From positions 1 through 27,890 of IMG/VR virus record IMGVR_UViG_3300042938_001485: a stretch of 27,890 nt of DNA. One strand, 5' to 3'. This document shows positions 1 to 27,890 of this stretch, one piece after another. Numbering within the stretch: position 1 is the stretch's first letter; every line of letters starts with the position of its first letter. The notes under the pieces are model-generated. The model ran no database searches. It saw only the letters and a program-made list of their open reading frames with translations, and was not told the DNA's origin. A program made the position numbers and the translations under genes. Source of the stretch: a virus.

Positions 1-126
1 AGCACGCTCGCTAGCACCAACGCAGCATTCTGGCGCACCCCGACCGACCGCTTGCTGGCTATCTTGAATGCTGACCTGCCGTCCACGCTCGCTACCTTTG
101 AAGCCAACACCGCTTTGGGTTTGCAG
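1..126. repeat. Direct terminal repeat (left copy), circular-contig overlap
   Basis: These 126 bases are identical to 27765-27890. An open reading frame beginning at 27669 continues without interruption through the repeat into 1-270, so joining the ends gives one intact gene. An exact repeat of this size is what a k-mer assembler leaves at the ends of a circular molecule. A true terminal redundancy is possible, but the repeat lies inside a coding region far from the terminase genes. The unique length would be 27,764 bp. Confidence 0.95.
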
Positions 127-270
127 GTAAACGCCAGCCTCGATGCGCTTGCCGTTCCGCGTTTTTCCACCCGCGCACCTGTCACCGCTGGCAGGTCGGA
201 CATCGTGTTTGACGGCACGGCGTTTGTATACGTCGCACCGCCAGAGCCAGAGCCAGAGCCAGAACCATGA
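1..270 (+). CDS. Putative tail-fibre accessory protein (C-terminal part; 5' end at window end)
   Basis: This is the downstream part of a gene whose start codon is at 27669. Joined through the circular junction it encodes 121 residues. The N-terminal third is helical and rich in Ala, Glu and Leu. The middle (ILNADLPSTLATFEANTAL) is also probably helical. The protein ends in a Pro-Glu run (PEPEPEPEP) encoded by a near-perfect hexamer repeat (CAGAGC type) at about 241-268, a possible slippage site that could vary the tail length. It lies directly after the large fibre gene and overlaps the next gene by ATGA. Position suggests a fibre-associated or fibre-assembly role. I do not recognise the family, so the function is inferred from context only. 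Confidence 0.75.
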   Translation, partial: STLASTNAAFWRTPTDRLLAILNADLPSTLATFEANTALGLQVNASLDALAVPRFSTRAPVTAGRSDIVFDGTAFVYVAPPEPEPEPEP

Positions 271-584
271 TGCAAGTGCTATCAGTCATGCTGATGCTAG
301 CTACCTCTGCACTAGCAGAGCGTACAGTGACGTTTGCATGGGACGCGACGCCAGATGCAGATAGCTACACGCTATACGTCAACGGTGCGCCTGTAATCAG
401 CACTAATGAAACGCAAGTCACGGTTCAGATTCCAGACGCACGAACTGCTGTTAACGTGACAGGCGTTAATATTGCTGGTGAGTCAGAAAAGTCAGCAACG
501 CTAAGTGTGCCGCCAGCCCCTACTATCCCCAAAGGATTTCGTATTTCAAAAATCGTTCGCACCACAACTGCCACACCAAAATAA
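267..584 (+). CDS. Exported single fibronectin type III domain protein
   Basis: The protein has 105 residues. Residues 1-17 form a signal peptide: Met-rich hydrophobic core and an ALA cleavage motif before ERTVTFAWDA. Residues about 18-82 look like one fibronectin type III domain, with an early Trp (FAWDATPDADSYTLYV), a Tyr-containing strand and a final strand (ESEKSATLSV). The C-terminus is short, basic and Pro/Thr-rich. The start overlaps the previous stop (ATGA), and the stop overlaps the next start (TAATG). FN3 domains are common in phage tail proteins that bind carbohydrate or cell surfaces, but a signal peptide implies export from the infected cell. It may be a cell-surface or periplasmic factor expressed with lysis; the role is unproven. 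Confidence 0.75.
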   Translation: MMQVLSVMLMLATSALAERTVTFAWDATPDADSYTLYVNGAPVISTNETQVTVQIPDARTAVNVTGVNIAGESEKSATLSVPPAPTIPKGFRISKIVRTTTATPK

Positions 585-775
585 TGAATCCATTCGACCA
601 GACTGACCTAGGCACAAAATTTCTCTATGGCATCGGTGCGCCCATCGCCGGGCTAATCGTCAACATCGTCCCGGCTGAGATCAACCCATGGTTGCAGACC
701 ATCGCGCTGTTGACCGCCATCATCGTCTCAACTCTCAGCGCCGTCTCAATCATCACCAAAAACCTAATGAAATGA
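584..775 (+). CDS. Small two-span membrane protein, holin candidate
   Basis: The protein has 63 residues with two hydrophobic segments, about 13-30 (LYGIGAPIAGLIVNIVP) and 36-58 (WLQTIALLTAIIVSTLSAV), separated by a short polar turn. It ends in a short charged tail (TKNLMK). Size, topology and location four genes before the endolysin fit a class II holin, which would form membrane lesions and release the endolysin. The start sits in a TAATG overlap with the FN3 gene, and the stop overlaps the next ATG as ATGA. A second holin-like protein follows, so this pair could be holin plus antiholin or pinholin. The family is not recognised by sequence. Confidence 0.65.
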   Translation: MNPFDQTDLGTKFLYGIGAPIAGLIVNIVPAEINPWLQTIALLTAIIVSTLSAVSIITKNLMK

Positions 776-930
776 ACACGATCATCGAAAAGCTGAAGGA
801 AGAATCCACTTGGCGCGGACTGATAGCCATCGCCATGGCCTGCGGATTGCAACTCGATCCTGAGCTGCAACACAGCATCCTCGTCGTCGGCCTCGCGCTG
901 ATGGGAATCATCAACATTAAAGCAAAATGA
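772..930 (+). CDS. Small membrane protein, second holin-like protein
   Basis: The protein has 52 residues. A charged N-terminal helix (NTIIEKLKEESTWRG) is followed by a hydrophobic stretch (LIAIAMACGLQL), a DPEL turn and a second hydrophobic stretch (ILVVGLALMGIINI) ending in KAK. The pattern of a Trp before the first span, a Pro-containing turn and a Gly-rich second span is typical of many small phage holins. I start it at 772 because ATGA there overlaps the upstream stop and the upstream part of the same frame does not look like protein. It overlaps the next gene by ATGA at 927-930. Working together with the preceding membrane protein is likely but inferred. Confidence 0.7.
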   Translation: MNTIIEKLKEESTWRGLIAIAMACGLQLDPELQHSILVVGLALMGIINIKAK

Positions 931-1112
931 TCGCCGACTCAGCACTACCAGGGATCTGGATACTCATCGCGCTAGCGGCGATCGTGGCACTGATGACGCT
1001 CTGCACGAGCTGCGCTACAAGCGGGGCGTTCGAGTTTATGAATGAATATGGCCGCATTAAGTACGAGCCGGTCACCGGCGCGATCGAGGTCGAGTACCAC
1101 GCCAGTAAATAG
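927..1112 (+). CDS. Small lipoprotein/membrane protein of the lysis cassette
   Basis: The protein has 61 residues. Residues about 8-24 are hydrophobic (GIWILIALAAIVALMTL), followed by CTSCATSG, which resembles a lipobox although the -3 residue is not the usual Leu. After the cysteine there are about 35 polar residues (FEFMNEYGRIKYEPVTGAIEVEYHASK). It lies between holin-like genes and the endolysin, where spanin subunits are often found, so a small outer-membrane spanin-like lipoprotein is one possibility. No separate inner-membrane spanin is evident, and no proline-rich or coiled-coil spanin body is present, so that assignment is weak. The start overlaps the previous stop by ATGA. Confidence 0.6.
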   Translation: MIADSALPGIWILIALAAIVALMTLCTSCATSGAFEFMNEYGRIKYEPVTGAIEVEYHASK

Positions 1113-1114
1113 TC

Positions 1115-1690
1115 ATGGTAAGCAGCGAGATCATGGCGCTGCAAATGCGCGTATGCACCGAGCCAGATGGATTCTGGGGACCGCGGTCGATCGCGGCGTG
1201 TCGCGCTCACCTGCATGCTCTCATGCCACACCCATCGCCATGGCCGCTACAATCTCAGTCGGCGCTGAAAGCCTTCTACGGTTCGCCAGGGAATGAAAAC
1301 AATCTAGACAAAATCACGTTTCCTTACGCGACTTTTTACCAGGGCAAGCAGGTTGCCACGACTCGGGTTCACGAGGACTGCGCCCATTCACTGATGCGGA
1401 TCCTCGAGGACATCAAGTCGCGGCATGGAAACGACATGGCGATCATGCGGATAGCCTCGGATTACGCTGGTGTTTACAATTTCCGCAACAAACGCGGCGG
1501 TAACACGTACTCGCTGCATGCGTATGGCGCGGCGATCGACCTGGCACCCAGCACTAACGGATTCCGCGACTCATGGCCGATGCGGTCGAACATGCCCATC
1601 GAGATCATCGAATGCTTCTACCGCCAGGGCTGGATCTCCGCCGCTGTCGAATGGGGTTACGACGCACAACATTTTCAAGCGACTCAGTGA
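1115..1690 (+). CDS. M15-family peptidase endolysin (VanY / L-Ala-D-Glu type)
   Basis: This 191-residue protein probably cleaves peptidoglycan peptides to lyse the host. The metal-binding signature of M15 peptidases is visible: SLHAYGAAIDL gives His135 and Asp142, and the C-terminal WGYDAQHFQ gives His186. The N-terminal DGFWGPRSIAACRAHL resembles one repeat of a peptidoglycan-binding domain, so cell-wall binding may sit at the N-terminus. There is no signal peptide, so it needs a holin, and two holin-like genes lie just upstream. ATG at 1115 is 2 nt after the previous stop; ATG at 1133 (MALQ) is an alternative. Its 3' end overlaps the convergent integrase by 7 bp, with no terminator between them. 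Confidence 0.88.
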   Translation: MVSSEIMALQMRVCTEPDGFWGPRSIAACRAHLHALMPHPSPWPLQSQSALKAFYGSPGNENNLDKITFPYATFYQGKQVATTRVHEDCAHSLMRILEDIKSRHGNDMAIMRIASDYAGVYNFRNKRGGNTYSLHAYGAAIDLAPSTNGFRDSWPMRSNMPIEIIECFYRQGWISAAVEWGYDAQHFQATQ

Positions 1691-2730
1691 AAAAACTTGA
1701 TGCCGTCGGCTGGCAAAATCGCACGACGGTAGTGACGGAACAACGTCACCGATCCGTGAGTGTGGCCCATGGCATTCTTGGTTGCTTCCTCGCCGTGGGC
1801 CGCGAGATAGTTTGAGGCGAACGTGTGACGCAGCACATCATGCATCTCGCTGATGCCAGCATCGCGGCGAATGCGCTGCCATGCTCGCCGCCAGTTCGGT
1901 GGACACACTGGGCCAGACGACGGGTGACCGCGCAGCAGACGGCCGAGCCGGGCGCTCACCGGTATGTATCGGTCCGAGCTGGTCTTACTGATCTCGGCGG
2001 CAATGTAAATCTGACTGGTGATCGCCGACCACTCTAGGCGACCAATCTCGCCGTTTTGAGCGTCGGGTCGGATTCCGGCAAAGAGCAACAGCGCAACGAC
2101 CCGGCGCTCAGCAGCGGACTCACAGACCCGTAGGAGACGAGCGCACTGGGACACGCTCAGGATCTCGATTGCAGAGGCTTTACGGTGGCGAGGTCGGAAA
2201 TTGACCACCGCCAGAATCCGAGTGGATTTCATGTCGAGCGACGATTGTTTCAGCGCCGGTTGGACGACACGCAACGCGGCCTCGATGGCAACGCGGTCGA
2301 TGCCGTGGCACCGGCGCTGCATAAACTCGGGCGGCAACCAACGAGGGATCGCAGTCATGCTCAGTCGGTAGGAATTTGACCAGGCATTTTCCATCGCGGT
2401 CATGGTCCGCAGGTATCGATCACAAAACAACTCTGCGCTCGAGGAGTTAAACTTCGCCACCGCCATCGAGGCCGCTTCAAAAATGGTGATGCCGGTGCCT
2501 TCCAGCAGCGCCGCAGCGCGAACCGCATCGATGGCGAGCGCGGCGGGGATCATGCTGCCACGCATGCCAGCGGCGTGTTGAGATTTAACGCTGGCTGAGA
2601 ATTTCTTGGCCGCAGACTCGGTGGTGAAAAATTTTCTCACCCGCTTAGCCGATGCCGTCATCGATGGCCCGATCGATACCATCCAACCTTTTTCGGTAAG
2701 CGTCGGTTTGAATGTATTTAACCTACCCAT
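1684..2730 (-). CDS. int: Tyrosine recombinase integrase
   Basis: This is a site-specific recombinase of 348 residues from ATG at 2730. Numbering from a possible upstream TTG at 2808, the catalytic residues are Arg247 (FAGIRPDA), Lys275 (SKTSSDR), His323 and Arg327 (HDVLRHTFAS), His349 (GHTH) and nucleophile Tyr360 (FRHYRR). The N-terminal 180 residues should hold the arm-binding and core-binding domains. I prefer ATG at 2730 because the 26 extra upstream codons are low-complexity (GNCGNCGNQ), arising from the 9-bp TTGCCACAA repeats likely to be integrase arm sites. The adjacent tRNA-Thr fragment is the probable attP core. The HDVLRH spacing reminds me of Verrucomicrobiota integrases; this is recollection, not a search. 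Confidence 0.93.
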   Translation of the reverse strand: MGRLNTFKPTLTEKGWMVSIGPSMTASAKRVRKFFTTESAAKKFSASVKSQHAAGMRGSMIPAALAIDAVRAAALLEGTGITIFEAASMAVAKFNSSSAELFCDRYLRTMTAMENAWSNSYRLSMTAIPRWLPPEFMQRRCHGIDRVAIEAALRVVQPALKQSSLDMKSTRILAVVNFRPRHRKASAIEILSVSQCARLLRVCESAAERRVVALLLFAGIRPDAQNGEIGRLEWSAITSQIYIAAEISKTSSDRYIPVSARLGRLLRGHPSSGPVCPPNWRRAWQRIRRDAGISEMHDVLRHTFASNYLAAHGEEATKNAMGHTHGSVTLFRHYRRAILPADGIKFFH

Positions 2731-2746
2731 TTGGTGCCAGAATTGG

Positions 2747-2796
2747 TTGCCACAATTGCCACAATTGCCATTTGAAGAGTGCTTTTGAGTGCTTTT
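2747..2796. repeat. TTGCCACAA direct repeats and GAGTGCTTTT repeats (putative left attP arm sites)
   Basis: Three copies of TTGCCA begin at 2747, 2756 and 2765, each 9 bp apart; the first two are exact TTGCCACAA. Next come tandem 10-bp units GAGTGCTTTT starting near 2777 and 2787. They lie between the preferred integrase start and the attP core. Three more TTGCCA motifs in mixed orientation lie on the other side of the core (2920-2946). Repeats on both flanks of a core are the layout of integrase arm-type sites. No binding has been shown. Confidence 0.6.
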
Positions 2797-2831
2797 GAGT
2801 AACTTCAAATCCTAGCAAGTACAAGGAAAAC

Positions 2832-2876
2832 TGGAGCCGCTGGTCGGAATTGAACCGACGACCTATTCATTACGAA
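2832..2876 (-). other. attP: attP core: 3' part of a tRNA-Thr(CGU) gene
   Basis: Read on the minus strand, this 45-bp segment is a tRNA 3' end. It begins with the anticodon loop TTCGTAA (anticodon CGU, threonine), continues through the variable loop and a perfect T-arm (GTCGG, TTCAATT, CCGAC), and ends in an acceptor strand with encoded CCA. The sequence before the loop does not pair into an anticodon stem, and no D-arm or 5' acceptor is present, so it is not a whole tRNA gene. Phages that integrate into tRNA 3' ends carry exactly such a fragment to rebuild the host gene. It lies about 100 bp upstream of the integrase start. Confidence 0.85.
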
Positions 2877-2915
2877 GAATTAACCGACCCTATATGAACA
2901 CTAGGAAGTTTATGA

Positions 2916-2950
2916 TTTAGTGGCAAAGTTGCCAAATAGTTGCCACTAAA
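2916..2950. repeat. Inverted repeat with TTGCCA motifs (right attP arm sites or hairpin)
   Basis: TTTAGTGGCAA at 2916-2926 and TTGCCACTAAA at 2940-2950 are perfect 11-bp inverted copies around 13 bp that contain a further TTGCCA (2929-2934). The hexamer is shared with the three repeats on the other side of the attP core, so integrase or excisionase arm binding is the first guess. It also lies just beyond the stop of the leftward RHH gene and could act as a hairpin terminator for it, although no clear T-run follows. Confidence 0.55.
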
Positions 2951-2953
2951 ATA

Positions 2954-3142
2954 TTATTTCTTGTCTGGTTTGCTGTCGATGAACCCGAGTTCTTTTAGTG
3001 CCTTCTCTAACTGTATGCAGCACCATGATGCCATGTTGCGACGATCAGCCTCGGCGGCCTCTGAGATCTTGCATTTTAAAGTCTTCGGCATTGATACTCC
3101 AAGGGTTGTCTTATCTGCGGCGCGTGCTTTGTTTCTCTTCAT
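2954..3142 (-). CDS. Arc/MetJ-like ribbon-helix-helix DNA-binding protein
   Basis: This small basic protein has 62 residues from ATG at 3142 (a GTG at 3166 would add eight). After a basic N-terminus (KRNKARAADK), TTLGVSMPKTLKCKI fits the RHH beta-strand, and SEAAEADRRNMASWCCIQLEKALKEL fits the two helices with the usual turn. Such proteins bind short palindromic operators as dimers of dimers. It is divergent from a second RHH gene at 3278, and the gap contains repeated ACGGCA half-sites, so autoregulation or control of early genes is plausible. No CI-like repressor is evident elsewhere, so this protein could be the lysogeny regulator. It could also regulate the integrase. Confidence 0.78.
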   Translation of the reverse strand: MKRNKARAADKTTLGVSMPKTLKCKISEAAEADRRNMASWCCIQLEKALKELGFIDSKPDKK

Positions 3143-3277
3143 GCTTTCGCCATAACATCTGCACACAAAAAAACAACAACAAATTTAAAGTTTTTTTACG
3201 GTACGCTTTTAGAAAGTATTTAAAGCAATTTGATAATTTTTCTTGCCTGTGCCGTTTTACGGCATACAACGGCACAT
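3143..3277. promoter_or_regulatory. Divergent control region with ACGGCA operator-like repeats
   Basis: This is an AT-rich 135-bp gap between two divergent RHH genes. TGCCGT-TTT-ACGGCA at 3250-3264 is a perfect palindrome, another ACGGCA lies at 3269-3274, and a near match ACGGTA at 3198-3203. A possible rightward promoter is TTTAGA (3208-3213), an 18-bp spacer and GATAAT (3232-3237), which would place the palindrome at or just after the transcription start. Repeated short half-sites are typical RHH operators. The promoter match is weak; the repeats are seen directly. Confidence 0.55.
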
Positions 3278-3469
3278 ATGCCTGAGACAACGCTAGACAA
3301 CGACAACATCGAAAACGAAAACACAATCCTTGCAATCCAGATGGATAGAGGACTGAGAAACAGAATCAAAATCGCCGCCATGGCAGAGCATCGAACCGAA
3401 TCGAGCTTCGCCAGATACTACCTGGAACGTGCGGCTGACGCCGCTAACGCCGTGGAGGTGGAACCATGA
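3278..3469 (+). CDS. Second ribbon-helix-helix regulator, first gene of early operon
   Basis: The protein has 63 residues from ATG at 3278; the in-frame sequence before this ATG covers the operator repeats and does not look like protein. An acidic N-terminus (PETTLDNDNIENEN) is followed by TILAIQMDRGLRNRIKIAAMAEHRTESSFARYYLERA, which fits the RHH strand and two helices; it ends in an acidic tail. It begins the rightward early operon and overlaps the next gene by ATGA (3466-3469). It may repress its own promoter through the ACGGCA repeats, or counter the leftward RHH protein in a two-protein switch. Which protein binds which site cannot be told from sequence. Confidence 0.75.
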   Translation: MPETTLDNDNIENENTILAIQMDRGLRNRIKIAAMAEHRTESSFARYYLERAADAANAVEVEP

Positions 3470-3546
3470 AAATTGTCCTTGCGGCCTTTCTCGGATTTAA
3501 CCTGACGATCTGGACCATCGTCTTCGTCATGTACCAGCAGGCATGA
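3466..3546 (+). CDS. 26-residue single-span membrane peptide
   Basis: The sequence is MKIVLAAFLGFNLT followed by IWTIVFVMYQQA: one hydrophobic helix with a Lys at the start and a short polar end. It is too short for most gene callers, but its start and stop both sit in exact ATGA overlaps with neighbours (3466-3469 and 3543-3546). That chain of coupled junctions is the rule in this operon and is the main reason to believe it. The role is unknown. Small early membrane peptides can act on host membrane enzymes or in superinfection exclusion. Confidence 0.6.
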   Translation: MKIVLAAFLGFNLTIWTIVFVMYQQA

Positions 3547-3737
3547 AACTGCTGACCGCTGCACAACTCGCCGAGTTGCTCGGGATGAACACGGCGGTGG
3601 TGCTGAGATGGCACCGCGCCGGTCGGATCCCAGCGAAGATCCACACTAAGCGTTTCATTCGATTCGTCTACGAAGACGTCATCGAGGCGCTGCATGCAAC
3701 GCTGCCACCCGCCGACCCATCCTTCTTGGTCTACTAA
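3543..3737 (+). CDS. Excisionase-like helix-turn-helix protein (HTH_17 / MerR-type)
   Basis: This 64-residue protein starts with LLTAAQLAELLGMNTAVVLRWHRAGRIPAKI, the winged helix-turn-helix signature of excisionase and MerR-like proteins (helix, turn, recognition helix with Trp, then wing RIPAKIHTKRFIRFVYEDVIEAL). In lambdoid phages such proteins are excisionases that bend attachment-site DNA and turn integrase toward excision. Its closeness to integrase and attP (about 0.7 kb away) supports this. A transcription regulator is the alternative. It overlaps the 26-aa gene by ATGA and is followed directly by the next ATG after its TAA. Confidence 0.75.
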   Translation: MKLLTAAQLAELLGMNTAVVLRWHRAGRIPAKIHTKRFIRFVYEDVIEALHATLPPADPSFLVY

Positions 3738-3881
3738 ATGAATCACCAAAAAATGATCACCTACTACAAAAGGCGGAAACGCCGCCAACGGCTGAACCAC
3801 CTCGGGTGGGTGTCGCTGTGGTTGGCTGTTACCATCGTTATGGTCGCAACCATTGCCGCCATTTTTATCCAATACCCATGA
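3738..3881 (+). CDS. Small basic membrane protein
   Basis: The protein has 47 residues. The N-terminal half is strongly basic (YYKRRKRRQRLNHLG) and the C-terminal half is one transmembrane segment (WVSLWLAVTIVMVATIAAIFI) ending in QYP. The positive-inside rule predicts the N-terminus in the cytoplasm. The start immediately follows the previous TAA, and the stop overlaps the next start as ATGA (3878-3881). No family is recognised. It is the second small membrane protein among the first genes of the early operon. Confidence 0.65.
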   Translation: MNHQKMITYYKRRKRRQRLNHLGWVSLWLAVTIVMVATIAAIFIQYP

Positions 3882-4102
3882 TGATCACGACAGTAACCAT
3901 TATCCGTGAAATCGAGATCGAGGTCGATGTAAAATACATGCCCGCTGTGCGAGCCACGCACATGCAACCGTCTGAGCCTGCCGATGTAGAGATCCTAGAG
4001 GCATACGATGAGCTTGGGCAAAGCGTTGAGATTACCGACAGCGAAGAGGAACGAGTACGCCAAATGGTTCTCGCAAGCCCCCCTGAGCGCGACTGCGACT
4101 GA
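3878..4102 (+). CDS. Small acidic early protein, function unknown
   Basis: The protein has 74 residues starting MMITTVTIIREIEIEVDVKYMPAV. The first part probably forms two beta strands; the rest is highly acidic (EPADVEILEAYDELGQ, EITDSEEERVRQMV). It overlaps the previous gene by ATGA and is followed by a 27-nt A/T-rich gap before the Bet gene. Its composition and place just before the recombination genes resemble small early phage proteins of unknown role. I do not recognise the family. Confidence 0.65.
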   Translation: MMITTVTIIREIEIEVDVKYMPAVRATHMQPSEPADVEILEAYDELGQSVEITDSEEERVRQMVLASPPERDCD

Positions 4103-4129
4103 TTCTCACCAAATAGACACCTTACTTTT

Positions 4130-4747
4130 ATGAAAAACGAAATTGAAAAAACACAAAAAACGTCGGCGCTTGCTATCATGGCCGACAAATACTCGGTCGA
4201 TCCAGACAAACTCCTGGCGACATTAAAAAACACCGTCTTCAAAGGCGCGACCAACGAGGAGTTGCTCAGCCTGGTGGTGGTCGCCAACGAGTACGGCCTC
4301 AACCCATTGTTGAAAGAACTCTACGCTTTTCCAAACAAGGGCGGTGGCATTGTGCCGGTGGTGTCGGTGGATGGTTGGATCCGGATGTGCAACGACCATC
4401 CGCACATGGACGGCATTCAGTTTGTCGAGTCATTCGACGAGGGCAAGCTGGTCAGTGTGACCTGCACGATCCACCGCAAGGACCGCGCTCATCCTACCTC
4501 GGTCACCGAGTACCTCGCCGAGTGCAAACGCGCCACCGACCCATGGAAGATGGAGACGCGGATGCTACGGCACAAGGCGCTCATCCAGTGCGCTCGTGTG
4601 GCATTTGGATTCTCGGGGATTCACGACGACGACGAGGCTCGGACTATTTCTGGCATGCGCGATGTAACACCGAGCGCACCGGCCGCAGTGGTGTCTTTCG
4701 CTCTGCCAAAAAACTCACAGGAAATCCTAAACGGAGCAACAGTATGA
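4130..4747 (+). CDS. bet: Bet/RecT-superfamily single-strand annealing protein
   Basis: This 205-residue protein resembles phage Bet recombinases, which anneal complementary DNA strands during recombination with a partner exonuclease. Typical features are LATLKNTVFKGATNEELLSL, YGLNPLLKELYAFPNKGGGIVPVVSVDGWIRM and the C-terminal METRMLRHKALIQCARVAFGFS, which match the helical start, core and end of the Bet family. The next gene, overlapping by ATGA, is a YqaJ exonuclease, the standard partner. Start ATG at 4130 follows an A/T-rich leader with no Shine-Dalgarno sequence. These proteins commonly drive phage mosaicism, which is relevant to the repeat array downstream. Confidence 0.92.
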   Translation: MKNEIEKTQKTSALAIMADKYSVDPDKLLATLKNTVFKGATNEELLSLVVVANEYGLNPLLKELYAFPNKGGGIVPVVSVDGWIRMCNDHPHMDGIQFVESFDEGKLVSVTCTIHRKDRAHPTSVTEYLAECKRATDPWKMETRMLRHKALIQCARVAFGFSGIHDDDEARTISGMRDVTPSAPAAVVSFALPKNSQEILNGATV

Positions 4748-5373
4748 AATACCCAGAATGCACATTGGTAGACTGCGACCAACGCAGCGATGAATGGTTT
4801 GAAGCACGACGCGGCCACCTAACCGCGAGCGGCATGGGTGCCTGGTTGACCAAGAGCGACAAGACTAGCCACAAGGCGCGCATCACGGCGACGAGCCAGG
4901 TGCTGGCGGAGATTGCTGGTTATCCAGACCCCAAGGTTTTTGTGACACCCGACATACAACGCGGCATCGAGCAGGAGCCGGAGGCCATCGAAGAGTTTTC
5001 CAAATTGACTGGGCTACTCGTGGACGCGATCGGCTTTGCCAAGAGCAAGCACGGCCTGTTCGGGTGTTCGCCAGACGGTTTGATCTTAGAGACAGGCGAA
5101 GGACTCGAGATTAAATGTCCGAGGGCGAGCAAGCTATTGACCTACCACCAGATCGGCGGACTGCCAGATGAGTATAGGGACCAGGTACACGGGTCACTGG
5201 CGGTGACCGGCGCGATCGGGTGGCACTTCTATGCCTACCACCGTGGATTACCGAGCTTCCATGTCTATGTACAGCGGGACGAGTACACCAACCAGATGCT
5301 GGAGGGACTCAAGCAATTCGATGTATATCTGAAAGCAACGTCCGAAAAACTACAAGCACTTGCGGCATCATGA
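4744..5373 (+). CDS. exo: YqaJ / lambda Exo-type recombination exonuclease
   Basis: This 209-residue nuclease of the PD-(D/E)XK fold resects double-stranded DNA 5' to 3' and hands the strand to Bet. Visible catalytic parts are Glu78 (GIEQEPEAIEEF), Asp111 (FGCSPDGLI) and Glu122-x-Lys124 (LEIKCP), followed by the YRDQVHG motif typical of the family. The N-terminus (QRSDEWFEARRGHLTAS) is also diagnostic. Length is normal for the family. The start is fixed at 4744 by the ATGA overlap with the Bet stop. It overlaps the next small gene by ATGA at 5370. Confidence 0.93.
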   Translation: MKYPECTLVDCDQRSDEWFEARRGHLTASGMGAWLTKSDKTSHKARITATSQVLAEIAGYPDPKVFVTPDIQRGIEQEPEAIEEFSKLTGLLVDAIGFAKSKHGLFGCSPDGLILETGEGLEIKCPRASKLLTYHQIGGLPDEYRDQVHGSLAVTGAIGWHFYAYHRGLPSFHVYVQRDEYTNQMLEGLKQFDVYLKATSEKLQALAAS

Positions 5374-5648
5374 CCAAACGCAACGCACACGAATTCCTGC
5401 CACTCTTGCAAGCATTGGTGGATGGCAAAAACCTACAATTCCAATCCGGCGAATTTGGTAATTCTCACTGGGAGGACTTTGGAGAAACTGAAGAAATCGG
5501 TTTTTACGACGCGCCAGAATACTACCGCATCAAGCCAGAACCTAGAACATGGGTAATATATCAAAATGTATATACCCACCAAATCTCGCACCAGAGCTTA
5601 AGTGATTCAAACTGGGAACGCATCGAGGTGCAGGAGGTGCTGAAGTGA
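5370..5648 (+). CDS. Conserved-looking small phage protein, function unknown
   Basis: The protein has 92 residues. It starts KRNAHEFLPLLQALVDGKNLQF, followed by a Trp-containing polar segment (HWEDFGETEEIGFYDAPEYYRIKPEP). The layout of a helical start, a GK-phi-QF strand, an aromatic W-x-D and YRIKPEP is common in small phage early proteins that I know only as uncharacterised. It overlaps exo by ATGA. Its end carries the GTG start of the next gene in a GTGA overlap. No catalytic residues can be named. Confidence 0.75.
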   Translation: MTKRNAHEFLPLLQALVDGKNLQFQSGEFGNSHWEDFGETEEIGFYDAPEYYRIKPEPRTWVIYQNVYTHQISHQSLSDSNWERIEVQEVLK

Positions 5649-6028
5649 CTTACACAACAGAAACAGACAACCTAGCGCGAGGCAATCATGTTGTCCCTAC
5701 CGAGTTCGCACAACAATTAGAACGCGAGCGCGACGAGGCGCGAAAGACCGTTAAATCATTAAGGACGACATCATTAGACCTTCTTGCTCGGCTTAAAAAA
5801 GTGCAAGATGTGCGGGACAGGCTGGCAAAAGAACCATCTGCATGGACAATAGATTGGCAGGCAGGCCCGTATCCAGACACAATGCGAGTTGTGCTGGCGA
5901 CTGACGGTGAGATAATGTATATGGCGACCTACACCAAGCATGACGGCTGGCAGGACGCACATACATGCGAGGACATCGACTACTACATCACCTACTGGGC
6001 TGAGATGCCAGCACTACCACAAGTATGA
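5645..6028 (+). CDS. Coiled-coil protein with DUF551-like C-terminus
   Basis: The protein has 127 residues from GTG at 5645, chosen because GTGA overlaps the preceding TGA. Residues about 18-60 are a charged heptad-like coiled coil (EFAQQLERERDEARKTVKSL onward). The C-terminal half (MRVVLATDGEIMYMATYTKH, then YYITYWAEMPALP) resembles the DUF551 family of small phage domains, where a Trp-rich strand near the end is typical. Function is unknown. It overlaps the next gene by ATGA at 6025-6028. Confidence 0.75.
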   Translation: MTYTTETDNLARGNHVVPTEFAQQLERERDEARKTVKSLRTTSLDLLARLKKVQDVRDRLAKEPSAWTIDWQAGPYPDTMRVVLATDGEIMYMATYTKHDGWQDAHTCEDIDYYITYWAEMPALPQV

Positions 6029-6243
6029 GCCAGCAGAGATTTTTCGAAGTAGAAGATGTGGAGGAAAGAAAATCCAAATGGATGAAACGACACTATATCA
6101 CGGTCACCACAAAACCAGACGACATGATGCCATATAAAGTATACCACGGGATGGATAGAATATGCAGCGGCTGCGACGAGAATGCCTCTCTTTTAACGGC
6201 CAGTAAATTACTAGGAATCAAATCATGGTTAGTCGAAATATGA
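6025..6243 (+). CDS. Small hypothetical early protein
   Basis: The protein has 72 residues and is mostly charged. It begins SQQRFFEVEDVEERKSKWMK, has a probable central beta region (HYITVTTKPDDMMPYKVYHG), then two cysteines (ICSGC) and a short helix (ASLLTASKLLGIKSW). It overlaps both neighbours by ATGA. The two cysteines alone do not make a zinc site. No family is recognised. Confidence 0.7.
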   Translation: MSQQRFFEVEDVEERKSKWMKRHYITVTTKPDDMMPYKVYHGMDRICSGCDENASLLTASKLLGIKSWLVEI

Positions 6244-6731
6244 TCTACATCGGAATCGACAACGGACTGAGCGGGGCGCTGGTGGCGATTAGTAGTCACC
6301 CGGGGCCGCCGATCGATATGGTGCTGATGCCGACCCGTAGCCAAGTCAAGGGCAACGAGGTGGATCCGCTGGCGCTCAAGGAGTGGCTATACCTAGTGGG
6401 ACCACCGCACACCATGACCGCGGTGCTTGAAACCCCTGGCAAACACTCACCGGGTGTGATGGCGCTCTGCTCGATGTGGGACAGCTACGGTTGCATCCGA
6501 GCGGTGCTGGAGTGCCTAGGCATTCGCCATCACCGCATCAGCCCACAGAAGTGGCAGAAGGTCATGATCGCTGGGTGTGCTAAGGGCGACACCAAACCAG
6601 CGGCCGCAGTAAAGGTCCGGCAGCTATGGCCGACAGAGACGTTCTTGGCGACGAAGAGATCTACAGTGCCACACGGTGGACTCATCGACGCAGCACTCAT
6701 CGCCGAATACGGCCGACTCAACCATCTATGA
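6240..6731 (+). CDS. RuvC-like Holliday junction resolvase
   Basis: The protein has 163 residues with an RNase H-like fold. MIYIGIDNGLSGALVAI gives catalytic Asp7, AVLETPG gives Glu64 and HGGLIDAALIAEYG gives Asp140, the acidic set used by phage RuvC-type resolvases to bind magnesium and cut branched DNA. It would resolve recombination intermediates or debranch DNA before packaging. I start it at 6240, where ATGA overlaps the previous stop, rather than at ATG 6225, because the fold begins at once with MIYIGID. It overlaps the SSB-like gene by ATGA at 6728. Confidence 0.88.
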   Translation: MIYIGIDNGLSGALVAISSHPGPPIDMVLMPTRSQVKGNEVDPLALKEWLYLVGPPHTMTAVLETPGKHSPGVMALCSMWDSYGCIRAVLECLGIRHHRISPQKWQKVMIAGCAKGDTKPAAAVKVRQLWPTETFLATKRSTVPHGGLIDAALIAEYGRLNHL

Positions 6732-7105
6732 ACCAATACGAAATACAAGGAATCCTGCATCACGTCGCCGATGTGCAGGTGTTTGAAAGCGGCTTTAAAA
6801 AGCGGGAATTTGTCATCCAGATCGAGGACGGCAAGTATCCACAGAACATTAAAATCGAGGCGATCAAGGATGACGTTTTATATCTAGAATCCTACCTGCT
6901 CGGAGATAGCATCAGTTGTTCATTTAACCTCAGAGGCAACGAGTACAACGGGAAATATTACGTCAGTTTGCAAGCGTGGAAGTTTGACCGCAAGAAGCCA
7001 GGCGCGGCACCATCACCGGCACCGCAACGATCCGCAATGCAAAGCGGAGCTAAGCCACCAGCGAAGGTATACGAAAAGAATGAGGACGACGATATCCCAT
7101 TCTAA
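6728..7105 (+). CDS. OB-fold single-stranded DNA-binding protein (DUF3127-like)
   Basis: The protein has 125 residues. Residues about 1-85 look like an OB fold with alternating strands (FKKREFVIQIEDGKYPQNIKIEAIKDD cut by turns, then GDSISCSFNLRGNEYNGKYYVSLQAWKF). The C-terminus is a Pro/Ala linker ending in NEDDDIPF, the acidic DDDIPF tail used by bacterial SSBs to recruit partner proteins. It probably protects single-stranded DNA made by Exo and the helicase. The DUF3127 label is from recall of the pattern. It is the last gene before a terminator. Confidence 0.85.
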   Translation: MNQYEIQGILHHVADVQVFESGFKKREFVIQIEDGKYPQNIKIEAIKDDVLYLESYLLGDSISCSFNLRGNEYNGKYYVSLQAWKFDRKKPGAAPSPAPQRSAMQSGAKPPAKVYEKNEDDDIPF

Positions 7106-7150
7106 AGATTTCTGATCGGGACCAGAAAACAGGACAAGGCACAATGCATC

Positions 7151-7181
7151 GCCTCACCGGGTTAACTCGGTGGGGCTTTCT
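7151..7181 (+). terminator. Rho-independent-like terminator after the recombination operon
   Basis: GCCTCACCG (7151-7159) pairs with CGGTGGGGC (7168-7176) to give a 9-bp stem including one G-T pair. The 8-nt loop is GGTTAACT, and TTTCT follows. It lies 45 nt after the SSB-like gene and before the next gene at 7205. The U-tract is short, so termination may be partial. Confidence 0.65.
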
Positions 7182-7204
7182 GGGTGAGATGAAAAACAAA
7201 TAAT

Positions 7205-7837
7205 ATGAGTAAAAAACAAATAGAAGAAAACGTGCAGATTTCTGCACCCAAGATTGCAAGCATTGCATTTAACATCGTCGGAACAGCGCCATACATACAG
7301 TTGCGTTTTTCTGAAAAAGCTATCAATGCCATGCGTGAAAAACACGAAGCTGGTACATTGGCAAACAAGAAGAAGGCAAAAGCAGCGCGTGATTTCCACG
7401 AGGATTTTTTACAATCCCAGCACATGTCCGACGACGATGTGCCTTGGAATGGTATACCAGCAGCGGCATTTAGAAATGCAATGATCAGCGCGTGTCGCTT
7501 GGTTGGATTTAAAATGACACTGGCAAAGCTGAGTGTATTCATTCTGCCAGATGGGTTTGATAAAGTAGACGGTGTGCCGCTTATCAAAATAGAAGGCAAA
7601 CCCGAAAGCCACATCATGCATGCAAGAAATGCAACAGGTGTGTGTGATCTCCGTGTGCGCTCAAAATTCTGGCCGTGGAAGTCATCTATACATATCCAAT
7701 ATGACGCCGATCAATTTTCCGTTTCAGACATCGCCAACTTAATTACAAGAGTAGGAGTGCAAGTCGGAATCGGAGAAGGCAGGCCAGATAGTAAGGCTAG
7801 CGCAGGCATGGGCTGGGGTACGTTTCGTCTAGAATAA
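7205..7837 (+). CDS. Conserved-type phage early protein, possible RAMP-like fold
   Basis: The protein has 210 residues. It opens with APKIASIAFNIVGTAPYIQLRFSEKA, then a Lys/Ala-rich helix, then WNGIPAAAFRNAMISACRLV, and ends with GVQVGIGEGRPDSKASAGMG and WGTFRLE. I recognise this general layout (a 'VGxxPyI...fSEKA' start, 'iPaaaFk.A...Ac..v' core and Gly-rich 'vGiGegRP' end) as a widespread uncharacterised phage protein found near recombination and replication genes. The Gly-rich end loosely recalls RAMP/Cas7-like proteins, but that link is my inference. No Shine-Dalgarno site; the leader is AAAACAAATAAT. The GGCNN array follows it. Confidence 0.75.
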   Translation: MSKKQIEENVQISAPKIASIAFNIVGTAPYIQLRFSEKAINAMREKHEAGTLANKKKAKAARDFHEDFLQSQHMSDDDVPWNGIPAAAFRNAMISACRLVGFKMTLAKLSVFILPDGFDKVDGVPLIKIEGKPESHIMHARNATGVCDLRVRSKFWPWKSSIHIQYDADQFSVSDIANLITRVGVQVGIGEGRPDSKASAGMGWGTFRLE

Positions 7838-7904
7838 TACCAAACAGCCTATACATGCCAAAGCTAAGTCAAGCTCTGTTGAAGTCAGTCGTTAAACCTA
7901 CGCA

Positions 7905-8328
7905 GGCGTGGCGAGACGTGGTACGGTCCGGCTTTGCAAGGGAAGGCAAGGCAGGCATGGCGTGGCATGGCTTGGCTCGGCCGGGCGCGGCACGGCAGGC
8001 ATGGCAGGCATGGCATGGCACGGCGTGGCGCGGCGCGGCAGGGCGCGGCACGGCACGGCAGGCAAGGCTTGGCTCGGCCAGGCTTGGCTGGGCACGGCAG
8101 GCGTGGCACGGCAGGCGTGGCAGGGCATGGCGGGGCCCGGCCAGGCACGGCAGGCGAGGCGTGGCGTGGCATGGCTTGGCGAGGCATGGCAGGCGAGGCT
8201 TGGCACGGCGCGGCGCGGCAGGGCATGGCGAGGCATGGCAGGCATGGCGAGGCAAGGCGTGGCATGGCGAGGCACGGCAGGCACGGCCTGGCGAGGCAGG
8301 GCATGGCCTGGCACGGCAGGCAAGGCAT
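7905..8328 (+). repeat. Degenerate GGCNN pentanucleotide tandem array
   Basis: From 7945 to 8328 every base belongs to an uninterrupted run of units beginning GGC. I count 79 units: 68 pentamers GGCNN and 11 tetramers GGCA, adding exactly to 384 bp. The two N bases vary widely, but TA never occurs. Each tetramer follows a GGCAN unit, and GGCAC-GGCA recurs seven times. Upstream, 7905-7944 divides into eight decayed pentamers in the same register (for example GGCGT, GGCGA, GACGT, GGTAC). The region between genes (7838-8360) holds nothing else recognisable. All six frames are open only because TA is absent, so I call it non-coding. The G-rich top strand repeats GG every five bases. Confidence 0.93.
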
Positions 8329-8360
8329 AGCACAAACCGCGACTGGAGAGCGGGGTACAA

Positions 8361-8855
8361 ATGGCCAGAAAATTTACTCATATGAAAATACAAACAAAAA
8401 AAAGCAGTTCGGATTTGATCAAAAAAATATCCGATGAATTAGACGGCGAAATCACTGCTGACATATTGCTGGAACGGGCAAAGAACAGCAAGTCACAGCT
8501 ACATGCATTCTTTAACTGGGATGATACAGAGGCCGCATATTTATACCGAGTCATACAAGCCAAGGAGTTAATTAGACGATGCAAGGTCACTTATTTGAAT
8601 GAATACAACGAGGTCATTACTGTCAGAGCATATGTAAATGTGCGAGATGAAAATACAGCAGATGAAGATGATGTGGCAACGGATGACAGCAGAGGTAAGT
8701 ATGTAACATTTGCCAAGGCGTTAAATACTCCAACCTACAACGAGCAGATGATGCAGCAATGCACACGCGACATCGCAATCTTTCAAAACAAGTATTCCGC
8801 ATTCAACGCCGCCAAGAAGATCATTCAAACAATGCAAGATTTCCTTATACAATGA
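8361..8855 (+). CDS. Conserved-looking phage early protein, function unknown
   Basis: The protein has 164 residues from ATG at 8361, just after the repeat array; ATG at 8382 is an alternative start. The N-terminus is basic. ITADILLERAKNSKSQLHAFF followed by NWDDTEAAYLYRVIQAKELIRR is a pattern I associate with an uncharacterised phage family (LH-x-x-F-x-WDD, then a helix with R and QAxxLI). An acidic central loop (ENTADEDDVATDDS) and a helical C-terminus follow. It overlaps the next gene by ATGA. Role unknown; position before the initiator suggests replication or recombination. Confidence 0.75.
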   Translation: MARKFTHMKIQTKKSSSDLIKKISDELDGEITADILLERAKNSKSQLHAFFNWDDTEAAYLYRVIQAKELIRRCKVTYLNEYNEVITVRAYVNVRDENTADEDDVATDDSRGKYVTFAKALNTPTYNEQMMQQCTRDIAIFQNKYSAFNAAKKIIQTMQDFLIQ

Positions 8856-8986
8856 AAACTAATCAACAACTACAGGACGAGCTAGTCGACGCACAACGGA
8901 TGATCGAGAAGCTGAAGGCCGAGCTAACCCGGGCGCTCGATGCCTTGGTGGTGGCACACAAAACCTACACCCAGAAAGCTGCTTAA
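8852..8986 (+). CDS. Small coiled-coil protein
   Basis: The protein has 44 residues, nearly all one amphipathic helix (TNQQLQDELVDAQRMIEKLK, then AELTRALDALVVAHKTYTQ) with heptad-like Leu, Ile and Ala spacing, so it is probably a dimeric coiled coil. The start at 8852 is fixed by an ATGA overlap with the upstream stop. The next gene begins 3 nt after its stop. No family is recognised. Location just before the replication initiator hints at an accessory factor. Confidence 0.65.
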   Translation: MKTNQQLQDELVDAQRMIEKLKAELTRALDALVVAHKTYTQKAA

Positions 8987-8988
8987 CC

Positions 8989-9675
8989 ATGGCCGGAGAC
9001 TGGATCAAATTTGAACACGCGACGATCGATAAGCCAGAGGTTTATCAGATCTCGGACATGCTCGAGATTGAACCGGAGGAGGTCATTGGAAGGCTTTTGA
9101 AGATCTGGGTATGGGCAGACCAACAAGTGTTTAAATGTGACGCTGTCAGCGTAACAGAAAAGACACTCGATCGTATCGCTGGTCGTAACGGTTTCGCAAC
9201 AGCAATGCGTACAGTCGGTTGGATTGAGGGTAAAAGTGGTTTTTTGACCTTTAGCAACTTCAGTAGGCACAACGGTCAGACCTCTAAGACTAGGTCACTT
9301 ACAGCGAAACGAATGAAAAAAAAGCGTGACGCTGACAGCGTAACACCATCGTCACCAGAGAAGAGAAGAGAAGAGAAGAATATAAAGAAGGAGTTTCCCA
9401 TTTCTCTCGACACGGATGCATTCAAAGCGGCGTGGAACAATTGGAAAGAATATCGAAAGCAGGCGAACCTCAAAGCGTGGTCGCCGATGACCGAGAACGC
9501 GCAGCTTAACAAGTTAAGCGCGATGGGAGCGGTGAATGCCGTGACGGCCATCGAGACGAGCATACGGATGGGCTGGCAAGGTGTGTTCGAGCAGAAGCCT
9601 GTGAAGAAGGACAGCTTCACCTCGGCGGATGTCGGACTAGGCAGAAACTTCACCTCAGCGGAGGTCGGGATATGA
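8989..9675 (+). CDS. Replication initiator / helicase-loader protein (lambda O / DnaD-like)
   Basis: The protein has 228 residues. Residues about 3-100 form a winged-helix initiator domain: DWIKFEHATIDKPEVYQISDM, EEVIGRLLKIWVWADQQ, VTEKTLDRIAGRNGF and FSNFSRHNGQTSKTRSLTAK. A basic linker follows, and residues about 143-200 (FKAAWNNWKEYRKQ, then NKLSAMGAVNAVTAIETSI and MGWQGVFEQKP) resemble the C-terminal helical part of DnaD-like loaders. DnaB lies directly downstream, overlapping by ATGA. The gene contains two 19-bp near-palindromes and a purine tract resembling an origin. Near its end two 22-bp copies encode FTSADVG and FTSAEVG. Confidence 0.85.
   Translation: MAGDWIKFEHATIDKPEVYQISDMLEIEPEEVIGRLLKIWVWADQQVFKCDAVSVTEKTLDRIAGRNGFATAMRTVGWIEGKSGFLTFSNFSRHNGQTSKTRSLTAKRMKKKRDADSVTPSSPEKRREEKNIKKEFPISLDTDAFKAAWNNWKEYRKQANLKAWSPMTENAQLNKLSAMGAVNAVTAIETSIRMGWQGVFEQKPVKKDSFTSADVGLGRNFTSAEVGI
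9137..9393. other. ori: Candidate replication origin inside the initiator gene
   Basis: GTGACGCTG-W-CAGCGTAAC occurs at 9137-9155 (W=T) and 9326-9344 (W=A). Each is a 19-bp pseudo-palindrome with perfect 13-bp core symmetry. Twelve bases after the second copy comes a purine-only stretch (9357-9380) of AAGAG units, then ATATAAAGAAGGAG. Iterons with dyad symmetry inside the initiator gene followed by an asymmetric A-rich tract is the layout of the lambda origin in gene O. Only two iterons are present and the 189-bp spacing is long, so this is a candidate. Confidence 0.5.
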
Positions 9676-10913
9676 GCCGAGCGATGCCGAGCGCGGTGAT
9701 GGCAGAGAAGGCCGTGGTCAGTTGCATGATCCAGAACCCGAGAGGATTTGTGGGACGGGCCGCAGCGGAGGGACTCGATGAGGCGGCATTCTGGCACCTC
9801 GGACCGCTGAGGTCGGCGGTGATCGATTTTTACAAAGCCGATCCCGAGATTGAGGGCGAGATCGACATGGTGGCGCTGGTCCAGGGGATGGCGCTTGATG
9901 GGACATTGGACCGATCCGGTGGACCAGCGGCGGTTTATGAAGCGTACACCTACGCGATCAACCCGGCTGGGTGGTCGAAGTGGTCCCAACAGCTCAGAGA
10001 GGCGAAAGCTCGCAGGATAGCCATCACGGGCGCGGTGACGCTCGATGGGGCAAATGACAGCGAAGAGGCCATCGAGACGGCTAAAGGCACCTTAGCGGCA
10101 CTCACAGCGGCGGTCAGCGGCAAAATGAGAGCGGTGACCGCTAAAGACGCGGCCAACGCGTTTATCAATTCATACCAGAACGATCACGCCGCCGGCGACA
10201 TCCCCGGGGCTAGCACCGGCATCGCTGAGCTGGACGCGCACAGCGGCGGTATGAGGGCAGGTGAATTCTGGGTGATCGGAGGCAAACCGAGCCGAGGCAA
10301 ATCTGTGCTGATGTTGCAGATCGCATCCGAGTTTATCGCCAACAGCAAAACGGTGGCGGTGTTTAGCCTGGAGATGATGGCGAACGAGATTATAGGCAGA
10401 CTGATCTCGACCATGGTGCATGTGGACTACGGGACCATCACTCAACCTCGCAGTGCCAACACCGGAGACATGGCGAAGATCAAGCGCGGGGTGACGAATT
10501 TGATAGGTAGCAACCTGTGGGTGGATTGCTCGCCAGGACAAACGCTGGATACTATCGAGACTGAGGCTGAGCGCATCCGTGATGTGAACGGTAGCATATC
10601 GCTGGTGGTCGTGGACTACCTGCAACTCATCCGTGGATCCAGAGCGCGGGGCGAAAGCAGAGAAGAGGAGATCGCCAAGGTGAGCGGGGGACTGAAGCAA
10701 CTGGCAAAGCGACTACAGTGTCCGGTGATCAGCGCGACTCAACTTAACGACTCGGGCCAGACGCGGGAGTCACGGGCTATCGAGCAGGATGCGGATGCTT
10801 TGCTGATGATCGTCGAGGACGGGATTAAGATTTGTAAGCTCAGGAACGGACAGCGCGACTCGACGTTGAACCTAGTATTGGACGGGCAGTATCAACGGTT
10901 TAATCATCGCTGA
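9672..10913 (+). CDS. dnaB: Replicative DNA helicase, DnaB family
   Basis: This 413-residue hexameric 5'-3' helicase drives the phage replication fork. Residues about 8-110 form a shortened N-terminal domain. The RecA-like motor is complete: Walker A GGKPSRGKS (203-211), FSLEM (231-235), Walker B LVVVDYLQL (321-329), SATQLND, IEQDADALLMI and an arginine-finger region KLRNGQRD. It overlaps the initiator by ATGA at 9672, so loader and helicase are translated together. The C-terminus is short after the motor. The stop overlaps the HNH start as TGATG. Confidence 0.95.
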   Translation: MSRAMPSAVMAEKAVVSCMIQNPRGFVGRAAAEGLDEAAFWHLGPLRSAVIDFYKADPEIEGEIDMVALVQGMALDGTLDRSGGPAAVYEAYTYAINPAGWSKWSQQLREAKARRIAITGAVTLDGANDSEEAIETAKGTLAALTAAVSGKMRAVTAKDAANAFINSYQNDHAAGDIPGASTGIAELDAHSGGMRAGEFWVIGGKPSRGKSVLMLQIASEFIANSKTVAVFSLEMMANEIIGRLISTMVHVDYGTITQPRSANTGDMAKIKRGVTNLIGSNLWVDCSPGQTLDTIETEAERIRDVNGSISLVVVDYLQLIRGSRARGESREEEIAKVSGGLKQLAKRLQCPVISATQLNDSGQTRESRAIEQDADALLMIVEDGIKICKLRNGQRDSTLNLVLDGQYQRFNHR

Positions 10914-11281
10914 TGCACCCGTGTCGATACCCATGCTGCGCTCAGCTACTGGCTAAGCCAGGCTATTGCTCGACGCATGCCAAGTACGCACCCAACAAGC
11001 ACAAGCTGTACGACATCACCCGTCGCCAAGATCCAGCGCTGAGAAAAGCCGCGCTGTTCCGATCCTCATCGAGGTGGCAGAAAGCAAGAAGATTGAAGAT
11101 CGCAAGCTCGCCGATGTGCGAGGATCCGTTCGGCTACCACACACACCGTGGCCTTACAGGGAATGCCGACCAAGTCCACCACATCAAACCATTGGTGACG
11201 CACCCAGAACTGTGCGACGACCAATCGAATTTGATGAGCGTCTGCACCAAGTGCCACGCTCGCCTCGAGTCTGAGGCTTAA
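10913..11281 (+). CDS. HNH endonuclease, packaging-associated
   Basis: The protein has 122 residues. The N-terminal part carries a Cys/His group (CRYPCC, YCSTH) likely to bind zinc. The HNH site is DQVHHIKPLVTH, DDQSNLMSVC and TKCHARLE, with His89/His90, Asn106 and His115 as catalytic or metal residues and Cys111/Cys114 as a second zinc pair. In HK97-like phages an HNH protein encoded beside the terminase is needed for cos cleavage by the large terminase. Here it lies immediately before the probable cos region and the small terminase gene, which fits that role. It overlaps DnaB by TGATG. Confidence 0.92.
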   Translation: MHPCRYPCCAQLLAKPGYCSTHAKYAPNKHKLYDITRRQDPALRKAALFRSSSRWQKARRLKIASSPMCEDPFGYHTHRGLTGNADQVHHIKPLVTHPELCDDQSNLMSVCTKCHARLESEA

Positions 11282-11453
11282 TCTACCCCGCGGGGGTGGT
11301 CCAAAAGTCTATATCTTTTCGGACAAAGACCGACGAGGGCCGCAGAAACGTGTTTTTATCAAAAAAAAATTTTTCGCGTAGGACCAATATAACATAAAAC
11401 TTGACCAAATGCACTTTTGTTGTAATTGGTGTGCCTGACGAATGTTGTGAAAC
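11282..11453. promoter_or_regulatory. cos: Intergenic region between HNH and small terminase: probable cos site
   Basis: The 172-bp gap begins with CCCCGCGGGG, a perfect 10-bp palindrome at 11286-11295, followed by GTGG. Next is an imperfect inverted repeat, GTCCAAAAG (11299-11307) and CTTTTCGGAC (11315-11324), then an A/T-rich stretch with a nine-A run and T-run. A TTGACC near 11400 could be a -35 box, but I see no convincing -10. HK97-type phages with an HNH gene place cos between HNH and terS, and a GC-rich palindrome fits a sticky-end site. The exact cut positions cannot be read from sequence. Confidence 0.5.
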
Positions 11454-11849
11454 ATGCGAGTTAGGAAAATTAAAACGACCGCGCCTGTTTACTCGGGCGA
11501 CATGGGACCGCCACCGACTGACATGGTCGGTGTGGCGCTCGAGACTTGGCACGACGTGACCCGCGAACTCACCGCGGCTGGTGTGGTGCTGACCAAGCTC
11601 GACCGGCGCAACATGATCAACCTGGCGATGGCCGCGCAGCACGGCCACGATGCTCAACTCGACATCGAGCGGCACGGCCTGAAGTCGATCACCGAGCGCG
11701 GTGAAGTGAAGAACGGATCATTCACGATCCAGACCACCGCAGCGCTCACCTACCTTCGGATCAGCGCGGCCTACGGACTGACCCCGGCGAGTCGAAACAA
11801 AGTTGTCGTCGTCAAGAAAGCGGCAACCAACCCATTCGCCGATTTATGA
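11454..11849 (+). CDS. terS: Terminase small subunit, P27 family
   Basis: The protein has 131 residues. It would recognise the packaging site and load the large subunit. VGVALETWHDVTRELTAAGV, TKLDRRNMINLAMA, an IERHGLKSITERGEVKNGSF segment and the end AALTYLRISAAYGLTPASRNKV are typical of P27-type small terminases (helical core, a GxxKxHP-like turn, then YGLTPASR). The C-terminus NPFADL is also common in the family. No Shine-Dalgarno site precedes ATG 11454. It overlaps the next small gene by ATGA and lies next to the candidate cos site. Confidence 0.88.
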   Translation: MRVRKIKTTAPVYSGDMGPPPTDMVGVALETWHDVTRELTAAGVVLTKLDRRNMINLAMAAQHGHDAQLDIERHGLKSITERGEVKNGSFTIQTTAALTYLRISAAYGLTPASRNKVVVVKKAATNPFADL

Positions 11850-12055
11850 GCAAGGGGTCGAAACCTCGGGCGGTCGACGGCGAGAAATTCCGCTCGGCCT
11901 ACGAGCGCATCTTCGCGGCCGGAGTTGTCAAACCCGGTGAACCGACCGAGCCGATTCGACCAGGACAAATCGTAGACGGTCACCGGTACCTGGGTGATGG
12001 GGCATTCCAAACCGAGAACCACGGCGATTGTGCCGATCCCCAGTGCGACCAGTAG
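11846..12055 (+). CDS. Small hypothetical protein between terminase subunits
   Basis: The protein has 69 residues. The basic N-terminus (SKGSKPRAVDGEKFRSAYERIF) looks helical, the middle is Pro/Gly-rich, and the end carries CADPQC. It overlaps the small terminase by ATGA and overlaps the start of the large terminase by 13 to 28 bp depending on which start is used there. No family is recognised. Its placement suggests a packaging accessory, but that is guesswork. Confidence 0.65.
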   Translation: MSKGSKPRAVDGEKFRSAYERIFAAGVVKPGEPTEPIRPGQIVDGHRYLGDGAFQTENHGDCADPQCDQ

Positions 12056-13740
12056 TCAAGCACCCGCACAGTCGGGCGGCGGCGAAGTACGTCGCCGATG
12101 TGCTGAAAGGAAAAGTTACCGCATGCAAATGGGTGAGACTAGCATGCGAGCGGCATGTCCGCGACACCGCGTCGTCTATAACAAAGTCATTTCCATACAT
12201 CTACAACAAGGACAAGGCCGAGCATGTCTGTAGGTTTATCGAACTACTGCCACACGTCAAAGGTAAGTGGGCGAAGCCGGACCCGATCACCCGGCTACCT
12301 CAGACGATCAAGCTAGAACCGTGGCAGCAGTTTGTGCTATGCTCTATATTCGGGTGGGTCAAGAAGTCTAATGGCAAGCGCAGGTATCAGAAGGCTCGCA
12401 TCTATGTGCCGCGTAAAAATGGCAAATCGATCATCGGCGCTGGCATCGGCATGTACATGTTAGCCAAGGACGGCGAGCATGGATCAGAAGTCTACTCAGG
12501 TGCTACCTCCGAGAAACAGGCGTGGGAAGTATTCGGACCGGCGAGGCAAATGGCGATCAGTCACCCGCAACTTGCACCCGGGCTAGGCATGACGATCAAC
12601 GCGCAGTCACTGATCATCGAACGCGACAATTCAAAATTCATTCCGGTGATCGGTAAGCCGGGTGATGGTTCGTCGCCGCACTGCGCGATTATCGATGAGT
12701 ATCACGAGCATAAAACCAGCGACCTCATCGACACCATGGAGACGGGCATGGGCGCTCGGGACCAACCACTCAGCTTGGTGATCTCGACCGCGGGTGCCGA
12801 TACCGCGGGACCATGCCGCGAGGATTGGAAATCCTGCGAGCGCCTGTTGCTGAACACCGGAGGTTTTGAGGATGAGAACTGCTTTGCCATCATATGGACC
12901 ATTGATGACGGCGACCGGTGGGATTGCGAGGCGGCGCTGGTCAAAGCCAACCCAAATTTCGGTATATCGATCAACGCCGACCGGATCATGGCCGAGCTGA
13001 AAGTGGCACAGCAAAATGCCAGCAAGCAGTCAGCATTCAAGACGAAGTACCTGAACCAATGGGTGAGCGCCAAGGATGGGTTCTTTAACGTGAGCGACTG
13101 GAACAAACTCGGCATCGCTGGAACCCGCGAGGATTATAAAGAGTACCCATGCTACCTCGCCGGTGACTTAGCCAGCAAGCACGACCTCGTGGCGCTCATG
13201 CAGTTGTTCTGCTTGCCAGATAAGCGTTATGTACTCTTCGGGAAATACTACCTGCCAGCAACCACGCTTGACCTACCCGAGAACCAGCACTACCGGAACT
13301 GGCAGATCAAAGGACACATCGAGAGCGCCGGTGAAGATGTCACCGACCTTGAGAATTTCAAACACGACGCGATCGAGCTGTGCCGCGACTACCAGGTGCT
13401 GGAGATGCCGAGCGACCCGAACCGAGCATGGGGAGTTTTCCCAGCGCTACAACGCGAAGGCATTCCGGTGGTCGAGTATCGCAACACGGTGCTGACCATG
13501 TCCGAGCCGATGAAACAACTCGACGCACTCATCCGCAGCGGCCGCATCATCCACGATGGTGATCCGGTCCTAGCCTGGGCGATCGGTAACGTCACCGGCC
13601 GCTACGACTGCAAAGACAATGTGTACCCAAACAAGGATACCTCGCAAAACAAAATTGACCCAGTGGTCGCAGCGCTCATGGCTATAGGTAGAGCAATGAC
13701 CAGACCGGAAGATGTCGCGGGATCATTCTTTGTCTTTTAA
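12028..13740 (+). CDS. terL: Terminase large subunit, HK97-type (Terminase_1)
   Basis: The packaging motor and cos nuclease has up to 570 residues. Numbering from TTG at 12028, the ATPase Walker A-like motif is VPRKNGKS (127-134), Walker B is CAIIDEYHEH with Asp223/Glu224, and the nuclease domain has CYLAGDLASKHDLVAL (Asp370) plus KIDPVVAALMAIGRA near the end. The N-terminus (YVADVLKGKVTACKWVRLAC) is typical of the family. No ATG is available; GTG at 12043 is an alternative start. Its 3' end overlaps the convergent lipoprotein gene by 18 bp. Confidence 0.94.
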   Translation: MCRSPVRPVVKHPHSRAAAKYVADVLKGKVTACKWVRLACERHVRDTASSITKSFPYIYNKDKAEHVCRFIELLPHVKGKWAKPDPITRLPQTIKLEPWQQFVLCSIFGWVKKSNGKRRYQKARIYVPRKNGKSIIGAGIGMYMLAKDGEHGSEVYSGATSEKQAWEVFGPARQMAISHPQLAPGLGMTINAQSLIIERDNSKFIPVIGKPGDGSSPHCAIIDEYHEHKTSDLIDTMETGMGARDQPLSLVISTAGADTAGPCREDWKSCERLLLNTGGFEDENCFAIIWTIDDGDRWDCEAALVKANPNFGISINADRIMAELKVAQQNASKQSAFKTKYLNQWVSAKDGFFNVSDWNKLGIAGTREDYKEYPCYLAGDLASKHDLVALMQLFCLPDKRYVLFGKYYLPATTLDLPENQHYRNWQIKGHIESAGEDVTDLENFKHDAIELCRDYQVLEMPSDPNRAWGVFPALQREGIPVVEYRNTVLTMSEPMKQLDALIRSGRIIHDGDPVLAWAIGNVTGRYDCKDNVYPNKDTSQNKIDPVVAALMAIGRAMTRPEDVAGSFFVF

Positions 13741-14109
13741 ATACTCAGCCTCAGACACTTGGTGGTGTAGGCGACCGCGGGCGACCTCGGCAAGTTGGGC
13801 AATCATCAGAGGGTCATTGATAAAGGCGCGTATGCGAGTCGATCCTTCGTAGTCATACACCCAGAGTTTATTCGACCCGACCGGGTAAATGTATGCACAG
13901 ACGGCGTGACCTTTCATTTCGCCAGTCTTCAACGATGTGTATTGGTACAGCAACACCTCGGACCATTTCGTTGAGTTTCTCAACCCATGCCGCATGGTGA
14001 TCGCAGTCGGTAAGCACGAGTTGTTTTCCCATTCTACATATTTTTCGGGGTTACTCGGAGTTGTCGAACACCCGACCACGAGAAAACATAGCGCCAATAA
14101 TTTTTTCAT
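13723..14109 (-). CDS. Papain-like cysteine-protease-fold lipoprotein (moron candidate)
   Basis: The protein has 128 residues. A type II signal peptide ends in the lipobox VVGC (Cys14), so it should be lipid-anchored. The mature part has NNSCLPTAITMRHGLR (Cys32 at the start of a helix), EMKGHAVCAYIYP (His68) and KLWVYDYEGS (Asp86), an order Cys-His-Asp that fits papain-like or transglutaminase-like folds. It is the only leftward gene in the late region, sits between terminase and portal, and has its own likely promoter, the hallmark of a lysogenic-conversion gene. It could alter the host envelope or block superinfection. The enzymatic call is inference from motif order; no family name is assigned. 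Confidence 0.75.
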   Translation of the reverse strand: MKKLLALCFLVVGCSTTPSNPEKYVEWENNSCLPTAITMRHGLRNSTKWSEVLLYQYTSLKTGEMKGHAVCAYIYPVGSNKLWVYDYEGSTRIRAFINDPLMIAQLAEVARGRLHHQVSEAEYLKDKE

Positions 14110-14115
14110 ACCTGT

Positions 14116-14144
14116 GTTATAATGCTATCAGCTTGACAAGTCTA
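14116..14144 (-). promoter_or_regulatory. Putative promoter of the leftward lipoprotein gene
   Basis: On the minus strand TAGACT (14144-14139), a 17-bp spacer and TATAAC (14121-14116) match sigma70-type boxes at 4/6 and 5/6. The start codon at 14109 lies only 6 nt after the -10 box, so the mRNA would be leaderless or nearly so. Gene isolation and orientation support an own promoter. Confidence 0.45.
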
Positions 14145-14172
14145 TAATTTTAATACACCATAGCGTCCAAGA

Positions 14173-15483
14173 ATGTTGCGAAACATACTTAATAAGAGCA
14201 GGGGAGTACTATCATTCGCGAATATCAGCGCGATGACTGGCTTGTCATTTCGTGGCAAAAACCAACGTGAGTCGCGTTCTAGCAATGACTTACAAAACGG
14301 CATCCTGCACCTTATCAGCACTCCGGCGGCGTCCGGTGCAGTTGTTACTGAGAACACTGCGCTGAACGTCGCCGCTGTTACGGCCTGCGTCCGACTGCTG
14401 GCCGACATGATCGCGAAGCTCCCGATTTATCTATACCGCGACACACCTGACGGACCGCTGGAAGTCACCGATCACCCTGGCATTCGGTGCATCGGTGGCA
14501 TCCCGTCCGAGTTGCACACTACATTTGAGCTACGCCAACTGATGGAAGTATCCAAAGGCCTCGGCGGCAATGGCTACGCTCGGGTCTACCGTGACCCATT
14601 CGGTGCGCCACGGGCGATCCAATGGCTCAACCCATACGATGTCACACCTCGCAAGGTGTCGCGTCCAAATGGCGAGTGCTATATTTCGTACGAGGTCAAA
14701 GGCACCCGCGAGATCCTCACCCGCCACGACATCTTGCATGTGCGAGGTATCAGCCGCGACGGCATCGAGGGCGTGTCACCGATCCGCATGCTGCGCGAGT
14801 CGATTGGCACTTGCCTGGCACAGACCGAGGCCGCTGGAAAACTGATGCGCGAAGGCACCCACTTCCCGGGCTACCTAGTCGCACCACAGGCGCTTTCATC
14901 GAAGCAGATGGAAGACGCTCGGACCGAGTGGGACAGGAACACCGCCGGGGCAAAAAATGCTGGTCGCGTCCCGATCATGCACGGTGGATTTGACTTCAAA
15001 CAGACCAACGGCATGAGCATGGTTGACGCCGAGTTTCTCGGATCCCGCCGCTTTGAGTTGCAGGAGATTGCACGGTTCTACGGCATCCCCGCATTCATGG
15101 TCGGGGACTCGACGGCCTCGACCACATGGGGGACTGGCATCGAGCAGCAGACGCTTGGCTTCTTGAACAACTGCTTGGATCCACACCTCGTGGCGTGGGA
15201 GCAATCCATGGCCATGACATTGCTCACCACTCAAGAGCAGCAGTCGGGATTCTATTTCCGCTTCGACCGCGACGCCTTGGCGAATGCCGACCTCGCATCT
15301 AAGGCGGCCTACTTCCAGACGATGCGCGGCATCGGCGTCTACTCGGTCAACGACATCCGCGAGCGCATCGACGAGCGCCGCATCGCACCAACAGACGGCG
15401 GCGACGACTACGCACTGCCATTCAACAACACCGGGGGAGCCGCGCAAGCGAAAGCCACCGAACCCGCACCCGAGGCACCATGA
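14173..15483 (+). CDS. Portal protein, HK97 family
   Basis: This 436-residue portal forms the dodecameric ring at the head vertex through which DNA is packaged and ejected. Family landmarks are ALNVAAVTACVRLLADMIAK near the start, GNGYARVYRD, IQWLNPYDVTP, LTRHDILHVRG, GIEGVSPIRMLRESI and the central EIARFYGIPAFMVGDS. The C-terminal 25 residues are disordered and rich in Ala, Pro and Glu. It overlaps the protease gene by ATGA at 15480, giving the normal portal-protease-capsid order. The upstream gap of 63 bp carries the leftward lipoprotein promoter; I see no well-spaced promoter for the portal itself. Confidence 0.95.
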   Translation: MLRNILNKSRGVLSFANISAMTGLSFRGKNQRESRSSNDLQNGILHLISTPAASGAVVTENTALNVAAVTACVRLLADMIAKLPIYLYRDTPDGPLEVTDHPGIRCIGGIPSELHTTFELRQLMEVSKGLGGNGYARVYRDPFGAPRAIQWLNPYDVTPRKVSRPNGECYISYEVKGTREILTRHDILHVRGISRDGIEGVSPIRMLRESIGTCLAQTEAAGKLMREGTHFPGYLVAPQALSSKQMEDARTEWDRNTAGAKNAGRVPIMHGGFDFKQTNGMSMVDAEFLGSRRFELQEIARFYGIPAFMVGDSTASTTWGTGIEQQTLGFLNNCLDPHLVAWEQSMAMTLLTTQEQQSGFYFRFDRDALANADLASKAAYFQTMRGIGVYSVNDIRERIDERRIAPTDGGDDYALPFNNTGGAAQAKATEPAPEAP

Positions 15484-16154
15484 AATCTTTACAAACCATC
15501 ACCATCGGAGGCCGTGAGTCACGCCGACTCACAGCGCCCATCGAGCTACGCGCCGAGGGCGACAGCGAGCAGAGCAACATCATCTTCGGCTACGCGGCAA
15601 AATTCAATTCGCGCTCGGGCAACCTCGGTGAAGCGAACAGGCAATTCTACGAAACCATCGCACCAGGTGCATTCGACGATGTGCTGCTAGATGATGTCCG
15701 CGCACTCTTCAACCACGAGGCGGACATGATCCTCGCACGGTCAAAGAACGGTGAAGGTACACTCACGCTCGGCATCGACGATGTCGGTCTGACCTACATG
15801 TTTGAGGCACCAGACACGCAAGTCGGCCGCGACCTTCTTGTCTCTCTTCGACGCGGTGACATCGATCAAAGCTCGTTCAGTTTCACCGTCTCAAAGGACG
15901 GACAAAGCTGGGTGGAATCCCGCGACGAGAACGGGGCTACCGTCTTCGAGCGCACCATCAACAAGGTATCACGCCTCTACGATGTCTCGCCGGTGACCTA
16001 CCCGGCCTACGAGGACACCGAGGTCGATGTCCGTTCGATCACCACTCTCATCAAAGATTTTCAACCAGAGGAAACGCCGACCCCGGCACCTCCTGAAAAC
16101 CACTCCCTAAGTCACTGGCAGCGACGGTGGGGCATCAGCAAGCCTGCCGTCTAA
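15480..16154 (+). CDS. Prohead maturation protease, HK97 (U35) family
   Basis: This 224-residue serine protease cleaves scaffold and capsid delta-domains during head maturation. IIFGYAAKFNS, ETIAPGAFDD, ALFNHEADMILAR (His79) and DIDQSSFSF (catalytic Ser near 132) are family motifs, followed by LYDVSPVTYPAYEDTEV, the standard end of the domain. The last 40 residues are Pro/Glu-rich and may act in assembly. It starts in an ATGA overlap with the portal. A 41-nt gap with a GNRA-type hairpin separates it from the capsid gene. Confidence 0.93.
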   Translation: MKSLQTITIGGRESRRLTAPIELRAEGDSEQSNIIFGYAAKFNSRSGNLGEANRQFYETIAPGAFDDVLLDDVRALFNHEADMILARSKNGEGTLTLGIDDVGLTYMFEAPDTQVGRDLLVSLRRGDIDQSSFSFTVSKDGQSWVESRDENGATVFERTINKVSRLYDVSPVTYPAYEDTEVDVRSITTLIKDFQPEETPTPAPPENHSLSHWQRRWGISKPAV

Positions 16155-16168
16155 CAAAACAAAAATAC

Positions 16169-16186
16169 GACTGCTGTGAAGCAGAC
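16169..16186 (+). promoter_or_regulatory. GNRA-type hairpin upstream of major capsid gene
   Basis: GACTGCTGTGAAGCAGAC forms CTGCT-GTGA-AGCAG, a 5-bp stem with a GUGA (GNRA) tetraloop. Exactly 9 nt separate it from the capsid ATG at 16196. The identical 18 nt occurs at 19587-19604, also 9 nt before a start codon (tail tube). Both are preceded by an A-rich CTAACAA leader. Neither gene has a Shine-Dalgarno sequence, so the hairpin probably acts in translation or mRNA stability. Confidence 0.8.
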
Positions 16187-16195
16187 GCCCACCAC

Positions 16196-17506
16196 ATGAA
16201 ACTAAAAGAACTGCAAGAAAAGCGCGGCTCGCTGATGAAGCAAGTACGCGAAATCCTCGACTTCGTCGGGACTCAAAACCGCTCACTAACCGCTGACGAG
16301 GAAACAAAGATCCGCGCCATGGAAGGTGACATCGACGGACTCACTGCATCGATCGACGCAGAGGTTCGCCAAATGCAACGCGAAGGCGCAGCACGCAGCA
16401 CTCCGGTGTTGAATGTCGGCGAACAACGCGATGTCAACACGTTCGACTTTAACAAAGTCTTGAACCACCTCTACCGTTCCGCAAAGGGCGGTGCCACAGT
16501 CATCGACGGCATCGAGGCCGAAATGATCCGCGAGGGCGAAACAGAAGCTCGTTCCGCAGGCATCAGCGCCGGTGGCATTTTGCTTCCGCGTCTCCTGGTC
16601 CGCCGTGAAAACCGCGACATGACCGCAAGCGGTACGACTACCACTACTGGCGACCAAGGCGGCATGACCGTACAAGTTGAAAAGCGTGGATTGCTCGACG
16701 ACTTTTTCAACTCGTCCGTGATGCGTCTAGCAGGTGCCACGGTGCTTGAAGGACTCACTGGCAACCTCGACTTGCCACGCATCATCGCTGGCACAGCGGC
16801 CGCAGGAAAAGCAGAAAACGGAACCTCCGACGAAGTGTCGCCGACGACCGCCATGCTTCAGCTCACACCTAAGCGTTTGCCAGCATACATCGACATCAGC
16901 GAGCGTTTGCTTCTGCAATCTTCGGTTGCCATCGAGACGATCCTTCGCGGTCACCTCGCTACGCAAATGGGTGCCACGCAAGAAGCGGCATTCTTCCACG
17001 GCGGCGGCACCAACGAGGCCAATGGCATCGCTGGTACTTCTGGCATCGGATCTGTTGCTGGCGGTACTAACGGCCTTGCACCTAGCCTTGCAAACTTGAT
17101 CGCACTTGAAACCGCAGTAGATACCAGCAACGCATTGCTTGGCAATCTGTCGTACGTTTCTAACGGTCAAATTCGCGGCAAGCTCAAGGGTACGCCAAAG
17201 GTAGCGACCACCGACAGCCGCATGTTGCTCGACAGCGACGGCCTCGTGAACGGCTACACACCGTACTTCACGAATGCAGTGAGCCGGACCCTTACCAAAG
17301 GAACCAGTTCTGTCGCATCGGCGATCTTCTTCGGCAACTTCGCCGACTATGTCGTCGGTTACTGGGGCGGTGTTTCCCTCGAGATGGTCCGCGACAAGAC
17401 CAACGCCATTACCGGCATCTATTCGCTCGTCGCTTCGACCTACTACGACGGCGGTGTTGTCCGTCCGAAATCGTTTGCGGCGCAGCTTGATGCGCTCGGT
17501 GCTTAA
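16196..17506 (+). CDS. Major capsid protein, HK97 fold
   Basis: The protein has 436 residues. The N-terminal 75 residues are a charged coiled coil (KLKELQEKRGSLMKQVREIL onward), the delta domain expected to act as an internal scaffold and be removed by the upstream protease. The remainder is an HK97-type capsid: LLDDFFNSSVMRLAGATVL, LPRIIAGTAAA, LTPKRLPAYIDISERLLLQS and FFGNFADYVVGYWGGVSLEM, ending with VRPKSFAAQLDALGA. The start at 16196 is chosen because it opens the coiled coil and lies 9 nt after the hairpin. A strong terminator follows. Confidence 0.96.
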   Translation: MKLKELQEKRGSLMKQVREILDFVGTQNRSLTADEETKIRAMEGDIDGLTASIDAEVRQMQREGAARSTPVLNVGEQRDVNTFDFNKVLNHLYRSAKGGATVIDGIEAEMIREGETEARSAGISAGGILLPRLLVRRENRDMTASGTTTTTGDQGGMTVQVEKRGLLDDFFNSSVMRLAGATVLEGLTGNLDLPRIIAGTAAAGKAENGTSDEVSPTTAMLQLTPKRLPAYIDISERLLLQSSVAIETILRGHLATQMGATQEAAFFHGGGTNEANGIAGTSGIGSVAGGTNGLAPSLANLIALETAVDTSNALLGNLSYVSNGQIRGKLKGTPKVATTDSRMLLDSDGLVNGYTPYFTNAVSRTLTKGTSSVASAIFFGNFADYVVGYWGGVSLEMVRDKTNAITGIYSLVASTYYDGGVVRPKSFAAQLDALGA

Positions 17507-17517
17507 TTAACACCACT

Positions 17518-17552
17518 AGGTGGATCGGGTAACACCGGTCCACCTTTCACTT
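17518..17552 (+). terminator. Hairpin terminator after the major capsid gene
   Basis: AGGTGGATCGG (17518-17528) pairs with CCGGTCCACCT (17535-17545), an 11-bp stem with one T-G pair and a 6-nt GTAACA loop, followed by TTCACTTTCC. It begins 11 nt after the capsid stop. The weak T-tract suggests partial termination or 3'-end protection, which would keep capsid mRNA more abundant than that of the connector genes beyond. Confidence 0.7.
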
Positions 17553-17558
17553 TCCTAT

Positions 17559-17756
17559 ATGCTAGTGCAATTCCTAAGAACCGTATGTGTCCAGGGCATC
17601 CACCGTGAGCAAGGCTCAGTGCATGACATGGACCACCTCGCCGCCGCAATCGCGGTGGCAGACGGCGACGCTGTTGCATTCATTACCCCGGCGAAATCAC
17701 AGCGCGAAACCGCTGCGGCAAAGCCAAAAACAGAAAACGCCTCGCTAAATGTCTGA
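17559..17756 (+). CDS. Small head-region protein, function unknown
   Basis: The protein has 65 residues from ATG at 17559, the first start after the capsid terminator. It reads LVQFLRTVCVQGIHREQG, then an AAAIAVADGDAVAFI segment and a polar Lys/Ala/Thr tail. Short proteins of this pattern (a strand, then an index-like helix with Ala/Gly) often lie between capsid and connector genes in HK97-like phages, but their role is unclear. It overlaps the gp6-like gene by 8 bp. Confidence 0.7.
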   Translation: MLVQFLRTVCVQGIHREQGSVHDMDHLAAAIAVADGDAVAFITPAKSQRETAAAKPKTENASLNV

Positions 17757-18384
17757 CCCGTTCTACACACCGCCTCGCACACAGCGGCCGTTCTACACGC
17801 TGATCACGCCGCCGACCACTGAGCCAATCTCGGTCGAGCAGGCATCGGCGCATCTGCGGGTGGATTCGGAGGACGATTTGACGTACATCGAGGCGCTCAT
17901 CGGCGTGGCCCGTGAGTACGTCGACAACGTCACCGGCCGCGTGGCCATGCACAGTCACCACCGGGTCAGCGCTAACTCATGGGTCGGACTGACAGGCCCA
18001 GAGTTTCTTGACACCGTCAACCTGTACAGGTCGCCGCTCACCTCGGTGAGCCACGTTAAATACTACCCAAGCGGATCCAATGTACTGACGACAATACCAT
18101 CGACAGACTACCGCGTCATCACCGGCTCACTGCCAGGCATGGTGCAGTTTGTCATCGACCTGCCAACGGTCGAGGACCGGGTCGACGCAATCCAAATCAC
18201 TTTCACCGCTGGCCAGACAGTCATGTCGGCCGTCACGCCAGGACAACGCCACGCGGTCCAGTTGCTCACCGCTCACCTATACGAAAACCGTGTGCCAGTG
18301 GTCATCGGTAACATCACCGCCGAGCTACCCTACTCACTCAAGGCACTCATCGAGCAGCAGAAAATAGGAGGGTGGTTTGTATGA
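17749..18384 (+). CDS. Head-tail connector, gp6-like (adaptor)
   Basis: The protein has 211 residues. EPISVEQASAHLRVDSEDDL, then YIEALIGVAREYVDNVTGR is the typical start of gp6-like connector proteins, which form the ring below the portal. PLTSVSHVKYYPSG, VDAIQITFTAG and TPGQRHAVQLLTAHLYENR continue the family pattern, and the helical end (SLKALIEQQKIGGWFV) is standard. It overlaps the next gene by ATGA. The first 20 residues are Pro-rich and probably flexible. Confidence 0.9.
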   Translation: MSDPFYTPPRTQRPFYTLITPPTTEPISVEQASAHLRVDSEDDLTYIEALIGVAREYVDNVTGRVAMHSHHRVSANSWVGLTGPEFLDTVNLYRSPLTSVSHVKYYPSGSNVLTTIPSTDYRVITGSLPGMVQFVIDLPTVEDRVDAIQITFTAGQTVMSAVTPGQRHAVQLLTAHLYENRVPVVIGNITAELPYSLKALIEQQKIGGWFV

Positions 18385-18710
18385 ACCCGGGCAAGCTCGA
18401 CCGCCGCGTCGTCATCCAAGTGCGTGTCTTTTCCAAGGACGCCACAGGATCGAGAGTCGAGACATGGTCTGACCACGCCACGGTGTGGGCCGAGCTGGTC
18501 ACCGCGAAAGCCAAGCCAAACGAGGTAGACATCGCCGACGCCGACCGCGCCACAGAGGTCCAGCAATTTCGCATCCGCTACAGGACCATCACCAGCACCG
18601 GCTACAGACTGCTATACCGCAGCAAATTTTTCAACATCACCGGCATCACCGAGGAAGGGCGCCAGGCGTCTCTACTACTCGATACCGTGACATACCAATC
18701 CATTTCCTAA
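18381..18710 (+). CDS. Head closure / head-tail joining protein (SPP1 gp16-like)
   Basis: The protein has 109 residues. MNPGKLDRRVVIQVRVFSKD, VETWSDHATVWAELV, ATEVQQFRIRYR and ITSTGYRLLYRSKFFNITGI are the strand pattern of the beta-barrel head-completion family that closes the portal after packaging. The start at 18381 is set by ATGA overlap with the connector stop. The stop overlaps the next start as TAATG. Confidence 0.9.
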   Translation: MNPGKLDRRVVIQVRVFSKDATGSRVETWSDHATVWAELVTAKAKPNEVDIADADRATEVQQFRIRYRTITSTGYRLLYRSKFFNITGITEEGRQASLLLDTVTYQSIS

Positions 18711-19186
18711 TGGCTACCCTACAATCAATCGCCATCGAGAAAAAGAGGTTCAACGACCTTTTGCGGGAGATTGACGCACTACCCAAGAAGCTACGCAAAG
18801 GTGCCGAGCTATCAGTGCTACGCGCCGGTGCGATCCTCATTCGCAACTCAGCCAAGAGTTTCGCGGCCAGAAGCAAAGATTCAGGCGCACTTGGCAAATC
18901 GATCACGCTCGTCATCACGGGTAAAACTGGCAGCAAGACAGCAAAAGTCGGACCATTAAAAAGTTACAGGAAAACAGTCAAAAGGACAAACAAGAAGAGT
19001 GGTAAAAAGTATAGCATGGAAGCAATGCCACAAAGGTATTCTCACCTAGTTGAGTACGGCACCAGCAAAACACCTGCACAACCATTCATCCGCCCGGCGA
19101 TCGATGCCACGCAAGAGAAGGTGGCTGGTGCCATGGCGGCACAGCTCGACCTCTACCTCACCCGCATTCTGGCGAAATCATCATGA
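18710..19186 (+). CDS. Tail completion / joining protein, HK97 gp10-like
   Basis: The protein has 158 residues. It begins ATLQSIAIEKKRFNDLLREI and continues with an LRKGAELSVLRAGAILIRNSAKS helix, a Lys-rich central stretch (RKTVKRTNKKSGKKY) and YSHLVEYGTSKTPAQPFIRPA, the best marker of the HK97 gp10-like family that caps the tail tube end. It is coupled by TAATG upstream and ATGA downstream. Confidence 0.9.
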   Translation: MATLQSIAIEKKRFNDLLREIDALPKKLRKGAELSVLRAGAILIRNSAKSFAARSKDSGALGKSITLVITGKTGSKTAKVGPLKSYRKTVKRTNKKSGKKYSMEAMPQRYSHLVEYGTSKTPAQPFIRPAIDATQEKVAGAMAAQLDLYLTRILAKSS

Positions 19187-19569
19187 GCTACCAATCCGAT
19201 ATCTACGATGCGGTGGTAGCAGGTGCCACACTCTCGCCGCTCATCGGCAATCGGTTCTTCTGGGACATCGCCGACGGTGACGCAGTGGCACCCTACATCG
19301 TCGCGCAGACGGTCAGCACCCTGTCGGAGAATACCAACGACGGCAACAGGTCACTATCATTTCCGCTCATCCAGTTTTCTATATGGGCAAAGACCAAGGT
19401 GTCGGTGATCGCAATCACGGCGGCACTCAAGACTGACATCGAGGGCATCACACTCCCCGGCTCAAGCAGCACCTCACTATCATTCTCATCGTCCAACTCG
19501 ACCTACGAAACCGACACGAAGCTATATGGCGAACTTGTGGAATACCGAGGTCATTCACTCACCAACTAA
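19183..19569 (+). CDS. Tail terminator / completion protein (DUF3168-like)
   Basis: The protein has 128 residues. SYQSDIYDAVVAG, IGNRFFWDIADGDAVAPYIV and FPLIQFSIWAKTK resemble the DUF3168/gp17-like proteins that stop tail-tube growth and join tail to head. A Ser-rich segment (SSTSLSFSSSNSTYE) lies near the end. It overlaps gp10-like by ATGA. The gap after it (19570-19613) holds the second hairpin. Confidence 0.85.
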   Translation: MSYQSDIYDAVVAGATLSPLIGNRFFWDIADGDAVAPYIVAQTVSTLSENTNDGNRSLSFPLIQFSIWAKTKVSVIAITAALKTDIEGITLPGSSSTSLSFSSSNSTYETDTKLYGELVEYRGHSLTN

Positions 19570-19586
19570 ACTAACAATAAAAAACT

Positions 19587-19604
19587 GACTGCTGTGAAGC
19601 AGAC
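19587..19604 (+). promoter_or_regulatory. GNRA-type hairpin upstream of tail tube gene (second copy)
   Basis: This is the same 18-nt GACTGCTGTGAAGCAGAC as at 16169-16186, again exactly 9 nt before the start codon (ATG 19614) and preceded by a CTAACAATAA-type A-rich leader. The flanking spacer bases differ (ATCAAAAAC against GCCCACCAC), so hairpin and distance are conserved while the rest is free. It marks the second of the two highest-copy virion proteins. Confidence 0.8.
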
Positions 19605-19613
19605 ATCAAAAAC

Positions 19614-19997
19614 ATGGCTAAAAGCAAAGCATTCGGCACCACAGTCTCGGTCAACGCCACGGCTATCACCGGCATCAATGACATCACGCTCTCCGGAGCC
19701 GAGGTGCCATTCATCGACATCACCACCAACGACTCCACTGCGAAGGAATTTGTGGCCGGACTCATTGACAATGGTACACTTGAACTAACAGGTAAGTTTG
19801 ACAATCTATCGACGGGTCAGGACTACCTTCGAGCCAACACCGGGTTAAGCAAAGCGTTTATCATCACTTTGCCAAGCACCGCGACGATCGGATTCAACGC
19901 AGTGATCGGTGCCATGAATGAATCGATTTCATTTGAAGGCACAGTTGATTTCTCGATCTCATGCAAAATTGATGGCGCGAAAACCTACTCCGTTTAA
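19614..19997 (+). CDS. Major tail tube protein
   Basis: The protein has 127 residues and is mostly beta. SKAFGTTVSVNATAITGIND, LSGAEVPFIDITTND, EFVAGLIDNGTLELTGKFDN and SISFEGTVDFSISCKIDG follow the strand pattern of siphovirus tail tube proteins, hexamers of which stack to build the tube. The repeated translation hairpin before it and its place before the tail chaperone support the call. It is small compared with many tube proteins. The next ATG lies 3 nt after its stop. Confidence 0.85.
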   Translation: MAKSKAFGTTVSVNATAITGINDITLSGAEVPFIDITTNDSTAKEFVAGLIDNGTLELTGKFDNLSTGQDYLRANTGLSKAFIITLPSTATIGFNAVIGAMNESISFEGTVDFSISCKIDGAKTYSV

Positions 19998-19999
19998 TC

Positions 20000-20341
20000 A
20001 TGGCCTCCATGACCATAGCAGGTGAGCCATTCGACATCCAATGGACCAATGCGTCGGCGCGACTCATGCGCCTGCGCTTGGCCGACATTGGATTCGATTG
20101 GAACCGAGACACCAAGGGCGAGCGACTATCGTCCGCTATGGTCAAGATCGCCTGGGCATTGCTACCCTACGACGACTTCGTGAAATTTAAAACTCACGAG
20201 GACATGTACACCAGCATGACCGACAAGGAGGATGAATCGTTGTTCGCGGCGGTGGGTGAGATATTCAAAGCAATGTCGACCACGGCTGAAAAAAAAAGCA
20301 CCTTGAAGAAATCGCCTTCGCAAGAATCGAACTCGGACTGA
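20000..20341 (+). CDS. Tail assembly chaperone, short form (gpG-like)
   Basis: The protein has 113 residues in the zero frame. ASMTIAGEPFDIQWTNASAR, MVKIAWALLPYDDF and EDMYTSMTDKEDESLFAAV are typical of siphovirus chaperones that coat the tape measure during tail assembly. Near the end a run of nine A (20289-20297) follows GCTG. Ribosomes that do not slip end at 20341 after KKSTLKKSPSQESNSD. The gene lies between tube and tape measure, as expected. Confidence 0.85.
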   Translation: MASMTIAGEPFDIQWTNASARLMRLRLADIGFDWNRDTKGERLSSAMVKIAWALLPYDDFVKFKTHEDMYTSMTDKEDESLFAAVGEIFKAMSTTAEKKSTLKKSPSQESNSD

Positions 20342-20607
20342 CCGAGGCCGAGTGGGAAAACATGCACCCAGACTGTGGCAATGCCTATATAAAAGTCTGG
20401 ACCGAAAAACAAAAGCGCGACGAATACCGAGTCGCCAGTGTGCAACTCACCATTGCACAGTCTCAAGGGATGAAACTCCGAAACGGCCGCAATCTTGAAC
20501 TCCGAGATTTTCTACCAGAATATGCAAAGCCAGAAAAAAGGTGCAGTATCACTGCAATGGAAAACGAAGTGAAGCTCGCATTACTCAAACAAAAGATCAC
20601 CAAGTAA
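20000..20607 (+). CDS. Tail assembly chaperone, -1 frameshift fusion (gpGT-like)
   Basis: A -1 shift at A-AAA-AAA (20290-20296) joins codons 20000-20296 to the frame 20296-20607, giving about 202 residues. After the shift the sequence reads KHLEEIAFARIELGLTEAEW, then NMHPDCGNAYIKVWTEKQ and a helical end (AMENEVKLALLKQKITK), clearly protein-like from the shift point although its first ATG is at 20362. Direction of shift, position and neighbours match the lambda G-GT system, where the ratio of the two forms is needed for tail assembly. The tape measure ATG follows the stop directly. Confidence 0.87.
20290..20296 (+). other. Programmed -1 ribosomal frameshift site (A_AAA_AAA)
   Basis: Zero-frame codons are GAA-AAA-AAA-AGC within a nine-A run, giving the slippery heptamer A-AAA-AAA. 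The -1 frame is open through it to 20607, and the zero frame stops at 20341. I did not find a clear downstream hairpin or pseudoknot; the A-run alone can slip in bacteria. Confidence 0.85.
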
Positions 20608-22071
20608 ATGGCATCCAGAAGTATAGGTAGCATCTACGCCAGTCTCTATCTCCGCGATAAAGATTTCAGCAAGGGATTGAAAAAGGCACGGGCAGATGCG
20701 TCGTCATTTAACTCGACCATCGCGTCTCTCGGCAAGAAGGGACTCGCTGCGGCCGGACTGTCATCGCCATTCGTGGCAATGGGTGCCGCCATCAAGACCG
20801 CCATCGACCAGGGCGGTGCGCTACAGGACATGATGACCAGGACAGGTGCCGCCGGTGAGGGGCTGGTGGTGATGCAACGAGCATTTGAGAACGCTGGACT
20901 CGCCGCCGACTCGGTACCAGATGCGCTCAACAAAATGCAGAAAGCGCTCGCAGGCGTCAACGAAGACGGCGACCAGACAGCAGGGGTGTTCGCCAAGCTC
21001 GGACTCAGCGCCGAAGCACTCACGGCCATGGATCCAGCGAAAGCATTTGAGGCCATCGCCAGGGCAATCTCAAACATCAAAGATCCCGCGACTCGGACCG
21101 CTCGTGCAATGGAGGTATTCGGCAAGTCAGGCGGCAAGGCGCTGGCAGTGCTGAACGATCCGAATGCGTTTGCCAATGCTATCACTCAGGTGGGAGGACT
21201 AGGCAAAACACTATCAGAGAATGCTGGCAAACTTGATATGGTCGGCGACTCGATGTCTGGACTACAAACAAAGCTCTCTCAACTATCAGTCGGGTTTACA
21301 GTAGGGCTTTTGCCTGCTCTTGAAGATATAGCGAAGGCAACTGACAACGCAGACCTAAGCAGTCTCGGTAAAGACCTCGGAGAAATTGGTGGCAACAGCT
21401 TGGCGTTTTTATCGGATGCACTTGGTCTGCTTGCAAAAATAGTCGAGTACTCACCGGGTGTTCTCGCTTTAACACAACTATTGAAGCTACTACCTAACAC
21501 GGCAAGCAAAGGTACAGAATTGCCATCAGACCTGAGTTTCGACGCCAACGGTGTGCTATCTCAAGACAAGCCACAGGCTCCTAATGTGCCGGTCAACATG
21601 GACCCTAACGGCATACTCAAAGGCACCGAGGCGATCATCGACAAGGGTGAGATAGCAAAACAGATGCAGGCCGAGAGGGACAAGATGGCAAGTCGAAAGG
21701 AATACATGGCGCTCTACAACGAAGAGTCTGCTATGCTCACCGCCAAATTAAAGGGGGACAACGAGGCAGTCAAAGCACTAGAGCGTCAGCGCGACATCCG
21801 CGAGGAACTCAACAGGATGGCAGAGGCTGGGTATAACATACAGGACGAGGCAAACAAAAATGCAGCGGCCGCCATCGTCGACGCTCGGATCAAGACTGGG
21901 GAAGATCCAAGCACCGCTCCATCGAGGGCGGTCAACTCATACCAATCGCGTGGCCTCAGTCTCGACGGTTCGCCGATGAAAAAGACTACCGATGCCATGA
22001 TGCCACTGCTGGCATCGATCAAGGACACACTCAAGGCCGCGCAGAATGGCGGCTTCACACTTAGCTGGTAA
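20608..22071 (+). CDS. Tail length tape measure protein
   Basis: The protein has 487 residues, short for the family; at about 1.5 angstrom per residue the tail would be near 70 nm. The N-terminus SIYASLYLRDKDFSKGLKKA, then DASSFNSTIASL and DQGGALQDMMTRTGAAGEGL is typical of phage tape measures. Amphipathic and hydrophobic segments follow at about 215-300 (LSVGFTVGLLPALEDIAKA, SLAFLSDALGLLAKIVEYS), and a coiled coil lies near 355-430 (AKQMQAERDKMASRKEYMAL onward). It starts right after the chaperone stop. No lysozyme or peptidase domain is visible. Confidence 0.9.
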   Translation: MASRSIGSIYASLYLRDKDFSKGLKKARADASSFNSTIASLGKKGLAAAGLSSPFVAMGAAIKTAIDQGGALQDMMTRTGAAGEGLVVMQRAFENAGLAADSVPDALNKMQKALAGVNEDGDQTAGVFAKLGLSAEALTAMDPAKAFEAIARAISNIKDPATRTARAMEVFGKSGGKALAVLNDPNAFANAITQVGGLGKTLSENAGKLDMVGDSMSGLQTKLSQLSVGFTVGLLPALEDIAKATDNADLSSLGKDLGEIGGNSLAFLSDALGLLAKIVEYSPGVLALTQLLKLLPNTASKGTELPSDLSFDANGVLSQDKPQAPNVPVNMDPNGILKGTEAIIDKGEIAKQMQAERDKMASRKEYMALYNEESAMLTAKLKGDNEAVKALERQRDIREELNRMAEAGYNIQDEANKNAAAAIVDARIKTGEDPSTAPSRAVNSYQSRGLSLDGSPMKKTTDAMMPLLASIKDTLKAAQNGGFTLSW

Positions 22072-22080
22072 CATATACAT

Positions 22081-22812
22081 ATGGCCGCAGAATCAATCAT
22101 CACCTACCTCAAGCCGAACTACCCACAAAAGGGAGTCACGGCAAATGCTTACCAAACCGATCTAATATACATCGGGCCATACTCTACATTACTGTCGGCA
22201 TCACCGGCGGTGGGAGCATTATGGGGCGACTACATCGGCAAGGTCGACACCGCAAGGATAGAACCGATCAGCGGCACCAACCCACTACAGGGCGAGCTTA
22301 CGGTGACAGTCACCCGGGATTTTGAAGCCGACGGAGGTGGATCTACCGCAGGCGTCGACGGCGAGATCACCTACGAGCTCGAGTGGACGGTGGTGTCGCG
22401 ACCGCTGCTCGAGCATCCAGAGTTCCGCACCGGCACCTACGCACTGACCGCCACCGACGGCGAGGAAATCGCCACATGGCAAAACGCAAAAACGTCCACG
22501 AACAGGACGGCACTCAGCGCGGCCGCCGAGAAATACGCAAAAGCCGTCGACCTGGGCATCGACACCTACGACGACTATGCACCCATCCTTTCAAAAACTA
22601 CGACCTATACGAACGGACCACCGTCTAGCTCAAGCGCCGGGGAAAAAGATAGTAATGCACTGACAGGGTTTCCAAACGGGCCATCAGGCTACGAGTGGAT
22701 CAAAAGCGCCGACCGCGCCGTGAAGGCCGGAAAGAAAAACAAGTGGGACCGAACCGAGCAATGGCTAGGAGCAAAAAAAATCATGGTCGATAAGAACTCA
22801 CTCTACTACTGA
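22081..22812 (+). CDS. Tail tip-region protein, function unknown
   Basis: The protein has 243 residues. The N-terminal half has beta features (ELTVTVTRDFEADGGG, DGEITYELEWTVVSRPLLE). The middle is helical (RTALSAAAEKYAKAVDLGI), and the end is polar with a basic segment (RAVKAGKKNKWDRTEQW). It follows the tape measure, where distal tail or tip proteins are expected, but I cannot assign a known family. ATG 22081 follows CATATACAT with no Shine-Dalgarno. The stop overlaps the next start as TGATG. Confidence 0.75.
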   Translation: MAAESIITYLKPNYPQKGVTANAYQTDLIYIGPYSTLLSASPAVGALWGDYIGKVDTARIEPISGTNPLQGELTVTVTRDFEADGGGSTAGVDGEITYELEWTVVSRPLLEHPEFRTGTYALTATDGEEIATWQNAKTSTNRTALSAAAEKYAKAVDLGIDTYDDYAPILSKTTTYTNGPPSSSSAGEKDSNALTGFPNGPSGYEWIKSADRAVKAGKKNKWDRTEQWLGAKKIMVDKNSLYY

Positions 22813-23426
22813 TGAAACTGCCAAGCATGCCACAGCGCGGGGAATCGGTAGAGACGACCGTGCGCGACATCATCAACTACATCCGGGCGACCACGGTCAC
22901 CTCGGTGAACGGTGGTGTGCTGCGCGAGACGCCGAACGGCACCATCATCAATGTGCAGAAGCCGGGTGTTACATCGACCTCGGCAGCAACCGCATGTCCG
23001 TTCGGTGAGATCATCACGATTCCTGATAGTGATCCGCCCGCGAAGGGCATTCGTGGCGGGGTGATCTATTGTGGAGACCAGACTTGGAATATGGACCCGC
23101 AAGAATTAAACTTGGCGGCCTCTGGGGTATGGCTGGTTTCCATGAAAATCTCGGTCGAGGTGAATCGGGACGACGACAAAGTGATCATTTTACCTGGCAT
23201 CAAAACAGGAACCCGCCCGACGGGAGACTGGGAAAAAACGGTCTGGACCGAGGGCACCGATTACCCATCCAACACGGCTCCGGTGGCAGCTACGGGGTTG
23301 GGAGAAATCCACGTTCCGCTGGGTAAGCTGACCATCGCTAGCGGAGCTGCGACGTTTGAAAAAGCCGGTTGCGGTAACATCACCATCGGCCAATGTGCCG
23401 GAACTCTCAGCCACGCGCGAGGATGA
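22812..23426 (+). CDS. Tail tip-region protein, function unknown
   Basis: The protein has 204 residues. A helical start (RGESVETTVRDIINYIRAT) is followed by a mainly beta body (GTIINVQKPGVTS, GVWLVSMKISVEVNRDDDKV, EIHVPLGKLTIASGAATFEK) and a Gly/Cys end (GCGNITIGQCAG). It is coupled to both neighbours (TGATG and ATGA). A baseplate or tip role is likely from position. No catalytic motif is apparent. Confidence 0.75.
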   Translation: MKLPSMPQRGESVETTVRDIINYIRATTVTSVNGGVLRETPNGTIINVQKPGVTSTSAATACPFGEIITIPDSDPPAKGIRGGVIYCGDQTWNMDPQELNLAASGVWLVSMKISVEVNRDDDKVIILPGIKTGTRPTGDWEKTVWTEGTDYPSNTAPVAATGLGEIHVPLGKLTIASGAATFEKAGCGNITIGQCAGTLSHARG

Positions 23427-24790
23427 AAATCGAGACGATGCCGGAATGGAACGGGGTGGCAAGCGGTTGCGGGTGCTGCCCGATGCCGTTGGCTCCGCAG
23501 ATGATTCCTCTTTACAGTGATCTAAAGGTGTTTCCTTGTGGGGAGACCATAGACTCAGAGTTTTATTTTTGGTTGCCTGGTGGTGTTTATTACGCCACTG
23601 AAGGATTTGATATTCCGAATTGCGAGGATCAATTTAAGAATTTCAGGTCGGTGGTTTATACTCAGGCCACAACGGTAAGATCATCAGGTGGAACTCTTAT
23701 TTCATCGAATGATTACACATCCACGAAATCATATTCTTACACGGGGAGTGCTTCGTCTCGTTCTTGCAATGTGAGTGTGGTTGAGACTGGGACTCGGTAT
23801 TTTCCCGTCCTTGGTGTTTTCAGTTATTCTGCAAATACAGTGAGTCGGATTAGAGAAAGCACGGACCCGTTTACTGGCCAAGTTTTCCGGCAGTCAAACA
23901 CATGGGTCTATTCAGACCCTTGTGGTTTTGACGAAGTGGTCACGGAATTAGCCGTCCGCACCAACTGGATCACCCGAGATGATCTCGTTGCGGAATTCGA
24001 CTCAAAAACATACTGCAAAACAGTTCCGGAAAGTCTTAAAAAGGCAAAGTATCAATGGAGAATTTCCAATGCTCACCTTGGCATTTATTTTAAAATCACA
24101 TGGGACATTGCCACGGAGCCGGATGAAGGCGCGGCGACCTTGGAAGAAGGATTGGTGTGGGAGTGGACTGGCCCCGGCACGGGCGGCAGCAGCGACCCGA
24201 GTTGGCTGTCTAGTCAATATACCTTGCTTTTTCCTGATGCGCCTGGAGTCCGCAAAGTCGTCAATGTGCGCTATGTCGGATACCGCTCGACGCGCATGGG
24301 TATCAAGCCGCAACTCTTCGGAGATGGCTATACCCTACCGCCTAACAAGCCGAGCGTAAAGAAAGCCAAGAAGGGCAAGGACGGCTCGACGGGGAAAGAT
24401 GGATCATCAAAAATAGATGGTGGGAAATCTGGCAGCAATGGGCTGAAGATCGGTGGGCTGCGGGTGGGGGGGCTGAAAATGAAGGGTCTGAAAATGAGCG
24501 GATTAAAAATCGGAGGACTTAAAATCAACAGTTTGCAGATGGGAGGTGGGTTGCGCTCTTCCTCATTAGAAAGTTCCGGCGGACTGAAAAGCTCAGGACT
24601 TAGATTCAACAGCATTGAATCGTCCGGCGGCCTTAAAACAAGCGGCCTCCGAGTTTCTGGATTGGAGAGTTCCAGCGGAATCAGAGTTTCAGGAATCCAG
24701 ACATCAAGGCTTCAATCATCGTCCGGATTGAAGAGAAGCGGAGGGTTACGGAGTAGTGGAGGGCTTCGCCGGGGCAGTTACCGTCTCTAA
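23423..24790 (+). CDS. Tail protein with cationic Gly-Leu-Lys pentad-repeat C-terminus
   Basis: The protein has 455 residues from ATG 23423 (ATGA overlap). Residues 1-310 form a Cys-, Tyr- and Ser-rich globular part (SGCGCCPMP, EFYFWLPGGVYYATEGFDIP, WEWTGPGTGGSS). Residues about 318-329 are a short collagen-like GKD-GST-GKD-GSS. Residues 340-455 are pentads of the form G-L-K/R-x-x: seven perfect ones (GLKIG GLRVG GLKMK GLKMS and on), then mixed five- and six-residue units with Ser. This should fold as a pentapeptide-like solenoid, unusually basic and unlike the normal A(D/N)LxX motif. Host-surface or peptidoglycan binding is a guess. Confidence 0.8.
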   Translation: MKIETMPEWNGVASGCGCCPMPLAPQMIPLYSDLKVFPCGETIDSEFYFWLPGGVYYATEGFDIPNCEDQFKNFRSVVYTQATTVRSSGGTLISSNDYTSTKSYSYTGSASSRSCNVSVVETGTRYFPVLGVFSYSANTVSRIRESTDPFTGQVFRQSNTWVYSDPCGFDEVVTELAVRTNWITRDDLVAEFDSKTYCKTVPESLKKAKYQWRISNAHLGIYFKITWDIATEPDEGAATLEEGLVWEWTGPGTGGSSDPSWLSSQYTLLFPDAPGVRKVVNVRYVGYRSTRMGIKPQLFGDGYTLPPNKPSVKKAKKGKDGSTGKDGSSKIDGGKSGSNGLKIGGLRVGGLKMKGLKMSGLKIGGLKINSLQMGGGLRSSSLESSGGLKSSGLRFNSIESSGGLKTSGLRVSGLESSSGIRVSGIQTSRLQSSSGLKRSGGLRSSGGLRRGSYRL

Positions 24791-24818
24791 AGATTTCATT
24801 TAACAGTTAAACAAAATT

Positions 24819-25208
24819 ATGGCCAAACAAACTAACGACTATCAGCCCACGGGGTTCAACATTGCAGCGGTTCTTTTAACCGCAGCAGATACCACAACTG
24901 CTAAGCTGATTTTTGCAGCAGATGCGGACGACAGCACCGTGAATCAATTCTCCATCCGCAACGCGGCGAGCGCATCCGCAACCGTGGAACTCTTGCTATA
25001 CAATGGCACAACTGACTTTGTGCTGACCACCGTGATTGTCCCAGGCAACGCAGGGACAAACGGCATTGAGACGGCGTTTGATGTATTGGAATTAGAAATG
25101 ATTTACAACGCCTCGATCCTGCTGAAAGGGGGGTGGTCAATCCGCGCACGCGCTAAGACAACACTGACCGGAGAATTAACCTTCATCGTCATCGCCAGTG
25201 ACTACTAA
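24819..25208 (+). CDS. Small beta-rich virion protein
   Basis: The protein has 129 residues and is mostly strands: YQPTGFNIAAVLLTAADTTT, KLIFAADADDSTVNQFSIRN, ASATVELLLYNGTTDFVLTT, then ASILLKGGWSIRARA. Such Ala/Thr-rich beta proteins in the tail region are often fibre-linked or decoration proteins. A 13-bp palindrome TTTAACAGTTAAA (24799-24811) lies 7 nt before its ATG, but the stem is AT-only. It overlaps the next gene by 11 bp. Family not recognised. Confidence 0.75.
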   Translation: MAKQTNDYQPTGFNIAAVLLTAADTTTAKLIFAADADDSTVNQFSIRNAASASATVELLLYNGTTDFVLTTVIVPGNAGTNGIETAFDVLELEMIYNASILLKGGWSIRARAKTTLTGELTFIVIASDY

Positions 25209-25383
25209 TCCGTTACCTAAAGTATCCGCTAAAAAATATCCGGGTCTAGGCGACGTGGTTGCCGCTGTGGCACAGCCTATAGCCAAGGCCATCGACGCCG
25301 TCCTCGGCACCAAGGTACAATCATGCAATACATGTGCCAAACGTCGTGAGGCACTTAACAATATAGGTCGACCACTACCTTGA
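25198..25383 (+). CDS. Small CxxC-containing phage protein
   Basis: The protein has 61 residues from GTG 25198. YPGLGDVVAAVAQPIAKAID, then AVLGTKVQSCNTCAKRREAL and NNIGRPLP. The arrangement of an amphipathic helix, then C-x-x-C-x-x-RRxALN is one I recall from small phage proteins encoded near tail or lysis genes, possibly a metal-binding or adaptor peptide. The single CxxC pair cannot form a full zinc site without a dimer. No known function. Confidence 0.7.
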   Translation: MTTNPLPKVSAKKYPGLGDVVAAVAQPIAKAIDAVLGTKVQSCNTCAKRREALNNIGRPLP

Positions 25384-25388
25384 TTTGC

Positions 25389-25416
25389 TTGACTTTTTAC
25401 AAAATATAAATACTAT
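25389..25416 (+). promoter_or_regulatory. Putative promoter of the tail fibre gene
   Basis: TTGACT (25389-25394), a 16-bp A/T-rich spacer and TACTAT (25411-25416) match sigma70 boxes at 5/6 and 4/6. The fibre ATG is at 25431, so the leader would be about 8 nt. It would allow the 2.2-kb fibre gene to be transcribed apart from the tail operon. Confidence 0.5.
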
Positions 25417-25430
25417 CCTACCCAGAAAAC

Positions 25431-27635
25431 ATGATCGAACTCACTGCATACAGGGGCGACTCAATGAGTTTCACCATACCGCTCACCAACGGTGCTGCGG
25501 CATTTACACCAGGTGGATCGTACTCGTTAATTTTCACAGCAAAGCGATCTAGCAAAGATCCTGACACCGCTGCGGTTTTTCAGAAATCTACCGCTACAGG
25601 TACTATCACCACCAGCACGACCAACGCGATCGTCACGGTGCTGTATACCGACACGACCACCGAGGACGAGCCGGTGCTGTACTGGGACATCCAAGCGCAG
25701 CACAACAGCACGGCCGCCGTGATCACCGCTGCAAAAGGCACTCTCACATTGGTGCGCGACATCACCAGGCAAACGACTGTCTCAGTGCCAATCTACACGG
25801 TGGATCCAGCAGCAGGCAATGCCGCCACCCCAGCAGGCACGACCGGATCGGTGCAGTTCAACAACGCCGGTGCGCTCGCAGCAGACAGCGGTCTGGTTTA
25901 TACGGGAACTGGCGTTACTGGCGTTTTAAAAGTCGGTGGCGGCAGCGTTATAATGTCTGACCCAACGGTTTCCCAAAACGTGGCAATCGGTGGCGGCAAT
26001 CCCACTTTGCCATTTGCTAATCGCACGACTGGTAATTACAACACTGCTATTGGTACAAATACACTACCATTACTCACTAGTGGGAGCGGTAACGTTGCAA
26101 TAGGCACATCTGTCCTTACATCTTTGCTGAATGGCAATAATAACTTGGGTATTGGCGTCAATACCCTTACAGCGGTTATTTCTGGAACGGGTAATGTTGC
26201 CATTGGCAATGGCTCAGGGTATAATATCACTACTGGGTCTGATAACATTTGCATTGGAGGGAGCCCATCTGGTATTACCAATATATCATCCATATCGATT
26301 GGAGCGACTGGTGACGGCAGCAGTACCGCGGTTATAGGTGTAGGGGGGAATAGTCCTAACACACAAACGAGACTCGTCGGCAACACTTTAATTCTTGGAC
26401 ATGCCAGTACAGCCACTTCTCGGACATCTTTAGTCCAAAGTGCTAGCGTGACAGCCAAAACAATTACTCTGCCAAACGCAACTGGCACTGTGCCTGTTTA
26501 TACAGCAGCACCGACTGCAACAGGTAAAGTCTTAACCTCAAGCGGTGTTTTGGGTGCAGCAACATGGGAAGACCCAACTGCTGGTGGCGTTACCAGCATA
26601 ACCGCTGGCACTGGGCTTAGTGGCGGGACTATTACCACAACTGGCACAATAGCGCTGGCAAACACAACCGTGACGGCGCAGGCATACACTAACGCGAACA
26701 TCACCGTGGATGCCCAAGGACGCATCACCGCGGCGGCAAACGGGTCTGCTGCTGGCAATGTCACAGGTACAGCGCCGATAGTAGTAACATCCGGCACGAT
26801 CAGTCTCGCGACCACTTTGCCTGATGCCTATGCATTCTCGTCTACTACCCGCCCCACATCGACCGGACAGGGCACGCCAGCGGCGACGAGCTTGATTACT
26901 CGAGCAGACGCGGTGGATGAAATCATTTTCAATATGGCACGCATCCAGCGTTCAGACAATGCACAAAGTTATACAGCGAATGGCGGAACATCCTCGTTGA
27001 ATGACGGAGACAACCTGTCCACAGGGACCGCGGCAAATAATCGGCCCGTGTGCATTCGGTATCGCCAAATCAATAGATTTGGCAGTGGTGCGAACGTAGC
27101 AGTTTGCCCAATACGTATAGCTAGTTATGGTGGTTACGGTCATGGCGCAACTACAAACATTGACAGCAGAATCCGTTGTGGAATAGGGATGGCACTTGGA
27201 GCTGGTATCCCTGCTGCCAATGCTAATGCACTTGCTGGTAGAGGTTTCGGGTGGGAAATTTATTGGGACGGAACCAATATAGTTTTTGGCTTATTTGCAT
27301 ACGACGGAACGACCTATGTGACGACTGATGGCACTGGCGGTAGATCACCAGCAATTTTAACAGGTCAAAACCCTGCTACTTATGATGGATTTTTCCATAT
27401 TATTGTGGGGCTATCTGCTGCTGGCTTGGTTTCAGCATGGACTGTTTTTACCAATAACCCTATTGCTCCTATGCGCGTATCTGGTACGCCGACCCTTACA
27501 TTGGCAGGTGGACCAACCACAGGTAACAATTTTGCAACTTCGGGAGTTCAGTGGGCGTGTGTCAACCATTCGACAAATACAGCAACTGGTTCTACAAGTA
27601 TAAAAGTTTTAGATCGTTACCTTATTATGGATTGA
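25431..27635 (+). CDS. Tail fibre / receptor-binding protein with YadA-head-like repeats
   Basis: The protein has 734 residues. Residues 1-125 form an Ig-like baseplate-attachment domain (IELTAYRGDSMSFTIPL start, VLYWDIQAQ, LTLVRDITRQTT). Residues about 195-310 carry left-handed beta-roll repeats of the Hep_Hag/YadA type (NYNTAIGTNTL, GSGNVAIGTSVL, GNNNLGIGVNTL, GTGNVAIGNGSG), implying a trimer. The stretch near 415-455 (GTGLSGGTITTTGTIAL, then NANITVDAQGRITAA) is common in phage fibre shafts. Residues about 480-734 are probably the tip domain that binds the host. It is the best candidate for host-range determination. A likely promoter lies just upstream. Confidence 0.9.
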   Translation: MIELTAYRGDSMSFTIPLTNGAAAFTPGGSYSLIFTAKRSSKDPDTAAVFQKSTATGTITTSTTNAIVTVLYTDTTTEDEPVLYWDIQAQHNSTAAVITAAKGTLTLVRDITRQTTVSVPIYTVDPAAGNAATPAGTTGSVQFNNAGALAADSGLVYTGTGVTGVLKVGGGSVIMSDPTVSQNVAIGGGNPTLPFANRTTGNYNTAIGTNTLPLLTSGSGNVAIGTSVLTSLLNGNNNLGIGVNTLTAVISGTGNVAIGNGSGYNITTGSDNICIGGSPSGITNISSISIGATGDGSSTAVIGVGGNSPNTQTRLVGNTLILGHASTATSRTSLVQSASVTAKTITLPNATGTVPVYTAAPTATGKVLTSSGVLGAATWEDPTAGGVTSITAGTGLSGGTITTTGTIALANTTVTAQAYTNANITVDAQGRITAAANGSAAGNVTGTAPIVVTSGTISLATTLPDAYAFSSTTRPTSTGQGTPAATSLITRADAVDEIIFNMARIQRSDNAQSYTANGGTSSLNDGDNLSTGTAANNRPVCIRYRQINRFGSGANVAVCPIRIASYGGYGHGATTNIDSRIRCGIGMALGAGIPAANANALAGRGFGWEIYWDGTNIVFGLFAYDGTTYVTTDGTGGRSPAILTGQNPATYDGFFHIIVGLSAAGLVSAWTVFTNNPIAPMRVSGTPTLTLAGGPTTGNNFATSGVQWACVNHSTNTATGSTSIKVLDRYLIMD

Positions 27636-27668
27636 TTTACAGCAAACAAACCACCACCACTTATCAAT

Positions 27669-27890
27669 ATGTCCATCATCCGCCAACTCACCGAAGCAGA
27701 AGCCGATCTCGCAGCAAAAGAGCAACTCGTCCTCCAAGCTGGAGAAGCAACGCACCATCTTGCCAGCACGCTCGCTAGCACCAACGCAGCATTCTGGCGC
27801 ACCCCGACCGACCGCTTGCTGGCTATCTTGAATGCTGACCTGCCGTCCACGCTCGCTACCTTTGAAGCCAACACCGCTTTGGGTTTGCAG
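27669..27890 (+). CDS. Putative tail-fibre accessory protein (N-terminal part, continues at window start)
   Basis: ATG at 27669 begins SIIRQLTEAEADLAAKEQLV, then LQAGEATHHLASTLASTNAA, a helical N-terminus. The frame runs to the window end and, through the circular junction, continues at base 1 to a stop at 270, giving 121 residues. The leader is A-rich (AAACAAACCACCACC) without a Shine-Dalgarno sequence. It directly follows the fibre gene, as fibre chaperones often do. Confidence 0.75.
   Translation, partial: MSIIRQLTEAEADLAAKEQLVLQAGEATHHLASTLASTNAAFWRTPTDRLLAILNADLPSTLATFEANTALGLQ
27765..27890. repeat. Direct terminal repeat (right copy)
   Basis: Identical over all 126 bases to positions 1-126. 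See the left copy for interpretation as the overlap of a circular contig. Confidence 0.95.

Follow-up and report, generated by a model that had tools for sequence, protein, structure and literature searches.

A GGCNN pentamer array beside a RAMP-like gene of a temperate tailed phage, very likely a VIPR guide-RNA locus

The stretch of viral DNA analysed here (the window, 27,890 nucleotides, IMG/VR virus record IMGVR_UViG_3300042938_001485) contains a region, 7205-8855, that is very likely a VIPR locus of a temperate tailed phage, in which an array of GGCNN pentamers would represent guide RNAs. This reading is based on the agreement of protein homology, protein fold, linkage between gene and array, array form and the tail that follows the array. 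Our comparisons within the family also revealed covariation in the tail, hypervariability of the guide letters and a codon-phase signature. The locus can be considered a well-supported VIPR addition to a very recently described kind of system.

VIPR (Viral Interference Programmable Repeat), a recently proposed CRISPR ancestor with a gapped guide code, is described in one preprint only, from 2026 (PMC13142463). That preprint presents it as a phage RAMP protein accompanied by an accessory protein and by vrRNAs, which hold 9-16 YNNGG repeats with alternating GGY and NN motifs and end in a structured, pseudoknotted tail (PMC13142463). According to the same source, the NN dinucleotides are matched in the target DNA with one skipped base between them, often the wobble base, and no PAM is involved, while the complex acts as a transcription repressor with natural targets that include satellites and prophages. 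RNA binding, the one-base-skip rule and repression are presented there as demonstrated in SUSP1, and the arrays are said to differ in architecture, 'staggered arrays with overlapping vrRNAs' being one of several forms named (PMC13142463).

Anatomy of the array and its tail

Dynamic-programming parsing of the array proper (Table 1) allows a single segmentation into 79 units with no odd base, in accordance with the pentamer and tetramer counts of the original prediction, and the same parse confirms that each GGCA tetramer directly follows GGCAN and that GGCAC-GGCA occurs seven times. The units in front of it, predicted to be mutated yet still in the 5-nt register, proved to be so, and the 5′ edge of the array could be placed at a CGCA tetramer. 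Imperfect units are frequent internally, too, in the arrays of relatives. Tandem Repeats Finder reported period 5 together with periods 39 and 44, the latter two due to higher-order modules, most of which comprise 7-10 pentamers and are delimited by [GC]GCA tetramers. As some members of the family, SUSP1 included, have mostly GGT instead of GGC, the constant element is GGY. The earlier view that such an organization is not simple slippage of one unit is upheld, and so is the selection on GG every five bases, formerly deduced from the fixed GGC and free NN. The GG spacing is best read as a guide-RNA scaffold to which the RAMP protein of the adjacent gene would bind, and the free NN as guide letters.

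Within the window, 30 occurrences of the six-unit GGC pattern were counted on the + strand and none on the minus strand or in the backwards-read control, and among whole records of relatives it was present in 20 of 30, compared with 0 of 30 in the backwards-read control. An assembly artefact was rejected on account of the identical design in dozens of independent assemblies. The array proper uses 15 of the 16 possible NN dinucleotides, TA being the absent one. The claim that NN never reads TA therefore stands for this segment but not as a rule, since the family has TA in 50 of 1,872 internal NN, where 94 would be expected from base composition.

Table 1. Coordinates of the features in and around the putative VIPR locus
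Feature	Position	Strand	Basis or remark
Integrase	1684-2808	minus	
vipr gene, 210-aa protein of predicted RAMP (Cas7/Csm3) fold	7205-7837	+	directly upstream of array
Array 5′ boundary tetramer CGCA	7901-7904	+	sequence; [GC]GCA likewise precedes the first unit in relatives
Initial imperfect part of array, 8 in-register units with altered GGY letters	7905-7944	+	sequence
vrRNA array proper, 68 GGCNN + 11 GGCA	7945-8328	+	single possible parse
Putative guide module 1: AT GT AT TT TC CG GC AC	7954-7993	+	
Putative guide module 2: AT AT AC GT GC GC AG GC AC AC	8007-8056	+	
Putative guide module 3: AA TT TC CA TT TG AC	8061-8095	+	
Putative guide module 4: GT AG AT GG CC CA AC	8114-8148	+	
Putative guide module 5: GA GT GT AT TT GA AT	8153-8187	+	
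Putative guide module 6: GA TT AC GC GC AG AT GA AT	8192-8236	+	
Putative guide module 7: AT GA AA GT AT GA AC	8241-8275	+	
Putative guide module 8: AC CT GA AG AT CT AC	8280-8314	+	
vrRNA 3′ tail, predicted H-type pseudoknot	8329-8368 (pseudoknot 8337-8368)	+	covariation in family
Candidate vap (accessory) gene, phrog_15946	8361-8855	+	conserved beside vipr in relatives
Replication initiator gene	8989-9675		downstream of array

The feature was originally predicted to stop at 8328, but a structured tail continues to 8368. Its stem 1 pairs CCGC (8337-8340) with GCGG (8350-8353), and its stem 2 pairs CTGG of the hairpin loop (8343-8346) with CCAG (8365-8368), the linker containing TACAAAT. Past the last unit, the tails of relatives contain a hairpin whose loop is complementary to a strand located beyond a TATAAA-like linker, and the SUSP1 tail, by reading of its sequence, has the same layout as that of the window. 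Across the family, stem 1 is 100% paired, with one compensatory column, and stem 2 is built from 11 different complementary loop/downstream pairs. Mean helix length in 22 distinct tails was 4.45, compared with 3.76 when loops were swapped, and none of the 1000 swaps reached 4.45. The tail of the second array in L130, which has no loop-downstream helix, is an exception. Judging from the sequences of the family, the array ends in a pseudoknotted RNA tail maintained by covarying pairs.

The Vipr protein and its linkage to the arrays

In regard to the protein encoded at 7205-7837, the profile of its 62 relatives matched one PDB sequence, 36pp 'SUSP1 Vipr protein' (E=5.6e-12), and hhalign against the SUSP1 gene gave a probability of 97.9 and an E of 4e-13, with the G-loop inside the alignment. 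The G-loop conserved in the family, GIGEGRP...GMGWGTF, lies in a region that aligns with SUSP1 Vipr. For the AlphaFold2 model (pLDDT 92), all 48 Foldseek matches in the PDB at E<=1e-3 were chains of effector complexes belonging to CRISPR type III or VII, and comparison with Csm3-type subunits reached a VIA Z of 11.6; the PDB set used with Foldseek ends on 8 April 2026 and does not include 36pp, the match to 36pp being sequence-based. Pfam assigned no trustworthy family to this protein or to the product of 8361-8855. By profile and predicted structure, the protein is a Vipr homologue with a RAMP fold, only distantly similar to SUSP1 Vipr, and it has the organization expected of VIPR, a single small RAMP with an RRM core, thumb and G-loop.

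Scanning of viral contigs with this protein yielded 69 loci with 44-83% identity. In most of these relatives GGCNN arrays are located directly downstream of vipr, on the same strand, many also have a second array past the next gene, and no opposite-strand arrays were found in the regions of the 69 relatives. The reverse search, based on the DNA pattern alone, gave 120 loci, 112 of them with hypervariable arrays, and the Vipr profile matched 78 of these 112 viral loci vs. 0 of 18 control loci. In array-bearing loci, array and vipr lie on the same strand in a ratio of 305:1, with a median distance of 297 b. In 34 loci (L009, L019, L044, L057, L068, L112 and others), hypervariable GGYNN arrays were present with no match to the Vipr profile in the stretch examined; these may hold more divergent Vipr proteins or be truncated.

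Relatives of Vipr are present in 27 Mycobacterium and 5 Gordonia phage records, and a single-protein scan of prokaryote genomes detected three loci, from MAGs or isolates, two of them with the same array type and tail. In the isolate phages Escherichia phage phiSUSP1 (L261, 3525-4057) and Mycobacterium phage Brocalys (L198, 2500-2950), the array is found beside a gene annotated only as hypothetical protein. The arrays adjoining vipr in most of the 69 relatives show that the array sits at a conserved gene junction, a point that the original prediction had proposed to check. The suggested tie to the Bet/Exo system and the initiator was not supported, and these genes seem to be mere neighbours, as the array stays with vipr while other neighbours differ, for example in Brocalys and in Cy-LDV1.

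The gene order in the window is integrase, RecT, YqaJ/RecE-type exonuclease, Holliday junction resolvase, SSB, vipr, array, the gene at 8361-8855, initiator and DnaB, with terminase, portal, head and tail genes located later. The listed RecT and exonuclease ORFs (4130-5373) have about 370 bases in common, read in different frames, and the exonuclease probably starts near 4750. Beside the integrase start, at 2731-2800, there are short tandem repeats (TTGCCACAA x2.7; GAGTGCTTTT x2.4), possibly arm-type integrase sites. The product of 8361-8855 (AF2 pLDDT 88) had no match under E=1 in the PDB fold search with its model and is unrelated to vap1 of SUSP1; as a vap candidate, it would belong to a different type. 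Given that the ATG at 8361 sits within the RNA tail and that several relatives have no ATG at that place, this gene probably starts at the in-frame ATG 8382. No cas1, cas2 or cas6 was detected among the window proteins scanned (Pfam or PHROGs, part of the ORFs), Rfam gave no match over the window, no tRNA was found in it, and blastn for related DNA among annotated phages returned a single match, Cy-LDV1.

Guide turnover, targets and competing explanations

In the modules of the family, the entropy of NN amounts to 3.5-3.9 of 4 bits at internal units and to 2.9 bits in the final one, where A followed by any base predominates. Comparison of unit order between relatives, put forward as a check with the original prediction, uncovered extensive turnover: among 110 phage pairs whose Vipr proteins have an identity of 97% or more, 93 have no module in common, 7 have all of them and the remaining pairs some. 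Because sharing may involve all, some or none of the modules, exchange apparently proceeds by cassettes, with the frame kept constant. In one relative (L151, 6627-7600), most of one module (GT AA GT TC TC AT GC ..) is common to the first and the second array of the phage, which suggests duplication or transfer between arrays.

When the NN frequencies of 249 modules were compared with the genes of relatives' loci, codon positions 1-2 gave the best fit of the six phases, with r=0.66 compared with at most 0.32 for the other five, and they were the best in 1000 of 1000 bootstraps. This value exceeds all 500 N2 shuffles, but the shuffles reach a mean of 0.55 from the marginals alone. Part of the correlation thus comes from base composition, and the codon-phase signal could to some degree reflect compositional limits on the array. 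A match to codon positions 1-2 is expected if one base is skipped and this base is the wobble base, and it is regarded here as support, not proof. At codon positions 1-2, TA stands for Tyr or stop and is rare; TA is probably scarce but not forbidden in the arrays because the guides copy these positions.

According to the model that we infer for this locus, transcription of the + strand would produce a precursor RNA with about ten guide modules (including eight regular and complete ones), mostly of 7-10 GGCNN repeats, bounded by [GC]GCA and with one pseudoknotted tail at the end, each module being a working guide. Vipr would oligomerise on the vrRNA, with GGC as the protein-bound scaffold in every unit, and the displayed NN letters would pair with DNA as xNN xNN xNN, if the one-skip reading also applies to the clade of the window. 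The complex would then bind and silence genes of competing phages. As a tentative extension, possible rather than probable, the RNA could be a multiplexed CRISPR-like precursor, in which [GC]GCA marks guide boundaries, as a processing site or as a register reset of the Vipr filament. One transcript with one tail would in that case serve about ten independent gapped guides, cassette-swapped between related phages without Cas1-like machinery.

Searches for natural targets of the guides of the window or its relatives revealed no convincing one, and exact matches in the viral collection were at chance level. Exact scans with six modules, three each from the window and from relatives, gave 12 and 13 matches for 16-base guides, 4 for a 17-base guide, and 1, 1 and 0 for 18-base guides, and a drop of about fourfold per added base is chance-like. 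The single 18-base match of module 2, antisense to a likely gene in a phage with 72% GC, was rejected, as about one is expected by chance. Searches in phage DNA covered 1.7-2.4 Mb with skips of 0-3, and against 2.4 Mb the real guides did not outperform shuffled guides. Reading pairs of modules through the intervening tetramer revealed no targets, and the two top rows came from loci that were themselves pattern-selected.

The lack of a phage target would be in line with a repurposed VIPR array, for example one regulating the phage's own or host genes and not rival phages. However, no self target was found, the best self match per module being similar to that of shuffled guides, and the fast turnover of modules suits conflict better than housekeeping regulation, making repurposing unlikely. 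Considerably less probable is a structural DNA element acting in replication or recombination through two-layer G-quadruplexes or R-loops, as originally proposed. Such an element would account for the 5-base spacing of GG along one strand, for the strong GC skew across the array and for its early-gene location, but it leaves unexplained the near-maximal NN variability and complete module turnover, the constant pyrimidine that follows GG, the RNA pseudoknot with its covarying pairs, and the RAMP protein accompanying the array in phages with quite different neighbour genes. From the earlier suggestion of a replication, recombination-hotspot or protein-binding role, the protein association gains support from the RAMP gene next door, while the replication and recombination roles do not.

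The location of the array upstream of the initiator gene could also evoke iterons, an array of DNA sites bound by the replication initiator or by some other protein of the phage. Iterons conserve the letters of their sites, whereas each unit of this array leaves two of its five bases free, and the same single-sequence search placed a relative of the initiator in 3 of 120 array loci vs. 33 of 120 for a relative of Vipr, so this explanation retains next to no likelihood. Just as negligible is a coding repeat, with a low-complexity protein in one of the six frames (e.g., ORF 7855-8385), since the openness of all six frames over the array already follows from GGCNN units without TA, as had been noted, the 4+5n-base modules shift frame freely between relatives, and the following tail is conserved as RNA structure.

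Comparison with known systems

The probable VIPR locus of the window and its relatives form an unusually rich comparative set, in which tetramers punctuate numerous guide modules, the tail covaries, and phages that are nearly identical have guides that differ completely. They make it possible to test how the individual working guides are delimited in a multi-guide array and how new ones originate in the absence of adaptation machinery. They also suggest that many GGYNN repeats found in phages can be interpreted as libraries of guides, which may name rival phages.

TIGR-Tas systems, as described (PMC12045711), resemble the locus in phage occurrence, guide-RNA arrays and DNA targeting. They differ in that Tas was found via the guide-RNA-interaction domain of Cas9, whereas the effector of the window is a RAMP; a Tas effector was rejected, the array-linked protein being a RAMP by sequence and predicted fold. 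CRISPR-Cas type III, with its Csm3/Cas7 backbone, shares the protein fold and the G-loop, and by analogy Vipr may work in a similar way, as a RAMP filament reading a guide with periodic unpaired positions. In contrast to type III, the window has one RAMP gene, a presumably gapped code, and no constant repeats with contiguous spacers. A CRISPR array was likewise rejected, as it would consist of constant direct repeats of about 25-40 nt and unique contiguous spacers, while the constant part here is 3 nt per unit plus the short tetramer.

The window resembles VIPR type II of SUSP1 (PMC13142463; PDB 36pp) in that a phage carries the RAMP gene, no other Cas gene was detected with it, GGY/NN vrRNA arrays occupy the intergenic DNA on its flank, and the 3′ tail is pseudoknotted, by prediction in the case of the window. 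A conserved neighbour of vipr in the window is a candidate for the accessory gene. The adjacent tandem pentamers with constant GGY and hypervariable NN that characterize VIPR are present, and so is the invariable structured 3′ tail (pseudoknotted in the SUSP1 clade), but with one tail per array and not per guide. Unlike SUSP1, with its mostly GGT units, the window has GGC, a neighbour gene unlike vap1 and a Vipr of distant similarity. Several modules follow each other there without a break, separated by [GC]GCA tetramers, and only one tail closes the whole array, whereas each SUSP1 vrRNA has its own tail. Among the published architectures, the staggered type with overlapping vrRNAs (PMC13142463, fig. 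S18), by its short description only, is the likeliest for the window.
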